Origin: Oscillospiraceae bacterium
Lineage (GTDB): Bacteria; Bacillota; Clostridia; Oscillospirales; Oscillospiraceae
NCBI GenBank assembly: GCA_030625685.1
Contig: DAOUQJ010000001.1
Location: 186,001-250,000 of the forward strand
DNA: 64,000 bases
Direction: 5' to 3'
Shown here: one piece after another, positions 1 to 64,000 of the stretch
How the letters are laid out: every line of letters starts with the position of its first letter
Position numbering within the stretch: the first letter of the stretch is position 1
The notes under the pieces: model-generated
The model's database searches: none
Seen by the model: the letters and a program-made list of their open reading frames with translations, nothing else
What the model was told of the DNA's origin: nothing
Program-made: the position numbers and the translations under genes

Positions 1-50
1 CACAGACTTTCCTCTTTTCCATTCAAAGAGTTATTCATTAAAATTCGCAT
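1..50 (-). CDS. Start of an unidentified gene running off the left edge
   Basis: On the minus strand an ATG at 50 follows a good ribosome binding site (GGAGG about 8 bases upstream). The frame MRILMNNSLNGKEESL stays open to the window edge. Only 16 codons are visible, so no family can be named. It is the same strand as the SLOG gene to its right and lies just beyond that gene's terminator. Confidence 0.35.
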   Translation of the reverse strand, partial: MRILMNNSLNGKEESL

Positions 51-84
51 TTTGCTCCTCCGTTCTTAATTTGGGGTATAAAAA

Positions 85-112
85 ATGAGCCACTTCATTT
101 GAAGTGACTCAT
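85..112 (-). terminator. Intrinsic terminator after the SLOG gene
   Basis: An inverted repeat (ATGAG-C-CACTTCA against TGAAGTG-A-CTCAT) sits 4 bases past the SLOG stop codon. On the minus strand it is followed by TTTTTTAT, the usual form of a rho-independent terminator. Confidence 0.7.
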
Positions 113-116
113 ACTG

Positions 117-623
117 CTAGTTTTCATATAGATTTGTAATTTCAAGGTTTTGTTTCTCAGCATAGTTTACGGTATATGCAGTTCCACCAAATCCGCCGTC
201 ATAGTAACAAATAAGCTTATTGCTACGGTCCACCATATATCGGTTTCTCTCATGATAACAGCCTTGCTTATAGCGTGTGTTTAAAGTGATAACATCATCA
301 CACTGAGCAAGGGTATCGTAATATATTTCTCGGTCTGATTCTTTCCAGTTTTTTGCCTGTTCCTCAAATGGTACGACTGCTATCAATCTAATTTTCTGGG
401 GATTGTGAAATTGAATCACATGTTTGCGTCTTAGCACTATGTCTGCACATAGCAAGTCAAATCCATAACACGCTCCGAAGTAAAATGTACGTACTCCATC
501 CTCAATCTCTTTTTCAATTTCCTTCCATAGTTTCACTTTTAGCTTTTCCATGTCTTCCTTTGATTTAGGTAGCTTTTCACTTCTATGACCGCTAAAGCAT
601 AGAGCATTTTCTTTTTTCTTCAT
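117..623 (-). CDS. SLOG-family (DUF1273-like) protein
   Basis: The 168-residue protein looks like a Rossmann-type SLOG fold of the DUF1273/YpsA group, related to the DprA and LOG proteins that bind nucleotides or their derivatives. Visible landmarks are the N-terminal strand and loop CFSGHRSEKLP (residues 9-19), the FYFGACYGFDLLCADIVL segment (about 47-64), the strand IRLIAVVPFEEQAKNW and a C-terminal YDGGFGGTAYTVNYA nucleotide-site-like loop. The start has AAAGGAGG nine bases upstream. Proteins of this type are common in mobile elements of Bacillota and are often proposed to sense nucleotide signals, but no substrate can be given here. It is divergent from the XRE gene at 727 and shares its operator region. 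Confidence 0.75.
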   Translation of the reverse strand: MKKKENALCFSGHRSEKLPKSKEDMEKLKVKLWKEIEKEIEDGVRTFYFGACYGFDLLCADIVLRRKHVIQFHNPQKIRLIAVVPFEEQAKNWKESDREIYYDTLAQCDDVITLNTRYKQGCYHERNRYMVDRSNKLICYYDGGFGGTAYTVNYAEKQNLEITNLYEN

Positions 624-645
624 AGTTTTATGCCTCCTTTATAAT

Positions 646-698
646 ACTATATACATAGTATCTATTTATATGTATATAGTCAACATGTAATATTACAT
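646..698. promoter_or_regulatory. Dyad operator region between SLOG gene and XRE gene
   Basis: Two perfect dyads lie in the divergent intergenic region. The first has 12-base arms (ACTATATACATA at 646-657 and TATGTATATAGT at 669-680) and the second is the 14-base palindrome ATGTAATATTACAT at 685-698. They share the half-site ATGTA/TACAT. Dyads of this type next to an XRE gene usually are its own binding sites. It is inferred that the XRE protein controls both genes. Confidence 0.55.
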
Positions 699-726
699 AT
701 AGAATAGTTGTAAAGAGGTGGTTAAT

Positions 727-969
727 ATGAACAATAGCAACTCAATTTTTGAAATTAAGGATTACGGAAAAATAAGCTTTCATGTAAAAGAAATCATGGA
801 CAGCAAAGATATGAGCAGAAGTAGGTTAGCTAAACTTGCCAACATTCGTTTTGAAGTAGCTGATAAATGGTACAAGGGAAATATTGAGCGTATGGATATT
901 GATGTACTTACTCGTATCTGCTTTGTTTTGGATTGCGAACTTTCTGATTTAATGACCTATTCCAAGTAG
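727..969 (+). CDS. XRE-family helix-turn-helix regulator (small, Cro/CI type)
   Basis: The 80-residue protein is nearly all one helix-turn-helix domain. It shows the pattern MDSKDMSRSRLAKLANIRF (helices 1-2), a recognition helix near VADKWYKGNIERM, and the closing LTRICFVLDCELSDLMTY typical of Cro/CI-type regulators of Bacillota mobile elements. The ATG at 727 is preferred over the GTG at 718 because AAAGAGG lies nine bases upstream of it. The gene faces the dyads at 646-698, so autoregulation is likely but inferred. Confidence 0.8.
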   Translation: MNNSNSIFEIKDYGKISFHVKEIMDSKDMSRSRLAKLANIRFEVADKWYKGNIERMDIDVLTRICFVLDCELSDLMTYSK

Positions 970-1024
970 TATTTAGAGTCTGTTGTTACAGGATCTTTTT
1001 TACTGCATTAAATGAAAAAACTTT

Positions 1025-1132
1025 TCATACAATCAATCCTTTCCCTCGCTTAGTAAGGTTTGGCACGAGCACCATCATCTGCTCAAACTCCTGTAATCTT
1101 GTACCGTACTTTAGTAATTTTGACATTCTCAT
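1025..1132 (-). CDS. Small 35-residue protein of unknown function
   Basis: A minus-strand frame starts at an ATG (1132) behind GAAAGGAAAG and runs 35 codons to a TGA. The peptide begins MRMSKLLKYGTRLQEFEQMM and has a basic C-terminus (NLTKRGKG). It lies between the XRE gene and a large terminator hairpin. I do not recognise it. It could be a genuine small protein or the 5' remnant of a longer gene. Confidence 0.4.
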   Translation of the reverse strand: MRMSKLLKYGTRLQEFEQMMVLVPNLTKRGKGLIV

Positions 1133-1161
1133 CTTTCCTTTCTTTTTGTTTTTGGGGATAA

Positions 1162-1214
1162 AAAATAGGCTAAGTCTTAGGTCATTTAAATTGACCTAAG
1201 ACTTAGCCTATTTT
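1162..1214 (-). terminator. Long perfect hairpin, terminator-like on the minus strand
   Basis: Two perfect 23-base arms (1162-1184 and 1192-1214) enclose a 7-base loop. On the minus strand the stem is followed by TTTTTTATCCCC. The flank GGGG-ATAAAAAA beside it also appears next to the terminator at 85-112, so the two sites may be related. The stem is longer than an ordinary terminator needs. Confidence 0.6.
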
Positions 1215-1295
1215 CATTTACATATTCAGTTTCGATATGACATCGATAAGCTCACAAAATATAAATTATCTCCGCTGAAATATCAATTCTGAGTA

Positions 1296-1352
1296 TAAGC
1301 ATACTGCGAAGCTTACCGTTTTAGAAAAGTGTCACAGTTTACTCATAATAAG
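1296..1352 (-). repeat. Intergenic repeat copy A
   Basis: This stretch matches copy B at 4005-4062 over about 57 bases, with roughly three quarters of positions identical by eye. Shared blocks include CGAAGCT and CACAGTTT-x-CTCATAAT. It lies 12 bases past the stop codon of the gene at 1364-1774. Confidence 0.6.
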
Positions 1353-1363
1353 CAGTTGGCAAG

Positions 1364-1774
1364 CTAATCAGTTGTAAAAGAATACTCCGAAACCATGCCA
1401 TCGGAAAAATTGATCAACAACCATTGACTATCAATTTTAAATAATTGGCCGTCCATTCCTAAGCAATAGACAAATCTATTATCTGCACTGAAGTATCCTG
1501 TGTTGTTATCATTTTGGCCAAGCAAAGCAATGATTTCAGATTCCTTCATGCCAATAAGTTCATGTTTTTCAATCATATCACTAACTATCCGAGCACGGTG
1601 CTCCGGAGCAGTGGTCCATTTTTTTGTGCTGAATGAGTGTTGAAATTTATATATAAAGATTGCACTTATTAAAAATAAGAGACAGAACAGCATTATTCCA
1701 AAAACAATGTAATTAGCACGCTTTGCTTTCGAAATCTCTTTCTGTATCTGTTCATGTGTTAACTGTTCTTTCAT
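1364..1774 (-). CDS. Membrane-anchored protein with a BamE/SmpA-like C-terminal domain
   Basis: The 136-residue protein has a short cytoplasmic N-terminus, one membrane segment (about residues 21-42, IVFGIMLFCLLFLISAIFIY) and an external domain. That domain has the pattern GMKESEIIALLGQND followed by two strands ending WLLINFSDGMVSEYSF, as in the SmpA/BamE or BLIP-like fold. This fold match is by pattern only and the function is unknown. AGGAGAT lies just upstream of the ATG. Repeat copy A follows the stop. Confidence 0.6.
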   Translation of the reverse strand: MKEQLTHEQIQKEISKAKRANYIVFGIMLFCLLFLISAIFIYKFQHSFSTKKWTTAPEHRARIVSDMIEKHELIGMKESEIIALLGQNDNNTGYFSADNRFVYCLGMDGQLFKIDSQWLLINFSDGMVSEYSFTTD

Positions 1775-1863
1775 GCCGATCTCCTAATAAACATACTGAG
1801 TAATTCAATTATTCACGCATAAGCATAGCTGGTTATTTGGTAGTAATGAGATTCACATTAACA

Positions 1864-2007
1864 TTAGGCTAGTGCCTTATTTATTTTATTAATTAGTTTT
1901 TCTGTTTGCGTAATTTCATTATCTGTGAGGTCATTGAGTTCGTGATCTCTTGACCATCGAAAAAAGCTTTTGCTAAATGACCCTCGCCAGCTCTTTCTGA
2001 CACATAG
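1864..2007 (-). pseudogene. C-terminal remnant of an unidentified gene
   Basis: A minus-strand frame without a start codon ends at 1864 and reads RKSWRGSFSKSFFRWSRD followed by an acidic helix LTDNEITQTEKLINKINKAL. The helix has ordinary protein-like composition. The frame is closed upstream by a TAA at 2008-2010. It looks like the 3' end of a truncated gene, but the stretch is short and may be chance. Confidence 0.35.
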
Positions 2008-2153
2008 TTACGCTGAGCAAACTAGTTCAGTTATAGAAGGTTTCTACATAATCAAAGATAGATGAATTGGCCTGATTGACACACAATCATCTTTCGTATC
2101 TTTCTGATCGACTCGTACTTAAATGTCTCATGCGAAACTAGTGTTTTTTCTTA

Positions 2154-3758
2154 TTACGACTCTTTTGTCCAATTAGAGCCATTGTACAAGTAAGTGCCTG
2201 CTCCTCCTGCATCTGAGTTGTAAACGTCTATAAACGCATCATCAAACGCACCATCACCAATACTTGTGATGCTATTTGGAACGGTAATGCTAATCAGACT
2301 TTTGCAACCTTGGAACGCACCATCACCAATACTGGTAACGCTATCGGGAATGGTAATGCTAATCAGGCTTTCACAATAAGCAAATGCACCACTACCAATA
2401 CTTATGATGCTATTTGGAACGGTAATGCTAATCAGACTTTTGCAACCTTCGAACGCACCATCACCAATACTGGTAACGCTATTTGGAATGATATATTCTC
2501 CTATTTTTCCGCCAGGACATTGTACAAGATATTTTCCATCATCCTTAAACAGAGCTCCATCCTCACTTTGATATGCCCTGTTCTTCTCATCGACAATAAT
2601 TTTGCTAAGCTTTGCACAACAAGAAAACGCACCGTCACCAATACTGGTAACGCTATCGGGAATGGTAATGCTCGTCAAGCTTGGACAATATTTGAACGCC
2701 CAATGACCAATACTCGTGACGCTATCGGGAATGGTAATGCTCGTCAGACTTTCACAATCATAGAACGCACTATCACCAATACTCGTGACGCCATTTGGAA
2801 TGGCAATACTCGTCAGACTTTCACAACCTGTGAACGCACCATCACCAATACTGGTAACGCTATTTGGAATGATATATTCTCCTATTTTTCCGCCAGGACA
2901 TTGTACAATATATTTTCCATCATCCTTAAACAGCACTCCATCCTCACTTTGATATGCCTTGTTTTTCTCATCGACAATAATTTTGCTAAGCTTTGCACAA
3001 CAAGAAAACGCACCATCACCAATACTGGTAACGCTATTTGGAATGGTAATGCTCGTCAGACTTGAACAATATTCGAATGCCCAATGACCAATACTCGTGA
3101 CGCTATCGGGAATAGTAATGTTCGTCAGACTTTCACAATCACAGAACACATCATCACCAATACTCGTAACGCCATTTGGAATGGCAATGCTCGTCAGACT
3201 TTCACAACCTGTGAACGCACCATCACCAATACTTTCAACGCCTTCAGGAATGGTAATGCTGATCAGACTAGGACAACCTTCGAACGCCCTATTTCCAATA
3301 CTAGTCACACGAATACCATTCATTTTATCTGGTATCACTAAAGCGTTTGGTAGAGTGCCGGTATAACCTTTTATAACGCCTTCTTCTGTTATTATTAGCG
3401 GATGGTTATTCTCTTCTGTTGTTGCCAGCGGAGGGTTACTCTCTTCTGCTGTTGTCAGCGGAGCGTTATTCTCTTCTGTTATTGTCAGCGGAGAGTTACT
3501 ATCTTCTGCTGTTGTCAGCGGTGAGTTATTCTCTTCTGTTATTGTCAGCGAAGAGTTACTATCTTCTGCTGTTGTCAGCGGAGAGTCATTCTCTTCTGTT
3601 ATCGTCAGCGGAGGGTTACTCTCTTCTGTTATTGTCAGCGGAGATTCATTCTCTTCTATTGTTGTTAGCGGAGAGTTATTCTTTTCGACGGAACTGCATG
3701 AGCAAAGACCAAGAACCATGATTAATACTAAAAACAGGAATGCTATTGTTCTTTTCAT
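2154..3758 (-). CDS. BspA-like leucine-rich repeat surface lipoprotein
   Basis: The 534-residue protein starts with a signal peptide ending in a lipobox-like LCSC (cysteine about residue 21). About ten decapeptide repeats follow, of the form NSPLTTAEDS or NSPLTITEEN (residues 27-128). The rest is an array of 23-residue LRR_5 repeats with the consensus SIGDGAFxGCESLTSITIPNSVT, interrupted twice by a SEDGxLFKDDGKY insert. BspA-type proteins are surface-exposed and in several species bind host or matrix proteins; here only a surface location is inferred. The protein ends in a short non-repeat tail. Nothing else is co-oriented close enough to form an operon. Confidence 0.85.
   Translation of the reverse strand: MKRTIAFLFLVLIMVLGLCSCSSVEKNNSPLTTIEENESPLTITEESNPPLTITEENDSPLTTAEDSNSSLTITEENNSPLTTAEDSNSPLTITEENNAPLTTAEESNPPLATTEENNHPLIITEEGVIKGYTGTLPNALVIPDKMNGIRVTSIGNRAFEGCPSLISITIPEGVESIGDGAFTGCESLTSIAIPNGVTSIGDDVFCDCESLTNITIPDSVTSIGHWAFEYCSSLTSITIPNSVTSIGDGAFSCCAKLSKIIVDEKNKAYQSEDGVLFKDDGKYIVQCPGGKIGEYIIPNSVTSIGDGAFTGCESLTSIAIPNGVTSIGDSAFYDCESLTSITIPDSVTSIGHWAFKYCPSLTSITIPDSVTSIGDGAFSCCAKLSKIIVDEKNRAYQSEDGALFKDDGKYLVQCPGGKIGEYIIPNSVTSIGDGAFEGCKSLISITVPNSIISIGSGAFAYCESLISITIPDSVTSIGDGAFQGCKSLISITVPNSITSIGDGAFDDAFIDVYNSDAGGAGTYLYNGSNWTKES
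2462..3223 (-). repeat. Tandem 381-base duplication inside the BspA-like gene
   Basis: Two near-identical blocks with an offset of 381 bases (127 codons) cover four LRR_5 repeats plus the SEDGxLFKDDGKY insert. The landmark GGAATGATATATTCTCC occurs at about 2485 and again 381 bases later. Few substitutions separate the copies, which suggests a fairly recent duplication. Confidence 0.75.
3377..3680 (-). repeat. 30-base tandem repeats encoding decapeptides
   Basis: About ten in-frame 30-base units encode variants of NSPLTxxEEN after the lipobox of the BspA-like protein. On the plus strand they appear as the recurring GTCAGCGGAG block. They probably form a flexible stalk between the membrane anchor and the LRR domain. 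Confidence 0.75.
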
Positions 3759-4004
3759 ACGTATTTCTCCTTTTTTACTATTGGTGGCCAGCCTTTATTT
3801 GAGATAGCCGCTCAATTGTGTGAATTGTGTGAATTGTGGATTGGTCATCAATCATCTGTTTCAGAGTTTACATCGACAGTTCTTTTCTGCAACTAGGAAA
3901 ATTACATCTATTTGCAGATCTACCCATAGCATTTTCCTGATTTTCACTGATCTCCCCATGCCTGCCCTCCAATTGTAATATCTATGTAATGTGAAGTTTC
4001 GATA

Positions 4005-4062
4005 TTAAACATAATGCGAAGCTAATCGACTTAGCAGAGTATCACAGTTTGCTCATAATGGG
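4005..4062 (-). repeat. Intergenic repeat copy B
   Basis: This is the clearest copy of the repeat family, with TAAACATAATGCGAAGCTAA at one end and CACAGTTTGCTCATAATG at the other. An inner dyad GCTAA-GTCGA-TTAGC is visible on the minus strand. It lies 56 bases past the stop of the small membrane protein gene at 4119. Confidence 0.65.
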
Positions 4063-4118
4063 AGAGCAGCAGTCCTTGCCCAACCGAAGATAATGCCCAT
4101 TTAGACCATCTTTACTTA

Positions 4119-4277
4119 TCAGTCTGGGATAAATAGTCCTACTATAGTAACAATGACACCAAAGGGAAACCCGTATCCGCCTATTACAAGAAAAATACTC
4201 CCCATCTCCTCATTCATTAGATATAAACAAATTAGACACATTAGCAACCCTGTAAGCATGGTTTTAATTGAATTCAT
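4119..4277 (-). CDS. Small (52-residue) membrane protein
   Basis: An excellent ribosome binding site (AGGAGGG, eight bases before the ATG) precedes a 52-codon frame that begins MNSIKTMLTGLLMCLICLYL. Two hydrophobic segments (about residues 6-20 and 25-49) flank a short acidic MNEEMG turn, so it should be a two-pass membrane hairpin. I do not recognise a family. The strong translation signal and clean hydrophobic pattern support a real gene. It is the same strand as DUF503, with repeat copy C between them and copy B downstream. Confidence 0.65.
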   Translation of the reverse strand: MNSIKTMLTGLLMCLICLYLMNEEMGSIFLVIGGYGFPFGVIVTIVGLFIPD

Positions 4278-4332
4278 TATAATACCCTCCTAGGAAAATG
4301 CAAATAATATGATTTGTTGGTAAGTATGCTAA

Positions 4333-4382
4333 TAAACATTAAGCGAAGCTCAACAAGTAAGCCTAAGAGCATGCTCAATAAG
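4333..4382 (-). repeat. Intergenic repeat copy C (shorter)
   Basis: It starts TAAACATTAAGCGAAGCT, matching copies A, B and D, and ends GCTCAATAAG. The middle is diverged or partly deleted. It lies 11 bases past the DUF503 stop codon. Confidence 0.5.
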
Positions 4383-4393
4383 GAGCGGTCTGC

Positions 4394-4675
4394 TTATCTA
4401 ACTTCGCGCTGGACGTCAATGATTTCAGCGTCAGTATTGTGCTCAATAAATGTTAGTATCGAATCAACCATACTGTCCGCATGCGATACATTACTGGAGA
4501 CACAGGCCAGTCCAAGCACAATCGTCTGATGCATATCTTGCTCGCCTACCTCAGCTATCGAAACATTGAATTTGTTCCTTGTTTTAGTAATTAAGCTTTT
4601 TACCACCATACGTTTCTCTTTTAAAGAATGAACCCACGGCGCATAAAGCTTAATAGTTGTAGTTTCAATGATCAT
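4394..4675 (-). CDS. DUF503 (YlxP-like) protein
   Basis: The 93-residue protein matches DUF503 along its whole length. The hallmark WVHSLKEKRMVVKSLITKTR occupies residues 14-33 and is followed by the NKFNVSIAEVGEQDMHQ segment. The family is a small ferredoxin-like fold, often found near rbfA and truB in Bacillota, of unknown function. Here it is away from that context, between two repeat copies, which suggests an extra or moved copy. Confidence 0.8.
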   Translation of the reverse strand: MIIETTTIKLYAPWVHSLKEKRMVVKSLITKTRNKFNVSIAEVGEQDMHQTIVLGLACVSSNVSHADSMVDSILTFIEHNTDAEIIDVQREVR

Positions 4676-4733
4676 ATTCTACCCGTTCCTTTCGTTGTGC
4701 TCAAAGAGGTGTGGAACCGTCATGTGTTATTAT

Positions 4734-4791
4734 TAAACATAACGGGAAGTTAGCGTTATTCTCAGTAGTTTACCAGCAAAGTTTCTCATCC
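4734..4791 (-). repeat. Intergenic repeat copy D
   Basis: It reads TAAACATAACGGGAAGTTAG at one end and CAAAGTTTCTCAT at the other, aligning with copy B. It lies 15 bases past the stop of the lipoprotein gene at 4806. An AACG/CGTT dyad replaces the one in copy B. Confidence 0.55.
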
Positions 4792-4805
4792 ATATATCAT
4801 AAAAT

Positions 4806-5777
4806 TTATTGCTCAATAAGCATAAGTGCTCCGTCTTCAGGATCTTCGGCAATCATATATTGGTGCCTTGTACCAGTCTGATCTGTATATGAAATGCTAT
4901 ATGATGGAAGATCGGGAAGAATAAGTGTTAGAACTAAAGGCTTTTCAGGTGTTATCGTAGGTATCGTATAAAGCTCGATAGCTTCGCTATTTTCTTCTGC
5001 TAATCCAATTGGTTTTGCTGATATTGTAACATTTTCCAATGGGTTTATTGGCAATATTAAAATATCGTTACCACCTTCACTAATAACATATTTAATAGCG
5101 TTATATTGTTCTAGCTGTTCTTTTGTTACATAATCAATAAAAATTTGTTGTTTAAATCCAGCATCCTCGGGTTTAAAACTATAGTTATAAAATATATCTC
5201 CGCTTGGTGATGCAACGCAAATCTCCTCATTGTTATTGACATAAGCCGAGGAATAACCAGTTATGTAGTTTTCCATATTAAAAGCTATATCTTGGTCCGC
5301 ATCAAAACTAAATACAAAAATGGATAATGTCTTTTTTTTATCACCACAAGCAATTACAACTTCCTCTATCCCATCATTATTAAAGTCATAACAAGCAATT
5401 TGATATGTATAGGAAGGTTTTGCAAAGCCATAGTCATCAAACACACTTGAGTCAAGATTGTTTGCAAAATTAATGCCCTCAGAATTAATAATTGCATATA
5501 GTTTAGTGCCGTTTGGATTATCCCTTGCTATATAAAACTCGGCCTCAATCTCATCAGAAAGCATAACATTCATATTTGCTTCTTCGCCATCAAGTATCTC
5601 TTGTCCTGTTAACTCAATTGTATTGAAATCTGGTGCCTCAAAAATGTGCGTTTGAACTTGTGGTTCTATTGAAGGTTGTGGGTTTTCAATTGATGGTGTA
5701 GTGTTTGTTTCATTGTTGCAGCCTACTAATATACAAGCGATAATCGCAACTAATAGACATTTTTTTAAGTTATTCAT
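4806..5777 (-). CDS. Secreted lipoprotein of unknown function
   Basis: The 323-residue protein has a clear lipoprotein signal: two lysines, a hydrophobic stretch and LVGC with the cysteine at residue 20. A Thr/Pro/Gln-rich linker follows. The next section (about residues 100-165) contains YDFNNDGIEEVVIACGD, an FG-GAP or VCBS-like calcium-loop motif found in beta-propeller proteins. No enzyme motif is visible. The ATG at 5777 is chosen over one 24 bases upstream because AAGGAG lies seven bases before it. It is probably an exported surface protein. Confidence 0.7.
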   Translation of the reverse strand: MNNLKKCLLVAIIACILVGCNNETNTTPSIENPQPSIEPQVQTHIFEAPDFNTIELTGQEILDGEEANMNVMLSDEIEAEFYIARDNPNGTKLYAIINSEGINFANNLDSSVFDDYGFAKPSYTYQIACYDFNNDGIEEVVIACGDKKKTLSIFVFSFDADQDIAFNMENYITGYSSAYVNNNEEICVASPSGDIFYNYSFKPEDAGFKQQIFIDYVTKEQLEQYNAIKYVISEGGNDILILPINPLENVTISAKPIGLAEENSEAIELYTIPTITPEKPLVLTLILPDLPSYSISYTDQTGTRHQYMIAEDPEDGALMLIEQ

Positions 5778-5801
5778 ACATATTCTCCTTATTCTAATCA
5801 A

Positions 5802-6569
5802 GTTTTATAAGTAAAGGTAAAAATTTTGCTATTATGGTAACGGTAATGTATATGCTTTTTCTTTAGCTAATTAATGATAAGGCTAACAATTCAAAACCAA
5901 CTATCTCTCGTTGCTTAGTTTATAACACTTTACCCATAAACTAGAGCCTCCTCTTTATATTAGTGCCCAGACTAATGACAATTTGCAAAAATAGACGTTC
6001 GGCGTTTAGATATAGCACGAAACTGCTGACGCGGTGGTTATCTATTTAAAACACATATTGTTCTATTAAATCAGCTGCAATTGCGGCATCCTCAGAAAGT
6101 TGTTTTAGACTGAAATTATCAGCTCCAGTTAAAGCTGGGAGTTCTTTACGAAGTATTCAATTGTAATTTGCGATTTCTTTTTACCAGCATCTCTATGGAA
6201 TGTTAGTCTATGTATGCGAGTTGTAATGAATGACTTTTTGTAATAAACTTATTACTTTATCTCTCTAATAATTACTCACTTTAAACTTTCCTGCTAAACT
6301 GCGAACTGCCCATTATTGCTATTACACGCAGCAGACCAGACTTAGTGCGGCGAATAGAATTCTTGCTGATACGCGCCATTATTAGCTAACATTTCTAATC
6401 AAATCTACTTTTCCTGTTATTTCTACAATTTTCTTGCATATTATACTATACCATCCTGTAATGGTAATATCAACCAACAATTAATCTAGGAAGCCCCTGC
6501 ACATAATTCACGACCTTCCTTTTGCAATTTATTAATTTATCCCTGGTTAATATCAAATGTCGTAACACA
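5802..6569. other. Gap with degenerate sequence and one gene-end remnant
   Basis: No intact gene is visible. On the minus strand, 6046-6156 reads LRKELPALTGADNFSLKQLS and continues EDAAIAADLIEQYVF to a stop. This looks like the C-terminal end of a lost gene, but there is no start codon. A weak, partial match to the intergenic repeat lies near 5892-5945. The rest shows no convincing signal. Confidence 0.4.
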
Positions 6570-6571
6570 AA

Positions 6572-6613
6572 AACAGCTCCTTAACTTGGCTATACCCAAG
6601 TTAAGGAGCTGTT
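6572..6613 (-). terminator. Perfect terminator hairpin facing against the adjacent gene
   Basis: Perfect 18-base arms (6572-6589 and 6596-6613) with a 6-base loop are followed on the minus strand by TTTTTGTGTT. It would terminate a minus-strand gene coming from the right, yet the gene to the right is on the plus strand. It therefore looks like a relic of a lost minus-strand gene or of an inserted element. Confidence 0.65.
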
Positions 6614-9006
6614 GCAACGCAGTTCTATTATCATTCAACACCTACGTCATCTATATTTTCTCTATTTTTCGAGGCTCAAAAACGACACTTTTTTGCTCAT
6701 TTTCAAGCCTCGAAATCGCTCCAAAACCACAACATGAAGTGGTCTACTCCTATTTTTTATCTTCCGAACCACATTTGGTCATCATTATTATCGCTTCAAC
6801 GTGCCCTGTGCATGGAGATAAAACAGCAAGCGGTGTAGCTTCGTTAGGTGATGATGGAAAAATCTTAATTACTTGCCACGCAGGATGCAGGATAGAAGAT
6901 ATCTTGGATGTTTGGGGCTATACAATGCAAGACTTATTTCCTCGAAATAACGAGTCAAAATCAAAGCAAAAGTACTCCCCTATAGTAGCCACTTATCCTT
7001 TCCATGATGCAGACAATAATTTTCTTTATGAAAAAGTGCGAAGAGAGGATAAGTCATTCACACAGCGAAGACCTGATGGTTCAGGGGGACATATTTACAA
7101 TAGAAAAGGTGTTCCTCATGTGCTATATAGACTTCCTGAAGTTCTAAAGGCTGATAGTTGGGTTTTTATTCTCGAAGGTGAAAAAGATGCAGATACTCTT
7201 GTAAAGACTGGTTTTACTGCTACGACAGGTGAAAACGGTGCAGGTAAAGGAAAATGGCTACCTGAATACACAGAGCAATTAAGAGGAAAGCATTGTTTGA
7301 TTATTGCAGACCATGATGATATTGGACGAGCTTATGCTATTGAAGTTGCAAATGCTTTACATAGTGTTGCAGCATCGATTAAGCTTCTTGACTTGTCTAA
7401 AGTGTGGGGCGAAATTCCTAATCATGGTGATGTATCAGATTTCTTTCAAGCTAAGGGCGAAGATACTGCATTAAGTTTACTTCTTGATCTGTTACAGAAC
7501 ACAGAAGAATGGAATCCTAATATGGCATCAGATCAAGTAGAAGAATGGAGTCCACCCATATCATTAAGTGACGTAGTATTACCTGAATTTCCTGTTCAGT
7601 GTTTACCAGATTCAATGAGAGATTATGTCATTGCAGTTTCAGAAGCAATGCAAGTATCTGTAGATATGTCCGCAGTTTCCGCTTTGATGGCTACAGCTAT
7701 ATGTGTACAGAAGAAGCTAGTTATTAAAGGTAAATCTGACTGGTATGAACCGTTAAATATGTATGCCGTAATTGTTGCACCTCCTGCTGAACGTAAGAGT
7801 GCTTTGCTTAACGCCATGACTAAAGTTTTATTTGAATTTGAACGAGACGCGAACGAACAAATGAAGCCTTCTATCAATGAATACCAGATTAGAAAAAACA
7901 TTCTTGAAAAGACAGTCCGAGAACTTGAAGATAAAGCAGCTAAAGGCAAAGGTAGTGTGACAGCAGAAGACGTTATAGAAACACGCAAGGAACTTGAAGA
8001 ACTCGAAGAGGTGAAGCCTTTACGCTTGCTTGCTGATGATGTAAGCCCAGAAGCTCTAACATCCTTATTAGCTGAGAATGACGGAAAAATGGCTGTAGTT
8101 AGTGCAGAAGGCGGTATCTTTGAAATCCTTAACGGGAGATACTCTCAAAGCGTTAATATTGACACATTCTTAAAAGCTCACGCTGGTGATCCAGTCCGAG
8201 TAGACCGTAGAGGTAGACCGAGTGAATATATACCACATCCAGCTTTAAGTGTTCTCTTAGCTATTCAGCCAGTTGTATTAGATGGATTAATGAGTAATGA
8301 TGCTTTCAGGGGAAGAGGTCTTACAGCTCGTTTTATGTATAGCATACCAACTTCAAAAGTCGGTCAGCGTTTATTTGAAACACCACCCATTCCAGCTATG
8401 AGCGAATCTAAGTATAGAGGAATGATTTATAGTCTGCTTTCAATCCAACAAGAGGACAAGCCCAGAATTATTGAATTGTCTCGAGAAGCATACGAAATAT
8501 CTGCTGACTTTGCTAAAGAGCTAGAACCACAACTTAATGGGGAGTTAGAAACAATGGGAGACTGGGCTGGTAAATTCCATGGCGCAATTCTCAGGATAGC
8601 TGGTATCCTGCATGCAGCGAAAAATCCACAGAATTGTACCGATATTGAGGTGGATGAAAAAACCATGCAAAACGCAATATCAATAGGACGCTACTTCTTA
8701 GAACATGCCAAAGGTGCTTATGCTCTCATGGGAGCTGACCAGCAAATACAAGATGCTAAATATGTATTGAGACAGCTTGAAAAACAACAACCCATTACTA
8801 TAGCAAGGAGAGACTTGTTTCGAGCGTGTCGTGGTCGCTTCAAGAAAAGCCAAGATATTAGCCCTGCTTTAGAATTGCTTTTGGAGTTTGGCTATATCAA
8901 AGAGTTAGAAGTTGAACACAAAGGCGTTGGTCGAAAACCAGATATGCAGTATCAAATCAATCCGTATGTATATGGACATAATGGACTAAATGGACGAAAC
9001 AACTAG
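6586..9006 (+). CDS. DUF3987 primase/helicase-like protein, 5' end damaged
   Basis: The reliable part starts near 6800 with a CHC2-type zinc finger (CPVH, then CHAGC). A Toprim-like section follows (FILEGEKDADTL, then IIADHDDIGRAYA). The DUF3987 ATPase section has a Walker A variant (APPAERKSALL) and VSAEGGIFEIL, and the C-terminus has a winged-helix look. Such proteins act in replication of satellites and integrative elements. The open frame from the TTG at 6586 carries about 70 residues that do not look like this family, starts inside a hairpin and has no ribosome binding site. The true N-terminus (usually 20-40 residues before the zinc finger) appears lost, so the gene may be non-functional. 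Confidence 0.75.
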   Translation: MAIPKLRSCCNAVLLSFNTYVIYIFSIFRGSKTTLFCSFSSLEIAPKPQHEVVYSYFLSSEPHLVIIIIASTCPVHGDKTASGVASLGDDGKILITCHAGCRIEDILDVWGYTMQDLFPRNNESKSKQKYSPIVATYPFHDADNNFLYEKVRREDKSFTQRRPDGSGGHIYNRKGVPHVLYRLPEVLKADSWVFILEGEKDADTLVKTGFTATTGENGAGKGKWLPEYTEQLRGKHCLIIADHDDIGRAYAIEVANALHSVAASIKLLDLSKVWGEIPNHGDVSDFFQAKGEDTALSLLLDLLQNTEEWNPNMASDQVEEWSPPISLSDVVLPEFPVQCLPDSMRDYVIAVSEAMQVSVDMSAVSALMATAICVQKKLVIKGKSDWYEPLNMYAVIVAPPAERKSALLNAMTKVLFEFERDANEQMKPSINEYQIRKNILEKTVRELEDKAAKGKGSVTAEDVIETRKELEELEEVKPLRLLADDVSPEALTSLLAENDGKMAVVSAEGGIFEILNGRYSQSVNIDTFLKAHAGDPVRVDRRGRPSEYIPHPALSVLLAIQPVVLDGLMSNDAFRGRGLTARFMYSIPTSKVGQRLFETPPIPAMSESKYRGMIYSLLSIQQEDKPRIIELSREAYEISADFAKELEPQLNGELETMGDWAGKFHGAILRIAGILHAAKNPQNCTDIEVDEKTMQNAISIGRYFLEHAKGAYALMGADQQIQDAKYVLRQLEKQQPITIARRDLFRACRGRFKKSQDISPALELLLEFGYIKELEVEHKGVGRKPDMQYQINPYVYGHNGLNGRNN

Positions 9007-9086
9007 AATACATGTATTTTGTCCAATCTGTCCAATTTGTCCATAAGTATAAAATATATATCTCACATAAAGAAAGGACGATCATT

Positions 9087-9398
9087 ATGCAAAATCAAAC
9101 AAAAAAAACCGCCATCAGTGTTGGAGCACTGAAAGCGGACAAGGCTATTAAAGCCACATATATCAATAATAGTTTACCGAACAATCAAGATTCTGTCAAG
9201 AATGAAACTCTGGCAGAACTAGAATTGCTTTTTGTTAAGCTATCACCAGCTAGTCAAAAGCATGTCATTGATTGGGCAAAGTTGTACTCCAAAGATAAAG
9301 AATTTGCAAAGGCATTCTACGCTTGGTTTAACGAAGAAACAAGCAACTTGGATGAAGTTTATGAATTTATTGATAACTGGAAGAAGGTGTGTGCATGA
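9087..9398 (+). CDS. Small hypothetical protein of the satellite-like element
   Basis: The ATG at 9087 follows AAAGAAAGGACG; an upstream extension of the frame reads unlike protein and is rejected. The 103-residue product has a basic N-terminus (NQTKKTAISVGALKADKAIK) and an amphipathic acidic C-terminal half with LSPASQKHVIDWAKLYSKD and FIDNWKKVCA. I do not recognise the family. It lies 80 bases after the DUF3987 gene and overlaps the next gene by four bases (ATGA), so the three probably form one transcript. Confidence 0.6.
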   Translation: MQNQTKKTAISVGALKADKAIKATYINNSLPNNQDSVKNETLAELELLFVKLSPASQKHVIDWAKLYSKDKEFAKAFYAWFNEETSNLDEVYEFIDNWKKVCA

Positions 9399-9547
9399 AG
9401 ATCAAAATTACTTATGAAACAGAAGCTGAACTAACAGAAGCATTAAAGCGACCACTCCAGTATTACATAGACCAAGGAACTAAGCTGAAAACAAGCGAAA
9501 ACCATCCACCTTTTAAGCACGCATATTTGAACATAAAGAAGTCCTAA
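9395..9547 (+). CDS. 50-residue hypothetical protein
   Basis: The ATG overlaps the TGA of the previous gene (ATGA), typical of translational coupling, and AAGAAGG lies about eight bases upstream. The product begins MKIKITYETEAELTEALKRP and ends HAYLNIKKS. Its beta-strand then helix start resembles small phage-element proteins, but no family is recognised. It is the last gene of the DUF3987 transcript. Confidence 0.55.
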   Translation: MKIKITYETEAELTEALKRPLQYYIDQGTKLKTSENHPPFKHAYLNIKKS

Positions 9548-9572
9548 CTCTTCTGTATTTCAGGGGTATAGA

Positions 9573-9601
9573 TTGACTATGTAAGCAGTTTTTGATATAA
9601 T
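9573..9601 (+). promoter_or_regulatory. Sigma-A promoter for the capsid gene
   Basis: TTGACT (9573-9578), a 17-base spacer and TATAAT (9596-9601) form a near-consensus promoter. Transcription should begin near 9608, giving a leader of about 135 bases before the capsid gene. Confidence 0.7.
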
Positions 9602-9656
9602 ATAAGCAATAGAATAAGGCATGAGTACCGCTCTTATGAGTTAGCCACATACAAGG

Positions 9657-9687
9657 CATGGGAAACAGTTTAACCACTGTTCTCATG
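9657..9687 (+). terminator. Terminator hairpin in the capsid leader
   Basis: CATGGGAAACAGT pairs with ACTGTTCTCATG, with one bulge and one G-T pair, and is followed by TCTTTTTTATTTA. It lies between the promoter at 9573 and the capsid start, so it should attenuate transcription unless read through. Confidence 0.65.
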
Positions 9688-9742
9688 TCTTTTTTATTTA
9701 TAAATCTATTCACGAACAAAGAATAAAATAGGAGGAATTTAA

Positions 9743-11065
9743 ATGAGATTAATAGACGAATTATCGGTTAGATACAACCAACAAAAAAGGAAGCTTGACG
9801 GCTTTGATGTTAATAACCTCAATGGGAAAGATTTGAAACAGGTAAATGAATTTACAGATGAGATCAAGAAAGTAAAAGCTGAAATGAAGAAAGTAACGGA
9901 TGAAATGAAGGCTTACGGAGATGATCCCTCTAATAGCGAGTATTTTGCTTTTGACACTGACGGCTATTGCATGACCCTTCCTAAAACAGGAGAAAATTAT
10001 TCAGCTGATATTAAGAATATGTCAGACGAAGAAATTAACGCTCGCTTTTCACCTTACAATGCATCACTACCTACAGATGGAAGAGACCCCAAAATTAATA
10101 AGAAGAATAACTTGCAGATTCTAAACAGTGCAAATATTGAAAAAGTATACTCAAATGACAGCGGTTTAGACTTTGGCAAATATGTCAAAGGGGCATTGAC
10201 TGGTAACTGGTCTAATGCAGAGCCTGAAAGAAAATATTATGCAGCATTAAGTACAACCACAGGTGGGGTTATTGTTCCTGATGTGTTGTCAGCGCAGATT
10301 TTAAAAAAGATTATGAATAAATCCTTAATCTATAAATCGGGTGTACCAGTAGTAGATATGAAAAGCAATAATCTATCTATCGCCAAGGTAAAAAATAATC
10401 CTACAGGGGAATTTAAAGCAGAACTTGCAGAAGCCACTCTTTCTGATGCAGAGTTTGAAGCAGTTGAGTTAAAAAGTAAAACTTTATATAGCTTGTGTAA
10501 AATTTCACTTGAAATGTTACACAGTGCCACTAATCTCTCTGAAGTATTGCAAAACGCAATGGCAGATGCAGTGGCTGATGCAATAGATAAAGCCTGCATT
10601 TATGGTGTAGACGAGAACGGAATTAAAGGGCTTGCCACCTACAACACTATTAATACGCTTACTGCAGATGCAATTAACTATGCGCAATTTGTGAATGCAA
10701 TTGGTAAGATTAAAAAAGCTAATGGTAATCCCACAGTAATGGGAATCAATGCAGATACTGATACTACACTGAATCTTCTGACCGATACCACAGGACAACC
10801 TCTAAATGCCCCACGTGTAGTGGATAGTTTAAACCGTGTAGTATCGAACAACCTTAGAAATGACTTAGGTGTGGCAACGGATGAAAGCGAGGCGCTTGTA
10901 TATGATCCTAATTCAATCATATTGGGACAACAAGTAGGCTTTAAGTTTGAAACATCTAGAAGCTTTGGAATGAATGATGGTTCGGTTTACTTACGTATCT
11001 ATACGATGTTAGACATGGCAGTATTAAGACCAGAACACATTGCATACATCAGTGGCTTGAAATAA
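9743..11065 (+). CDS. Phage major capsid protein, HK97 family
   Basis: The 440-residue protein begins with a charged coiled-coil scaffold-like segment (about residues 1-60) and then an HK97-type capsid domain. Landmarks are STTTGGVIVPDVLSAQILKK (about 170-189), FEAVELKSKTLYSLCKISLE in the spine helix and E-loop region, and the closing RIYTMLDMAVLRPEHIAYI. AGGAGG lies seven bases before the ATG. No portal, prohead protease, large terminase or tail gene is next to it, so it is an isolated capsid gene, as in capsid-encoding satellites or prophage remnants. Confidence 0.9.
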   Translation: MRLIDELSVRYNQQKRKLDGFDVNNLNGKDLKQVNEFTDEIKKVKAEMKKVTDEMKAYGDDPSNSEYFAFDTDGYCMTLPKTGENYSADIKNMSDEEINARFSPYNASLPTDGRDPKINKKNNLQILNSANIEKVYSNDSGLDFGKYVKGALTGNWSNAEPERKYYAALSTTTGGVIVPDVLSAQILKKIMNKSLIYKSGVPVVDMKSNNLSIAKVKNNPTGEFKAELAEATLSDAEFEAVELKSKTLYSLCKISLEMLHSATNLSEVLQNAMADAVADAIDKACIYGVDENGIKGLATYNTINTLTADAINYAQFVNAIGKIKKANGNPTVMGINADTDTTLNLLTDTTGQPLNAPRVVDSLNRVVSNNLRNDLGVATDESEALVYDPNSIILGQQVGFKFETSRSFGMNDGSVYLRIYTMLDMAVLRPEHIAYISGLK

Positions 11066-11185
11066 GCAAAAAGGTTCTAAAGGGTTTAGCCTATATAAAA
11101 GCCCTTTTCCAGTACACTGTCACAGGTGTATACAGCGTTGGTTCTTCTGTGTACTCTTCTTTTGTTCGTGTGAATATTTCATCAT

Positions 11186-11225
11186 GAGAAAAGCCTAGCA
11201 TCAGTTAATGTTGCTAGGCTTTTCT
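11186..11225 (+). terminator. Terminator after the capsid gene region
   Basis: GAGAAAAGCCTAGCA pairs with TGCTAGGCTTTTCTC around a 10-base loop, followed by a T-rich TTATTATAT run. It closes the capsid transcription unit. Confidence 0.7.
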
Positions 11226-11549
11226 CTTATTATATATACAAGGGTAATTAAAAAGTTTAAGACATAATTTCCTAGACCGAAGGGTTAATCTTGCATGCAA
11301 ACAACCATACTTTTAGGTAGGGGGGTATAAATTGTTATGGCGCTAATGACGAAGACCACAGTGCCAAGTGTTTGTCCGAAAAAACTCCCCACGGGAATTT
11401 TGAAATAAGCCATTTATACCAAGCGCTATAGCTGGATAAAGTAATATACAAAAAGATTTTCTCGCGCGCGCAAGGGGGTTTCTAAATGCAAAGATAAACA
11501 CTAGTGCTTATAAACCCTGAACTTATTCATTATATGCACTTAAAACTAG
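11226..11549. other. Possible packaging (cos-like) region with a 23-codon frame
   Basis: No full gene is present. A G-rich block (TAGGGGGGTATAAA near 11319) and a GC block (CTCGCGCGCGCAAGGGGG near 11461) stand out from the AT-rich surroundings, as in cohesive-end regions of Bacillota phages. Between them a plus-strand frame at 11337-11408 reads MALMTKTTVPSVCPKKLPTG and ends after ILK. It could be the start of a lost small terminase or HNH gene. All of this is inference from composition and position. Confidence 0.3.
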
Positions 11550-12440
11550 CTACACATTAATATATTGATTCATTTCTTGTTCGTTAAAAAGAATATCATT
11601 AGGTAGTTCATAACCTAGTTTTACGAGTTGTGAGGCGATTTCTTTATATACAGTTATTATCGGACCACTTGCGCGTAAACCAGATATCTTTATAATTACT
11701 GAATTCGTACCATGCTTAACTACTAATCTATTAAAAAGAAAATTATTATATATATATTCCTCAATAATATCATCTAAAGTGCCTATACTTTCGGAGGGAC
11801 GATTAATAAATGGAAACTTTAGTCTAATCATTTCTGAGTTAGAGATATCTCCTTGTTTTAAATTAGACTTTGGTTTGAATCTATCTACTTTAGTGTCAAT
11901 TTCGTTTAATTTTCGGAGTATATATTGAAAAGCATCTGAATCTATAGAGTTAAAATCTGCAGAATCCAGAATTTTTTTAGAGCTTACTAAGTCTTTTAGT
12001 GCGTCAAGTATTGGACTAACTTTTTCAGTAGGATCAATCTCACTTATAAAGCTTTTTAGGGTTTCTTTTAATTCTAAGACACCTTTTGCATCATTATGAT
12101 AGAAAATGGTTCGTTCAGCTGTGATGTCTGCTGGTAATTGAGTGCCTTTTTCAGCTATAATTATTGCAGGAGTGCCAAGGCAATGTCTGAATGCTAATTC
12201 GTACATTACATTAGGATTCTTCTCTGTTAAATTCGTAATCACCAAATCTGCATTAAAGATTTCAGCAATTATTTGCTTTGTTAGTGTTCCTGGCTCAAAA
12301 ATTCGATGGGAAACACTTATTTCATAATCATCCCCTAAAGACGGCACAATAGCAGCATCAATTATTCCATCTATATGTCTTCTTATCGGATCAGTATCAT
12401 TCCCTATTGGAGTAATTACAAAACATTTCTTCTTATCCAT
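11550..12440 (-). CDS. Nucleoside 2-deoxyribosyltransferase-like protein, possible defence cargo
   Basis: The N-terminal 150 residues match the nucleoside 2-deoxyribosyltransferase/TIR-like Rossmann group: KKCFVITPIGNDTDPIRRHI at the start, an ADLVITNLTEKNPNVMYELA motif (about residues 84-103) and GTPAIIIAEKG. The NPNVMYEL block carries the family's usual glutamate. A linker follows, and then an unassigned C-terminal domain (about 205-296) that ends NEQEMNQYINV. Proteins of this shape hydrolyse or bind nucleotides, and several occur in anti-phage loci. Position at the end of a phage-like element favours a defence or exclusion role, but this is inferred. It is monocistronic. Confidence 0.65.
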   Translation of the reverse strand: MDKKKCFVITPIGNDTDPIRRHIDGIIDAAIVPSLGDDYEISVSHRIFEPGTLTKQIIAEIFNADLVITNLTEKNPNVMYELAFRHCLGTPAIIIAEKGTQLPADITAERTIFYHNDAKGVLELKETLKSFISEIDPTEKVSPILDALKDLVSSKKILDSADFNSIDSDAFQYILRKLNEIDTKVDRFKPKSNLKQGDISNSEMIRLKFPFINRPSESIGTLDDIIEEYIYNNFLFNRLVVKHGTNSVIIKISGLRASGPIITVYKEIASQLVKLGYELPNDILFNEQEMNQYINV

Positions 12441-12856
12441 ATCTATACTTCCTTTATTCGGACTATTATTAATACAAAGAACATCAGTTTATTTTATCTC
12501 AAAATTCTATATTTTTCAACAATTACCATTATTGGTATTTGTGTTTATATTTATAGTTATAAAATAAAAATTATTAGCAGATTAAAAGATAAAATGTTTT
12601 CTGTCTTTTGACCCTTATTTTTACCCTTTACAGAATTAAGACAGTTTAGATATGTTTTTATAGGATTGCATAAAAGTGTTGATATATAAGGCTTTTCGAG
12701 CCTTGATTGATGATAGTTAATTATGTTTTTGTAACTAAACAGAAATTCAAGTCCTGTATCGTACACCATCTATGAACTTTTAGGTAATAATAATAAAATG
12801 TTTTTTGAGTAATAACAAATAAATTCAAAAACCTAATTATTATCAGAGGTGATAAA
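12441..12856. other. AT-rich intergenic stretch with no gene
   Basis: No convincing coding frame is visible. It holds a short dyad (AAGGCTT-TTCG-AGCCTT near 12690) and the tRNA-end-like segment at 12746-12768. The TGACCC repeats near 12610 may be part of an attachment region. Confidence 0.4.
12746..12768 (+). other. tRNA 3'-end-like segment, candidate attachment site
   Basis: The 23 bases have exactly the layout of tRNA positions 54-76: a TTCAAGT loop, a 5-base T-stem strand CCTGT, a 7-base acceptor strand ATCGTAC, then A and CCA. No tRNA body precedes it; the bases before it do not pair with CCTGT. Such isolated 3' ends are typical of att sites left by integrases that use tRNA genes. A chance match cannot be excluded. 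Confidence 0.4.
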
Positions 12857-13123
12857 ATGCCAAAAGTTAAACCGCTCGGCACAACACAGAGAAAAGCCGA
12901 AAGAGTCAAAAAGCAAAATCAAACATTTGCTAAAGTTCTTCAAATATATATGATTCGCCATAATAAAAAGCAAGATGAAGTGGCAGAAAAGATTGGATGC
13001 ACAGCTAAAACTCTCGGACAGAGAAAAGTAAACCCAGGTAGAAGTTCATTTGAAGATGTGCGTGAAACCATGCATAAGCTTGAAGCAACACCTGAACAGT
13101 GGTTACATCTAGGAGGCTTTTAA
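12857..13123 (+). CDS. Phage-type helix-turn-helix (XRE) protein
   Basis: The 88-residue protein has a lysine-rich start (MPKVKPLGTTQRKAERVKKQ) and then an XRE-like domain: FAKVLQIYMIRHNKKQDEVA, EKIGCTAKTLGQRK and a C-terminal LEATPEQWLHLGGF. Small regulators like this occur in Bacillota prophages. GAGGTGAT lies upstream of the ATG. It is the last gene before the guaA boundary and has no partner gene nearby. Confidence 0.7.
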   Translation: MPKVKPLGTTQRKAERVKKQNQTFAKVLQIYMIRHNKKQDEVAEKIGCTAKTLGQRKVNPGRSSFEDVRETMHKLEATPEQWLHLGGF

Positions 13124-13210
13124 AGAGTTTTGTCCTTTCTTTTACAAAAGTAGATTCATCCAATCGACCAATAAATAGAACCGAATCAGAACCACTAATA
13201 AAAAATTAAG

Positions 13211-13242
13211 CCCGTAACCCCTTGATAACAAAGGGCTACGGG
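13211..13242. terminator. Terminator between the element and guaA
   Basis: CCCGTA/TACGGG with an inner CCC-TT/AA-GGG stem forms a hairpin with T-rich flanks on both sides (ATTTTCT on plus, TTAATTTTTT on minus). It lies 12 bases past the guaA stop and can serve guaA and, more weakly, the plus-strand XRE gene. Confidence 0.65.
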
Positions 13243-13253
13243 TATTTTCTGTA

Positions 13254-14795
13254 TTATTCCCACTCAATCGTGGCTGGTGGTTTGGAAGTGATATCATACA
13301 CGATACGGCTGATATTTGACACTTCATTCACAATGCGAACGGAGATTTTATCGAGCACGTCATACGGGATTTTTGCCCAATCGGCGGTCATAAAGTCGCT
13401 TGTGGTGACGCCACGAAGTGCCAAGGTGTAATCATAGGTTCTACCATCACCCATGACCCCCACAGAGCGCGTATTGGTAAGCACGGCAAAGTACTGGTCA
13501 ATGGACTGTGCAAGACCAGCTTTGGCGATTTCTTCGCGATAGATAAAGTCTGCCTCACGAAGCATATCAAGTTTTTCTTTGGTTAGGTCACCAATTACGC
13601 GACTCGCAAGTCCAGGACCTGGGAACGGCTGACGCTGCACCAAATAATCTGGAAGCCCCAGTTCTGTGCCCAACTTGCGCACTTCGTCTTTAAAGAGCAG
13701 ACGCAGTGGCTCAATGATTTCCTTAAAGTCCACAAAATCAGGCAAACCGCCAACATTGTGATGGCTCTTGATGGTGGCTGCATCCCCTGCGCCAGACTCG
13801 ATGACGTCAGGATAAATAGTGCCTTGCACAAGGTAATCCACTGTGCCGATTTTCTTGCCTTCTTCTTCAAAAATGCGAATGAATTCTTCGCCAATGATTT
13901 TACGTTTTTCCTCGGGATCAGAAATGCCTGCAAGACGATTTAAAAAGCGTTCTTCTGCATTCACGCGGATGAGATGAATGTCCCATTTTGCAAACGCTTC
14001 TTCCACTTCGTCGCCTTCATCTTTACGCATGAGGCCATGATCCACAAACACGCAAGTGAGCTGACTGCCCACCGCTTCTGCCAAAATGCCCGCTGCAACA
14101 GAGGAGTCTACCCCACCGGACAGCGCAAGTAGCACCTTTCCATCGCCAACTTTTTGACGAACTTCTTCAATCGTCTGTTTTCCATATTGCTGCATGGTCC
14201 AGTCGCCCTTGGCTCCACACGCTTCATACAAAAAGTTGCGAATCATATCAATGCCATGCTCCGTGTGATTGACCTCTGGATGGTATTGCACACCATAGAA
14301 TTTTCGTGCTTCATCAGCAATCGCCGCGTTGGGACAAGCATCTGTTTTGCCTACAAGTGCAAAGCCTTCAGGCACTTGAGCCATGTAGTCTCCATGGCTC
14401 ATCCAAGTAACAGCAGATTCAGGTAGCCCTTTGAAGAGGCTACAGCTCGTGTCAAAATACGTGTCAGTTCTGCCATATTCTCTTGCAGTGTCTTCCTGCG
14501 CTTCGGTAACTAGTCCACCAAGGGAATGCGCCATGAGCTGACAGCCATAGCAAATACCCAAAATTGGGATTCCCCATGTGTAAATTTCATTGCTGACTTT
14601 CGGTGCATTTTCTAAATACACACTGTTAGAACCACCTGTAAAAATAAGACCAATGGGATTCTTCTTCTTAATTTCTTCAAGCGGTGTACTATATGGCACG
14701 ACCTCACAATACACACCACATTCACGAACGCGTCGTGCAATGAGCTGATTATACTGGCCGCCAAAATCTAAGACTATCACAAGTTGATGTTCCAC
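13254..14795 (-). CDS. guaA: GMP synthase (glutamine-hydrolysing)
   Basis: GuaA aminates XMP to GMP with glutamine and ATP in purine synthesis. The 513-residue protein has the class I glutaminase domain with the nucleophile in [17 protein letters not shown], the histidine-glutamate pair in [12 protein letters not shown], the ATP-pyrophosphatase P-loop [13 protein letters not shown] and the C-terminal dimer domain ending KPPATIEWE. The GTG at 14795 is preferred because it gives the usual [13 protein letters not shown] start and has AAAGGGG upstream. The 3' end of guaA is a known insertion site for genomic islands, and accessory DNA begins right after it here. Confidence 0.97.
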
Positions 14796-14895
14796 GATGG
14801 TTTCCCCTTTCTTTGGTACAAACATAACGGTTATGATACATAAATTTTTGCCAATTGGGGAAATACTGAAGTATCACGCCAAGGGAGGCAAACGT

Positions 14896-15579
14896 ATGAT
14901 TATCGCTCTCATTCGAACGATTATTCTATATCTTTTTATTATTTTCGGCATTCGTCTTCTCGGCAAACGCCAAATCGGTCAATTAGAACCGTCTGAGCTT
15001 GTGCTCTCACTCATCATTGCTGACCTTGCATCTGTTCCGATGCAAGACTTCGGCATTCCACTCATCATCGGCATCATTCCCATTTTGACCTTGCTTTCTA
15101 TCTCCACCATTTTGTCCACGCTCACCGCAAAAAGCATTCGCATTCGCTCATTGCTTTGTGGCAGACCCAGTTATATCATCCAAGATGGCAAGGTACTTCC
15201 AGATGAAATGAAGAAAAATCGCCTCACTGCAGATGAACTCATGGAAGAGTTGCGTCTTTGTGGTTGTGTGGACATACGCAAAATTAAATGCGCCATTTTA
15301 GAAACAGGTGGTCGTCTTTCTGTCATCCCGTATGACAAAGAACAAGCCGTCACTGCCGAGCAAATGAATATCAACCCAATTGAAAATGGGCTTCCTGTCA
15401 TCGTTGTGAACGATGGTCATCTCATCAAGCACAATCTCACTGACCGCAATTTGGATGTCCCTTGGCTCAACAGACAACTCGAAAAAAATGGCATTCAAAA
15501 CATCAAGGATTTATTTCTGCTCACAGTTGACGAGAAGAACAACATTTATTATACCCTGCAATCGAACAAGGCATCTTGA
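14896..15579 (+). CDS. YetF-family (DUF421) membrane protein
   Basis: The 227-residue protein has three N-terminal membrane segments, including GIRLLGKRQIGQLEPSELVL (about residues 17-36), followed by the cytoplasmic double domain of DUF421 with PSYIIQDGKV, ELMEELRLCGCVDI and CAILETGGRLSVIPY. The family is common in Bacillota, and in some species is linked to spore germination or envelope integrity. The ATG at 14896 has GGGAGG seven bases upstream; a longer frame from 14797 is not supported. It is divergent from guaA and coupled to the next gene. Confidence 0.9.
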   Translation: MIIALIRTIILYLFIIFGIRLLGKRQIGQLEPSELVLSLIIADLASVPMQDFGIPLIIGIIPILTLLSISTILSTLTAKSIRIRSLLCGRPSYIIQDGKVLPDEMKKNRLTADELMEELRLCGCVDIRKIKCAILETGGRLSVIPYDKEQAVTAEQMNINPIENGLPVIVVNDGHLIKHNLTDRNLDVPWLNRQLEKNGIQNIKDLFLLTVDEKNNIYYTLQSNKAS

Positions 15580-15977
15580 AAGGAGTGTTCTCAATCAAAG
15601 GCTTTTGGATTTCACTGGGCATTTTGGTTGCCCTATCTCTCACACTCATTTGGAATACGCAAACCCTCACAAACTATGTCACACCCCTACAAGAAAAACT
15701 GGTCGAGGCAGAACGGCTTGTCTCCCAAGAAGATGATTGGCAGGGGGCAATTGCCCTCACTGAAGAAGTGTATAAAAGTTGGGACGAACACAAAACCTAT
15801 CTGCAAATCAGCCTGCCACACGCGCAAATTGAAGACATTTTCTCCATTTTGCAAGAGAGCCTCGCCTATTTAAAGTATGAGAAAATTGGCGAATATTCCG
15901 CCACCAATGAACGCCTTCTCTTCGAAATGGGTCTCATTTATGAGATGGAGACCTTGAGCATTCGAAATATCCTCTAA
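15576..15977 (+). CDS. DUF4363 protein
   Basis: The product has one N-terminal membrane segment (FWISLGILVALSLTLIW) and an extracytoplasmic helical domain ending EMGLIYEMETLSIRNIL, as in DUF4363, which usually accompanies DUF421 genes. The start is unclear. The TTG at 15576 overlaps the previous stop, a GTG is at 15585, and the AAAGGAG at 15579-15585 is best spaced for the ATC at 15594, which would give the typical KGFWIS start. The pair probably acts together at the membrane. Confidence 0.85.
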   Translation: MKGVFSIKGFWISLGILVALSLTLIWNTQTLTNYVTPLQEKLVEAERLVSQEDDWQGAIALTEEVYKSWDEHKTYLQISLPHAQIEDIFSILQESLAYLKYEKIGEYSATNERLLFEMGLIYEMETLSIRNIL

Positions 15978-15978
15978 T

Positions 15979-16455
15979 TCACTCATTTCCCTGTTTGGCA
16001 GCATCTTGCTCAAGCAGTTTGCTCAGTTCATCTTGAAAGGTTTGAATGTCTTTGAAGCGACGATATACAGAAGCAAAGCGCACATAGGCCACTTCGTCAA
16101 TATATCTGAGTTTCTCCATGACAAGTTGCCCAATTTGTTCGCTTGTGACTTCGCCATCCAATGAGTTTTGCAAATCAAGTTCTATTTCTTGCGCCATGGC
16201 TTCAATACGAGAGAGTGGTATGGCACGTTTTTCACAGGATTTAAACACACTATTGACGAGCTTATTGCGATCAAAGGCTTGTCTACTGCCATTTTTCTTG
16301 ACAACGACAATCGGGAGTCGTTCCATCATCTCATATGTGGTGAAGCGTTTGTGACACTCCAAACACTCACGACGACGACGGATGCTATCTCCATCTCCAG
16401 ATGGACGAGAATCAACAACTTTACTTTCTAAATGGTTGCAAAACGGACATTTCAT
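15979..16455 (-). CDS. nrdR: Transcriptional repressor NrdR
   Basis: NrdR represses ribonucleotide reductase genes in response to ATP/dATP. The protein (158 residues) has the N-terminal zinc ribbon with two pairs of cysteines (CPFC at residues 3-6 and CLEC at about 31-34), the RRRRECLECHKRFTTYE hallmark, and an ATP-cone domain beginning PIVVVKKNGSRQAFDRNKL. The ATG at 16455 follows GGAGG; the longer frame reaching 16647 adds unrelated residues and is rejected. No NrdR box is evident next to the gene and its targets are outside the window. Confidence 0.95.
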   Translation of the reverse strand: MKCPFCNHLESKVVDSRPSGDGDSIRRRRECLECHKRFTTYEMMERLPIVVVKKNGSRQAFDRNKLVNSVFKSCEKRAIPLSRIEAMAQEIELDLQNSLDGEVTSEQIGQLVMEKLRYIDEVAYVRFASVYRRFKDIQTFQDELSKLLEQDAAKQGNE

Positions 16456-16582
16456 AGTGGTTTTCCTCCTATCAAACACAGTTTGCCCCATTGTATCACA
16501 TTTGAGCAAAATGTTGTATCTTTTTTTCATATAGATATCAAAAAAACACGCATGAAAAGTATATTCATACGTGTTTTTATCG

Positions 16583-16984
16583 TTATTCAAATGTTCCGGT
16601 TGCAAAATAGGTGAAGGTACCCCCTGCCAAAAGCTTATCTTCTCCATCTTTTACATCAACTGCAATCACACAAATGGTCTTGCCACGTTGACGCACCTTG
16701 GCATAGGCGCGAATCACAGGTGATTTTGTCCCTCTGAAAAATTCAAAGCTATTGTTGAGCGTCACATATTTCGTTCCATTTGTTCTCGCAGCTGACCCAG
16801 CTGCACAATCAGCCAGTGTGAAATACACGCCACCATGAATGCCACCAAATAGATTGTGACTTTCTTCTTTCACCTCATGTTCCACCACAGCATGATCATA
16901 TTCTAGCTCAGTTAGTTTCATGTTGTTGTGATTCATAAAATGATTATTCTCATTGGTCATTTCAATCATCTGTAGTAAATCCAA
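16583..16984 (-). CDS. PaaI-type hotdog-fold thioesterase
   Basis: The 133-residue protein is a single hotdog domain with the PaaI pattern NLFGGIHGGVYFTLADCAAG (about residues 43-62) and later strands FEFFRGTKSPVIRAYAKVRQ. The family hydrolyses acyl-CoA, often aryl-CoA, thioesters in the cytoplasm. The active-site region HGG and the aspartate in the following helix are present. The substrate is not known. It sits between nrdR and the Smr gene on the same strand, 15 bases after the latter. Confidence 0.88.
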   Translation of the reverse strand: MDLLQMIEMTNENNHFMNHNNMKLTELEYDHAVVEHEVKEESHNLFGGIHGGVYFTLADCAAGSAARTNGTKYVTLNNSFEFFRGTKSPVIRAYAKVRQRGKTICVIAVDVKDGEDKLLAGGTFTYFATGTFE

Positions 16985-16999
16985 AGTAACTCCTCCATT

Positions 17000-17347
17000 T
17001 TACAATACAATGAATGTCACTCCATTGTTGTGTCTATCCAAATCTCGATCCTGTCGCAGATCGTTGCAAATTAAAAATGCACTTCTCGTGTCTTCATGAA
17101 AGATGGAAAATGCTTCTCCTGTGATAAAATATTCTATCTTACCCCAGTCTTCCAGATCCTCCAAATAGCGGCGCGCCTCGCGACGAATTTTTCCTCCGGT
17201 TCCCGATGAACCATAGCCGTGAATGATTTTCAGCACACGCACACCCATCTTTTTGCTGCGCCCAATCTCCGTTTCCATATGTTTGAGTGCCTCTTTGACA
17301 AAGGGCATTCCAGTTTCTATGTTGATTTCTCTCAAAGTTGATGGCAT
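17000..17347 (-). CDS. Smr-domain protein
   Basis: The 115-residue protein is a stand-alone Smr (MutS2 C-terminal) domain: a N-terminal strand plus EINIETGMPFVKEALKHMET, the conserved VLKIIHGYGSSGTGGKIRRE (about residues 39-58) and an RRYLEDL helix. Smr domains nick branched DNA or cleave RNA; the usual leading leucine-aspartate (LDLHG-type) motif is altered to EINIETG. It is probably cytoplasmic and its target is not known. Confidence 0.88.
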   Translation of the reverse strand: MPSTLREINIETGMPFVKEALKHMETEIGRSKKMGVRVLKIIHGYGSSGTGGKIRREARRYLEDLEDWGKIEYFITGEAFSIFHEDTRSAFLICNDLRQDRDLDRHNNGVTFIVL

Positions 17348-17465
17348 CGTCTATCTCCCATGACCGATTGTGTATAGTATTGTTATCCGCTCTCTGGCAG
17401 TACATTATGGCACTTAACTCTTTCCTACCTGCACCAAGCGAATCCTCACTGATTTTGTTTTGGTT

Positions 17466-18122
17466 TTAAGTGCGACACGCCTTCACAAACCAAGAAAACA
17501 GCGCCAAAGCTCTCTCTTCTTGTCTGCCTTCCAATCTCTCAGGATGAAATTGCACAGAACAAATGGGGCGTGATTCATGTTCTGTTGCCTCCAATACATA
17601 TGGGACAGACCACGCTGTCGCCTTCATCCCTCGCCCTTCTTTGAGAATGGTTTGGTGATGCGCACTATTGACAACACTCATTTTTCCAAAGAGTTCACGC
17701 ATCAGCGACGGTTTGCTCGTCACCATAGCATGAAAGGAATCTCTATCTTCTCGCATATGATATGCATGTCGTTTTCGATCAATTTCACTCATATCTTGCA
17801 AAAGTGTTCCACCCAGAGCAACATTCACAACTTGATGCCCACGACAAATGCCGAGTATAGGTTTATTCTCGGCGAGGCAATGTTCTACTAGAGCAAATTC
17901 AGCCAAATCTCGCGCGTGGTCAATGTTGTAAGACCCATTATTTTCTTCCCCCAAAAAAACAGGGTCAATGTCGCCTCCACCAGCAAGCAACAGTCCATCA
18001 AACATGAGATGAACGCTAGGGCAATATTGCGCAATGGGAAGTCCATCAGCTTTGGCTATTGCCTTTTGATAATTTGTGCTATCGCCTTGGATGGTCGAAA
18101 TTAGGATACGTGGCTTTGACAT
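17466..18122 (-). CDS. Gamma-glutamyl-GABA hydrolase-like (peptidase C26) protein
   Basis: The 218-residue protein belongs to the class I glutamine amidotransferase-like C26 family that includes PuuD. It shows LLLAGGGDIDPVFLGEEN (about residues 42-59), the nucleophile elbow PILGICRGHQVVNVALGG and the catalytic SVQFHPERLE near the C-terminus. PuuD acts in putrescine breakdown; this protein may hydrolyse a similar gamma-glutamyl compound, but there is no puu gene around it. The ATG at 18122 is chosen for AGGAGG six bases upstream; the frame starting at 18158 is rejected. Confidence 0.88.
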   Translation of the reverse strand: MSKPRILISTIQGDSTNYQKAIAKADGLPIAQYCPSVHLMFDGLLLAGGGDIDPVFLGEENNGSYNIDHARDLAEFALVEHCLAENKPILGICRGHQVVNVALGGTLLQDMSEIDRKRHAYHMREDRDSFHAMVTSKPSLMRELFGKMSVVNSAHHQTILKEGRGMKATAWSVPYVLEATEHESRPICSVQFHPERLEGRQEERALALFSWFVKACRT

Positions 18123-18159
18123 TGTCATCCTCCTTTTATCATAAAAAGAGCCTAACATG

Positions 18160-18567
18160 GGCTACGTTATCCTTTGTGAATATTCCTATTATAACGAAGT
18201 TTTTTGTATCTTACAAGAAAAGAAAGGTAGTGTCGCTCATTTGTTCAATAAAAAGCAAGAGAAAGTTTCAGAATCCAACACTATACTCTTATCACCACTG
18301 TTTTCCATCTTTCCACTACGCTATATAAACAATTCCTGAATTTTATAAATAATACAAAACAATAGGAAAGCTAACATCAGCCAAAATAGCCCCAACAGCA
18401 CATTAAAATTGTTTTGCCATAAGAGAACTTTCTGATGCCGAGGTCATAGTTGCTGACAATTCTTACAGCTACACTATACTATTATGCACAAACTGTCAAG
18501 ATTATCCAAACAACCTCGTTTCCTCAATTCTAGATTCGCTCTTCATTAAATCACACATCAAACAAAA
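18160..18567. other. Intergenic gap without a clear gene
   Basis: The only notable frame is on the minus strand around 18330-18430, encoding a hydrophobic stretch with LLGLFWLMLAFLLFCIIYKI. It has no good start codon or ribosome binding site. A TTGACA with a TATAGT 15 bases later on the minus strand near 18480-18505 could be a weak promoter for it. I would not call it a gene. Confidence 0.3.
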
Positions 18568-18568
18568 A

Positions 18569-18601
18569 GACCACATGAAAGCATTCGACTTCCATGTGGT
18601 C
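18569..18601 (-). terminator. Terminator of the groES-groEL operon
   Basis: GACCACATG and CATGTGGTC arms, with extra pairing inside, are followed on the minus strand by TTTTTGTTTG. It lies 37 bases past the groEL stop. Confidence 0.8.
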
Positions 18602-18637
18602 TATTATCGTATTCTCTTATACTGCTAAAGCAAGTTC

Positions 18638-20290
<1,653 letters not shown>

Positions 20291-20304
20291 TCAACTGTTC
20301 GGAA

Positions 20305-20592
20305 TTATTCTTCTACTGTTGCGATGATATCGTTTTGGCGAACCAAGGTTAGTTCTTCGCCATCAATTTTCACTTCAGTGCCAACATATTTACCAGTGAT
20401 GACTTTGTCACCTGGTTTTACAACCATTTCTACTTCTTTGCCGTCTACAAGTCCACCAGGACCAACAGCAACGACCACAGAAATTTCAGGACGTTCTTTG
20501 GCAGAAGCAGTCAAGATGATGCCACCTTTTGTGGTTTCTTCTGCTTCCATACGTTTTAACACAACACGATCACCAAGAGGATTGAGTTTCAT
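20305..20592 (-). CDS. groS: Co-chaperonin GroES
   Basis: The 95-residue protein is the heptameric lid of GroEL. It has the start MKLNPLGDRVVLKRMEAEET, a mobile loop TTKGGIILTASAKE that contacts GroEL, and the closing LVRQNDIIATVEE. It is the first gene of the operon, with CIRCE 54 bases upstream. Confidence 0.97.
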   Translation of the reverse strand: MKLNPLGDRVVLKRMEAEETTKGGIILTASAKERPEISVVVAVGPGGLVDGKEVEMVVKPGDKVITGKYVGTEVKIDGEELTLVRQNDIIATVEE

Positions 20593-20645
20593 GTTTGTTG
20601 CCTCCTTATATATAATTCAATATTTCACATGTTTTGACATAATAT

Positions 20646-20672
20646 TTAGCACTCAAAGCCCCTGAGTGCTAA
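20646..20672 (-). promoter_or_regulatory. CIRCE operator (HrcA site)
   Basis: A perfect TTAGCACTC-N9-GAGTGCTAA element lies between the promoter and groES. HrcA binds it and represses the operon until heat or unfolded protein titrates GroEL. The hrcA gene is not in this window. Confidence 0.97.
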
Positions 20673-20681
20673 GCTCCTATT

Positions 20682-20710
20682 ATCATACCGTTATGCATGA
20701 AAATGTGCAA
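20682..20710 (-). promoter_or_regulatory. Sigma-A promoter of groES-groEL
   Basis: On the minus strand TTGCAC, a 17-base spacer and TATGAT precede CIRCE by about ten bases, so the start of transcription falls at or in the CIRCE element, as usual. Confidence 0.75.
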
Positions 20711-20866
20711 GAGTGAAATCGCATATATTTCCCTTATATTTGCACATAAATTTTGATTATTTGAATATATCTTACATTTTGAATAGATATCGCCAAATAT
20801 CGCTTGTTATCTCACTATATTGCTGTTCTAACTTGAAAATTAATCACATTAAAAACAAACTCTTGC

Positions 20867-21988
20867 TTACTTTTTTCCCTTATACTGAAATACATCGCAC
20901 TTAATCATGCCATTGTAGAGTTTGCGTTTTTTATCTGCTCCACGTCCATAGCTTTTCTCAAACTCAGTGTGAGAGGAGAGCACTGACACTCGCCAACCAG
21001 ATGGCAGTTTTGCTGTGGCTTGTCCAAAGGAGCGATACAATTCTTCTGCCTCTTTTTTCTCAAGTAGTCGCTCACCATAAGGTGGATTTGTCACGATGTA
21101 GCCATATGGCTCTTCTCGATGAAACTTACATGCATCTGCCACCTCAAAGCGCACAATATCTTCCACATCCGCTTTTTCCGCATTGCTCTTAGCTATCGCG
21201 ATTGCCTTCGGATCAATGTCGCCACCCCAAATATCATAAGCGCGATCAAACTCCAAATCCATGGCTTCATCCGCCGCATCTAGCCACGCATCAGTTGGCA
21301 CATAGCTCCATTTTTGCGCAGCGAAACTGCGTGACAGACCAGGTGCACGGTTTTTGGCAATGAGCGCAGCTTCAATGGCAATGGTTCCTGAACCACAAAA
21401 CGGATCGCAAAATGGATCTCTGCCCCTATAGCCTGAGAGCATCACCATGCTGGCAGCCAAGGTTTCTCTAATTGGCGCTTTTACGCCGACTTCGCGATAT
21501 CCTCGCTTGTGCAGTGCTGTTCCTGAAGTATCAATCATCAAAGAGACGGTGTCTTTCATGATAGAAAACTGCACTTGATACACACTGCCTGTTTCAGCGA
21601 GTCTCACTTCTTTATAAACCGATGCCAAACGGTCAACAATGGCCTTTTTCACAATAGATTGACAAGATGGGATAGACTTGAGGGTAGAATTGAGGCTAAA
21701 CCCCTTTACGGGAAACGCACCATCTTTGGGAATGACACTCTCCCATGGCAAAGCTTTGACCCCTTCAAAGAGTTCATCAAATGTAGTCGCTTTGAAACGA
21801 CCAAGGAGCAATTGCACCCGCTCACCTGTGCGAAGGCGTAAATTTAGTCTCGGAATATCCCTCTTTGTTCCCTCGCAAAGCACAAGCCCATTTTGCACGG
21901 TAATATTTTTCATCTGCATGGCACGAAGCTCATCTCCAGTGAATTTTTCAACACCCAAAAGCGTTGGAATCGAAAACGTCAAAGACAT
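20867..21988 (-). CDS. THUMP-domain class I RNA methyltransferase (RlmL/YpsC type)
   Basis: The 373-residue protein has an N-terminal ferredoxin-like/THUMP section (about 1-155) and a Rossmann methyltransferase section. The SAM motif is DPFCDPFCGSGTIAIEAALI (about 192-211), the acidic loop is IWGGDIDPKAI and the catalytic motif is IVTNPPYGERL, which indicates N2-guanine methylation, probably of 23S rRNA. The exact site is not predictable from sequence alone. It is monocistronic and divergent from the CorC-like gene. Confidence 0.92.
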   Translation of the reverse strand: MSLTFSIPTLLGVEKFTGDELRAMQMKNITVQNGLVLCEGTKRDIPRLNLRLRTGERVQLLLGRFKATTFDELFEGVKALPWESVIPKDGAFPVKGFSLNSTLKSIPSCQSIVKKAIVDRLASVYKEVRLAETGSVYQVQFSIMKDTVSLMIDTSGTALHKRGYREVGVKAPIRETLAASMVMLSGYRGRDPFCDPFCGSGTIAIEAALIAKNRAPGLSRSFAAQKWSYVPTDAWLDAADEAMDLEFDRAYDIWGGDIDPKAIAIAKSNAEKADVEDIVRFEVADACKFHREEPYGYIVTNPPYGERLLEKKEAEELYRSFGQATAKLPSGWRVSVLSSHTEFEKSYGRGADKKRKLYNGMIKCDVFQYKGKK

Positions 21989-22124
21989 GGTGCAAGGCCT
22001 CCTTTCAAAAAGTCACAATAGGTAAAGTATATCCTGTTTATAGGCATTTTTCAAACATTTTCTTTCCTCTCTCAATAATCAGGATACTTTTCCCAAATAG
22101 CCCCTTGTGTTCCACTCTTATCCC

Positions 22125-22153
22125 TTGCAATTGGAAGCGCACTGTGCTACACT
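22125..22153 (+). promoter_or_regulatory. Sigma-A promoter of the CorC-like gene
   Basis: TTGCAA (22125-22130), a 17-base spacer and TACACT (22148-22153) lie about 60 bases before the gene start. Confidence 0.5.
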
Positions 22154-22212
22154 TCGATTATATTAATGTGGGATTTACAAATAAATCCATCCCACATATG
22201 AAAGTGGAGTTG

Positions 22213-23493
22213 ATGTCTTCTCTTATGGATAATGCCAGTATGACGATGATTACCTCTCTTTTGATTCTCGTCTTATTTTCAAGTTTTTTCTCCGCCTCTG
22301 AAACTGCGTTTTCAGCGGTTAACAAAGTGCGGCTAAAAAATAAGGCTGAGGCAGGAAATCATCGCGCCCAAAGAGCTCTCATTCTCATGGACGATTACGA
22401 CCGATTGCTGTCTACCATTCTGATTGCAAACAACATCGTCAACTTGACTGCTGCATCTTTGGCAACTGTATTGTTTACTCGGTTTTACCCCACCCATGGT
22501 CCCACTATTGCGACCATTATACTCACCATATTTGTCTTAATCTTTGGGGAAATTACCCCCAAAGCCTTAGCAAAAGATCAGCCAGAGCGCGTTGCGATGT
22601 TCTCTGTTCCATTTTTGAGAGTATTTTTAACGATACTCAAACCCATCAACGCAATTTTCTCACTCTTTTACCGTTTGGCAATGCGGCTTTTTGCCACCTC
22701 TGACGATGAGGGCATCACAGAAGAAGAGCTCATCACCATGGTCGAAGAAGCCGAGCATGAAGGTGGGCTTGACCCACATGAAAGCCAACTCATTCGCGCT
22801 GCCATCGAATTCAATGACTTAGAAGTTGAAGAGATTTTGACGCCGAGGGTTGACATTGTTTCTGTCGATCTAGACGATGATATGGATGCCTTAGAGCGCG
22901 CCTTCATTGAAAGTGGCTATTCTCGTATTCCTATCAGCCAAGGGAGCATTGACAACATCATCGGAGTCGTTCACGAAAAAGACTTCTATGCAGGTCTTCG
23001 TCGCAAATCTACTTCTATGAAAGACCTTCTGAGCACCTGTGTCTACACCACAGAGAACACCAAAATCTCCACGCTGTTGCGCCTTTTACAACGAAACAAA
23101 ACGCACATGGCAATCGTCGTAGATGAATACGGCGGCACCCAAGGACTTCTCACACTAGAGGACATTCTAGAAGAACTTGTCGGCGAAATTTGGGACGAAC
23201 ACGACGAAATCGTAGAAAACTTCAAACTACAAGATGACGGCAGTTACCTAGTCTCTTGCGCCGCTGACTTAGATGACTTGTTTGAGCGTTTTCATCTGCG
23301 GGATGATTTGAGTGAATCTTCTTCCATCAGCGCCTGGGTCTTAGAGCAGCTAGAAGAAGTGCCCGTAGAAGGTGCTCACTTTATCTATGAGCATCTTGAT
23401 GTCACAGTAACGCGCGTAGACAATCGACGCGTCTTAGAAATCCGTGTCACGCCCATTCCAGAAATTGTTGCAACGAATACCATAAACAAATAA
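22213..23493 (+). CDS. HlyC/CorC-family (CNNM/CBS) membrane protein
   Basis: The protein (426 residues from this start) has the DUF21/CNNM membrane domain with FSSFFSASETAFSAVNKVRL near the N-terminus and IFGEITPKALAKDQPE (about 100-115), then a CBS pair (LTPRVDIVSVDLDDDMDAL, and VVDEYGGTQGLLTLEDILEE), then the CorC_HlyC domain. Family members take part in magnesium or other divalent-cation export. The start is uncertain: ATGs at 22198, 22213 and 22228 are possible and the best GGAG is close to 22213. The track-long frame from 21964 overlaps the promoter and is rejected. Confidence 0.9.
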   Translation: MSSLMDNASMTMITSLLILVLFSSFFSASETAFSAVNKVRLKNKAEAGNHRAQRALILMDDYDRLLSTILIANNIVNLTAASLATVLFTRFYPTHGPTIATIILTIFVLIFGEITPKALAKDQPERVAMFSVPFLRVFLTILKPINAIFSLFYRLAMRLFATSDDEGITEEELITMVEEAEHEGGLDPHESQLIRAAIEFNDLEVEEILTPRVDIVSVDLDDDMDALERAFIESGYSRIPISQGSIDNIIGVVHEKDFYAGLRRKSTSMKDLLSTCVYTTENTKISTLLRLLQRNKTHMAIVVDEYGGTQGLLTLEDILEELVGEIWDEHDEIVENFKLQDDGSYLVSCAADLDDLFERFHLRDDLSESSSISAWVLEQLEEVPVEGAHFIYEHLDVTVTRVDNRRVLEIRVTPIPEIVATNTINK

Positions 23494-23496
23494 TGT

Positions 23497-23530
23497 AAAC
23501 TGGCTGATGAACACATTCATCAGCCAGTTT
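23497..23530 (+). terminator. Terminator of the CorC-like gene
   Basis: AAACTGGCTGATGA and TCATCAGCCAGTTT are perfect 14-base arms with a 6-base loop, followed by TTT. It starts four bases past the stop codon. Confidence 0.85.
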
Positions 23531-23745
23531 TTTAACAGCATGAAACAAGTTTTGTTTGAGACAGATTAACAACTATTCCATCCTGCAAGCAACATACATT
23601 AACTATCTAACTTGCAGGCGTTTCTAACAAATAAATCACAAATACAACGTATCCTCTCTCTACAGGACAAACAATCATCAAGCATTCTATCCATGACTAT
23701 TATTTGATAAATGAATATAAATAGTATAAAAGAAGGAGAACCATC

Positions 23746-23907
23746 ATGCAATTTAGTTGGGATAAAGCAGTAGCAGCTTTTATAATGGGGTTTATTTTTT
23801 CACTTGCAGCGGGTATAATTTTTCAAGATAGCGGAATTGCTTCTATGACAGCAGTTTGCTATGTCGGCGCCATTATTGTCGGTTTATTCTCAAAAAAGAG
23901 TAATTAA
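23746..23907 (+). CDS. Small (53-residue) two-pass membrane protein
   Basis: AGAAGGAG lies seven bases before the ATG. The product begins MQFSWDKAVAAFIMGFIFSL and has two membrane segments (about residues 8-25 and 32-47) around a short FQDSG turn, ending in KKSN. It is flanked by its own terminator, so it is a stand-alone unit. I do not recognise the family. Translation signal and composition support a real gene. Confidence 0.65.
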   Translation: MQFSWDKAVAAFIMGFIFSLAAGIIFQDSGIASMTAVCYVGAIIVGLFSKKSN

Positions 23908-23910
23908 GAA

Positions 23911-23934
23911 AAGGCACTGTATGTACAGTGCCTT
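23911..23934 (+). terminator. Terminator of the small membrane protein gene
   Basis: AAGGCACTGTA and TACAGTGCCTT arms with a 2-base loop are followed by TTAATATTT, just past the stop at 23907. Confidence 0.75.
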
Positions 23935-23995
23935 TTAATATTTCTATAATAATGTTCCATTAAAACAAATCTAAGCTTGCTTCTTTACCTGACAC

Positions 23996-25076
23996 TTAGC
24001 TTACTTTCACGCCTTCTTTCCTTATATAGCGTTTGCTCTGCTGACTTCCAAGCGCAAACTTTGGAACAAGTGAGAACACCCATTTTCTCACATAGTCAAT
24101 GAGTGTACAAACCAGATAAATGACAGCGGCTGTAGCCAGCACAGCAAGCACCATCACGATAGGCGAAAAACTGGCATAGAGCGCAAAGCGATCCGTCAAG
24201 AGTTTTGTCCATACAAGCCAATGACAATGGACAATATACACACCAAAACTGAGTGTCGACATGCTCACCAAAAGCTTTTGTGTCTCGTTTCTCCTCACGC
24301 GAATACGCGTAAATAATATAAGCACACAAATCGCCAGCAACAGTATCGTCGGCGAGGTATAGTTCAGCAAATCAAACCTTGCTCCAACCATATGATCAAG
24401 CCAGCTAGAAAACGAACAGAGAAGTATGCCGACAAGCAATACAGGTGTTTTGATTTTATGTATCATGCGATCGGCACTGATCCACGCGCCGACAACATAG
24501 AGACAGGCAATCCATAAAACGCTATATCCATGACCGAGCTTATATGGATCAAATTGTCCAAAAAGGGTAGATACATTGTTAAAGACAGAAAACAGCAAAA
24601 CAATACTGAGCACAAGTGTTCTCATCTCTTTCAAAGACAAAGTTGCGAGCATTTTATTGATATACGGAATGAAGAAAAAGAGCGCAAAGTACGCCGAGAC
24701 ATACCAATAGTTATGACTAAGCAGAGGAAGTATACTTTTTTTGATGTTATATACATCTAACACGGCATTGCCTGTGAGGCGAAATGCCAAAGTGATAAGA
24801 GAAGATAAAAACACCACTTGCAGCCAAACCAAAATGATTGGTTTATAGTTTATTTCTGTTTGCAATCTCCGCACATATCCACTGGCAAGTGCAAAGCAAT
24901 TCACACCACAAAAAGCGAGCGTTTCCAGAAACCAAGCCACCCCATACGTAGTGCCCGTTGCTGTCGTGAGTATCCCCCCCACACCCAAGACATGCAATAC
25001 CACAACCATATACATAATACATAGCACAAATTTTAAGCAAATCAACGCCATAATTACGACTTGATTTTTGCGTCAT
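23996..25076 (-). pseudogene. Acyltransferase-3 family membrane protein, frameshifted near its start
   Basis: The main frame (23996-25051) encodes about ten membrane segments of the OafA-like acyltransferase-3 family, which acylates surface sugars. The usual N-terminal motif is split. RNYGVDLLKICAMY is in one frame (starting at the ATG at 25076) and MVVVLHVLGVGGIL is in another. The break lies at 25010-25024, where the minus strand reads ATGTATTATGTATATG. Removing one 7-base ATGTATT unit restores the family pattern. It is either a recent inactivation, a phase-variable site or an assembly error. Confidence 0.75.
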
Positions 25077-25245
25077 TCCTCTATTATGTTCTATTCTCAT
25101 GAGCCATGTCACTTCATTTCCCTTATGTTGCTTCTTGCGCAACACCAAATTTCGACAGTTTTACCTGTTCCATTGTACCTCTTATCTAAAAGTCCTGCAA
25201 CTTTTCTTTGAAAAATTTATAAACAACATCCCATAAAACAAAAAT

Positions 25246-25281
25246 GCACCTGTCGGCTGTAACCTCTAGCCAACAGGTGCG
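25246..25281 (-). terminator. Terminator after the first SLH protease gene
   Basis: GCACCTGT-C-GGCT and AGCC-A-ACAGGTGC arms are followed on the minus strand by ATTTTTGTTTT. It lies 32 bases past the stop at 25313. Confidence 0.75.
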
Positions 25282-25312
25282 TTTCACAAATAAAAAATTA
25301 GATTATCACAAA

Positions 25313-27259
25313 CTATACCTCAAGTACATCCACAAAAAATGCACGGGAATCCCAGGTCAATTTGACCGATAGCCCATTTCCTTCATAGTTATAGATATCG
25401 GCATTGTCTTCATACTCATAACTAATATATTCAAATCCACTATCTTCTAAAAGACGGAAATAATAATACAACAAATTTGAGAAGTGGTTCTCCTCATGCA
25501 CGTCCGTCCACAAATAGACATATACAGTCGAATTGCGATACTCCTCCGGCTCCCCGTTGAGCTCCAAGTCCATAAACCAGCCAAAGTCAGGCAGTGCACT
25601 ATACTCACTATAAAACTGTGGCACAAGCTCAGGGTTTACTCGAATGACACCCTCATCCATGTCGTACTCAATCCAAAGAATTTCCGTGTCTGTTTCAAAT
25701 CGACCACCATACACACCAGATTTTTCTGTGCGTGTAAAGCCTTGTTCTAGTAGCGCTAGATAGTAGTAATACATGGTTTCTTCATAACAATCTGCCTGTG
25801 TTTTATCTGCCACGTCATAAAAATCCCAAATATCATACTCCATTTCATAACCCAAAGTGGTCCAGTAACTGCTCATGACCTTTACTCCAGAAAAGTAGCC
25901 AAAATCAAGCACTTGATGGAATGTGCTGTAATACACATCACTGTACACAACATCAGATGTCAATGTCTTATTTTCAAGTCCTTTTGCTTTGTTGATTGGA
26001 ATCGCAAGATTCAAATCAGCAGAAGTGTCCTCAAATCCAGCTGAAGTTATCCCCACAACTGTGCCATTTTGTGCAATGAGTGCGCCCCCACTGCTGCCGT
26101 GGTCAATGGGCACAGAAATCTGCACATAAGTCATATCCTCTAGTTCTCGATTTGCATTGGAGACAATGCCTTGTGACATGGTGTTTTCCAACCCCAAAGG
26201 ACTACCAATGGCATATACCACCTTGCCCTGTTTGAGTGTATCAGAATTGCCCATATTGAGATAAGTAAAGTCCTTTCCTTTAACACGCAAGAGCGCAAGG
26301 TCATTTTCCTTATCTGCTGCAATAATTTCTACATCATCATAGATTGTTCCATCTTGTGCTTTGATTTCTAGATAAGAACTGTTTGCAACCACATGATGAT
26401 TGGTCAGCGCAATGCCATCTGCTGAGATGAAAAATCCACTGCCAGAAGCATATTCAGCGCCATTGAATCCATATGACTCAATATAGAATACAGCCGGCGC
26501 ACATTGTTGCGCAATTTCTTCTGCTGTCAAAACAACGTCACTGACTTCATCTGTATTGTTGTCTTCTTCCATCACAGACACCGTTTGACCCAAAGGCTGT
26601 GTCAATCTTTGATCTGGATTCACGATGCGTACACAAATGGCAGAAATTTCAGATCGTTTGATATTGGAATATGGATAGAATGTGCCCGCTTCATCACTGC
26701 CACTGAGCACCCCCGCACGGTAGAGTGTATAAACGGCATCTGCAAACGCATCGGTTTCTGAGACATCTGGAATAAAGCCATCTGCCACTTCACGCATTTG
26801 TGCAAGCGCCTCATTAGGCACTGCCTTTGCAAAAATCTCTGCTACTTCATAGCGAGTCGCAAGCGCATTATAATCTTCATATTCCTCTGGGATGGTGTTG
26901 TTTTCTAACGCATAGTCAACAAAAGGATCATACCAGTTTCCACCCTCAGACGCTGAAAGATTAGGCGCTGTGCCATACATGTAAATGCTGTGTAATCTCA
27001 CCGCCAGTGTAATGGTTTCTGCAATGGTGAGATTGCCATCTGGCGAAAATGCAGTGTCTGAACTGCCTTTGATGAGCCCAAATTCATAGGCATCTTTGAC
27101 ATAATTGAAATACCAATCTGCTATCTCCACATCAGTAAACTGTCCCGCATACGTATACTGTTTGGTGAAATTGGTATTCGCCTCTACTGCCAAAGCCGGC
27201 ACAGCCAAATTCAAACAGAGCAGTACCCCTAGAAGCGTACTTACAATTTTTCTCTTCAT
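25313..27259 (-). CDS. Secreted trypsin-like serine protease with SLH domains (copy 1)
   Basis: The 648-residue protein has a signal peptide (MKRKIVSTLLGVLLCLNLAV), three SLH repeats that attach it to the cell wall (about residues 36-85, 105-150 and 165-215), an S1C/HtrA-like protease domain and an unassigned C-terminal 200 residues rich in tyrosine and acidic residues. The triad is visible as histidine in GIALTNHHVV, aspartate in KENDLALLRV and serine in PIDHGSSGGALIAQNG. No PDZ domain is visible, unlike HtrA. It probably degrades or processes proteins at the cell surface. A close paralogue lies just upstream, each with its own terminator. Confidence 0.92.
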   Translation of the reverse strand: MKRKIVSTLLGVLLCLNLAVPALAVEANTNFTKQYTYAGQFTDVEIADWYFNYVKDAYEFGLIKGSSDTAFSPDGNLTIAETITLAVRLHSIYMYGTAPNLSASEGGNWYDPFVDYALENNTIPEEYEDYNALATRYEVAEIFAKAVPNEALAQMREVADGFIPDVSETDAFADAVYTLYRAGVLSGSDEAGTFYPYSNIKRSEISAICVRIVNPDQRLTQPLGQTVSVMEEDNNTDEVSDVVLTAEEIAQQCAPAVFYIESYGFNGAEYASGSGFFISADGIALTNHHVVANSSYLEIKAQDGTIYDDVEIIAADKENDLALLRVKGKDFTYLNMGNSDTLKQGKVVYAIGSPLGLENTMSQGIVSNANRELEDMTYVQISVPIDHGSSGGALIAQNGTVVGITSAGFEDTSADLNLAIPINKAKGLENKTLTSDVVYSDVYYSTFHQVLDFGYFSGVKVMSSYWTTLGYEMEYDIWDFYDVADKTQADCYEETMYYYYLALLEQGFTRTEKSGVYGGRFETDTEILWIEYDMDEGVIRVNPELVPQFYSEYSALPDFGWFMDLELNGEPEEYRNSTVYVYLWTDVHEENHFSNLLYYYFRLLEDSGFEYISYEYEDNADIYNYEGNGLSVKLTWDSRAFFVDVLEV

Positions 27260-27517
27260 AGCTTCTTACTTCCTTTCCTTTCGTGCTGTATTGCCTTTAT
27301 CCATATGGAAATACGCAAAACACACGCGTTTAAGAATTATAACATTATTTTAATTTCATGTAAATTATATATTAGGAAAATATTGTTATTATTCTAAACA
27401 GAAACTACACAGCTTCTTAACACGCAAAAACACACCATAAAAGTAATTTCATGTAAATCAAAATCTGCAAACGATGACAATGTTTGAAAATAACTCAACT
27501 CTCGCAGTTCAAAAAAC

Positions 27518-27547
27518 AAAGCTGGCACAATACAATCTGCCAGCTTT
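27518..27547 (-). terminator. Terminator after the second SLH protease gene
   Basis: AAAGCTGGCA and TGCCAGCTTT arms surround a 10-base loop and are followed on the minus strand by GTTTTTTGAAC. It lies 35 bases past the stop at 27582. Confidence 0.75.
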
Positions 27548-27581
27548 GCTTTTTTATATCAAGAAAGTTTGTTATTGCACA

Positions 27582-29606
27582 CTAAATTTCATATACAGCA
27601 ATGGTCACATATGGAGCTTCATGAACAATAAAAACCCATAACTCATCGTTTGCAAATTGATACATCTCCATACTGTCCTCACAAGAATAACCCAAATACT
27701 CATAGTCTAGTAATTCTAGGGAGTCAAAATAGCTGAAGAGAACATCCCCAAACTCTTCAAAAGAATAATGCTCACTCCAGTCATATACATACATAATGGC
27801 CTCATCCACTTCGGTAGGACCATAGAATATTTCCATTTGCGTATACCATCCAAAATCGGGAAGTAATTTCCCTACTGTGTCAAATCCTTCAAAGTATACC
27901 ACCTTACGCCCAGCATACACATCGATAATTCCTTTATCCTGCCAATTATAATCAATGAAAATGGACTCTGTCTCAGTGTCATACAAATAGAATGAGTCCC
28001 CCAAATAAGTTTCTGTAAATCCTTCTGCTTTCAACGCCACACCATATTGATACACCAACTCATAAAAACAATCAGCAGCCGTTAGGTCACACACATCGTA
28101 AAACTCACTCAAATCATATGTCTCATGATAGGAAATTGGCGTAACATCAATCGTGACAAGTGATAACCCTGAAAAATACTCAAAATCAAGTGCCTGCGAA
28201 AAACCAGGGTAATACACGCAGTCCCAAACATATAAACCCTCCGCAGATTGTTGATTTAATCCTTTGATGTCCAAAATCGGAATGGCAAAATTTAAATCGG
28301 CTGTTGATTCGTCTATCCCACTTGACGTCACTCCAATTACTTTCCCAGTTTCGTCAATCAGAGCCCCTCCACTGCTGCCATGATCAATGGGAACAGAAAT
28401 TTGTATGTATCTCATATCGCCCATGATTCTGTTGGGATTTGATATGATTCCCTCTGACAAAGTGTTGTCAAATCCCAACGGACTGCCGATGGCATAGACT
28501 TTTTCCCCTTGTTTCACTGTATCGGAATTTCCCATTTCCAAATAAGGAAATGACCCACCCTTCACGCGAAGCAGTACAAGGTCATTCTCACCGTCATAAT
28601 CAATAATTTCCACATCATCATAGACTGTGCCATCATGTGTGGTAATCTTCACGTGGATACTATTCGTGACAACATGACAATTGGTCACGGCAAGCCCATC
28701 TTCACTAATAAAAAATCCACTGCCAGAACCTCGCAAACTTCCATTGAACGAATACGTCTCAATATAAAACACAGCAGGAGAACACTTTTCGGCAATTTGC
28801 TTTGCAGTAAGCACTGTATTTTCCGCTTCTTGTGGCTGATTACCTGCCACTGTCTCTTCTGTTTTTTGTGGCTGTTCTACTACAACTGTATCTTGCACTT
28901 CCTGCGGTTCTTCTAATTGGCTTTGCGTTTTAAAAGTCAACGCTTCACTTGAGCGTTTTGTTGGGTCAGCAATGCGCACACAAATGGTTGCTATCTCTGA
29001 GCGTTTGATGCTGGAGTATGGATAAAAGCTTCCTGCATCATCACTGCCACTGAGAACGCCCGCGCGATAAAGTGCATACACGCCAGGCGCAAAGCCATCT
29101 TCCATAGACACATCTGGAATCGCATTGTCTTCCACTTCACGAATTTGAGAAATCGCACCTTGCGGAAGCGCTCTTGAAAAAATACTTGCTACTTCATGTC
29201 GCATGGCGATGACATCGTAGTTATTATATTCACTTGGGATGATGCCTTGTTCTACGGCATAATTCACATAGGACGTATACCATTGCCCTTCTGAATCACC
29301 TGTCACATCCAGTTCTTCACCAGTCATAAAAATGCTGTGCAATCGCACCGCAATTGTGATACATTGTGCAATCGTCAACTGTCCATTTGGTGCAAACTGC
29401 GTTTCTGTACTCCCCTTAATGAGGCCATATTCAAATCCTTGCTCTACATACGGTGCAAACCAATCGGTTTCCATCACATCAGAAAACTGCCCCTCATAAC
29501 TCACTCTTTCTGAAAAATTGGAATATGACTCCGCCCCCATAACAGGTATCGCGAGTTGCAAACTAAGAAATAGCGCCAAAAGCGTGCTTACAATTTTTCT
29601 CTTCAT
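27582..29606 (-). CDS. Secreted trypsin-like serine protease with SLH domains (copy 2)
   Basis: The 674-residue protein has the same plan as the protein at 25313: signal peptide (MKRKIVSTLLALFLSLQLAI), three SLH repeats, protease domain and a C-terminal tail. The triad is in AVTNCHVV, GENDLVLLRV and PIDHGSSGGALI; note cysteine before the histidine in place of the histidine seen in copy 1. It differs by an extra Gln/Glu/Pro-rich linker (about residues 222-265, with EEPQEVQDTVV and KTEETVAGNQPQEAEN) and by a diverged C-terminus. The two genes arose by tandem duplication and have since diverged, possibly in substrate. Confidence 0.92.
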   Translation of the reverse strand: MKRKIVSTLLALFLSLQLAIPVMGAESYSNFSERVSYEGQFSDVMETDWFAPYVEQGFEYGLIKGSTETQFAPNGQLTIAQCITIAVRLHSIFMTGEELDVTGDSEGQWYTSYVNYAVEQGIIPSEYNNYDVIAMRHEVASIFSRALPQGAISQIREVEDNAIPDVSMEDGFAPGVYALYRAGVLSGSDDAGSFYPYSSIKRSEIATICVRIADPTKRSSEALTFKTQSQLEEPQEVQDTVVVEQPQKTEETVAGNQPQEAENTVLTAKQIAEKCSPAVFYIETYSFNGSLRGSGSGFFISEDGLAVTNCHVVTNSIHVKITTHDGTVYDDVEIIDYDGENDLVLLRVKGGSFPYLEMGNSDTVKQGEKVYAIGSPLGFDNTLSEGIISNPNRIMGDMRYIQISVPIDHGSSGGALIDETGKVIGVTSSGIDESTADLNFAIPILDIKGLNQQSAEGLYVWDCVYYPGFSQALDFEYFSGLSLVTIDVTPISYHETYDLSEFYDVCDLTAADCFYELVYQYGVALKAEGFTETYLGDSFYLYDTETESIFIDYNWQDKGIIDVYAGRKVVYFEGFDTVGKLLPDFGWYTQMEIFYGPTEVDEAIMYVYDWSEHYSFEEFGDVLFSYFDSLELLDYEYLGYSCEDSMEMYQFANDELWVFIVHEAPYVTIAVYEI

Positions 29607-29821
29607 ATCACAGGCGTCCTTTCCGCTCTATACTTTCTAATCTTCTCTTTCCACATTGCACGGTATATTATAACATCATTACATAATATAAAAAATATAT
29701 TTATGGAAAATATTGCAATATTCTTATTGTGTATTTAATCTCTCCTTTCTTCCAAAACACGAAACAAAACCTGACGCAGTGTTTTTGCATCAGGTTTTAT
29801 TTTCACTTAAGAAAGTCATCA

Positions 29822-30043
29822 CTATTTATGATAATACACTATGTGACTAAATGATATAGTATGCGCATTGTTGTTGGTATAAGCGTGTTCTTTATCCGCT
29901 ATGTATCGCATGGCATCGCCTTTGGTTAGAAGAATCTTCTCTCCTCCCACAACCACTTCTATCGTGTCATTGGCGATAATATATTCCTCAACATTGTCCC
30001 TATGCGGCAGGTGGCGTACCGCCAATTGCACATCAAACTTCAC
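29822..30043 (-). pseudogene. C-terminal stump of an XRE/cupin-type regulator
   Basis: The 73-residue frame matches only the end of a cupin sensor domain: HLPHRDNVEEYIIANDTIEV, then GEKILLTKGDAMRYIADKEH and AYTNNNAH. This is the pattern of HTH-cupin regulators. The helix-turn-helix half and first cupin strands are missing. The frame begins at a GTG with no good ribosome binding site, six bases from the YbaK stump at 30049. It is a truncated gene. Confidence 0.6.
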
Positions 30044-30048
30044 TACAA

Positions 30049-30180
30049 CCCCTCATTGATGAAGATTTGATGACACTTGACGAAATTTGGGCAGCGGCAG
30101 GTACACCAAACTCCGTCTTCAAACTCACCCCAAGCATATTACAAACCATCACCAATGGCGAAATTCTTTGCATCAAATAA
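30049..30180 (+). pseudogene. C-terminal stump of a YbaK-type aminoacyl-tRNA deacylase
   Basis: The plus-strand frame reads PLIDEDLMTLDEIWAAAGTP and then NSVFKLTPSILQTITNGE to a TAA. This is the characteristic end of the YbaK/EbsC editing domain family. The N-terminal two thirds are missing, since the frame meets the opposite-strand cupin stump. A terminator follows, so the 3' end of the original gene is intact. Confidence 0.65.
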
Positions 30181-30185
30181 CAATA

Positions 30186-30227
30186 AACTTCTTCCATCAC
30201 GTAAGCATGCTACGAATGGAAGAAGTT
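30186..30227 (+). terminator. Terminator of the lost YbaK-type gene
   Basis: AACTTCTTCCAT and ATGGAAGAAGTT arms are followed by CTTTTTTT. It lies six bases past the stump's stop codon. Confidence 0.8.
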
Positions 30228-30313
30228 CTTTTTTTATGTATGAATGATTGACTATTTGCAAAAATGAACGCAACAAAAGATATGGCTTACCCTATTGCAG
30301 TTCCCGCTTCCAA

Positions 30314-30883
30314 CTAAATATTCAATTTCTCAACCAAAGTCTTCATGCCTTTTAGGGTTTCTTCCTGCAGATAGCTCATTTCCCACCCAAGATTTTCAGC
30401 ACCTTGTGTGATGACTTCTCTGGAACAGCCAGCCGCAAACGATTTGTCCTTAAACTTCTTTTTGACTGACTTCACTTCCATGTCAGCAACACTCTTAGAA
30501 GGTCTCATGATGGCTGCCGCCCCAATGATACCTGTGAGTTCATCGACCGCAAATAAAATCTTTTCCATCATGTGTTCTGGCTTCACATCCGTTCCAGTCA
30601 TGCCATAGCCATGGCTCACAGTGGAGCGAATGATATCTTCAGACAAGTCAAGCTCTCTCATGATCTCCACTTGCTTCACACAGTGTTCTTTTGGATACAT
30701 GCCAAAATCCAAGTCATGCAATAAGCCAACCACTTCCCAAAAGTCCACATTTTCAGGGTCATGTTGCTCCGCAAAATAGCGCATCACGCCCCCAACCACT
30801 TGTCCGTGCTGAATGAGAAAAGCATCCTTGTTGTATCGTTTTAAAATTTCTAGTGCCTCGTCATAATTTGGTACATAAGACAT
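30314..30883 (-). CDS. HD-domain phosphohydrolase-like protein
   Basis: The 189-residue protein is an HD/HDIG domain. Visible metal-site residues are the H of the early QHGQVVGGVMRYFA helix, the HD pair in VVGLLHDLDFGMYPKEHC (about residues 55-72), a histidine in VSHGYGMTG and the aspartate in ILFAVDELTGIIGA. Such proteins hydrolyse nucleotides or phosphate esters; the substrate is not predictable. The ATG at 30883 is chosen because AGGAG is eight bases upstream, although an ATG six bases earlier is possible. It is monocistronic. Confidence 0.85.
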   Translation of the reverse strand: MSYVPNYDEALEILKRYNKDAFLIQHGQVVGGVMRYFAEQHDPENVDFWEVVGLLHDLDFGMYPKEHCVKQVEIMRELDLSEDIIRSTVSHGYGMTGTDVKPEHMMEKILFAVDELTGIIGAAAIMRPSKSVADMEVKSVKKKFKDKSFAAGCSREVITQGAENLGWEMSYLQEETLKGMKTLVEKLNI

Positions 30884-30996
30884 TTTCATTTCTCCTATCC
30901 GTAACATTTTTCACACTCTGAAGAGTATCCTCTTCAAAAATGTTCTTAAAACAAATCATTTCTTTGTTCAAAAAAACACTTATGTATGATACAATT

Positions 30997-31034
30997 CGGC
31001 GCAAACAATCCCAAACTTTCGATTGCTTGCGCCG
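30997..31034 (-). terminator. Hairpin after thrS
   Basis: CGGCGCAA-A-CAATC and GATTG-C-TTGCGCCG form a strong hairpin 15 bases past the thrS stop. The following T-run on the minus strand is short (AATTGTAT), so the terminator call is moderate. Confidence 0.6.
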
Positions 31035-31048
31035 TTACTGTTAAACTA

Positions 31049-32794
31049 TTATTTCTTTTCTTCTACTTCTGCAAGCAGTTTTGCTTCCAATTCATCATAA
31101 GACATGACACCAAGATCACCTTCCGCGCGAGAGCGCACAGCAATGGTGCCGTCTTCTGCTTCTTTATCCCCAAGCACAAGCATATATGGCATTTTGCTCA
31201 TTTGTGCTTCACGGATTTTGTAACCGATTTTTTCGCTTCTGTGGTCAACTTCCACACGCATACCTTTGGCAGCCAGTTTTTCTGCCAAAGCATCAGCATA
31301 GTCAGCAGTACGATCGGTAATTGGCAAAATTTTCGCCTGTACTGGTGCCATCCACAGTGGAAATACCCCTGCATAGTGTTCGGTTAGAATGCCGATAAAG
31401 CGTTCAATCGAACCAAATGCCACACGGTGAATCATGACAGGGCGATGTTTTTCGCCGTCAGAACCGATGTATTCTAGCTCAAAACGCTCTGGCAATTGCA
31501 TGTCGAGTTGAATCGTGCCACACTGCCATGTTCTGTCGAGAGAATCTTTGAGGTGGAAGTCAATTTTAGGGCCATAGAATGCGCCGTCGCCTTCATTGAC
31601 GATATACTCTTTGCCCAATTCATCAAGCGCAGAGCGCAGTCCATTGGTTGCCACTTCCCACTGTTCATCGCTACCGATGTGGTCTTCTGGCATGGTGGAC
31701 AGTTCCACATGATATTCAAAACCAAATAGGCTATACATTTCATCAATGATGCGTGCCACTGCTTTGATTTCATCTTTGATTTGATCTGGTGTCATAAAAA
31801 TATGTGCGTCATCTTGTGTGAAACAGCGCACACGCATAAGTCCATGCAATGCGCCAGAGAGTTCATGACGATGCACCAAACCAAGTTCACCCATACGCAA
31901 AGGCAAATCACGATAGGAATGTGGTTTGGATTTATAGACAAGCATGCCACCAGGGCAGTTCATTGGCTTGAGCGCAAACGCGGTATCATCCACTTCTGTT
32001 GTATACATGTTGTCTTTGTAGTGCTCCCAGTGACCAGAGCGGTGCCACAAATCTTGGTTGAGCATGATAGGAGTGGATATTTCCACATATCCTGCTTTTT
32101 CATGTACTTCACGCCAGTATTCAATGAGTTTGTTTTTAAGTAGCATCCCTTTTGGAAGGAAGAATGGAAAACCAGGGCCTTCATCCATGAACATGAACAA
32201 GTCAAGTTCTTTGCCCAGTTTTCTGTGGTCTCTCTTTTTCGCTTCCTCAATGCGTGCCAAATACGCATCAAGCTCATCTTTTTTCGGGAAACAAGTGCCA
32301 TAGACACGTTGTAGCATTTTGCGGTCAGAGTCTCCACGCCAATATGCCCCTGTCGCTGAGGTCAGTTTCATGGCATTGGCTTTGATGCGCCCAGTGGAGT
32401 CCATATGTGGTCCTGCACATAGGTCCACAAAGTCACCTTGCTGATAAAACGAAATAATCGCATCTTCTGGAAGGTCTTGGATGAGCTCCACTTTATATGG
32501 CTCATCTTTGTCTTCCATGTATTTGATGGCTTCTTGTCTTGGCAGTTCAAAACGCTCTAATTTGAGTTTTTCTTTTGAAATGGCTTTCATTTCTTTTTCT
32601 AGTTTTTCCAAGACTTCTGCAGTGATTGGGGTGTCCAAATCAAAATCGTAATAAAAGCCATTGTCAATGGCTGGACCAATCGCAAGTTTTGCTTCTGGAT
32701 AAAGGCGCTTCATCGCTTGCGCCAATATGTGCGATGTGGTATGTCGATATTTCTCTTTAAATTCTTCATTTTCAAATGTAAATTCGTTACTCAT
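31049..32794 (-). CDS. thrS: Threonyl-tRNA synthetase lacking the TGS domain
   Basis: ThrS charges tRNA-Thr. The protein (581 residues) starts directly in the second additional (editing) domain with RHTTSHILAQAM, in which the HxxxH metal motif is intact and CAGPHMDSTG is present. The class II core follows, with PMNCPGG zinc ligand cysteine, RHELSGALHGLMRVR (motif 2) and HRVAFGSIERFIGILTEHY (motif 3), and the anticodon domain. The usual N-terminal TGS domain (about 60 residues) is absent, and the ATG at 32794 has AAGGAG eight bases upstream, so this is the true start. It is controlled by the T-box upstream. Confidence 0.95.
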   Translation of the reverse strand: MSNEFTFENEEFKEKYRHTTSHILAQAMKRLYPEAKLAIGPAIDNGFYYDFDLDTPITAEVLEKLEKEMKAISKEKLKLERFELPRQEAIKYMEDKDEPYKVELIQDLPEDAIISFYQQGDFVDLCAGPHMDSTGRIKANAMKLTSATGAYWRGDSDRKMLQRVYGTCFPKKDELDAYLARIEEAKKRDHRKLGKELDLFMFMDEGPGFPFFLPKGMLLKNKLIEYWREVHEKAGYVEISTPIMLNQDLWHRSGHWEHYKDNMYTTEVDDTAFALKPMNCPGGMLVYKSKPHSYRDLPLRMGELGLVHRHELSGALHGLMRVRCFTQDDAHIFMTPDQIKDEIKAVARIIDEMYSLFGFEYHVELSTMPEDHIGSDEQWEVATNGLRSALDELGKEYIVNEGDGAFYGPKIDFHLKDSLDRTWQCGTIQLDMQLPERFELEYIGSDGEKHRPVMIHRVAFGSIERFIGILTEHYAGVFPLWMAPVQAKILPITDRTADYADALAEKLAAKGMRVEVDHRSEKIGYKIREAQMSKMPYMLVLGDKEAEDGTIAVRSRAEGDLGVMSYDELEAKLLAEVEEKK

Positions 32795-32814
32795 GTTCAA
32801 TCTCCTTTGTGGCA

Positions 32815-33072
32815 AAAGAAAAAACCCCGCCACCTGAATTTCTCATTCAGGGGTGAGGTCAACGTAAGACACCACGGTTCCACCCTGTTTGCGATTTAAA
32901 ATCGCCACTTCACATACGCTATAACGGGCGTTTCCCGACCTTCTCTACGCAACTCTTTCAAGAAGATGGCTCAAAAGTGGTTATGCCGCTGCATTGCTGT
33001 GGGGCATTTCCAGCCAAGATGCCCTTCTCTGTCCAGTTGCTGTGCGGTTTCGTCTTCGTCAGCACCATATTA
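32815..33072 (-). ncRNA. T-box riboswitch (tRNA-Thr type) with terminator
   Basis: On the minus strand the leader has the T-box sequence AGGGTGGAACCGTGG (32872-32886) and then a terminator with CCTGAAT/ATTCAGG and outer CACCCC/GGGG pairing, ending TTTTTTC. Uncharged tRNA should pair with the antiterminator through UGGN. The stem I region starts near 33070 and contains GAAACCGC, in which ACC would fit a threonine specifier codon; this specifier position is inferred. It controls thrS. Confidence 0.92.
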
Positions 33073-33078
33073 ATCCAC

Positions 33079-33107
33079 ACTATAACACCCTTTCTAACGC
33101 TTGTCAA
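33079..33107 (-). promoter_or_regulatory. Sigma-A promoter of thrS
   Basis: On the minus strand TTGACA, a 17-base spacer and TATAGT precede the T-box leader. It is almost consensus. Confidence 0.85.
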
Positions 33108-33193
33108 GCAGTCTGGTTACTATCTCTTTTCCTTTACACACTTACACAAAAAGAATATAATGTAGGAATGCAATTTTAGAAAGAAGGCAAGCT

Positions 33194-34132
33194 ATGCTTC
33201 AAAACTTTTTGGTCTCCGTGCAGGCCGTTGTTCCTATGTTTATCATGCTCCTCATTGGCATGTTTGTGCGGTATAAAAACTGGGTCACACAAGACGATGT
33301 ATTCCGCTTCAATCGACTGGTGTTTAACACACTCTTTCCCATCTGCGTCTTTCACAGTATGTATCGCACCACACTCTCGCAAGCGGCACATGTTCCACTC
33401 ATTTCCCTCTGTGTCATTGCCACACTCATTACCTTTTTCATTGCACTTTATCTCTTTCCCAAACTTGAAAAAGACAGAGCGCGCTGCGCTAGTATGATTC
33501 AAGCAAGCTACCGTAGCAACTATATTTTAATGGGATTGCCCCTTGTGCTCAATCTCTATCCCAACGCTGACCTTGGCTCTTCTGCCATCATCATCGCACT
33601 ACTCGTACCACTCTTTAACATCTTGGCCATTGCCACTTTTGAAGCCTATGCAGGCAGAGAGACCAATCTCATGGCACTCCTCAAAAGTATCATGCTCAAT
33701 CCTCTCGTTCTCGGTTGCATCGCTGGGATACTTTTCATCCCCGTGCCTGTGCATCCCATTTTTGCACACACCATTGCCGAATTGTCTGCCAGTGCCACAC
33801 CCATTGCCCTCATTTTGCTCGGCGCGTCGTTCACTTTGAAAAGTGCGCCTCCACTCAAAGGTAATGTACTGCTTTGTACTGTCGGCAGACTTCTCATATT
33901 CCCTGGCATCTTTTTGCCTATTGGAATTTTTCTTGGGTTTCGTGATGTCACCTTGGCCATTCTCATTTCTGTCTTAGCCTCTCCTTGCGCCATTTCTTCC
34001 TTTGCCATGGCGCAACAGCTCGGTGGAGATGCCGACATGGCAGGCGCCTGTGTCATTTATACCTCCATCCTCTCTTGCTTTACCATGTTTTTGTGGATTT
34101 TCATGTTCAGGCAAATGGGTTTTCTCACTTAG
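33194..34132 (+). CDS. AEC-family (auxin efflux carrier-like) transporter
   Basis: The 312-residue protein has about ten hydrophobic segments in the AEC arrangement, with FIMLLIGMFVRYKNWVTQDD near the N-terminus, RSNYILMGLPLVLNLYPNAD in the middle and ISVLASPCAISSFAMAQQLG near the end. The family moves organic anions such as malate or malonate, or other small molecules; the substrate here is unknown. GAAGGC lies before the ATG. It is monocistronic, divergent from thrS. Confidence 0.88.
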   Translation: MLQNFLVSVQAVVPMFIMLLIGMFVRYKNWVTQDDVFRFNRLVFNTLFPICVFHSMYRTTLSQAAHVPLISLCVIATLITFFIALYLFPKLEKDRARCASMIQASYRSNYILMGLPLVLNLYPNADLGSSAIIIALLVPLFNILAIATFEAYAGRETNLMALLKSIMLNPLVLGCIAGILFIPVPVHPIFAHTIAELSASATPIALILLGASFTLKSAPPLKGNVLLCTVGRLLIFPGIFLPIGIFLGFRDVTLAILISVLASPCAISSFAMAQQLGGDADMAGACVIYTSILSCFTMFLWIFMFRQMGFLT

Positions 34133-34296
34133 CATTCCGATTTCATCTATTTACAAACTACAATATAGGGCAAGAATTTTAGTGCAAGATTATTTTCCAT
34201 GTTTGAACTCATTCCACTTTCAAACCTCTCACTTCTAAAACTTTGAAAAACGTGATACATAACCCATATTGTCTCTCGCATTTCTACGCAAAACAA

Positions 34297-34326
34297 TTGA
34301 CATATCTCTCCATATAATATTATAAT
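34297..34326 (+). promoter_or_regulatory. Promoter of the MarR gene
   Basis: TTGACA (34297-34302), an 18-base spacer and TATAAT (34321-34326) precede the gene by about 55 bases. Confidence 0.7.
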
Positions 34327-34382
34327 TATTCAATATAAGCATGAACTAACTTATAAATTAATATATTGAGAGCAGGGATTAA

Positions 34383-34811
34383 ATGACAGAGATCAGAGCA
34401 ATGTTGACCGATATGTACACAAGCTTCATGGCAGATTTAAAATCAATTGATTCCCTGCCTGATTTTTCAGAATTGGATGTAACGCCAAACGAATTCAAAT
34501 ATCTGAGCATGATTTATGAAAAAGATTCCCCAACTTCTACAGAATTTGCAAAGCTCATGAACATCACAAAGCCAGCTGCAACACAGGTTGTCAAAAAACT
34601 CATAGACAAAGGTCTGCTTGAGAAAAGACACTCGATGGATGACAAACGGGTATACACCTTGCATTTGACAGATCTTGTCCTCTCCTATTTTGTGCAGTAT
34701 GACAAAGTGGAAAACGACTTGCTCACCATGTGGTTAGAATTGCTCTCCCCTGAGGAAAAAGACGCCCTGCATCAAAGCATTTCCAAGTTATACAATGCCC
34801 ATTGTCAATAA
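34383..34811 (+). CDS. MarR-family regulator
   Basis: The 142-residue protein has the winged-helix pattern of MarR: TPNEFKYLSMIYEKDSPTST, the recognition-helix segment FAKLMNITKPAATQVVKKLI and the wing LLEKRHSMDDKRVYTLHLTD (about residues 77-96). The ligand and targets are unknown. It precedes a VanZ-family gene by 87 bases on the same strand, so the latter may be under its control. Confidence 0.9.
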   Translation: MTEIRAMLTDMYTSFMADLKSIDSLPDFSELDVTPNEFKYLSMIYEKDSPTSTEFAKLMNITKPAATQVVKKLIDKGLLEKRHSMDDKRVYTLHLTDLVLSYFVQYDKVENDLLTMWLELLSPEEKDALHQSISKLYNAHCQ

Positions 34812-34898
34812 TGCTGCTCCAACCGTTGCAACTCCTTTGATAACAAGAGTGCGTTGCACTTTCACACAGCAAAAAAGCTTCTCAATTAGGAGTGCACC

Positions 34899-35462
34899 AT
34901 GACTAGAATCCTTCATCACATCAGCGATATCCTACAGGTAATTGCCCTATCTATTCCTGTGATTATTCTATTGCGTATGATACTGAGAAAAAAGACAACC
35001 CAAATCAATTGGTTCCATGAGACAGGACTTGTGCTCTTTGCCTCTTATCTTGTCGGTCTTTTTTCACAAACCTTTGTGTTTAATCTACAAAGAGATACAA
35101 CGGCGTTTCGCGTGAATCTCACCCCACTAAACAAATTAACTGAATTTGAGTACATTGTCATACGGGATGGCAACCTTTCCTACTTTTTTATTGAAATCTT
35201 GGGCAATATTCTCATGTTCTCCGTTATCGGCTTTCTATTGCCTCTGTTGTTTCAAAAATTAGGCTCAGCAAAACGTGTAATTTTGCTTTGTTTTCTCACT
35301 TCACTGACCATTGAACTCATTCAATTGGCTCTGCCCAGAGGCACTGACATTGACGATATTCTCATGAATACGCTCGGCGGCATTCTCGGCTACGCGCTAT
35401 ACCGTCTTTTCTATAAGCTCTTCCCCAAAGGTATGGCACGCTTTCATCAAAACACTCTTTGA
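34899..35462 (+). CDS. VanZ-family membrane protein
   Basis: The 187-residue protein has four or five membrane segments in the VanZ pattern: LVLFASYLVGLFSQTFVFNL, ILGNILMFSVIGFLLPLLF with the conserved GN, and LTIELIQLALPRGTDIDDIL with the conserved ExxQ and D-DD residues. VanZ gives low teicoplanin resistance in enterococci; chromosomal homologues are of unknown role in the envelope. TTAGGAG lies seven bases before the ATG and a terminator overlaps the stop. Confidence 0.9.
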   Translation: MTRILHHISDILQVIALSIPVIILLRMILRKKTTQINWFHETGLVLFASYLVGLFSQTFVFNLQRDTTAFRVNLTPLNKLTEFEYIVIRDGNLSYFFIEILGNILMFSVIGFLLPLLFQKLGSAKRVILLCFLTSLTIELIQLALPRGTDIDDILMNTLGGILGYALYRLFYKLFPKGMARFHQNTL

Positions 35463-35485
35463 GACAACCAAACGAAGGTTGTCTC
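35461..35485 (+). terminator. Terminator of the VanZ gene
   Basis: GAGACAACC and GGTTGTCTC arms, loop AAACGAA, then ATTTTTTC. Confidence 0.85.
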
Positions 35486-35623
35486 ATTTTTTCTTGATGA
35501 TTACAAAGCAATCCTTGGCTTCTTAACAATACATTTCTTCACAAAGTCTTAAAAAAGTAATCAAATCAGCTTAAACTATACCATATATACTAATCGTATC
35601 AACAATAAAAGGATTGAATACCT

Positions 35624-36457
35624 ATGAAAAGAACATTGATATACGGCAGTATCGCACTCATTGCCCTCATCGTGGGCAGTTTTATGCTGACAAAAAACAA
35701 TGACCCTCTCTTCACCAAAGAAAAAACGGTGTTTGGAATCAAACTCTATGCCACCGAAGGCGTATCCGATGAAAAACTGCAACACGCTGCCAATGTGATG
35801 GCAGAGTACTTAGACAATGATGAAGATGGCGAAGCAGACAATCCTGCCGTCGTTGCCAAAATGGTAGAAAACGGTGCCAGCATGGTCATCTTTACCGATC
35901 CACATGAGTCCGAACACAACATGCGCAAATTAGATGCGTTTATGAAAACGGTTAAAAATCCAGATGCTCTTCAAGATTTATACGATAGCGAAATCCATAT
36001 AAACTTCACCGCAAACGGTGTGTTCGATGCTACCTATGAAGAAGTCTTGCACTTAATTACCCATGTTGGTTATGCCAAGGTGTATCCCGAAGTGTTTGGA
36101 GAATATCCTGGAACAACTGTGGCAAATGCAATGGACAAAGCACGCGGTGGTCAGTTTATCAAAATCCCAGAACAATATCCAAGTTCAGCTTGGTATTCAT
36201 ACTATGATGAAACTGCTGACTACAGCACCATGGTTACAGAATATGTTTACTGGTCACTCACCTCTATCTTAGGCGCACAAGAGTTTGATGGACGATTGGA
36301 AGAAATCCAAGACGAATGGAAGCTCAACACAAAAGAAAAAGTCATGACGGTGGATGCACCCATCTATACCCTTCTAACAGATGAAACCTATCGTCTTCCC
36401 ACCATCTTGCCAGATGGCAATTATATGATAAACGACGAAACAGCTTCCCGAACATAA
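35624..36457 (+). CDS. Membrane-anchored protein with a possible HxxxH metal site
   Basis: The 277-residue protein has one N-terminal membrane or signal segment (about residues 5-22, no lipobox) and an external domain. It contains a calcium-loop-like EYLDNDEDGEADNPAVVA (about 64-81) and TYEEVLHLITHVGYAKVYPE (about 137-156), where EExxHxxxH suggests a metal-binding or metallopeptidase-like site. I recall similar uncharacterised proteins with the same two motifs in marine bacteria, but do not know a function. It is monocistronic. The active site is a suggestion from the motif only. Confidence 0.6.
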   Translation: MKRTLIYGSIALIALIVGSFMLTKNNDPLFTKEKTVFGIKLYATEGVSDEKLQHAANVMAEYLDNDEDGEADNPAVVAKMVENGASMVIFTDPHESEHNMRKLDAFMKTVKNPDALQDLYDSEIHINFTANGVFDATYEEVLHLITHVGYAKVYPEVFGEYPGTTVANAMDKARGGQFIKIPEQYPSSAWYSYYDETADYSTMVTEYVYWSLTSILGAQEFDGRLEEIQDEWKLNTKEKVMTVDAPIYTLLTDETYRLPTILPDGNYMINDETASRT

Positions 36458-36528
36458 AAAATTAGAACCCCTATTTAGATTGCTGCACAATTTTGATATT
36501 TTACTCACATAAAAAAAACACCATTCTG

Positions 36529-36577
36529 AGATATCTCCTTTTCGTTTCACATTTTAATGAAGCAAAAGGAGATGTCT
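36529..36577 (+). terminator. Terminator after the HxxxH protein gene
   Basis: AGATATCTCCTTTT and AAAAGGAGATGTCT pair with one G-T pair, followed by TTTTCC. Confidence 0.7.
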
Positions 36578-36735
36578 TTTCCTATTTCGTCAAAAAATCT
36601 TAATTATTTCTTTTTATTTTCTTTTACAAAACCCAATCAGGGTTTTGTTTTTTTTTGCTATTCTTAAGGCATCCACAAACACTCAAGTAGCGCAACAAAA
36701 AACAAATATAAAAAACCATCCAAAGAAGGTGATGT

Positions 36736-37437
36736 ATGATGCCTCCCATAAATAAATGGACTGAAACAAACAAGACAACCTCAGTTCTTACGTCTGGCGC
36801 TACTTCTTTCGTAGCGAAGGAACCACACCCATCAAGTGACAATACAAGTTCCGCAAAAAATTGCGTGCCATTGGTGCAAATCTTACCCTTTGTGGGGCTG
36901 CTACTTTGCACCGCGCTCATGGTCTATGCATATCAAATCGGTCTTTTCTCATCTTTAGAAAGTCTACAAGCATTTGTTATTCAGGCTGGTTTGCTTGCGC
37001 CCATAATATTCATCCTCCTTCAAATCGTCCAAGTTGTCATTCCCATCGTGCCGGGCGGCCTCACCTGTGTGGCAGGTGTCCTGCTATTCGGTCCATCGCT
37101 CGGCTTTTTGTATAACTATGTGAGCATCTGCGCAGGTTCTCTACTCGTGTTTGCCATCTCCAGAGCCTATGGCTGTTCCATTTTACATATGCTTTTTCCA
37201 CGTAAGATGATAGAAAAATATCACCAGTGGACAGCAGAGAAAAACCGATTTTCCAAGCTTTTCACCTATGCTATCGTGTTTCCCGTTGCCCCTGATGATT
37301 TTCTTTGTTATTTGGCAGGCACAACAACGATGTCATTTCGAAGATTTACCACCATCATCTTATTGGGAAAACCGCTGCCAATCTTCATCTATGGTATTGG
37401 TTTGGCAAGCATTATCAGCAACATCTTATCATTTTAA
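36736..37437 (+). CDS. TVP38/VTT-domain membrane protein
   Basis: The 233-residue protein begins with about 45 polar residues and then five or so membrane segments of the VTT (DedA-like) domain. Landmarks are VVIPIVPGGLTCVAGVLLFG (about residues 105-124) and the re-entrant FPVAPDDFLCYLAGTTTMSF. The family is thought to scramble or transport lipids. AAGGTGAT lies before the ATG. The gene is 18 bases from the glycosyltransferase gene, which supports a shared role in envelope lipid or glycolipid handling. Confidence 0.88.
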   Translation: MMPPINKWTETNKTTSVLTSGATSFVAKEPHPSSDNTSSAKNCVPLVQILPFVGLLLCTALMVYAYQIGLFSSLESLQAFVIQAGLLAPIIFILLQIVQVVIPIVPGGLTCVAGVLLFGPSLGFLYNYVSICAGSLLVFAISRAYGCSILHMLFPRKMIEKYHQWTAEKNRFSKLFTYAIVFPVAPDDFLCYLAGTTTMSFRRFTTIILLGKPLPIFIYGIGLASIISNILSF

Positions 37438-37455
37438 TTTAAAGGAGAGTTTATC

Positions 37456-38493
37456 ATGTTCGTTCAACTCTATCGAGGAAATTATAATACAGTGAAAAAA
37501 AGCGGTGTAGGCAAAGCCATCTTACACCAAGAACAAATGCTCCAATCCGTAGGCGTCCCCACCAGCCACAAATGGTCAGCGGAGACCGATATTGTTCACA
37601 TCAACACGGTTTTGCCAGACGCTGTCTTCCATGCTCTCAGAGCCAAAATAGCAAAAAAACACGTGGTGTATTACGGTCACTCCACTATGGATGACTTCAA
37701 ACACTCGTTCAAGGGCTCAACCCTATTTGCACCCTTATTCAAATCATGGATTACCTTTTGCTACAATCTAGGGGATGTCATATTGACTCCAACAGAATAT
37801 TCTCAAAAGATTTTAGAAAGTTACCCCATCAAAAAGCCCATTTACGCCATTTCCAACGGGATTGATACCGAATTTTTTGCCCCTCATCACACAAGACGAG
37901 AAGCATTTCGCCAAACGTATCAGCTAACAAAAGACGATAAAGTTGTTATTTCCGTTGGACATTGGATAGAACGCAAAGGCGTCTTAGATTTTATTAATTT
38001 GGCACGCGCCATGCCACACACAAAATTCATTTGGTTCGGACACACCAACCTAAATCTGGTTCCAAAGCACATCGCCACTGCCATTGCTAATGCACCTGAA
38101 AATTTACACTTTGCAGGATATGTGGAAAAAGAAGCCCTGCGCGATGCCTACTGCGGTGCGGATGTCTTTGCGTTCATGAGTTACGAAGAAACAGAAGGCA
38201 TTGTCGTCTTGGAAGCATTGGCTTGTCAAATTGACACAGTAGTGCGTGACATTGGCGTATATGATGGTTGGCTTTGTGATGGCGAAACCGTATACAAAGC
38301 AAAGAACAACAATGACTTCCAAGAAAGGGTCAGCTCTCTTCTAGAACGCACATGCCCCTCTCTCAAAATACAAGGGCATGCCGTTGCCAAAGCACGGACA
38401 CTAGATAGCATGGGAGAAAAACTTCTTCACATCTATCAAACCGAAGGATTTTCTGCTTCATCCAATAAAGCCCCTGCACTGGCTCATGCATAA
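37456..38493 (+). CDS. Family 4 glycosyltransferase
   Basis: The 345-residue protein is a GT-B fold enzyme. It begins VQLYRGNYNTVKKSGVGKAI, with the Gly-rich donor-side loop, then YAISNGIDTEFFAPH linking the domains, VISVGHWIERKGVLDFINLA in the C-terminal domain and the catalytic EETEGIVVLEALAC with the ExxxxxxxE retaining motif. The start resembles the diacylglycerol glycosyltransferases of Bacillota (CpoA-like). Its coupling to a VTT protein fits a glycolipid role, but this is inferred. AAAGGAG lies before the ATG. Confidence 0.85.
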   Translation: MFVQLYRGNYNTVKKSGVGKAILHQEQMLQSVGVPTSHKWSAETDIVHINTVLPDAVFHALRAKIAKKHVVYYGHSTMDDFKHSFKGSTLFAPLFKSWITFCYNLGDVILTPTEYSQKILESYPIKKPIYAISNGIDTEFFAPHHTRREAFRQTYQLTKDDKVVISVGHWIERKGVLDFINLARAMPHTKFIWFGHTNLNLVPKHIATAIANAPENLHFAGYVEKEALRDAYCGADVFAFMSYEETEGIVVLEALACQIDTVVRDIGVYDGWLCDGETVYKAKNNNDFQERVSSLLERTCPSLKIQGHAVAKARTLDSMGEKLLHIYQTEGFSASSNKAPALAHA

Positions 38494-38576
38494 ACCCTCA
38501 CTACTCTTCTATCTATTTTGCTGTGACTATATCAAAATCACGCTACATTAAATAGGAATCAAAAAACTGCAAAAAA

Positions 38577-38603
38577 AATAAACCCAAAGATCTTGGGTTT
38601 ATT
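38577..38603. terminator. Bidirectional terminator between GT4 and GGDEF genes
   Basis: AATAAACCCAA and TTGGGTTTATT arms surround AGATC, with T-rich runs at either side. Confidence 0.7.
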
Positions 38604-38672
38604 TTACAATCTTATAATATTTGTTTCGCCCTAGCAAAGCCAATGATAAAAGTCATACACTTACGTACACCA

Positions 38673-40181
38673 TTACTTTCGCTCATTCTTAAGTGCATAC
38701 ATTTCGCTATCTGCTTTTTCAATGAGTTCCTTAAGGTGTTTTTCATCACTATAGCTTGCAATGCCACTACTCAAACTAACTTTGTAAACCTTCTGGCTAA
38801 CATCATTAAAGTCAATTATCTGCTTTTTTAATGATTGCACTATAAGTTGCGCTTCTTGATAGTTTTTCTCCCTCAAAACCATCAAAAATTCGTCGCCACC
38901 TACCCGAATAATGTAACTATTCTTAGGGATTACATTTTTCATGAGCATAGCTGCATCGGCAATCAAAGAATCTCCCATCGCATGCCCATACATATCATTA
39001 ATTGTCTTCAAATTGTCCATATCAATGTATACAAGTGAAAGTGTTAACGCTCCTGAACTAGCAGAAGAAAAATCCTCTTGAAGCATCATAAACCCTTTTT
39101 TTCTACTATGCGTACCTGTCATTTCATCAAAATTTGCATATAGCAACACTTTTTCATGCATACTTTCAATCTGTTCTAACATTTCATTGATGCTGCCTGA
39201 CAATTCAGCTATTTCATCTTCCCCATCATACTCGATTCTCTCTGAAGTATTCTCTAAAAATTTAATCTTTTTAATTTGCTTATTCAAATCCACAACTCTA
39301 TCTACAATTGCATACTTAAGTGATAAATCAAGTACAACACCTATGAGCAATATGATTACCGTAATCATAGTAACATTAATTACATTGTATTCATGTGCCA
39401 AATTTTGCACCCGATTTTCTAGTTGAAAATCCATAATCATACCATCTTCACTATTGAGAAAAGGTACTTCAATTCGCATTGTACTATATTGGCCTTCAAG
39501 ATGCGCAAGGCTTGCCACGATGCCATGCTCGCTTTCTTGTGTTGCAACTATAGTTTTCTCATCAAAGTAAACTTCAAACTCAACATTCAAGTCATACTGC
39601 AGTTGCTTTTGATAAGATTCGTCCATTTTTCTGACAAATGTCAGGCTTCCTTTCGGGATATTCGAAGATTCAGAATTGTTTAATGGTTTGGAAATAAACA
39701 TCATAGGACCTTCGTCAGATTTCAACATTCCAGATTCACCTTGAAATAATAAAAATTCCAACATTCGATTCTCTGACACTTCTGTAATCGTTTCACCATT
39801 ATAATATCCTGAATATAACACTTCATCCTCATCATTTGCCAATATAACATAATCTATGTTGAATAATTCATACACATCATCGACAAAGTTTTCATTGATG
39901 AATTCTTGATCAAACTGATCTAAAAGATTATACATGGCATCCCACTCTGCCCAATCGATTACTATTGTTTCTAAATCTTTCAGTTCATTGTTCAATTTTC
40001 GCAGCGTTTCCTCCATGTTCTCTTGAAACAACACTTCTTCCACTTGAAGATTTTTTCCATGATTAATATAATTTGTCAAACTTCCTCCAACAATCACAAA
40101 GAAAATTGTACTAATTATAATCAATACTCTCAGTTTGTTTTTTAATTTCATAATGCCCACACTTATCTCTTTCGCATTCAT
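38673..40181 (-). CDS. CHASE4-HAMP-GGDEF diguanylate cyclase
   Basis: The 502-residue protein has a membrane segment at about residues 17-38, an extracellular CHASE4-like sensor with the hallmark DWAEWDAMYNLLD, a second membrane segment (about 268-290), a HAMP-like linker and a C-terminal GGDEF domain. The catalytic IRVGGDEFLMVL is intact, so it should make cyclic di-GMP. No RxxD inhibitory site was located with confidence. The sensed signal is unknown. No strong ribosome binding site is seen at 40181; an ATG ten codons later (MKLKNK) is an alternative start. It is monocistronic. Confidence 0.9.
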   Translation of the reverse strand: MNAKEISVGIMKLKNKLRVLIIISTIFFVIVGGSLTNYINHGKNLQVEEVLFQENMEETLRKLNNELKDLETIVIDWAEWDAMYNLLDQFDQEFINENFVDDVYELFNIDYVILANDEDEVLYSGYYNGETITEVSENRMLEFLLFQGESGMLKSDEGPMMFISKPLNNSESSNIPKGSLTFVRKMDESYQKQLQYDLNVEFEVYFDEKTIVATQESEHGIVASLAHLEGQYSTMRIEVPFLNSEDGMIMDFQLENRVQNLAHEYNVINVTMITVIILLIGVVLDLSLKYAIVDRVVDLNKQIKKIKFLENTSERIEYDGEDEIAELSGSINEMLEQIESMHEKVLLYANFDEMTGTHSRKKGFMMLQEDFSSASSGALTLSLVYIDMDNLKTINDMYGHAMGDSLIADAAMLMKNVIPKNSYIIRVGGDEFLMVLREKNYQEAQLIVQSLKKQIIDFNDVSQKVYKVSLSSGIASYSDEKHLKELIEKADSEMYALKNERK

Positions 40182-40391
40182 ACTATTGCATATTTATAAA
40201 AAAACATCGCTGCACTCTTTGAAAATATCTATTAAAAGTATACGCCTAATTTAAACGTTTTTCTAGCCTTTTATTATATTTTTTCATAGTAATAGAGCAC
40301 ACAAGCTTCAAAATGCAAGTTCCTGCTAGACACCACACCATTTTGGGTGCTTTGCATGTTTTGAACTTTCTCTCTTTTATCCCATTTTTAA

Positions 40392-40414
40392 AACAGCCCC
40401 TCATCGGGACTGTT
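40392..40414 (-). terminator. Terminator after the 120-residue hypothetical gene
   Basis: AACAG-CCCC and GGGA-CTGTT arms form a short stem with T-rich flanks on both sides, just past the stop at 40423. Confidence 0.55.
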
Positions 40415-40422
40415 TTTTTGTA

Positions 40423-40785
40423 TCAATAATTTTTGGCAAGTTCAAACCCAGCGAGCCAATGCAGTTCATCATCCAATAATACCCCGTAATAATCTACATC
40501 TTCCACGATTTTATAAACCTCTACCAAATCACCAATCTTCACAGGATGCGGATGAGTTTCAGAAATCATCATGGCAACATCCCCTTCTACAATGCGTCGT
40601 TTTTCAGGTCTGCTTGGCGCAATTTCCGTATTGTGTACCCAGTGAAAATCTCCATTAGGCAGTTTCACCGCATATAATGTGCCAATGAGCCGACTTGTCA
40701 CGGTGCCAACCGTACCTGCTTCAAAATGTTCATGGGGAACTAAGGTCACAACCTCATCCCCTCGCTCAAATTGTTTGCTCTTCAA
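40423..40785 (-). CDS. Hypothetical protein with two SH3/KOW-like repeats
   Basis: The 120-residue protein seems to be two copies of a small beta-barrel. The first has RGDEVVTLVPHEHFEAGTVG and a YAVKLPNGDFHWVHNTEI end; the second has EGDVAMMISETHPHPVKIGD and YGVLLDDELHWLAGFEL. The shared V-x-L-x-(D/N)-x-(F/E)-L/H-W ending suggests an internal duplication. It is probably a small cytoplasmic binding protein. Function and family are unknown. GGGAGGTG lies before the ATG. Confidence 0.65.
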   Translation of the reverse strand: MKSKQFERGDEVVTLVPHEHFEAGTVGTVTSRLIGTLYAVKLPNGDFHWVHNTEIAPSRPEKRRIVEGDVAMMISETHPHPVKIGDLVEVYKIVEDVDYYGVLLDDELHWLAGFELAKNY

Positions 40786-40887
40786 AAAAATTCACCTCCC
40801 TAAAAACAGTGTATGAACTGCCAATAGGAAGGTGAGTCTAGTAATAAAGATTACCCTTTATGTCATTTTTATTGCGTCATAGTGGCA

Positions 40888-42630
40888 TCAGTCGAGCAAA
40901 CTTTGCACAATGCCGCGCTTGCAATCTACCGTGACGTGCATGCCGTCCTCTAAAATGCGCATGGCATCAATGGCGCCAGTGATGACCGCTTTTCCAGTGC
41001 TCAGCCCAACTACTGCAGCATGGCTAGCTTGTCCTGGTTCTTCCACCACAACTGCAGATGCTCTGTGAATGTAACTGAGCATATCGTTGTTCGTTCTCGG
41101 CACAACTAAGACATCGCCATCTTTGAATTTGAGTTTAATGTCATCCACATTGCGACAGATGCAAAGATTCCCATCTGCTGTATACTCTCCAATTCCAACA
41201 CCGGCTATGAGACAGCTTCCCACCAAATGTACTTTCATAACATTGGTTGTACCCGTAATGCCAGCAGGAATTCCCGCCGTAATGATTGCAATTTCACCAT
41301 CTTGCACAATGCCTTTTTGCTTCGTTGTTTCCACAGAAACGTCAATCATTTCATCGGTGCTTTCTGCATAGGGCATAAGCACTGGATTCACGCCCCAAAC
41401 GAGCGCCAATTTCCGCTGAATTTTTTCTTCCATGACACAAGCGATAATTGGAGTTTGTGGGCGATATTTGCTGATGCGAATGGCTGTTGCGCCACTTTTG
41501 GTCACAGAAATAATGGCACTTGCATTTGTATCGGTCGCGGTGGTGCAAGCCGCGTGTGCTGTGGCATCACTGATTCCCAAATGCGCATCAGTCGTCGCTT
41601 TGATCATACGTCCATAGTAATTAATGTCAGCTTCCGTGCGATTGGCAATCGCCGCCATGGTGCGCACCGACTCGACAGGATACTGCCCTGCAGCCGTCTC
41701 ACCAGAGAGCATGATGGCAGATGTGCCATCATACACAGCGTTGGCAACGTCGGTAATTTCTGCACGCGTTGGGCGCGGATTTGTCATCATGCTGTCGAGC
41801 ATTTGGGTTGCCGTGATAACCGTTTTCCCATTTTCCATTGCGCGAGCAATGATTTCTTTTTGTATGACTGGAATTTCGGTGAAATCGATTTCCACTCCCA
41901 TGTCCCCACGCGCAATCATCACGCCGTCTGCCACCGCCATAATTGAAGCGATGTTGTCAACGCCCTCTTGATTTTCAATCTTGGCTATAATTTGCATGTC
42001 ACCGCCGTTTTCTTCGATGAAACGGCGCACTTCCAAGACATCGTATTCATTACGGCAAAAGCTCGCAGCCACATAATCAAACTCTTCCTGCATCCCAAAC
42101 AAAATATCTTCTTTGTCCTGTTGGCTCATATAGGGCATCGAAAGGCGAACCCCAGGGACATTGACCCCTTTTCGGTCTTTGATTGGACCGCCATTTTCCA
42201 CCATACAGACAATGTCTGTATCTTTCACTTCCATCACACGCATACTGATGAGTCCGTCATCAAGCATGATGCGACTGCCTTTTTGCACGTCATACGGTAG
42301 TTCTTTATATGTGATAGAGCAAATATCCTTTGAGCCCATGATGTCTCTCGTTGTCAGAGTAAATGTTTGCCCATCCTCTAAATATTCTTTTTCATTCACA
42401 AAATGTCGCAGACGAATTTCAGGTCCCTTTGTATCGAGCAGCATCGCCACTGGCATATTTGCCTTTTCACTAGCCTCTTTAAGGCTATCCATTCGCATTT
42501 TATGGTCGGCATGTGTGCCATGTGAAAAGTTGAATCTCCCCACGTTCATGCCCGCTTCAATCATTCTTTGCAAGATGCCTGATGCATCTGTTGCAGGTCC
42601 TAAGGTACATACAATTTTCGTTTTTCTCAT
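40888..42630 (-). CDS. pyk: Pyruvate kinase with C-terminal PEP-utiliser domain
   Basis: Pyruvate kinase makes ATP and pyruvate from phosphoenolpyruvate. The 580-residue protein shows RKTKIVCTLGPATDASGILQ at the start, GRFNFSHGTHADH, the active-site lysine in IIAKIENQEGV and MIARGDMGVEI, and the TATQMLDSM motif. After the allosteric C-domain it has the PEP-utiliser swivelling domain (from about residue 495, ending in ASHAAVVGLSTGKAVITGA and VDCKRGIVQSLLD) typical of Bacillota enzymes. The ATG at 42630 is chosen because AAAGGAGG is well spaced. Confidence 0.97.
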   Translation of the reverse strand: MRKTKIVCTLGPATDASGILQRMIEAGMNVGRFNFSHGTHADHKMRMDSLKEASEKANMPVAMLLDTKGPEIRLRHFVNEKEYLEDGQTFTLTTRDIMGSKDICSITYKELPYDVQKGSRIMLDDGLISMRVMEVKDTDIVCMVENGGPIKDRKGVNVPGVRLSMPYMSQQDKEDILFGMQEEFDYVAASFCRNEYDVLEVRRFIEENGGDMQIIAKIENQEGVDNIASIMAVADGVMIARGDMGVEIDFTEIPVIQKEIIARAMENGKTVITATQMLDSMMTNPRPTRAEITDVANAVYDGTSAIMLSGETAAGQYPVESVRTMAAIANRTEADINYYGRMIKATTDAHLGISDATAHAACTTATDTNASAIISVTKSGATAIRISKYRPQTPIIACVMEEKIQRKLALVWGVNPVLMPYAESTDEMIDVSVETTKQKGIVQDGEIAIITAGIPAGITGTTNVMKVHLVGSCLIAGVGIGEYTADGNLCICRNVDDIKLKFKDGDVLVVPRTNNDMLSYIHRASAVVVEEPGQASHAAVVGLSTGKAVITGAIDAMRILEDGMHVTVDCKRGIVQSLLD

Positions 42631-42778
42631 CGCCATTCCTCCTTTATCATTCAGATGGTCTATATCCAAAAGACATAATCCTGTCATTCACTTCACATTA
42701 AGCAATAGGTCTTCTTTATCACATCTAGTTTACCCCATCAGAATAAAATTCAAATGAAATTGATGTAAAAAAGCGCCG

Positions 42779-43756
42779 TTATACATCTTCTCCTTCATGC
42801 TGAGCTACATTTTCCGCATCATTTTTCAGCATTTGCTCAAAATGAGCATCGAGTTGCTCAGCAAATTCCTGCGCCGCATTGTATCCCATCTTCTTATGAC
42901 GGTTATTCATCGCCGCCACTTCCACGATGATGGCAAGGTTCCGCCCTGTTTTCACTGGGATCGTAACCGCTGGAATTTTCTTATCTAAAATGGTGGTAAA
43001 TTCTTCATTCGTCCCCAAACGATCATAAAAGACGCCATCGTCCCAAGCCTCTAAATTGACCACCATATCAATGTCTTGTTCATCACGAATGGCACTCATG
43101 CCAAATAGTTGTCGTACATCCACAACACCAATGCCACGCAATTCGATATAGTGACGAATGAGAGCGGGTGCAGAGCCTATGATACGAGAGTCCACAGTGC
43201 GAATTTCAACCGCATCATCCGCCACCAAACGATGTCCGCGTTTGATGAGTTCAATCGCTGTTTCACTTTTACCTACACCAGATTCCCCAAAGATGAGAAC
43301 CCCTTCGCCATAGACTTCCACCAACACGCCGTGTCTTGTGATACGTGCAGCGAGGCGATTTTTCAGATTGTTGAGAAGGCGTGGCACAAATGCCGTCGCA
43401 AGTTCCTTTGAGCGCAAGACCGTGCGATCATAGCGCTCCGCCACTTGCAGTAACTCCTCTGGAATTTTCATGTTATTTGAGATGATGATGGCAGGAATCG
43501 GACGTGACAAAAGCCCATCAAAACTCTCAATACGTTTTTCTGAAGAAAGTGATTCAATATAACTCATTTCAACTTTTGCAATTACTTGTAGGCGTGTTGT
43601 ATCGTAATATTCAAAAAAACCAGTAAGCTGAAGCGCTGGACGGTTGATGTCTTCTGCATAAACGGGAATATTTTCATAGTTCTTTGCACCTCGAACCACT
43701 TCAAGCTGAAACTCCTCAATAATGGTTCCTAATTTCACATAATTCTGACTAGCCAT
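42779..43756 (-). CDS. hprK: HPr kinase/phosphorylase
   Basis: HprK phosphorylates Ser46 of HPr in response to fructose-1,6-bisphosphate and so controls carbon catabolite repression. The 325-residue protein has an N-terminal domain (about 1-125) and the kinase domain with P-loop VLIFGESGVGKSETAIELIK (about 150-169), HRLVADDAVEI and the K3-type signature MGYNAAQEF near the C-terminus. It is next to pyk on the same strand, 148 bases upstream, which links it to glycolysis genes. It has its own promoter. Confidence 0.97.
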   Translation of the reverse strand: MASQNYVKLGTIIEEFQLEVVRGAKNYENIPVYAEDINRPALQLTGFFEYYDTTRLQVIAKVEMSYIESLSSEKRIESFDGLLSRPIPAIIISNNMKIPEELLQVAERYDRTVLRSKELATAFVPRLLNNLKNRLAARITRHGVLVEVYGEGVLIFGESGVGKSETAIELIKRGHRLVADDAVEIRTVDSRIIGSAPALIRHYIELRGIGVVDVRQLFGMSAIRDEQDIDMVVNLEAWDDGVFYDRLGTNEEFTTILDKKIPAVTIPVKTGRNLAIIVEVAAMNNRHKKMGYNAAQEFAEQLDAHFEQMLKNDAENVAQHEGEDV

Positions 43757-43821
43757 TCTTCCATACCCTACCCTTTCATATGTTCAAACGTGCTGATTTT
43801 TATATTATTTCAAGTGTCTAC

Positions 43822-43851
43822 AGTATAACACAGGCATTTCTCATTTGGCAA
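43822..43851 (-). promoter_or_regulatory. Promoter of hprK
   Basis: On the minus strand TTGCCA, an 18-base spacer and TATACT precede the gene by about 65 bases. Confidence 0.55.
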
Positions 43852-43886
43852 AGATTTTCAGTTGCTCAACAAATAGGGAATTTCTC

Positions 43887-45218
43887 TTACGCTTTCCTAA
43901 CTTCTTTTCCATATGGTTGCGTTGTCAAATAAAAAATCACAAGAAGAGAGGTCAAATATTCTGTCACACAGATGGGCAGCCACAAGCCAAACTCACCAAA
44001 AATTCTTGGGAATATGAGTAGCCCCAATAGCGTCAAAACCAAACTGCGTGCCGTTGCCAATATGATAGAAACAATGGGCTGATTGAGCGCTGTGTAATAC
44101 GAGGTGATGACCATATTAACCCCTACCACAGGAAAAACTACAGCATAGAATTTGAGCACATATGCCGCAAGTTCCACCGTTTGAAAATCCTTTACAAATA
44201 GCGATGCCATTTCTTTTCCAAAGAACATGGCACAAAGTCCAAGCGCCATGCCAATAGCAATGCTCAAGCCAAGCGCCAATCTTCGAATGCGACGCACTCG
44301 TTCAAGTTGCCCTGCACCAAAATTCACACTCAAAGGCGACTGAATGCCATCAGATACACCATAGAACATAAACGTAGCTACATTCAAAACCTGTAAGGCA
44401 ATGCCATAAGAGGCAACGCCCAATTCACCGATCACTGACAAAATGACGATATTATATATAATTCCAGTTGTGGCCACCGCTAAAATGCTGAGCATTTCAC
44501 TCGAGCCATTAAACAAGATGGCAACAATGCGTCGCATAGGAAAGTGAGGTTTTCGAATTTCCCAATAGTCTGAACGCAAAATGAACACAAAGAAAATGAC
44601 GGAAGGCACCAGTTGTGCGGTTCCCGTTGCCAAAGCAGCCCCTTTCATACCCCAACCAAAGATGACAATGAACACATAGTCGAGCACAATATTAATGAGC
44701 ATACCAATGACGGTGACAACAATGACAAGCACAGGCTTTTCATCCAGTCGCAAAAAAAACGAAAACACCATAGTACTGAGGAAAAACACAGAAAAAAAAC
44801 CGACATACAATAAATAATCAGACGCCAAGTTCGCCACTGTGCCAGTCAAATTCAGCACAGAGGGCACCCAGTTGTGTAATCCAACGATAATCCCCGTCAT
44901 ACAGATACCTGCGATGAGAATGAGGTAAAAGGTCAAACTAAAATATTCCTTACTGGTTTCATCATCCTTTGCCCCTTTGTGAATGCCCGCCAACGTCGAG
45001 CCCCCAATGCCAATCATAGGCGCAAAACTAATCATATAGCTCACAACAGGCATGATGAGCGTAATGGCTGTGATGGCTTCTTTGCCAATCACACGACCAA
45101 TGAATATCGTATCCACCAATGCGGCCACGTTCGTTGCCAACATGGCAAGCATCGCAGGAATGACATATTGTAAAAATATGCGTTTTTCACTTGTACTTAG
45201 TAAATCTAATTTTTTCAA
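43887..45218 (-). CDS. MATE-family efflux transporter
   Basis: The 443-residue protein has twelve hydrophobic segments in the MATE arrangement, with LVDTIFIGRVIGKEAITAIT near the N-terminus (about residues 34-53), SFAPMIGIGGSTLAGIHKGA, and the symmetric second half with GVSDGIQSPLSVNFGAGQLE. MATE proteins export cationic drugs or metabolites with Na+ or H+; the substrate is not predictable. It is followed by hprK on the same strand but 130 bases apart and probably independent. Confidence 0.93.
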   Translation of the reverse strand: MKKLDLLSTSEKRIFLQYVIPAMLAMLATNVAALVDTIFIGRVIGKEAITAITLIMPVVSYMISFAPMIGIGGSTLAGIHKGAKDDETSKEYFSLTFYLILIAGICMTGIIVGLHNWVPSVLNLTGTVANLASDYLLYVGFFSVFFLSTMVFSFFLRLDEKPVLVIVVTVIGMLINIVLDYVFIVIFGWGMKGAALATGTAQLVPSVIFFVFILRSDYWEIRKPHFPMRRIVAILFNGSSEMLSILAVATTGIIYNIVILSVIGELGVASYGIALQVLNVATFMFYGVSDGIQSPLSVNFGAGQLERVRRIRRLALGLSIAIGMALGLCAMFFGKEMASLFVKDFQTVELAAYVLKFYAVVFPVVGVNMVITSYYTALNQPIVSIILATARSLVLTLLGLLIFPRIFGEFGLWLPICVTEYLTSLLVIFYLTTQPYGKEVRKA

Positions 45219-45438
45219 AAAGAGCCCTCTCTCATACCTTAGTTTTCATTCTGTTTCTGTCATATTTAAATGCAATGCTATTTTCAAAACTCGCAAGATA
45301 TGTAAATCTATATTATATTTCATTATAAACCATCGTAAGACAACTATTCCAGTGTTTTATTAGCTTAGAACCTTTTTTGGAATTTCATCTATACTGTAGT
45401 GTGACAATAATAAGGCAAACTATCAAAAACGCGCACAC

Positions 45439-45488
45439 TTGACAGTATGCAATTTTTATGTTAACATTTGAACAAGTATTCAAATGTT
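45439..45488 (+). promoter_or_regulatory. Promoter overlapped by an ArsR/SmtB-type operator
   Basis: TTGACA (45439-45444), a 17-base spacer and TAACAT (45462-45467) form a promoter. A perfect dyad with 10-base arms (AACATTTGAA at 45463-45472 and TTCAAATGTT at 45479-45488) starts in the -10 box. It resembles the 12-2-12 operators of the CzrA/CadC group. Binding would block the promoter. Confidence 0.8.
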
Positions 45489-45504
45489 CAAATGGAGGAG
45501 TATT

Positions 45505-45822
45505 ATGGAACGCTGTGTAGAAGGAGCAACCCTAGTTGCAATGGAAGAGGAAGAAAGCCGAGATTTAAGTCTTTTATTCAAAATGTTCTCTGACCCATCC
45601 AGAATTAAAATACTTGCACTGCTAGAGGGCAAAGAGGTCTGTGTCAATCACATTTCCTCTACCTTGGGTATGTCAATTTCCGCAGTGTCTCAACAGTTGC
45701 GCCTTCTGCGCAATCAAAAACTTGTGCGTTATGTCAAAGACGGCAAACAGAGTTTTTACACCTTAGATGACGACCATGTCTCTACATTACTCAACGTTGC
45801 CCGTGAACATATCTCACACTAA
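45505..45822 (+). CDS. ArsR/SmtB-family zinc-type metalloregulator
   Basis: The 105-residue protein is a winged helix repressor with FSDPSRIKILALLEGKEVCV and ISAVSQQLRLLRNQKLVRYV. The alpha-5 metal site of the CzrA/SmtB type is complete: D89, H91, H102 and H105 with the exact spacing DxH-x10-HxxH. C4 and C46 could add an alpha-3N-like site, but the second cysteine of the ELCVCD motif is replaced by asparagine (VCVNHI). Zinc (or cobalt) release from DNA is therefore the best guess. The ATG at 45505 follows GGAGG. It is 11 bases from the permease gene and should control it. Confidence 0.93.
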   Translation: MERCVEGATLVAMEEEESRDLSLLFKMFSDPSRIKILALLEGKEVCVNHISSTLGMSISAVSQQLRLLRNQKLVRYVKDGKQSFYTLDDDHVSTLLNVAREHISH

Positions 45823-45833
45823 GGAGTGATTTT

Positions 45834-46973
45834 ATGATTCAGAAATTTTTCCACGAACTATATAACTTATCCATTGACATGGGTTTTTATATGGTCATCG
45901 GTCTTTTATTCGTCGCATTCTTCACAACATTTATGAAGAAAGAAACCATCGCCAAGCATTTAGGAAAAAATGACCTCACGTCCAGTGCCAAAGCAAGTCT
46001 CTTTGGAGTGCCACTTCCTCTTTGCTCTTGTGGTGTGGTGCCAACTGCAGTCTACTTAAAAGAAAATGGTGCGTCCAATGCAACCGTGACTTCGTTTCTC
46101 ATTTCCACACCGCAAACAGGGGTAGACTCCATCATCGCCACTTATGGTCTTATGGGAATTACCTTCGCGTGGTTTCGCCCCATAGCCGCCTTTATATCAG
46201 GCATTTTTGGTGGACTGCTCGTGAGTATCTTCGGCAAGCATGAGAACATACAACCGCAAGCACCGAGCTCGTGCAGTTGCTGCACCCATGCCAGTGCCGA
46301 AACAGATGCCTGTCATACTAATGTCGAAACAGAGACTCACTCCTGTTGTTCCTCAGACGGGCATGACCACAGCTCCGCCTCCTCTTCTCAAACAGTCATA
46401 GGAAAGCTCAAAGCCTCATTTCAATATGCCTTTGGCGACTTTTTAGCTGACATCAGCTTACACTTTCTGATTGGTCTTGTGATTGCCGCCATCATTTCTG
46501 TTGTCTTGCCAGCCGACTTTCTTGTGAATATGGGTCTCACTTCAGGCATTGTTGCTATGCTCGTGATGATTGTCATCGGTGCACCTATGTATATTTGCTC
46601 CACTGCGTCTATTCCCATTGCGCTTATGCTCATGAGCAAAGGGCTAAGCCCTGGCACTGCCTTTGTCTTTCTCTTTATGGGCCCCTTTACGAATATTGCG
46701 AGCCTTTCCGTCTTATCTAAGGTGCTCGGCAAAAAAATCACAGGGATTTATTTGTTTGCGGCTTCTGTTGCTTCTATCGTTATGGGTTATCTGCTTGACT
46801 TTTTGGTCACTGCCTACAGCTTACCTGTCATCACCCAAACCACCAATCATATGATGGGACACGGTGGTGCAACATGGTTTAAAGTCGTGGTTGCTGGTGC
46901 ATTCATGCTGCTTGTTCTTTATCATTTGATTATGCATTTAAGAAATAAACGAATGGCAAATCTTTCTATGTAA
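45834..46973 (+). CDS. SO_0444-type Cu/Zn efflux permease
   Basis: The 379-residue permease has two membrane halves joined by a soluble cysteine/histidine-rich loop (about residues 143-182, with SCSCCTH, ACHT, HSCCSSDGHDH). The hallmarks are GVPLPLCSCGVVPTA (about 62-76) and GAPMYICSTASIPIALML in the second half. The SO_0444 family exports copper or zinc; the upstream alpha-5-site regulator favours zinc. AAGGAG lies before the ATG. Confidence 0.9.
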   Translation: MIQKFFHELYNLSIDMGFYMVIGLLFVAFFTTFMKKETIAKHLGKNDLTSSAKASLFGVPLPLCSCGVVPTAVYLKENGASNATVTSFLISTPQTGVDSIIATYGLMGITFAWFRPIAAFISGIFGGLLVSIFGKHENIQPQAPSSCSCCTHASAETDACHTNVETETHSCCSSDGHDHSSASSSQTVIGKLKASFQYAFGDFLADISLHFLIGLVIAAIISVVLPADFLVNMGLTSGIVAMLVMIVIGAPMYICSTASIPIALMLMSKGLSPGTAFVFLFMGPFTNIASLSVLSKVLGKKITGIYLFAASVASIVMGYLLDFLVTAYSLPVITQTTNHMMGHGGATWFKVVVAGAFMLLVLYHLIMHLRNKRMANLSM

Positions 46974-46993
46974 CAACATTTCTAAATAAAAAA

Positions 46994-47025
46994 GCCCTCC
47001 CAGCGAACACTGTCGCTTAGAGGGC
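46994..47025. terminator. Bidirectional terminator between permease and CDF genes
   Basis: GCCCTC and GAGGGC outer arms with an inner AGCG/CGCT stem lie between AAAAAA and TTTTTTT runs, so it works in both directions. Confidence 0.85.
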
Positions 47026-47030
47026 TTTTT

Positions 47031-47906
47031 TTATTCTTCATCGTTTGGCTCCACGCAAACGGTAATATCTGCAATGTTTTCATTATAGTCCTTGGCTTTA
47101 TGCTTAATTTCCTGCGTTAAGCTGTGCGCCTTTCTCACATTCATATCTCCAGCTACTTTGATGTGCATTTCCACATAGTATAAATTCCCCACTTTTCGCA
47201 CCAGAATATGATGTGGATCTTGAATTTCCTCATGCTCGTTGGCGAGTCGTTCCAATTCTTTTGTGATATAGTCATAAATCTGTGTTTCCATCATCTCTTG
47301 AATGCAGGGCCAAATGATATCCCAACTTGCCTTGAGTAGGAATAAAGCAATAATGATGGTCGCAATGCTGTCAACAAAGTAAAGTTCCTCAGATATTCGT
47401 GTGAGTATAAATGCAATGATAACAGGCACTGAGCTCAGTGCATCTGTTCTGTGATGCCAAGCATTGGCGATAAGTCCCCTGCTTGCTATCTGTTTTCCTT
47501 TTCGATATGTCCATCGATATAGTATTTCTTTTGAAACAACCGATAAAACAGCAGCAAAAAGCACAATCATGGTCGGTCTTCTCACCACTTGGTGATAAAT
47601 GTTCATGATTCCCATTTTCATGAATTCAATGCCTGTCATGAGCAAAATGATCCCAATGCCAATACTCACAAAGGTCTCTATCCGTCCATGCCCATATGGA
47701 TGCTCTTTGTCTGGCGCAGCATGCCAATATTTTGATCCCCAAATGATAGATATATCTGAAATCAAATCAGAAAAACTGTGTATACCATCTGCTATGAGCG
47801 CCTGACTAAAGCCAACAATCCCAGCCGTGATTTTCAGCACTGCCAAAAGAATGTTGACAATTGCACCGACGATGGTATATCTTTGCACATCTCGTACTTC
47901 TTGCAC
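47031..47906 (-). CDS. Cation diffusion facilitator (CDF) transporter
   Basis: The 291-residue protein has six membrane segments and a C-terminal cytoplasmic domain. The metal site HxxxD pairs are seen as HSFSDLISD (about residues 43-51) and HHRTDALSS (about 151-159), and EHPYGHGRIET is conserved. This pattern fits zinc, iron or manganese export. The start is GTG at 47906 with AGGA five bases upstream. It converges on the zinc-type ArsR/permease unit, so both may serve metal resistance. Confidence 0.92.
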   Translation of the reverse strand: MQEVRDVQRYTIVGAIVNILLAVLKITAGIVGFSQALIADGIHSFSDLISDISIIWGSKYWHAAPDKEHPYGHGRIETFVSIGIGIILLMTGIEFMKMGIMNIYHQVVRRPTMIVLFAAVLSVVSKEILYRWTYRKGKQIASRGLIANAWHHRTDALSSVPVIIAFILTRISEELYFVDSIATIIIALFLLKASWDIIWPCIQEMMETQIYDYITKELERLANEHEEIQDPHHILVRKVGNLYYVEMHIKVAGDMNVRKAHSLTQEIKHKAKDYNENIADITVCVEPNDEE

Positions 47907-48177
47907 AATTTCCTACCTTTCGTTTCATCCACACCATAAATTGTGGTTTGCTTCCACTTCATTCCAATCATTGTACCGTCTAGCGCTTGTCTTTGTCAAG
48001 TTTGGCCCAATGTTTGCCTGCGTCAACTTTTGTCTGTCTATGTCATAGAAGAAAAAATGGTCAAATGGTCAGAGAAACCGACACCGGAATCCCATTCCAG
48101 TGTCGGTTCATTTCGTTTTTTACACGCAAACAAGTTGCACTCACATATCCTTGAATGAAACCTGCCTCTGCGTCACG

Positions 48178-48900
48178 TTAATCTAAAAGACCTAAGCGGT
48201 CTAGCATCACCACAACTTCTTGCCGTGTGGCAAACGATTTTGGTCGTGTGCCATCTACAATCCCCTGTTCGGAGGCTTTTTCCCAAGCGCTTTTTGCCCA
48301 GTCATCTGGTAAATCTTCTTCCCCACTGTATGGCACGCCAAAATAATGACAGACACCCATGACCGTAGAAACCGCCAAGGTATTACGATACCCCTCTGAT
48401 TTGAGCAGTTCCACTTCCACTTTGTTGGTGTGAAAACCATATTCAATGAGACAAGCGGGCGCATAGGTCTTTCGCAAAACAGTAAAGCCGTCGTTGTGCA
48501 CGATGCCAGTGTCAATGATTTCGACTCCATTTTCTGCAAGCGATTTGACAAGTGCTTTTGCAGCCACATTTCGTTTTGCTTCCATTGGTGGCGCCAAAGT
48601 GAACACCAATAGCCCTGAGACTTCACTCCAACCATCCCCACCCGTGGCATTTGAATGCAAGGATAAAAAGAGGTCAGAGTCATTTTCATTGCTGATATTG
48701 GCACGTTCTGTCAAACTTGGCTTTTCGTTTTCGTGGCGTGTCACGACGACCGAAAAGCCCTCCGCTTCCAATCGCCAAGCCAGCCTTTGCGTCATATCCC
48801 AAGTAAATTCTGCTTCTCGATACGTGCCATCCGGCGATCCATTCACAGTATCTGGACCATGCCCAGGGTCAAGACAAATGGTCGCAATGGTTTTGTTCAT
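48178..48900 (-). CDS. N-acetylmuramoyl-L-alanine amidase with a C-terminal SLH-like segment
   Basis: The 240-residue protein has the Amidase_3 fold, which cleaves the bond between muramic acid and the stem peptide: the zinc ligand region ICLDPGHGPDTVNG, a glutamate in YREAEFTWDMTQRLAWRLE, SDLFLSLHSNATGG and the catalytic LIEYGFHTNKVEVELL. A single SLH-like repeat (WAKSAWEKASEQGIVDGTRP and RQEVVVMLDRLGLL) ends the protein. It has no signal peptide, as in phage endolysins. The ATG at 48900 follows GGAAGGAG and the longer frame is rejected. Confidence 0.9.
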   Translation of the reverse strand: MNKTIATICLDPGHGPDTVNGSPDGTYREAEFTWDMTQRLAWRLEAEGFSVVVTRHENEKPSLTERANISNENDSDLFLSLHSNATGGDGWSEVSGLLVFTLAPPMEAKRNVAAKALVKSLAENGVEIIDTGIVHNDGFTVLRKTYAPACLIEYGFHTNKVEVELLKSEGYRNTLAVSTVMGVCHYFGVPYSGEEDLPDDWAKSAWEKASEQGIVDGTRPKSFATRQEVVVMLDRLGLLD

Positions 48901-48986
48901 ACCTGGTCTCCTTCCAAAAGCAATACTACTCACTCACCTCGCCCGAAACGTCCTATCTTAGTAAAAGAATTCCGATGTTTTATTTT

Positions 48987-49520
48987 CTACTGCGCACTTT
49001 GGTCAATAAAAATCGGAAGTTCGGGTGGAAAGAGCGTAAAGAGCGTAAAGACTCCCAACACCATCATCATAAAGAGCACAGCGAAGGTATATGATCCCCG
49101 TTTTCCATATCGATAGACATGAAACCCCAAAAGCTGCCCCACAAGAAACGCAATGAATAAAATGGCTATGTCTGCCCAAATTCGCTCTATTCCAAACGCT
49201 CCGGTATAAAAATAATAAAGCAAGGGAATGAGTGCAAGGGAAACAAATAGCGACACAGCCGCTCCAGTAAACCAGCGGTCTTTGTCAATCTTCTCTTTTT
49301 TCCCCCTCCATATGTAGTATATGCTCCACCATAGAATCGTGGGCAGCACCACCATTTTCATGTGTTCCCACACACTCTCATTCACAGGTGCAATGAGAGA
49401 AACCAAAAAGTTTTCTCCCGATAATTCATAAGCAAAATGCAAAAAAGAACCCATCAGAAAAAGTACTGGCACCCCAATGAGAATCATCCAACGACTTTGT
49501 CGTTTCATATCATTGTTCAT
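48987..49520 (-). CDS. DUF6512-family membrane protein
   Basis: The 177-residue protein has five membrane segments and the family pattern GSFLHFAYELSGENFLVSLI, then PVNESVWEHMKMVVLPTILW (about residues 44-63). The HxxYE and NESxWEH residues are conserved and probably face the membrane. Function is unknown. The ATG at 49520 has GAGGTGAT upstream; the longer frame to 49589 is rejected. It is divergent from the polyamine operon. Confidence 0.82.
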   Translation of the reverse strand: MNNDMKRQSRWMILIGVPVLFLMGSFLHFAYELSGENFLVSLIAPVNESVWEHMKMVVLPTILWWSIYYIWRGKKEKIDKDRWFTGAAVSLFVSLALIPLLYYFYTGAFGIERIWADIAILFIAFLVGQLLGFHVYRYGKRGSYTFAVLFMMMVLGVFTLFTLFPPELPIFIDQSAQ

Positions 49521-49613
49521 CACAATCACCTCAAGCCTTTCTCTATAGAATATGTAGAAACAATCACAGCTTATGTATCTACGTTTCAATTTCTAAAAAT
49601 ATGGCAATCTGAC

Positions 49614-49642
49614 TTGACGCTTCCCTTGATTTTTGCTATAAT
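49614..49642 (+). promoter_or_regulatory. Sigma-A promoter of the polyamine operon
   Basis: TTGACG (49614-49619), a 17-base spacer and a perfect TATAAT (49637-49642) lie about 330 bases before speD. Transcription should start near 49650, well before the structured leader. Confidence 0.88.
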
Positions 49643-49649
49643 ACGTGCA

Positions 49650-49950
49650 GTTTCTTGTCACAACATAAGAACTACTTGACCGCTTCACAATGAAGCTAAG
49701 GCCATACGGACAGCCGGGTCAACTGCCGATTGGGTGTAGATCACCCTTATTGATTGCACATATGTGCAACTTTTATAAGTTGGTTACTTCATAACCGAAA
49801 TGTGTACCAGATGCACAGCTTGTGAAACGGTCAATAAGTGTAGAATGTAGTTCTAGCTTTATTAAGCATTTGTCTCAAGATATTATTGAAACATTTACAT
49901 CTCCATTGACTAATTCATGCATTGTGGTATACCACAATGCTTTTTTGTTT
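49650..49950 (+). ncRNA. Structured leader of the speD operon, candidate riboswitch
   Basis: The leader between the promoter and speD forms a closed multi-branch structure. Two 15-base arms (49676-49690 and 49820-49834) pair with one C-A mismatch. Inside are GGGTG-TAGAT-CACCC, the perfect dyad TTGCAC-ATAT-GTGCAA and GGTTA-CTTCA-TAACC. The 5' arm can instead fold locally (TTGACC with GGTCAA at 49717-49722, GCTTCA with TGAAGC). CACAATG in that arm is also complementary to CATTGTG in the terminator. These exclusive pairings suit a switch. I recognise no known class. The ligand would plausibly be a polyamine, S-adenosylmethionine or a related compound; this is inferred. Confidence 0.6.
49919..49946 (+). 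terminator. Intrinsic terminator just before speD
   Basis: Perfect 11-base arms (GCATTGTGGTA and TACCACAATGC, 49919-49940) are followed by TTTTTTGTTT. The speD ribosome binding site begins only eight bases past this T-run, so termination here would shut off the whole operon. Confidence 0.9.
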
Positions 49951-49968
49951 TCTAGGAGGTATCATAGT

Positions 49969-50700
49969 ATGCAAGAAAAAATGCAACTATATGGATTTAA
50001 CAATTTAACAAAGTCTTTGAGCTTTAATATATATGATGTGTGCTACGCCAAAACTCAGCGAGAACAAAAAGACTATATTGCCTACATCGATGAGCAATAT
50101 AACTCAGAACGGCTGACCAATATTCTTTATAAACTCACCGAAATGATTGGCGCCACTGTACTTAACGTCTCAAAACAAGACTATGAGCCACAAGGGGCAA
50201 GTGTCACATTTTTGATTGCCGAAGAGAGCATGCTCGACAGTCGCAGTGGCGATACTGTGGTTGCTCACTTGGATAAAAGCCATGTGACGGTGCATACTTA
50301 TCCTGAGTATCACCCTGAAAACTCGATTGCCACCTTCCGTGTTGACATCGACATTGCTACATGTGGTGAAATCACACCGCTTTCTACCTTAGACTTTCTG
50401 CTCGGCAGTTTTGATTCAGACATCATCACCCTTGATTATAAAGTGAGAGGCTTCACCCGTGACCTAAATGGCAAAAAACTCTTTTTAGATCATCACATCA
50501 CGTCCATTCAAGACTATATTCATCCAAGCACCTTAGAAAAATACGACTCCATCGACGTGAACGTGTATCAGTCAAATATCTTTCACACCAAAATGCTCAT
50601 CAAAGAAGTGGATTTGCAAAACTATCTCTTCAACACCGATGTGTATGAATTACCACCTCGTCAGCGCCTTTCTATCACCGAGAGCTACGCCGTGAAATGA
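49969..50700 (+). CDS. speD: S-adenosylmethionine decarboxylase proenzyme (E. coli-type), C-terminus frameshifted
   Basis: SpeD makes decarboxy-SAM, the aminopropyl donor for spermidine. The 243-residue protein closely follows the E. coli type: LYGFNNLTKSLSFNIYDVCY, IGATVLNVSKQDYEPQGASV, the self-processing serine in VVAHLDKSHVTVHTYPEYHP and VDIDIATCGEITPLSTLDF, then VYQSNIFHTKMLIKEVDL. The ATG at 49969 has AGGAGG eight bases upstream; the longer frame from 49822 reads leader RNA. The usual end, LxxEMxEIxxG, is found as REMIEIFSGTNVY just past the stop in another frame, so one base seems lost near 50680. Confidence 0.95.
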   Translation: MQEKMQLYGFNNLTKSLSFNIYDVCYAKTQREQKDYIAYIDEQYNSERLTNILYKLTEMIGATVLNVSKQDYEPQGASVTFLIAEESMLDSRSGDTVVAHLDKSHVTVHTYPEYHPENSIATFRVDIDIATCGEITPLSTLDFLLGSFDSDIITLDYKVRGFTRDLNGKKLFLDHHITSIQDYIHPSTLEKYDSIDVNVYQSNIFHTKMLIKEVDLQNYLFNTDVYELPPRQRLSITESYAVK

Positions 50701-50749
50701 TTGAAATCTTCAGTGGAACAAACGTCTATTAGGAAAAGGAGGTTACCTA

Positions 50750-52201
50750 TTGCATAATCAGTCCAAAGCTCCCATCTATGATGCACTCATACAGTTTGAT
50801 CAAATGCGCATCGTTCCCTTTGATGTGCCAGGACATAAACGCGGTAAGGGAAATCCTGCCCTTGTCGACTTTTTGGGTAGTGCCTGCCTATCTGTTGATG
50901 TCAATTCCATGAAACCGCTCGACAATCTCTGCCATCCTGTCTCTGTCATCAAAGAGGCAGAAGAAATTGCAGCCGAAGCCTTTCGCGCAAATCATGCTTT
51001 TTTCATGGTCGGAGGCACAACCTCTTCCGTACAAGCCATGATTTTGTCCGTTGTCGGTCGTGGCGATAAAATCATCTTGCCCCGCAACGTGCATCGCAGC
51101 GTCATCAATGCCCTCATTTTGTGTGGCGCAACCCCAGTTTATATCAATCCGCAAACCAACGAGACCCTTGGCATTTCTCTTGGGATGTCACTATCTGATG
51201 TACAAAAAGCAATCCATGAACACCAAGATGCCAAGGCGGTCTTTGTCAATAATCCCACCTATTACGGCATCTGCTCGAATCTCAAAGACATCACAGACCT
51301 TGCCCATCTAAACAACATGAAAGTGCTCGTGGATGAAGCGCATGGCACACACTTTTATTTTGGAGAAAACATGCCAACAGCCGCCATGGACGCAGGCGCG
51401 GACTTCGCCTCCGTCAGCATGCATAAGTCAGGCGGTTCTTTGACGCAAAGCTCCATTTTACTCTGCGGAAAAAACGTCAATGCCGACTATGTGCGCCAAG
51501 TCATCAACCTCACACAGACCACAAGCGCCTCTTACCTTCTCATGTCAAGTTTGGACATTTCTAGGCGAAATCTTGCCCTAAGTGGCAAAGAGATTTTTAG
51601 ACAAGTGACCGATTTGACGCGCTACGCCAGAGAAGAAATCAATTTAATCGGCGACTATTATGCCTACGCCAAAGAGCTCATAAACGGCGACAGCATTTTC
51701 GACTTTGACGAAACAAAGCTCTCAGTTAACACGCTTTCTCTTGGACTTGCCGGCATTGAAGTTTACGATCTGCTCCGAGATGAATACGACATTCAAATTG
51801 AGTTTGGCGATTTGGGCAACATCTTGGCCTACGTCTCCGTTGGAGACTCACATAAAAACATCGAGCGTTTGATTGGCGCCCTTTCAGAAGTAAAACGCAT
51901 CTATAAACGCGAGAAAAACACGCTCATGACGCATGAATACATCTCCCCTCTTGTCTCCATGCCACCACAGCAAGCCTTCTATTCCAAAAAAGAAAGTGTT
52001 CCACTTAAAAAAGCAGTTGGACACATCTGCTGTGAGTTTGTCATGGCCTACCCTCCTGGCATCCCCATTTTAGCTCCAGGCGAAACCGTAACAAAAGAAA
52101 TCATTGACTACATCGCCTATGCCAAAGAAAAAGACTGCTCCCTCACAGGACCAGAAGACATGGACGTCAATCACCTCAACATATGGAAAGGAGATTACTA
52201 A
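50750..52201 (+). CDS. speA: Arginine decarboxylase of the B. subtilis SpeA type
   Basis: This fold-type I PLP enzyme (483 residues) belongs to the Orn/Lys/Arg decarboxylase group, and with speB after it most likely makes agmatine from arginine. It has VPFDVPGHKRGKGNPALVDF near the start, FFMVGGTTSSVQAMILSVVG, the aspartate in MKVLVDEAHGTHFYFGE and the PLP lysine in SVSMHKSGGSLTQSS (about residue 225). The TTG at 50750 has AAGGAGG eight bases upstream. It overlaps speE by one base. A lysine or ornithine preference cannot be excluded from sequence. Confidence 0.92.
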   Translation: MHNQSKAPIYDALIQFDQMRIVPFDVPGHKRGKGNPALVDFLGSACLSVDVNSMKPLDNLCHPVSVIKEAEEIAAEAFRANHAFFMVGGTTSSVQAMILSVVGRGDKIILPRNVHRSVINALILCGATPVYINPQTNETLGISLGMSLSDVQKAIHEHQDAKAVFVNNPTYYGICSNLKDITDLAHLNNMKVLVDEAHGTHFYFGENMPTAAMDAGADFASVSMHKSGGSLTQSSILLCGKNVNADYVRQVINLTQTTSASYLLMSSLDISRRNLALSGKEIFRQVTDLTRYAREEINLIGDYYAYAKELINGDSIFDFDETKLSVNTLSLGLAGIEVYDLLRDEYDIQIEFGDLGNILAYVSVGDSHKNIERLIGALSEVKRIYKREKNTLMTHEYISPLVSMPPQQAFYSKKESVPLKKAVGHICCEFVMAYPPGIPILAPGETVTKEIIDYIAYAKEKDCSLTGPEDMDVNHLNIWKGDY

Positions 52202-53061
52202 TGGACATTTGGTACAGCGAACACCACACAGACCATGTGAAACTTTCCATCAAAGTGGATAGACAGCTTTACAGCAATCAAAGCGATTTTCAGCGCATTG
52301 ACGTCTTTGAAACCCCTGAGTTTGGACGTGTGCTCACACTGGATGGCTTCTTGATGCAAACGGAAAAAGACGAATTCATCTATCATGAAATGATTACCCA
52401 TATCCCCATGGCAGTGCACCCGAACCCTCGTCATGTTCTGGTCATCGGAGGTGGCGATGGCGGTGCAGTGCGCGAACTTTGCCGCTATGACAGCATCGAG
52501 CAAATTGATTTGGTGGAAATTGACCCTCTTGTCGTGGAAGTCTGCAAAACCTACTTCCCCACAACTGCCTGCTCATTTGATGACCCACGTTTGCGACTTT
52601 ACCATCAAGACGGTCTTCGTTTTGTGCGCAACTGTCACAATCAGTATGACCTTATCATCGTGGACTCCACAGACCCTTTCGGTCCTGGAGAGGGTCTCTT
52701 TACGAAAGAATTTTACGGCAACTGCTATAAAGCGCTCAAAGAAGATGGCATCATGGTCAACCAACATGAAAGCCCTTTCTATAAAGGCGATGCCATGGCA
52801 ATGAAGCGTGCCCACGCGCGCATAGTCAAGTCCTTTTCCATTAGTCGGGTCTATCAGGCACACATTCCAACCTATCCTTCAGGGCACTGGCTCTTTGGCT
52901 TTGCCTCCAAACGCTATCACCCCACAAAGGATTTGCTTTCCGAAGCATGGAACGACAAGAAGCTCGAAACCAAATACTACAACACCAATTTACACAAGGG
53001 AGCGTTTTATCTTCCAAACTACGTAGAAACAATGCTCAGAGAAGGAGAATTTGATGAATAA
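52201..53061 (+). CDS. speE: Spermidine synthase (aminopropyltransferase)
   Basis: SpeE transfers the aminopropyl group of decarboxy-SAM to putrescine. The 286-residue protein has the N-terminal beta domain with GRVLTLDGFLMQTEKDEFIY (about residues 42-61), EMITHIPMAVHPNPRHVLVI GGGDGG as SAM-site (written in two parts here), the acidic EIDPLVVEVCK and the catalytic IIVDSTDPFGPGEGLF. It overlaps speA by one base and speB by eight, with AAAGGAG inside the speA end, so the genes are translationally coupled. Confidence 0.96.
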   Translation: MDIWYSEHHTDHVKLSIKVDRQLYSNQSDFQRIDVFETPEFGRVLTLDGFLMQTEKDEFIYHEMITHIPMAVHPNPRHVLVIGGGDGGAVRELCRYDSIEQIDLVEIDPLVVEVCKTYFPTTACSFDDPRLRLYHQDGLRFVRNCHNQYDLIIVDSTDPFGPGEGLFTKEFYGNCYKALKEDGIMVNQHESPFYKGDAMAMKRAHARIVKSFSISRVYQAHIPTYPSGHWLFGFASKRYHPTKDLLSEAWNDKKLETKYYNTNLHKGAFYLPNYVETMLREGEFDE

Positions 53062-53905
53062 AAACGTACAAACCTTTCTCGCCTGTGATAAGGACTTTGA
53101 CAAGAGCAATATTGTGCTCTTTGGTGCACCTTTTGATGGGACAACCTCATTTCGCCCAGGCACACGCTTTGGTCCCAATGCCATCCGCCAAGAGTCCTTT
53201 GGCATTGAAACCTATTCTCCCTATCAAGGTAGAGACTTAGAAGACATAAGTGTCTGTGACATTGGAGATTTAGACCTGCCCTTCGGCAACACAGAGCGCG
53301 CACTCTCTATGATTGAAGAAACCACAAGCGACATTGTAAACGCAAAGAAACTGCCTGTCATGGTTGGCGGAGAACATCTCGTGACCCTGCCTGCTGTCAG
53401 CGCAGTGCTCAAACAATATCCCGACCTTTGCATCATTCATCTGGATGCCCACACCGACTTGCGTGACGACTATTTGGGCGAAACACTCTCTCACTCCTCC
53501 GTCATTCGTCGCGTTTGGGATAAAATCGGAGACGGACGCATCTTTCAATTTGGCATTCGCAGTGGTGAGCGCCATGAATTTGAATTTGCCAAAGCACACA
53601 CCTTTTTGCAAGCATTTGACTTGCAAGGGTTTGAAACACTGCCCGAACTACTGGGCAATACCCCTGTCTATGTGACACTGGATTTAGATGTCTTAGACCC
53701 CAGCATTTTCTGTGGCACAGGAACCCCAGAAGCCGGTGGCGTCAGCTTCAAAGAATTGCTCAGCGCACTGCTTCACCTGTCGAAACTCAATGTAGTCGCC
53801 TGTGACATCAATGAACTTGCCCCCGTCTATGACCAAAGTGGCGTGTCTACTGCGGTCGCTTGTAAACTCGTACGTGAAATATTGCTGACATTAAAAGGAG
53901 GATGA
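53054..53905 (+). CDS. speB: Agmatinase
   Basis: SpeB hydrolyses agmatine to putrescine and urea. The 283-residue protein is an ureohydrolase with a binuclear manganese site: MVGGEHLVTLPAVSAVLKQ, IIHLDAHTDLRDDYLGE (about residues 125-141), and VYVTLDLDVLDPSIFCGTGT PEAGG (in two parts). The start at 53054 has AAGGAG six bases upstream. Its presence next to a SpeA-type decarboxylase supports the agmatine route. It overlaps speE. Confidence 0.95.
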   Translation: MNKNVQTFLACDKDFDKSNIVLFGAPFDGTTSFRPGTRFGPNAIRQESFGIETYSPYQGRDLEDISVCDIGDLDLPFGNTERALSMIEETTSDIVNAKKLPVMVGGEHLVTLPAVSAVLKQYPDLCIIHLDAHTDLRDDYLGETLSHSSVIRRVWDKIGDGRIFQFGIRSGERHEFEFAKAHTFLQAFDLQGFETLPELLGNTPVYVTLDLDVLDPSIFCGTGTPEAGGVSFKELLSALLHLSKLNVVACDINELAPVYDQSGVSTAVACKLVREILLTLKGG

Positions 53906-53909
53906 CAAC

Positions 53910-55109
53910 ATGGGAAAAGCATTAATCATCGGTTGTGGTGGTGTGGCAAACGTCACCATTCACAAATGCTGTCAAAACAGCGACGTCTTCGAAGAAATTA
54001 TGATTGCGAGCCGTACCAAGTCCAAATGCGATGCGGTCAAAGCCAAACTTGACGGTGGCAAAACCAAAATCCACACAGCGCAAGTGGATGCCGACAAGGT
54101 AGAAGAGCTCATTCCGCTCATCGAATCCTTTGGGCCTGACGTTGTCATCAACTTGGCTCTGCCATATCAAGATTTAACCATCATGGATGCTTGTCTGGCA
54201 ACCAAAACCCACTATATCGACACAGCCAACTATGAGCCACTCGATACAGCAAAATTTGAATACAAATGGCAATGGGACTATCACGACCGCTTCAAAGAAG
54301 CAGGCATCTGCGCTCTGCTCGGCAGTGGCTTTGACCCTGGCGTCACTGGCGTCTTCTCTGCCTATGCGCAAAAACACTACTTTGACGAAATTCACTATCT
54401 TGACATCCTAGACTGCAACGCAGGCGACCACGGTTACCCCTTTGCAACAAACTTCAACCCAGAAATCAACATCCGTGAAGTCATCGCCAACGGCAGCTAT
54501 TGGGAAAATGGCGAATGGATTGAAACCGAACCGATGGAAATCAAAAAAGTCTACGATTTTCCACAAGTCGGGGAAAAAGATATGTACCTTCTGCATCATG
54601 AAGAACTTGAAAGCCTTGGCAAAAACCTCAATGGCATCAAACGCATTCGCTTTTTCATGACCTTTGGTCAAAGCTATTTGACTCACCTCAAATGTCTCGA
54701 AAACGTCGGCATGACTTCCATCGAACCAATCGAATTCAACGGGCAACAAATCGTGCCACTACAATTTTTGAAAGCTGTTCTGCCTGACCCTGCTAGCCTC
54801 GGCCCTCGCACCAAAGGCAAAACCAACATCGGCTGTATCTTCCAAGGCATCAAAGACGGCTTAGAAAAAACCTACTACGTCTACAATGTCTGCGACCATG
54901 AAGCCTGCTTTGCCGAAGTGGAAAGCCAAGCGGTATCTTACACCACAGGCGTTCCTGCTATGATTGGGGCAATGCTCATCATGAATGGCACTTGGAAAAA
55001 AGAAGGCGTATACAACATCGAAGAATTTGACCCAGATCCATTCATGGAAGCGCTCAATAAATGGGGTCTACCTTGGGTAGAAGACTTTAACCCCACCTTG
55101 GTGGACTGA
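53910..55109 (+). CDS. Carboxynorspermidine/carboxyspermidine dehydrogenase
   Basis: This 399-residue member of the saccharopine dehydrogenase family joins aspartate semialdehyde to putrescine (or diaminopropane) by reductive amination. It has a Rossmann start ALIIGCGGVANVTIHKCCQN, CLATKTHYIDTANYEPLDTA, the family signature LLGSGFDPGVTGVFSAYAQK (about residues 136-155) and YPFATNFNPEINIREVIANG. Pairing with nspC sets the function. Four bases separate it from speB and one base from nspC, with AAAGGAGG upstream of the ATG. Confidence 0.93.
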   Translation: MGKALIIGCGGVANVTIHKCCQNSDVFEEIMIASRTKSKCDAVKAKLDGGKTKIHTAQVDADKVEELIPLIESFGPDVVINLALPYQDLTIMDACLATKTHYIDTANYEPLDTAKFEYKWQWDYHDRFKEAGICALLGSGFDPGVTGVFSAYAQKHYFDEIHYLDILDCNAGDHGYPFATNFNPEINIREVIANGSYWENGEWIETEPMEIKKVYDFPQVGEKDMYLLHHEELESLGKNLNGIKRIRFFMTFGQSYLTHLKCLENVGMTSIEPIEFNGQQIVPLQFLKAVLPDPASLGPRTKGKTNIGCIFQGIKDGLEKTYYVYNVCDHEACFAEVESQAVSYTTGVPAMIGAMLIMNGTWKKEGVYNIEEFDPDPFMEALNKWGLPWVEDFNPTLVD

Positions 55110-55110
55110 G

Positions 55111-56238
55111 ATGAACACAAACGAAACACTCAAAACCCCCTATTACCTCGTGGATGAAGGCTTGCTTCTGCGCAATTTAGAAATACTCAAAGATGTTTCC
55201 GAACGTGCAGGCTGTAAAATCCTACTGGCACAAAAGGCATTTTCCATGTTTCGCTGTTATCCGCTTATCGCTAAATACCTCAGCGGCACGACAGCCAGTG
55301 GACTATATGAAGCAAAACTGGGCCATGAAGAAATGGGTGGTGAAACCCACATTTTTTCCACAGCTTACCTCGCCGATGAGATAGACGAAATTCTCTCCAT
55401 CTGCGATCACATCGTCTTCAACTCCTTCACCCAGTGGGAAACCTATCGTGATAAAGCGCGCAAGTCAGGCAAATCCTGTGGTATTCGCATCAATCCAGAG
55501 TGTTCCACACAGGATGGTGGCATTTATGACCCCTGTAGCCCTCTTTCTCGTCTCGGTGTCACAAAGCAAAATTTCAGACCCGATTTGCTCGACGGCATTG
55601 ACGGCTTACATTTTCACACACTTTGTGAACAAGACAGCCCCGATTTGGTGAAAACTCTGCAGGCAGTCGAAGCGCAGTTTGCCGACTATCTGCCCAAAAT
55701 GAAATGGGTGAACTTTGGCGGCGGACACCACATCACAAGAGAAAACTACGACGTAGAAACACTCATTGAAACCATTGTCGCCTTCAAAGAGCGCTACAAC
55801 GTGGACGTGTATGTAGAGCCTGGCGAAGCCGTCGCCCTAAACGCTGGATTTCTTGTGAGCACCGTGCTCGACATCATCGACAACGGCATGCAACTTGGCA
55901 TCTTAGACACCTCCGCCGCCTGTCATATGCCTGACGTCTTAGAAATGCCGTACAGACCGCACATCGTGGATTCAGACAAGCCCAATGTCAAAGCCCACAC
56001 CTACCGCTTTGGTGGGCCAACTTGCCTCGCGGGCGACATCATCGGCGATTATTCCTTTGATGAGAAACTGCAAATCGGTGACAAACTCACCTTCTGCGAC
56101 ATGGCCATTTACTCGATGGTGAAAAACAATACCTTCAACGGCATGCGCCTACCTTCCATCGCCTTAAAGAAACTAGACGGCACCATCGAAGTCGTCAAAA
56201 CTTTTGGCTATGAAAATTTTAAAATGAGATTGTCATAA
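55111..56238 (+). CDS. nspC: Carboxynorspermidine/carboxyspermidine decarboxylase
   Basis: NspC is a fold-type III (alanine racemase-like) PLP decarboxylase that completes the carboxyspermidine route. The 375-residue protein has the PLP lysine in KILLAQKAFSMFRCYP (about residue 42), VNFGGGHHITRENYDVETL, YVEPGEAVALNAGF and the C-terminal active-site cysteine region in RFGGPTCLAGDIIGDYSF. It is the last gene of the operon. Whether it makes spermidine, norspermidine or both depends on the amine pool and cannot be read from sequence. Confidence 0.95.
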   Translation: MNTNETLKTPYYLVDEGLLLRNLEILKDVSERAGCKILLAQKAFSMFRCYPLIAKYLSGTTASGLYEAKLGHEEMGGETHIFSTAYLADEIDEILSICDHIVFNSFTQWETYRDKARKSGKSCGIRINPECSTQDGGIYDPCSPLSRLGVTKQNFRPDLLDGIDGLHFHTLCEQDSPDLVKTLQAVEAQFADYLPKMKWVNFGGGHHITRENYDVETLIETIVAFKERYNVDVYVEPGEAVALNAGFLVSTVLDIIDNGMQLGILDTSAACHMPDVLEMPYRPHIVDSDKPNVKAHTYRFGGPTCLAGDIIGDYSFDEKLQIGDKLTFCDMAIYSMVKNNTFNGMRLPSIALKKLDGTIEVVKTFGYENFKMRLS

Positions 56239-56280
56239 GAAAAAGAGTGAGGGAATCAAACCTCTTTTGATAACAGAAAA

Positions 56281-56320
56281 TACCCCCATGAGATTGCTTG
56301 AACCAATCTCATGGGGGGTA
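56281..56320 (+). terminator. Terminator of the polyamine operon
   Basis: TACCCCCATGAGATTG pairs with CAATCTCATGGGGGTA around a short loop. The following run is TATTTTAATC, so it is moderately strong. Downstream, 56321-56536 has no gene; a short plus-strand frame ending at about 56503 reads VKGLNVPGKNTDDILKK and may be a gene-end remnant. Confidence 0.7.
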
Positions 56321-56536
56321 TATTTTAATCATTTATTGTTTCCTTTTCCATATTGATAGGAGGATTGAATATTTTTTGTATTATTTCTACACTGTTCCCA
56401 ATAAAAATCTAGTTTAAAAAACTCGGTATAATAATTTTAAGAAGCACACTGTTAAAGGCTTAAATGTCCCCGGCAAAAATACCGATGATATTCTAAAAAA
56501 GTAAATACGCGATAGACCCTCCCTATCACAACAAAA

Positions 56537-56562
56537 AGAGTTCGCCATCTTTGGCGAACTCT
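56537..56562 (-). terminator. Terminator of the amino acid ABC operon
   Basis: AGAGTTCGCCA and TGGCGAACTCT arms are followed on the minus strand by TTTTTGTTGTG, five bases past the ATPase stop codon. Confidence 0.85.
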
Positions 56563-56566
56563 CTTT

Positions 56567-57313
56567 TTATAATACCTTCTTTAAAAACGTCTGTACACGT
56601 TCACTTTCAGGGTTGTTGATAACCTCTTCTGGTGTGCCGTCGGCCAAGACATGCCCGTTTTCCATAAACACCACACGGCTGGCAACTTCTCTGGCAAAGC
56701 CAATTTGATGCGTCACAATAATCATCGTGACCGCTTTCTCTGTGGCAAGGTCTTTGATGACCTCCAAGACTTCCCCTGCTATTTCAGGGTCAAGAGAAGA
56801 CGTTGGTTCATCAAAAAGCAACACATGCGGGTCACGCATGAGCGCTCGTGCAATTGCCACCCTCTGTTTCTGTCCGCCAGATAGCTGTGACGGCAGTGAG
56901 AGTTCTTTATCCGCCAAGCCGACTTTTTCTAAAAGCGTTCTGCATTTGTGCAGGGCTTCTTTTTTATCCATGCCGTCATTGAGCACAGCAGGCATGGTCA
57001 AGTTATCGCGCACCGTCATGTGTGGAAAGAGATTAAAGTGCTGAAACACCATCCCCATTTTGGCACACACTTGTCTGCACACTTTATCGGTTGGATACAC
57101 GCCATTCTCAACCAAAGCGTTGCCCTCTATCCAAATCGAACCGTCTTGCACTTTTTCAAGATCAATGAGACAGCGCAAAAAGGTGGATTTCCCTGAACCA
57201 GATGCACCTAAAATCGCAGTTATCTCCCCTTTTTCCATGGAGAAATCAATGCCCTTGAGCACCTCTAAGTCGTCAAACGACTTCACCAAGTTTGAAGTTT
57301 CAATCATCGCCAT
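56567..57313 (-). CDS. Polar amino acid ABC transporter, ATP-binding protein
   Basis: The 248-residue ATPase of the GlnQ/HisP group has the Walker A ILGASGSGKSTFLRCL (about residues 34-49), the Q-loop in MGMVFQHFNLFPHMTVRDNL, the signature LSGGQKQRVAIARAL, Walker B VLLFDEPTSSLDPE and the switch histidine in TMIIVTHQIGFAREV. It energises uptake of an amino acid by the permease and binding protein encoded upstream. AAGGTGAG precedes the ATG. It is the last gene of the operon. Confidence 0.95.
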   Translation of the reverse strand: MAMIETSNLVKSFDDLEVLKGIDFSMEKGEITAILGASGSGKSTFLRCLIDLEKVQDGSIWIEGNALVENGVYPTDKVCRQVCAKMGMVFQHFNLFPHMTVRDNLTMPAVLNDGMDKKEALHKCRTLLEKVGLADKELSLPSQLSGGQKQRVAIARALMRDPHVLLFDEPTSSLDPEIAGEVLEVIKDLATEKAVTMIIVTHQIGFAREVASRVVFMENGHVLADGTPEEVINNPESERVQTFLKKVL

Positions 57314-57328
57314 ACAGTCTCACCTTCC

Positions 57329-58000
57329 TCAATAGGCATAGCGTTTTTCAAGTCTGCGGAATACTCTCGTCAAAACGAGGTTGAGTAGTAGATATAGCAT
57401 TGCCGCAAACAAAAGTGGAAGTGGTGTGACATCACGGTTGACTGCCACTTTTGCAAAATAAAGCACTTCTGTGACCCCAATGGAAATGATGAGCGCCGTA
57501 TCTTTGACGAGGGTGATGCACTCATTACTGACAGCAGGCAACACCACTTTGACCATTTGCGGAATGACAATTTTGGTCATGGTTTGATAGCGATTAAAGC
57601 CAAGGACTTTTGCCGCTTCATACTGCCCATTGTCGATGGAGAGTAAACCCCCACGGAAGATTTCACAAAAGTACGCCGCATAGTTTAAGACAAAAGCAAT
57701 GCACGCAGCAGGAAACTTTTGAAAGACCAGATACTGTCCCACAAATGGCATATACGGCAAGGCAAAATAAATGAAAAACAGTTGTAACAAAAGCGGTGTT
57801 CCACGCACCACCCAAACATAAAAACCAGTAATTGCCTGGGCTATTTTACTGTGACTGACACGAAGAAGTGTAAAAATAAAACCGAGCGGAATGGACAAAA
57901 AGCCTGTCACAAGCGTCAAGGTTACGGTATAAATAGCACCACCGAGCATAGGCAAGGTATATAGCACCATATCTGAAAAAAACTGAGTTGCGAATGTCAT
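57329..58000 (-). CDS. Polar amino acid ABC transporter, permease
   Basis: The 223-residue permease has five membrane segments of the HisM/GlnP type, with LGGAIYTVTLTLVTGFLSIP, YVWVVRGTPLLLQLFFIYFA (about residues 60-79) and the EAA loop AKVLGFNRYQTMTKIVIPQ (about 130-148). It forms a homodimeric channel in the membrane. It lies between the binding protein and ATPase genes, 62 and 15 bases away respectively. Confidence 0.94.
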   Translation of the reverse strand: MTFATQFFSDMVLYTLPMLGGAIYTVTLTLVTGFLSIPLGFIFTLLRVSHSKIAQAITGFYVWVVRGTPLLLQLFFIYFALPYMPFVGQYLVFQKFPAACIAFVLNYAAYFCEIFRGGLLSIDNGQYEAAKVLGFNRYQTMTKIVIPQMVKVVLPAVSNECITLVKDTALIISIGVTEVLYFAKVAVNRDVTPLPLLFAAMLYLLLNLVLTRVFRRLEKRYAY

Positions 58001-58022
58001 GAATCGTTCCTTTCCAAAAAGC

Positions 58023-58050
58023 GGGACAGCCTAGTGACAAAGGCTGTCCC
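58023..58050 (-). terminator. Hairpin between binding protein and permease genes
   Basis: GGGACAGCC and GGCTGTCCC arms are followed on the minus strand by GCTTTTTGG. Such intercistronic hairpins let the binding protein be made in excess over the membrane parts. Confidence 0.7.
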
Positions 58051-58062
58051 AACATCTTTGAA

Positions 58063-58902
58063 TTATTCTTCGTTTTGAAGCATGTAACGTAGTGCAATTT
58101 CGTCGCCTACGAGTGCGTCAATTCTGCCAGCTTGAAGATCCATATAAGCTGTCACATTGTTATCGAATTCAACGATTTCACCGATAAGCGCTGCAGTAGC
58201 TTCGTCTTTGTTCACTGCGTCAAGTGCAGAAGAACCTCTTTGCAAGCCTACAATTTTGCCTTCTAGTGTTGCTCTGTCCACGATGTCAGAACCTTCTGCA
58301 ACCACGATAACTTGTTTGTTTGCAATATAAGGTTTAGAGAAGTACATCGCTTCTACACGAGCTTCAGTGATTGTCATGCCGTTCCAGATAACATCAATGT
58401 CGCCTCTATCTAGAGTCATTTCTTTTGTATCCCAGTCAATAGGAGTTAGTACAAGTTCAACACCCATTCTTGTAGCAACTTCTTTTGCTAGGTCAATGTC
58501 AAAGCCAACGATTTCACTGTTTTCATCTCTAAAGCCCATTGGTGGGAAGTGATCGTCAAGACCCATAACTAGTTCGCCTTTGTCAAGCACCAGTTGAAGA
58601 GAATCATCTTCTTCTGCTTCGTAAGCTTCTGGGAACTCGGCATCTGCTAGAGCAACGTCTTCACCGAACCATTTTTCAGAAATGGTAGCGAATGTACCGT
58701 CTGCAATCATGTCATCCAAGTGTTTTTGGATTTCAGCGTTGAGTGTGTAATCTCCACGTCTCATGCCAATGCCATATTCTTCTGCTGCGAAGTAGTCATC
58801 TAGTACTACATAAGTGGTTTGTTCTGGCTCTGCTTGTTGTGTACAAGCAACCATAGCAAACATCATAGCTACCATAGTCAGTAACAAAGTCAATTTTTTC
58901 AT
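58063..58902 (-). CDS. Amino acid ABC transporter binding lipoprotein, circularly permuted
   Basis: The 279-residue lipoprotein has a lipobox MVAC (cysteine 20). Residues about 30-78 (VVLDDYFAAEEYGIGMRRGD to ADGTFATISEKWFGED) match what is normally the C-terminal end of SBP_bac_3 proteins. Residues about 100-279 match the usual N-terminal part: VLDKGELVMGLDDHFPPMGF, EIVGFDIDLAKEVATRMGV, IDVIWNGMTITEARVEAMYF and at the end RIDALVGDEIALRYML. Thus the order of segments is rotated relative to GlnH-type proteins. The linker between the two parts is acidic. It is probably the binding protein for the permease and ATPase encoded downstream. Confidence 0.88.
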   Translation of the reverse strand: MKKLTLLLTMVAMMFAMVACTQQAEPEQTTYVVLDDYFAAEEYGIGMRRGDYTLNAEIQKHLDDMIADGTFATISEKWFGEDVALADAEFPEAYEAEEDDSLQLVLDKGELVMGLDDHFPPMGFRDENSEIVGFDIDLAKEVATRMGVELVLTPIDWDTKEMTLDRGDIDVIWNGMTITEARVEAMYFSKPYIANKQVIVVAEGSDIVDRATLEGKIVGLQRGSSALDAVNKDEATAALIGEIVEFDNNVTAYMDLQAGRIDALVGDEIALRYMLQNEE

Positions 58903-58980
58903 ATTCTATTGTCCTTTCATCGCGCTACCATTCTAGCGCTTTACTCTTTTATCACTTTACCCAAGTGAAAAACCTGTCCC

Positions 58981-59009
58981 ATTATACCACTCGCCCCATA
59001 AAGTGTCAA
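58981..59009 (-). promoter_or_regulatory. Promoter of the amino acid ABC operon
   Basis: On the minus strand TTGACA, a 17-base spacer and TATAAT form a perfect consensus promoter about 75 bases before the gene. Confidence 0.9.
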
Positions 59010-59072
59010 TTAATTTGGTTGACGATTTATTAGGCTTTTGCCAATCATTTGACAAAATGCACAAAGGGTAAA

Positions 59073-60014
59073 TTAGCGCGATTCTCGATCGTAATACACG
59101 CCCAATGCCTGTGGTTCTTCCGTCTTGTGTTTTCCACCTTGCTTAGCTTTGATGCCAGAAATGACAAGCACCAAAAACGTCACGATATATGGTAACATCG
59201 AGAAGAAACTAGAAGGTACGCTGATGCCAATTGCCTGCAAGCGGAGTCCTAAAATCATAACAAAACCGAAGAGATAAGAGCCAACCATCGCACGCACTGG
59301 GCTCCATTTAGAGAAGATGACCAGTGCCACAACAATCCAACCTTGACCACTCGTTAGCGTATTGATCCAAGTGTTGTAATAGTTGAGTGATAAATATGCC
59401 CCACCGAGCCCTGCGAGTGCACCACCCACGGCAGTGTAAACAAAGCGAAGTGGCACAACACGGATGCCAGCCGAATCAGCAGCAGCTGGGTTTTCTCCCA
59501 CCGCACGCAAAGATATCCCCATGCGCGTTTTGCTTACGTAAAACCAAGCCAAAGGTACAAGCAAAAATGATAGATAGACAAGCAAATGATGCGAAAACAG
59601 CATCGGTCCTAAAACCGGAATCGTAGACAAAACCGGAATCAAAATGGGTTCGGCAGCATTTGGAATGGCAAGCCCCACATAGTCAGAACCCAAAAAGTTT
59701 GCAAGACCTACACCAAAGATGGTGAGCGCCAAACCCGACACAACTTGGCTCGCCTTACAAGTAATCGTAATAAAGGCATGCAAAAGACCCATCAGTGCAC
59801 CCGCTATGATGGCGAGCAAAACGCCAATCATAACCGACTCAAATTCCACAGCGCCAATAATCCCAATGGCAGCGCCAATGATCATCATGCCCTCGATGCC
59901 GAGATTCAATATTCCGGCTTTTTGTGTAAAAATCTCTCCAATACAGGCAATGAGCAGACCTGTTCCGGCAGCAATCATTGCATGCAATGTCAGTCCAATA
60001 AATGTTGCTGTCAT
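59073..60014 (-). CDS. Nucleoside-type ABC transporter, second permease
   Basis: The 313-residue permease is of the branched-chain/BMP-associated type, like NupQ, with eight or so membrane segments. Landmarks are FTQKAGILNLGIEGMMIIGA (about residues 28-47), VSGLALTIFGVGLANFLGSD, RAVGENPAAADSAGIRVVPL and GGALAGLGGAYLSLNYYNTW. It works with the permease encoded just upstream, six bases away. The nucleoside substrate is inferred from family and operon content. Confidence 0.92.
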   Translation of the reverse strand: MTATFIGLTLHAMIAAGTGLLIACIGEIFTQKAGILNLGIEGMMIIGAAIGIIGAVEFESVMIGVLLAIIAGALMGLLHAFITITCKASQVVSGLALTIFGVGLANFLGSDYVGLAIPNAAEPILIPVLSTIPVLGPMLFSHHLLVYLSFLLVPLAWFYVSKTRMGISLRAVGENPAAADSAGIRVVPLRFVYTAVGGALAGLGGAYLSLNYYNTWINTLTSGQGWIVVALVIFSKWSPVRAMVGSYLFGFVMILGLRLQAIGISVPSSFFSMLPYIVTFLVLVISGIKAKQGGKHKTEEPQALGVYYDRESR

Positions 60015-60019
60015 ACTCC

Positions 60020-61084
60020 TTACCCTACTTTCACAATTTTATATCTGGATACCAAATCCACGCCCAGCACACAAAATAGGATAATCCCTTGAATCATTTG
60101 ACCCACGGCAAAAGGCACACCTTGAGTTTGCACAATCGTGCCCCCATAAATCAAAGCGCCCATGAATACGGACATCCCAACCGCTGAAAATGGGTTGAGT
60201 CTTGCTATCCAAGCAATGATGACCGCAGTAAATCCATAACCACCTGTGATGCCTGACTCTAAGCGGTGCACAACACCAGCCACTTCGCTCACACCAGCAA
60301 GCCCTGCAATGGCGCCGGAAATGCCCATGACCCAAATGATATTTTTCTTCACATTGATGCCTGCATATTGCGCCGCAGCTGGGTTATCGCCAATCACGCG
60401 CACTTCAAAGCCCCATTTGGTCTTCTTCATCACAAAGTAATAAATGATGGCGATGGCAATGGCGATAAAAATTCCTGCATGAATCCTTGTGCCTGCTATC
60501 ATCGAAAACCAGGCGGTTTTCGTAATTTCAGGTGTGATGGAAAAGCCTCCTGCGTTGGGATCTTTCCACGGACCCACTTCCAAATAGCGTATAAATAACA
60601 ACACAATGTAGTTGAGCATCAACGTCAAAATGGTTTCATTGACATTCCAATACGCTTTTGGGATGCCAGCAAGCATCGCCACAAGCATACCAAGCAGCAT
60701 ACCGCCAAATAGCATGAGTAAAATCAGTGGAATTCTCGGCATATCAGGAAATGCCATTGCAATTCCTGCACCAGCCACGGCGCCCATGGCCATTTGACCT
60801 TCAGCTCCAATGTTCCAAAGTTTCATGCGAAAGGCGATTGTCACACCCAATGCACAAAGCATGATAGGAATTGAGCGCGCAATGGAAGACAGCAAGCCTT
60901 TTTGTGTAAATAGTGTTTTCACAAATAGCGTATGCAGCACTTTGAGCGATTTTTCTACATCATAACCAGAAACAAGGAGCAAGAAATATGTCACCGCAAC
61001 CGCGAGTAAGATGGCAAGCACGCGCGCTAGCACAATGTTGCCCATATCTCCGTCCATGCGTTTTTCAATTCTATACTGCTTCAT
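60020..61084 (-). CDS. Nucleoside-type ABC transporter, first permease
   Basis: The 354-residue permease resembles NupP, with KGLLSSIARSIPIMLCALGV, FRMKLWNIGAEGQMAMGAVA (about residues 96-115), VRVIGDNPAAAQYAGINVKK and the closing GVPFAVGQMIQGIILFCVLG. The ATG at 61084 overlaps the end of the ATPase gene by 14 bases; GGAAGGCAAG upstream is the best ribosome binding site, and the longer frame is rejected. It forms the channel with the second permease. Confidence 0.92.
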   Translation of the reverse strand: MKQYRIEKRMDGDMGNIVLARVLAILLAVAVTYFLLLVSGYDVEKSLKVLHTLFVKTLFTQKGLLSSIARSIPIMLCALGVTIAFRMKLWNIGAEGQMAMGAVAGAGIAMAFPDMPRIPLILLMLFGGMLLGMLVAMLAGIPKAYWNVNETILTLMLNYIVLLFIRYLEVGPWKDPNAGGFSITPEITKTAWFSMIAGTRIHAGIFIAIAIAIIYYFVMKKTKWGFEVRVIGDNPAAAQYAGINVKKNIIWVMGISGAIAGLAGVSEVAGVVHRLESGITGGYGFTAVIIAWIARLNPFSAVGMSVFMGALIYGGTIVQTQGVPFAVGQMIQGIILFCVLGVDLVSRYKIVKVG

Positions 61085-62594
61085 GATCTTGCCTTCCATC
61101 CTGCAACTTACGTCCACCCATCATAAGCCCGATGTTTGTGAGTGTTGCTCGTTCTCGTTCCACTATGCCCATATTTTTCCCTTGACACATGACCATAATT
61201 CTATCACTGAATTTCATAAGGGCATCCAAATCCTCTGAAATAAAAAGAATCGCACAACCCTTTTCACGCTGTGAAATCATACTGCTGTATACTTTCTCCA
61301 TCGCGCTAATGTCAAGCCCACGCACAGGATAGGTCAAAATAAGCAGCTTTGGATGCAGTGAGATTTCTCTGGCAAGGAGAAGCTTTTGCATATTTCCGCC
61401 AGACATGAAGCGGACAGGCGCATGCACATTTGCCATCGCGATATCATACTCTTCAATCGCGTCTTTGACTTTTTGTTGCACCTCAGAAAAGTTGATGAAT
61501 ATGCCTTTTTGCTTGTCATAAGTTCTGAGCAGATAGTTATCGATGCTATCCATATCTCCCACAAGTCCAGTACCCAAACGGTCTTCTGGCACAAAGGCAA
61601 TGCCAGCTTGCAAGCGCTCACGCACTGATTTTTGGTCTACTCTAGCGCCATCTAAGGTAATTTCACCAGATTCTAAGTCTCTCATTCCAGTCAGAATCTC
61701 ACTGAGTACATTTTGTCCGTTGCCAGCAACTCCAGCAACCCCCAAAATCTCCCCTGCTCTTGCAGAAAACGTCATATCATCTAAGCCAAGCACACCTTTG
61801 TCGTTGTATGCGGACACCGACTTGACTGTGAGAACCTCCTCACCCGTGCATGTATCTAAAGGTGCATCATTCGTCTCTATTTCTTCCCCCATCATGAGTT
61901 TCGACAAGTATTCTTTTTGAATCTTATCTCCTTTGACTGTGCCCACAACTTTACCCTTACGTAAGACTGTGACGACATCGGCAATTTGTTCAATTTCATC
62001 AAGTTTATGAGAAATAATAACAATGGCACAATCTCGTTTCGCCATGTCGCGCAATGCCTCAAAGAGAGTCTTGGCTTCCTGTGGTGTCAATACGGCAGTG
62101 GGTTCATCTAAAATCAGAAGATTTGCATTTCGATAAAGGGCTTTCACAATCTCGACACGTTGTTGCTCGCCCACAGACAAATGAGAAACATAGGCCGACG
62201 CATCCACATCAAGACCATACTTTTCACCAATGTCACGGATTTTTTCATTGATTTTGCGCTCACTAATAAACATGTCAAGTTTGGTGCCGAGCACAATGTT
62301 CTCGGCCACCGTAAATGCATCGACAAGTTTAAAATGCTGATGAATCATCCCAATGCCATTGGCGATGGCGTCTTTCGGCGACTGAATGACGGTTTTCTTC
62401 CCATCAATATAGATATCGCCTGCATCTTGCTTATAAATACCATCTAAGATATTCATAAGAGTTGACTTTCCTGCGCCATTTTCGCCCAGCAAGGCATGAA
62501 TTTCTCCGCAATTCAGCGTCAAATTCACTGAATCATTCGCAGCAACCCCTGCAAATGTTTTCGTGATATTCTTCATTTCAACGCGTTGTTCCAT
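61071..62594 (-). CDS. Nucleoside-type ABC transporter, double ATPase
   Basis: The 507-residue protein has two ABC cassettes in one chain, like NupO. The first is complete: LLGENGAGKSTLMNILDGIY, the signature LSVGEQQRVEIVKAL and Walker B LLILDEPTAVLTPQE. The second is degenerate, with VAGVAGNGQNVLSEILTGM at Walker A and SGGNMQKLLLAREISLHPKL, and LTYPVRGLD lacking the catalytic glutamate. This asymmetry is normal for the family. It energises the two permeases. Confidence 0.94.
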   Translation of the reverse strand: MEQRVEMKNITKTFAGVAANDSVNLTLNCGEIHALLGENGAGKSTLMNILDGIYKQDAGDIYIDGKKTVIQSPKDAIANGIGMIHQHFKLVDAFTVAENIVLGTKLDMFISERKINEKIRDIGEKYGLDVDASAYVSHLSVGEQQRVEIVKALYRNANLLILDEPTAVLTPQEAKTLFEALRDMAKRDCAIVIISHKLDEIEQIADVVTVLRKGKVVGTVKGDKIQKEYLSKLMMGEEIETNDAPLDTCTGEEVLTVKSVSAYNDKGVLGLDDMTFSARAGEILGVAGVAGNGQNVLSEILTGMRDLESGEITLDGARVDQKSVRERLQAGIAFVPEDRLGTGLVGDMDSIDNYLLRTYDKQKGIFINFSEVQQKVKDAIEEYDIAMANVHAPVRFMSGGNMQKLLLAREISLHPKLLILTYPVRGLDISAMEKVYSSMISQREKGCAILFISEDLDALMKFSDRIMVMCQGKNMGIVERERATLTNIGLMMGGRKLQDGRQDHEAV

Positions 62595-62637
62595 GTCTTT
62601 TCCTCACTGTTTGTAAATTCTTTTTTTAGTACAAAAA

Positions 62638-62668
62638 GTTTGAGGCTATGAATGCATAGCCTCAAACT
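62638..62668 (-). terminator. Attenuator hairpin between bmpA and the ATPase gene
   Basis: GTTTGAGGCTAT and ATAGCCTCAAAC are perfect arms around a 7-base loop, followed on the minus strand by TTTTTGTAC. It lies 20 bases past the bmpA stop and should reduce read-through into the membrane-component genes. Confidence 0.75.
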
Positions 62669-62688
62669 GTCAGCTTATCGTTTTAAGT

Positions 62689-63783
62689 TTACTCAGAAAC
62701 CTCACCGTTTACACCTTGAACGAGGAAGTTCATGCCGAGCATTTCTCCATCTGTCATGGTAACGCCTTCAGGAACCACAACTTCACCTGCTTGGTTCATA
62801 ATTGGACCTTGGAAGACATGCATTTCACCACTAACAATTGCTTGCGTAGCAGCTTCAATATCTGCTTTCATTTCGTCAGTCACAGCTGGGCCGAAGTCAT
62901 CGAGCACTACCATTCCGTCAGACATACCGCCCCAATATTCTTCCATTTCCCATGTGCCATCAATAACGGATTGCACAGTATTCACGTAGTAACCAGAAAC
63001 ATCCCAGATTGGTGCAGTCAAGTATTTATCGCCACCCCATTGTGCCATTGGTGCATGATAGCCGATTGAATACACATCTGCTTCTGCAGCAGCGACTACT
63101 GGTTGCGGAGAATCTTGGTGCATTGCAATCACGTCACAACCTGCATCAAGTAGCCCATTTGCTGCATTTTTTCCAATTGTTGGGTCGCCCCAATCGCTAG
63201 TCCAAACAACATTGACTTCCGCTTCTGGGTTTACACTTTGTACACCCAATGTAAATGCATTAATACCACGAAGAACTTCAGGAATTGCAAATGCTGCTAC
63301 ATAACCAATTTGATTGCTTTCTGTTGCATGACCTGCTGCAATACCACTGAGGAAACGTGGTTCATACATACGACCAAAATAGTTGCTCATATTTTCAGTT
63401 GTTTTAAAGCCAGAGAAATGTGCAAACACTAGGTCTGGATGTTCTTCAGACGCTTGCACCATTGCATCCATATGACCAAAACTTGTTGCAAAGATTACAT
63501 TGCAACCTGCATCAATAAGAGTATCAATGGCTTCTTTTGCTGCACTGGTTTCGCCAACGTTTTCAATATACATTGTTTCAATGCCGAATTCTGCTTCCAC
63601 AGCTTGTCTACCAAGATCATGCATATGAGTGAAGCCTTGATCACCAATCGGTCCAATGTAAACAAAACCAGCTTTGATTTCGCTTGTTTCATCTTCAGGA
63701 TTATCAGCAGGTTCGGATGTACAACCCACCATCGCCATGAGCATAAAGAGAGTTGCAAATAATAATGCTACAAACTTTTTCAT
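62689..63783 (-). CDS. bmpA: BMP-family nucleoside-binding lipoprotein
   Basis: The 364-residue lipoprotein has a lipobox MVGC (cysteine about residue 20) and the BMP (PnrA-like) fold: KAGFVYIGPIGDQGFTHMHD (about residues 37-56), VIFATSFGHMDAMVQASEEH, ESNQIGYVAAFAIPEVLRGI and VIAMHQDSPQPVVAAAEADV. PnrA-like proteins bind purine nucleosides. The ATG at 63783 follows AAAGGTGAT; the longer frame to 63870 is rejected. It is the first gene of the operon. Confidence 0.93.
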   Translation of the reverse strand: MKKFVALLFATLFMLMAMVGCTSEPADNPEDETSEIKAGFVYIGPIGDQGFTHMHDLGRQAVEAEFGIETMYIENVGETSAAKEAIDTLIDAGCNVIFATSFGHMDAMVQASEEHPDLVFAHFSGFKTTENMSNYFGRMYEPRFLSGIAAGHATESNQIGYVAAFAIPEVLRGINAFTLGVQSVNPEAEVNVVWTSDWGDPTIGKNAANGLLDAGCDVIAMHQDSPQPVVAAAEADVYSIGYHAPMAQWGGDKYLTAPIWDVSGYYVNTVQSVIDGTWEMEEYWGGMSDGMVVLDDFGPAVTDEMKADIEAATQAIVSGEMHVFQGPIMNQAGEVVVPEGVTMTDGEMLGMNFLVQGVNGEVSE

Positions 63784-63916
63784 ATTATCACCTTTGTCCT
63801 TTTTTATTGTGCAAGAGAGTACACTCTCATTTGCCCAAAATTTCTCTTTAACATACAAAAAAAGCGTCATATTGAGTCTTTTAAAACACAGATTACGACA
63901 ACTTTTTCAATAAGAT

Positions 63917-63952
63917 TGTGCTAATATTAGCACATAATATTTTTTTCGTCAA
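63917..63952 (-). promoter_or_regulatory. Promoter of bmpA overlapped by an 18-base palindrome
   Basis: On the minus strand TTGACG, a 17-base spacer and TAATAT form the promoter. The perfect palindrome TGTGCTAAT-ATTAGCACA (63917-63934) covers the -10 box. A dimeric repressor bound there would block the operon. The regulator is not in this window. Confidence 0.75.
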
Positions 63953-64000
63953 CAAAAAGAAATATTTTAAGAATTTATTTGCCATTTTATTGACATCCTC

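Follow-up and report, generated by a model that had tools for sequence, protein, structure and literature searches.

What kind of RNA precedes the polyamine operon of this Oscillospiraceae bacterium, and which signal does it read? The window (the whole 64,000-nt stretch of DNA that was analysed) encodes, in operon order, speD, an Orn/Lys/Arg decarboxylase, speE, speB, a carboxynorspermidine/carboxyspermidine dehydrogenase-like protein (CASDH) and nspC (Table 1). Ahead of them lie a promoter, a leader of about 300 nt and a perfect terminator, followed by the speD ribosome binding site. The polyamine-operon leader is real, beyond chance. Its fold has an energy of -89.2 kcal/mol, compared with -67.5 +/- 5.1 kcal/mol for shuffled sequences (z -4.27; 0 of 100 shuffles).

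The original prediction was of a switch-like, terminator-ending leader ahead of a polyamine operon, and in this it was correct. Several of its local observations are also borne out: the consensus promoter, the inner hairpins (at least three) and the terminator directly before the ribosome binding site (9 bp and a T tract, then AGGAGG) lie where it had placed them, as do two 15-base arms, 49676-49690 (TTGACCGCTTCACAA) and 49820-49834 (TTGTGAAACGGTCAA), that pair with a single mismatch. The promoter has the extended TG and agrees with the sigma-70 consensus at 11 of 12 positions; the match alone is little proof, since a 2-kb scan returned 2 promoter-like sites, compared with a mean of 4.0 in shuffles.

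The decarboxylase labelled ldcC is probably the arginine decarboxylase speA, given that an agmatinase is encoded in the same operon. Pneumococcal SP_0916, formerly annotated as a lysine decarboxylase, is described as an arginine decarboxylase (PMC7531197; PMC7990898). Upstream of the leader region, an SO_0444-family Cu/Zn efflux transporter (NF033936, above cut-off) is encoded at 45834-46973 of the + strand.

Table 1. Features of the leader and operon, in positions of the window.
Feature	Position	Strand	Remark
Sigma-70 promoter TTGACG-17-TATAAT with extended TG	49614..49642	+	11/12 matches
P0 5' strand AGAACTAC	49668..49675	+	pairs with 49847-49854
Match of full-length model R1	49677..49851	+	153.4 bits
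5' domain = RF02440 SpF59: P1, P2, conserved AAGGCCATACGGACAGCCGGGTC, TGCCGA	49677..49729	+	
P1 5' strand	49677..49681	+	pairs with 49717-49721
P2 hairpin GCTTCA-CAA-TGAAGC	49682..49696	+	double changes in every pair
Inner hairpin GGC...GCC, conserved CATACGGACA loop	49700..49715	+	G-C to A-U in 2 sequences
P3 hairpin GGGTGTAGATCACCC	49732..49746	+	
P4 5' strand TTATTGA	49747..49753	+	pairs with TCAATAA 49831-49837
P5 hairpin	49754..49769	+	
P6 5' strand	49771..49779	+	pairs with 49819-49827
P7 hairpin GGTTACTTCATAACC	49782..49796	+	
P8 hairpin	49801..49817	+	weakest helix, 64% and 76% of cells paired
Candidate antiterminator CCAGATGC	49807..49814	+	pairs with GCATT(G)TGG 49919-49927
P6 3' strand and P4 3' strand	49819..49837	+	
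Junction GTGTAGAAT (family: GAGTAGTAAAAGTA) and P0 3' strand GTAGTTCT	49838..49854	+	
Intrinsic terminator GCATTGTGG-TATA-CCACAATGC and T tract	49919..49946	+	perfect 9-bp stem 49919-49940
Ribosome binding site AGGAGG	49954..49959	+	
speD, S-adenosylmethionine decarboxylase	49969..50700 (ATG 49969)	+	TIGR03331
Orn/Lys/Arg decarboxylase, labelled ldcC	50750..52201	+	best models far under cut-offs
speE, spermidine synthase	52183..53061	+	
speB, agmatinase	53051..53905	+	
CASDH-like	53910..55109	+	NF043000, below its cut-off
nspC, carboxynorspermidine decarboxylase	55111..56238	+	TIGR01047

Rfam assignment, distribution and gene context

The 5' domain of the leader is Rfam RF02440 SpF59_sRNA (ldcC RNA), matched over model positions 1-54 of 54 with 72.2 bits against a gathering cut-off of 37.2; it is the sole gathering match in the entire window (Rfam release 15). 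The leader had been called unclassified, which is wrong. A match to a known Rfam family was named in the original prediction as an outcome that would speak against it, and formally this is what the search returned; Rfam lists the family only as an sRNA (type 'Gene; sRNA', "Streptococcus sRNA SpF59"). The leader had also been set apart from the SAM, T-box, lysine and guanidine families, and indeed no such Rfam match falls on it. A low-threshold search of the leader gave other families only far below their cut-offs, and membership of a SAM family was rejected, with no SAM-family match to the window leader at gathering or at E up to 5. At 17 further loci each leader matches RF02440 and no other family (matches beyond the leader in two of them are to 5S rRNA, tRNAs and Bacillaceae-1 RNA).

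The RNA conserved in relatives is about 180-230 nt long, as against the 54 of Rfam, which models only P1 and P2 and calls the RNA an sRNA. A second conserved part lies 3' of the Rfam domain and comprises P3, P4, P5, P6, P7 and P8, then GAGTAGTAAAAGTA; together with P0 and a covarying antiterminator it distinguishes the leader from the Rfam model, and some members of the full-length RNA have no RF02440 match. The inner GGC/GCC hairpin of the 5' domain is missing in the Rfam structure line. The family is thus a known one whose full extent, position and mechanism we did not find described among the open-access matches listed: in PubMed Central, none of these was a paper calling RF02440 or F59 a riboswitch or describing the full-length RNA. 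The main texts of two structured-RNA surveys or reviews (PMC11109978, PMC7266159) contain none of the terms sought, and in the main text of PMC8632094 polyamines come up solely in connection with the potE and odc1 motifs and in the references.

The pneumococcal member (F59/srn235/SN20/Spd_sr49) is placed between SP0915 and SP0916, on the SP0916 strand (PMC3395615). A 2025 listing, where it is still a putative sRNA, gives its span as 869478-869804, approximately the length of a terminated leader, and reports matches in 385 strains with synteny (PMC12323649). This sRNA, given as 327 nt in one listing, would then represent a terminated leader of the same class, a link drawn from the Rfam family name and the printed coordinates.

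RF02440 was found in 44 of 197 genomes of the same order and in 18 of 398 genomes of a phylum sample. The full-length model R1 (179 positions, 52 pairs), built without use of gene context, matched 51 and 23 of these, respectively, with one match per genome and with every RF02440 genome included; among the 23, L209 is regarded as a chance match, as it lies inside an open reading frame of a purE/purK-like pair (by eye). A degenerate 21-base core pattern occurs in at least 118 stretches of named genomes, and among the matches listed are Oscillospiraceae, Lachnospiraceae, Paenibacillus, Bacillus, Neobacillus, Kurthia, Acidaminococcus, Phascolarctobacterium and Erysipelotrichaceae. The pattern also turns up in one MAG labelled Spirochaetes (L104) and in one labelled Synergistaceae (L142), possibly through binning error. 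A Streptomyces match (L134) was discarded as chance.

At 147 of 151 readable loci the first recognised gene after the leader serves polyamine synthesis or import: speD in 54, an ldcC/speA-type gene in 40, potA in 31 and CASDH in 22. The readable loci are the 163 found, minus 11 that end too soon and the chance match L134; genes were identified from their similarity to proteins encoded in the window or to one potA, and the census includes near-duplicates (L001 is the window, and some loci are from the same genome). All eight CASDH-first loci that could be read over more than 4.5 kb encode CASDH-nspC without speD or speE. Read gene by gene, L067 encodes potA, then two permeases and a PotD-like binding protein, the last of which is also present at L066 and L082. 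At the four other loci the first gene is of the M28 peptidase type (L086 by Pfam, L021 and L122 by eye) or codes for an amidohydrolase (L061, Pfam). From gene content, the regulated genes thus appear tied to one metabolite, as is expected for a riboswitch.

We examined eleven weak or extra R1 places (an extra genome, G178, was left out). Only L216 among them has an RF02440 match, and nine, L216 included, precede speD, an ldcC-type gene, CASDH or potA; matches with E of 4.8e-5 and 7.6e-5 precede speD. At L214:463-640, an R1 match and a terminator-like stretch precede an open reading frame without a Pfam match.

Some minor features of individual loci were also seen. The M28 peptidase-type genes that follow the leader at L021, L086 and L122 encode lipoproteins. 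At four potA-linked loci (L004, L027, L055, L067) an extra hairpin is apparently inserted between TGCCGA and P3 (by eye), and at L123, about 199-620 nt past the core, a small open reading frame between the leader and potA has a PII-type regulatory look (by eye).

Covariation of the fold and pairing with the terminator

Of the 163 loci, 154 had enough flank (L134 excluded) and 130 remained after removal of near-duplicates. Strict motifs were present in 95 of the 130; the 55 of these that had standard length, together with the window, form alignment A1 (56 sequences), which favours regular members because only standard-length loci entered. In A1, 92.9% of cells are paired, compared with 88.2% after shuffling, and covariation is 0.178, compared with 0.103 (0 of 500 shuffles). 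Run on the window and 99 other loci, R1 matched all 100, and 99 of them over positions 1-179; the remaining match (L048) ends at position 168, where the contig ends. In the resulting alignment A2 (100 matches, 99 distinct), 95.0% of cells are paired, 36 of the 52 pairs show double changes, and covariation is 0.255, compared with 0.107 shuffled, a value that 0 of 500 shuffles reached. Pairing falls to 31-43% in controls in which partners were slid by 1-3 columns. A2 was fitted to R1 and hence leans toward the model, whereas A1 is free of such fitting. There are 74 columns of at least 95% identity, 24 of them unpaired. The mRNA leader contains a conserved, structured, aptamer-like domain, as a riboswitch should.

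The original prediction had noted TTGACC/GGTCAA and GCTTCA/TGAAGC as an alternative local fold of the 5' arm; this fold is present, is the conserved structure and covaries in relatives. The family strands of P4 are TTATTGA/TCAATAA and those of P6 TTTTATAAGTT/AACTTGTGAAA. P0 encloses the whole, pairing bases that precede P1 with bases that follow P4: among the 107 of 130 loci that were usable, own duplexes have -17.66 kcal/mol, compared with -13.94 kcal/mol for permuted partners (0 of 2000 permutations). A candidate pseudoknot of CGG in the core loop with the CCG of TGCCGA was set aside, because both sides are nearly invariant and covariation could not be judged.

A simple script detected a terminator in 107 of the 130 leaders and returned none for 23; antiterminator tests used 103 of the 107. 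The terminator 5' strand is complementary to the 3' strands of P8 and P6, which contain the best complementary 14-mer of the whole leader at 69 of the 103 loci, compared with a mean of 10 and a maximum of 14 in 20 shuffles (at the other 34 loci the best complement is elsewhere). Pairing of these strands with their own terminator has -11.45 kcal/mol, compared with -9.53 kcal/mol for permuted terminators (z -9.4; 0 of 1000 permutations); for eleven other leader segments z ranges from -1.7 to +1.1. The terminator and the leader co-evolve via the exact strands that close P6 and P8. Thus, the arrangement has the anatomy of an antiterminator, with P6/P8 as the decision point.

An expression platform with mutually exclusive folds, another mark of riboswitches, is predicted computationally at the level of the family and appears weak in the window, where the antiterminator CCAGATGC/GCATT(G)TGG has only -8.2 kcal/mol. 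A different antiterminator had been suggested from a 7-base match between the 5' arm and the terminator. The match exists (CACAATG at 49686 and, inside the terminator, at 49933), but it is not the antiterminator of the family (P1P2_5 z -0.6, P2_3 z -1.7): the 103 loci give no clear own-specific signal for P1/P2, and imposing it on the window leader has a price of about 16 kcal/mol. Among the members of the family the window is divergent, since the conserved 3' segment is missing: it has a weak antiterminator and lacks the 3' signature GCTATATAGACTCTGA.

Predicted mechanism, effector and alternatives

The leader is very probably a cis-regulatory terminator switch of polyamine genes. We predict a cis-acting, transcription-terminating leader of riboswitch type that controls both polyamine biosynthesis and uptake. 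Comparison of the loci shows two alternative partners for the 3' strands of P8 and P6, one inside the conserved P0-P8 fold and the other in the terminator's 5' strand. When polyamine is high, the ligand (most likely spermidine) would bind the folded RNA and hold P6/P8 shut, the terminator would form and the operon would be OFF. When it is low, the P8 and P6 3' strands would invade the terminator stem and the operon would be ON. Spermidine is the product of both the speD-speE and the CASDH-nspC routes and a substrate of potABCD. Biosynthesis and import genes share the leader, and feedback repression by the product would therefore be the natural reading. We hold with moderate confidence that the leader senses a polyamine directly, most likely spermidine, as an OFF switch, with ligand, binding and direction all being predictions.

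The published pneumococcal data on the direction of the switch are mixed. Deletion of potABCD is reported to lower polyamines and to raise speA (SP_0916) 16.9-fold and speE 14.4-fold by qRT-PCR, and the RNA-Seq of the same report lists neither gene as differentially expressed (PMC8540371). The transport inhibitor AMXT 1501 is described as raising three biosynthesis genes 1.4-1.7-fold (PMC10887117), and deletion of speE as raising arginine decarboxylase (PMC7990898). Contrary reports are that DFMO lowers polyamine biosynthesis genes and that deletion of SP_0916 lowered polyamine-synthesis proteins (both PMC10887117), and that loss of putrescine synthesis reduces transport and spermidine genes (PMC7990898). 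Polar effects are possible in these contrary data.

The same cis-acting terminator switch could respond to an effector that is not a polyamine, such as a protein, SAM, decarboxy-SAM, MTA, agmatine, arginine or another signal. Many leaders are under protein control, the SAM-using speD is the commonest first gene (54/151), and the expression data on direction are mixed, all of which favours such an effector; we nevertheless consider it rather unlikely, as what the gene contexts share is spermidine or its transport. The original prediction had offered a polyamine, SAM or decarboxy-SAM as the ligand. A polyamine would be the most likely of these, and SAM or decarboxy-SAM is unlikely to be the common ligand because the leader is used by CASDH-nspC operons without speD or speE (8/8) and by potABCD operons, neither of which involves SAM. 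The size of the RNA and its 24 unpaired, highly conserved columns would fit an aptamer better than a simple protein site.

It is very improbable that the RNA is a small RNA acting in trans, as it is filed by Rfam and in the pneumococcal literature, including the 2025 listing of srn235/F59 (PMC12323649). At 147 of 151 loci the RNA is followed by a polyamine gene; the leader's pairing and covariation with the terminator are what a switch acting in cis needs, and in sequencing data a terminated leader would resemble an sRNA. Leader peptides that respond to polyamines are known from other systems, and a reading frame that starts with the ATG at 49690 runs through the core; a translated peptide on which polyamines stall ribosomes is hardly credible here, given that open reading frames enter the core in differing frames, that distances from the core to the P6 motif are spread over all three frames (31, 27 and 24 of 82 motif-bearing loci) and that base pairs covary. 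We rejected this attenuator, as no short open reading frame is conserved and no frame is kept. Scarcely more can be said for the long helix of the two 15-base arms as the P1 of the aptamer, which the original prediction took as the core. It is part of the minimum-energy fold of the window, where forced folds have -84.4 kcal/mol for the long pairing, -79.0 kcal/mol for the family fold and -74.9 kcal/mol for the antiterminator (energies that leave out tertiary contacts and ligand), but it is not conserved: 59.9% of cells pair in A1, and its covariation equals that of shuffles (0.052 compared with 0.053; 296 of 500). Since 49 of the 56 sequences could form its two basal C-G pairs, the long helix could still act in the window species, where it may compete locally as an alternative state.

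Direct sensing of a polyamine by a terminator switch invites comparison with known systems. T-box and other antiterminator leaders exchange terminator and antiterminator before the first gene of an operon, as predicted here; no T-box match was found in Rfam for the window and 17 relatives. Polyamine riboswitches have long been sought. A spermidine riboswitch, a SAM-I variant, is described as a polyamine-gene leader (of ldcC, speB and speE) that is turned OFF by spermidine through transcription termination (Salvail et al. 2023, PMC10853860). That RNA is given a four-stem SAM-I structure, whereas the leader described here has a different helix plan and no SAM-family match. The odc1 motif also precedes a polyamine gene (ornithine decarboxylase), but by its description it is a control element with a pseudoknot that incorporates a uORF (PMC8632094), and our leader has no conserved reading frame.

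The leader spans Clostridia, Bacillus, Paenibacillus, Acidaminococcus and other Bacillota, stands before both synthesis and import genes and has a readable terminator switch. If a polyamine is its ligand, the leader would constitute a second class of polyamine riboswitch, distinct in structure, would explain a pneumococcal "sRNA" that lacks an assigned mechanism, and would provide a single, testable regulator of polyamine homeostasis for many gut bacteria.

Modules and a possible pseudoknot

The RNA is modular: some natural members lack the Rfam domain, and one lacks P5-P8. The conserved sequence of the Rfam domain is absent and the 3' parts are kept at L207:565-662, L206:392-560 and L211 (- strand, 1983-1843), which precede a polyamine gene, speD or ldcC-type. 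L207 is minimal, with a recognisable part of about 100 nt. At L208, L210, L213 and L215 the 5' domain is divergent or decayed and has no RF02440 match; L212 is cut by the contig end. Conversely, L216 (- strand, 1811-1699) keeps the 5' domain and P4 and is missing P5-P8. Reduced P5-P8 regions were also noticed at L143 and L149 (by eye).

What the reduced leaders have in common is P0 and TCAATAAGAGTAGTAAAAGTA...GCTATATAGACTCTGA. An exact pattern for the latter matched 13 of the 398 genomes of the phylum sample, and a reversed control pattern gave none among the matches listed. As a tentative extension, held with some doubt, this could be a new and widespread class of polyamine riboswitch made of separable modules that can be lost individually (the SpF59 5' domain and P4-P8), held together by P0 and TCAATAAGAGTAGTAAAAGTA...GCTATATAGACTCTGA. 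Such an RNA may read polyamine at two sites, with the strongly conserved 3' segment, not the 54 nt of Rfam, as its common core.

The two elements of the remainder may themselves be pseudoknotted. A pairing of GAGT with ACTC (P9), both inside TCAATAAGAGTAGTAAAAGTA...GCTATATAGACTCTGA, could form a pseudoknot that crosses P0, judging from the loci compared: 118 of the 129 GAGT loci have ACTC within the 60 bases examined. P9 is absent in the window and mismatched at L065, and at L010, L015, L142 and L208, in the 3' segment that follows TCAATAA or its equivalent, compensatory changes give GCGT/ACGC or GAGC/GCTC.
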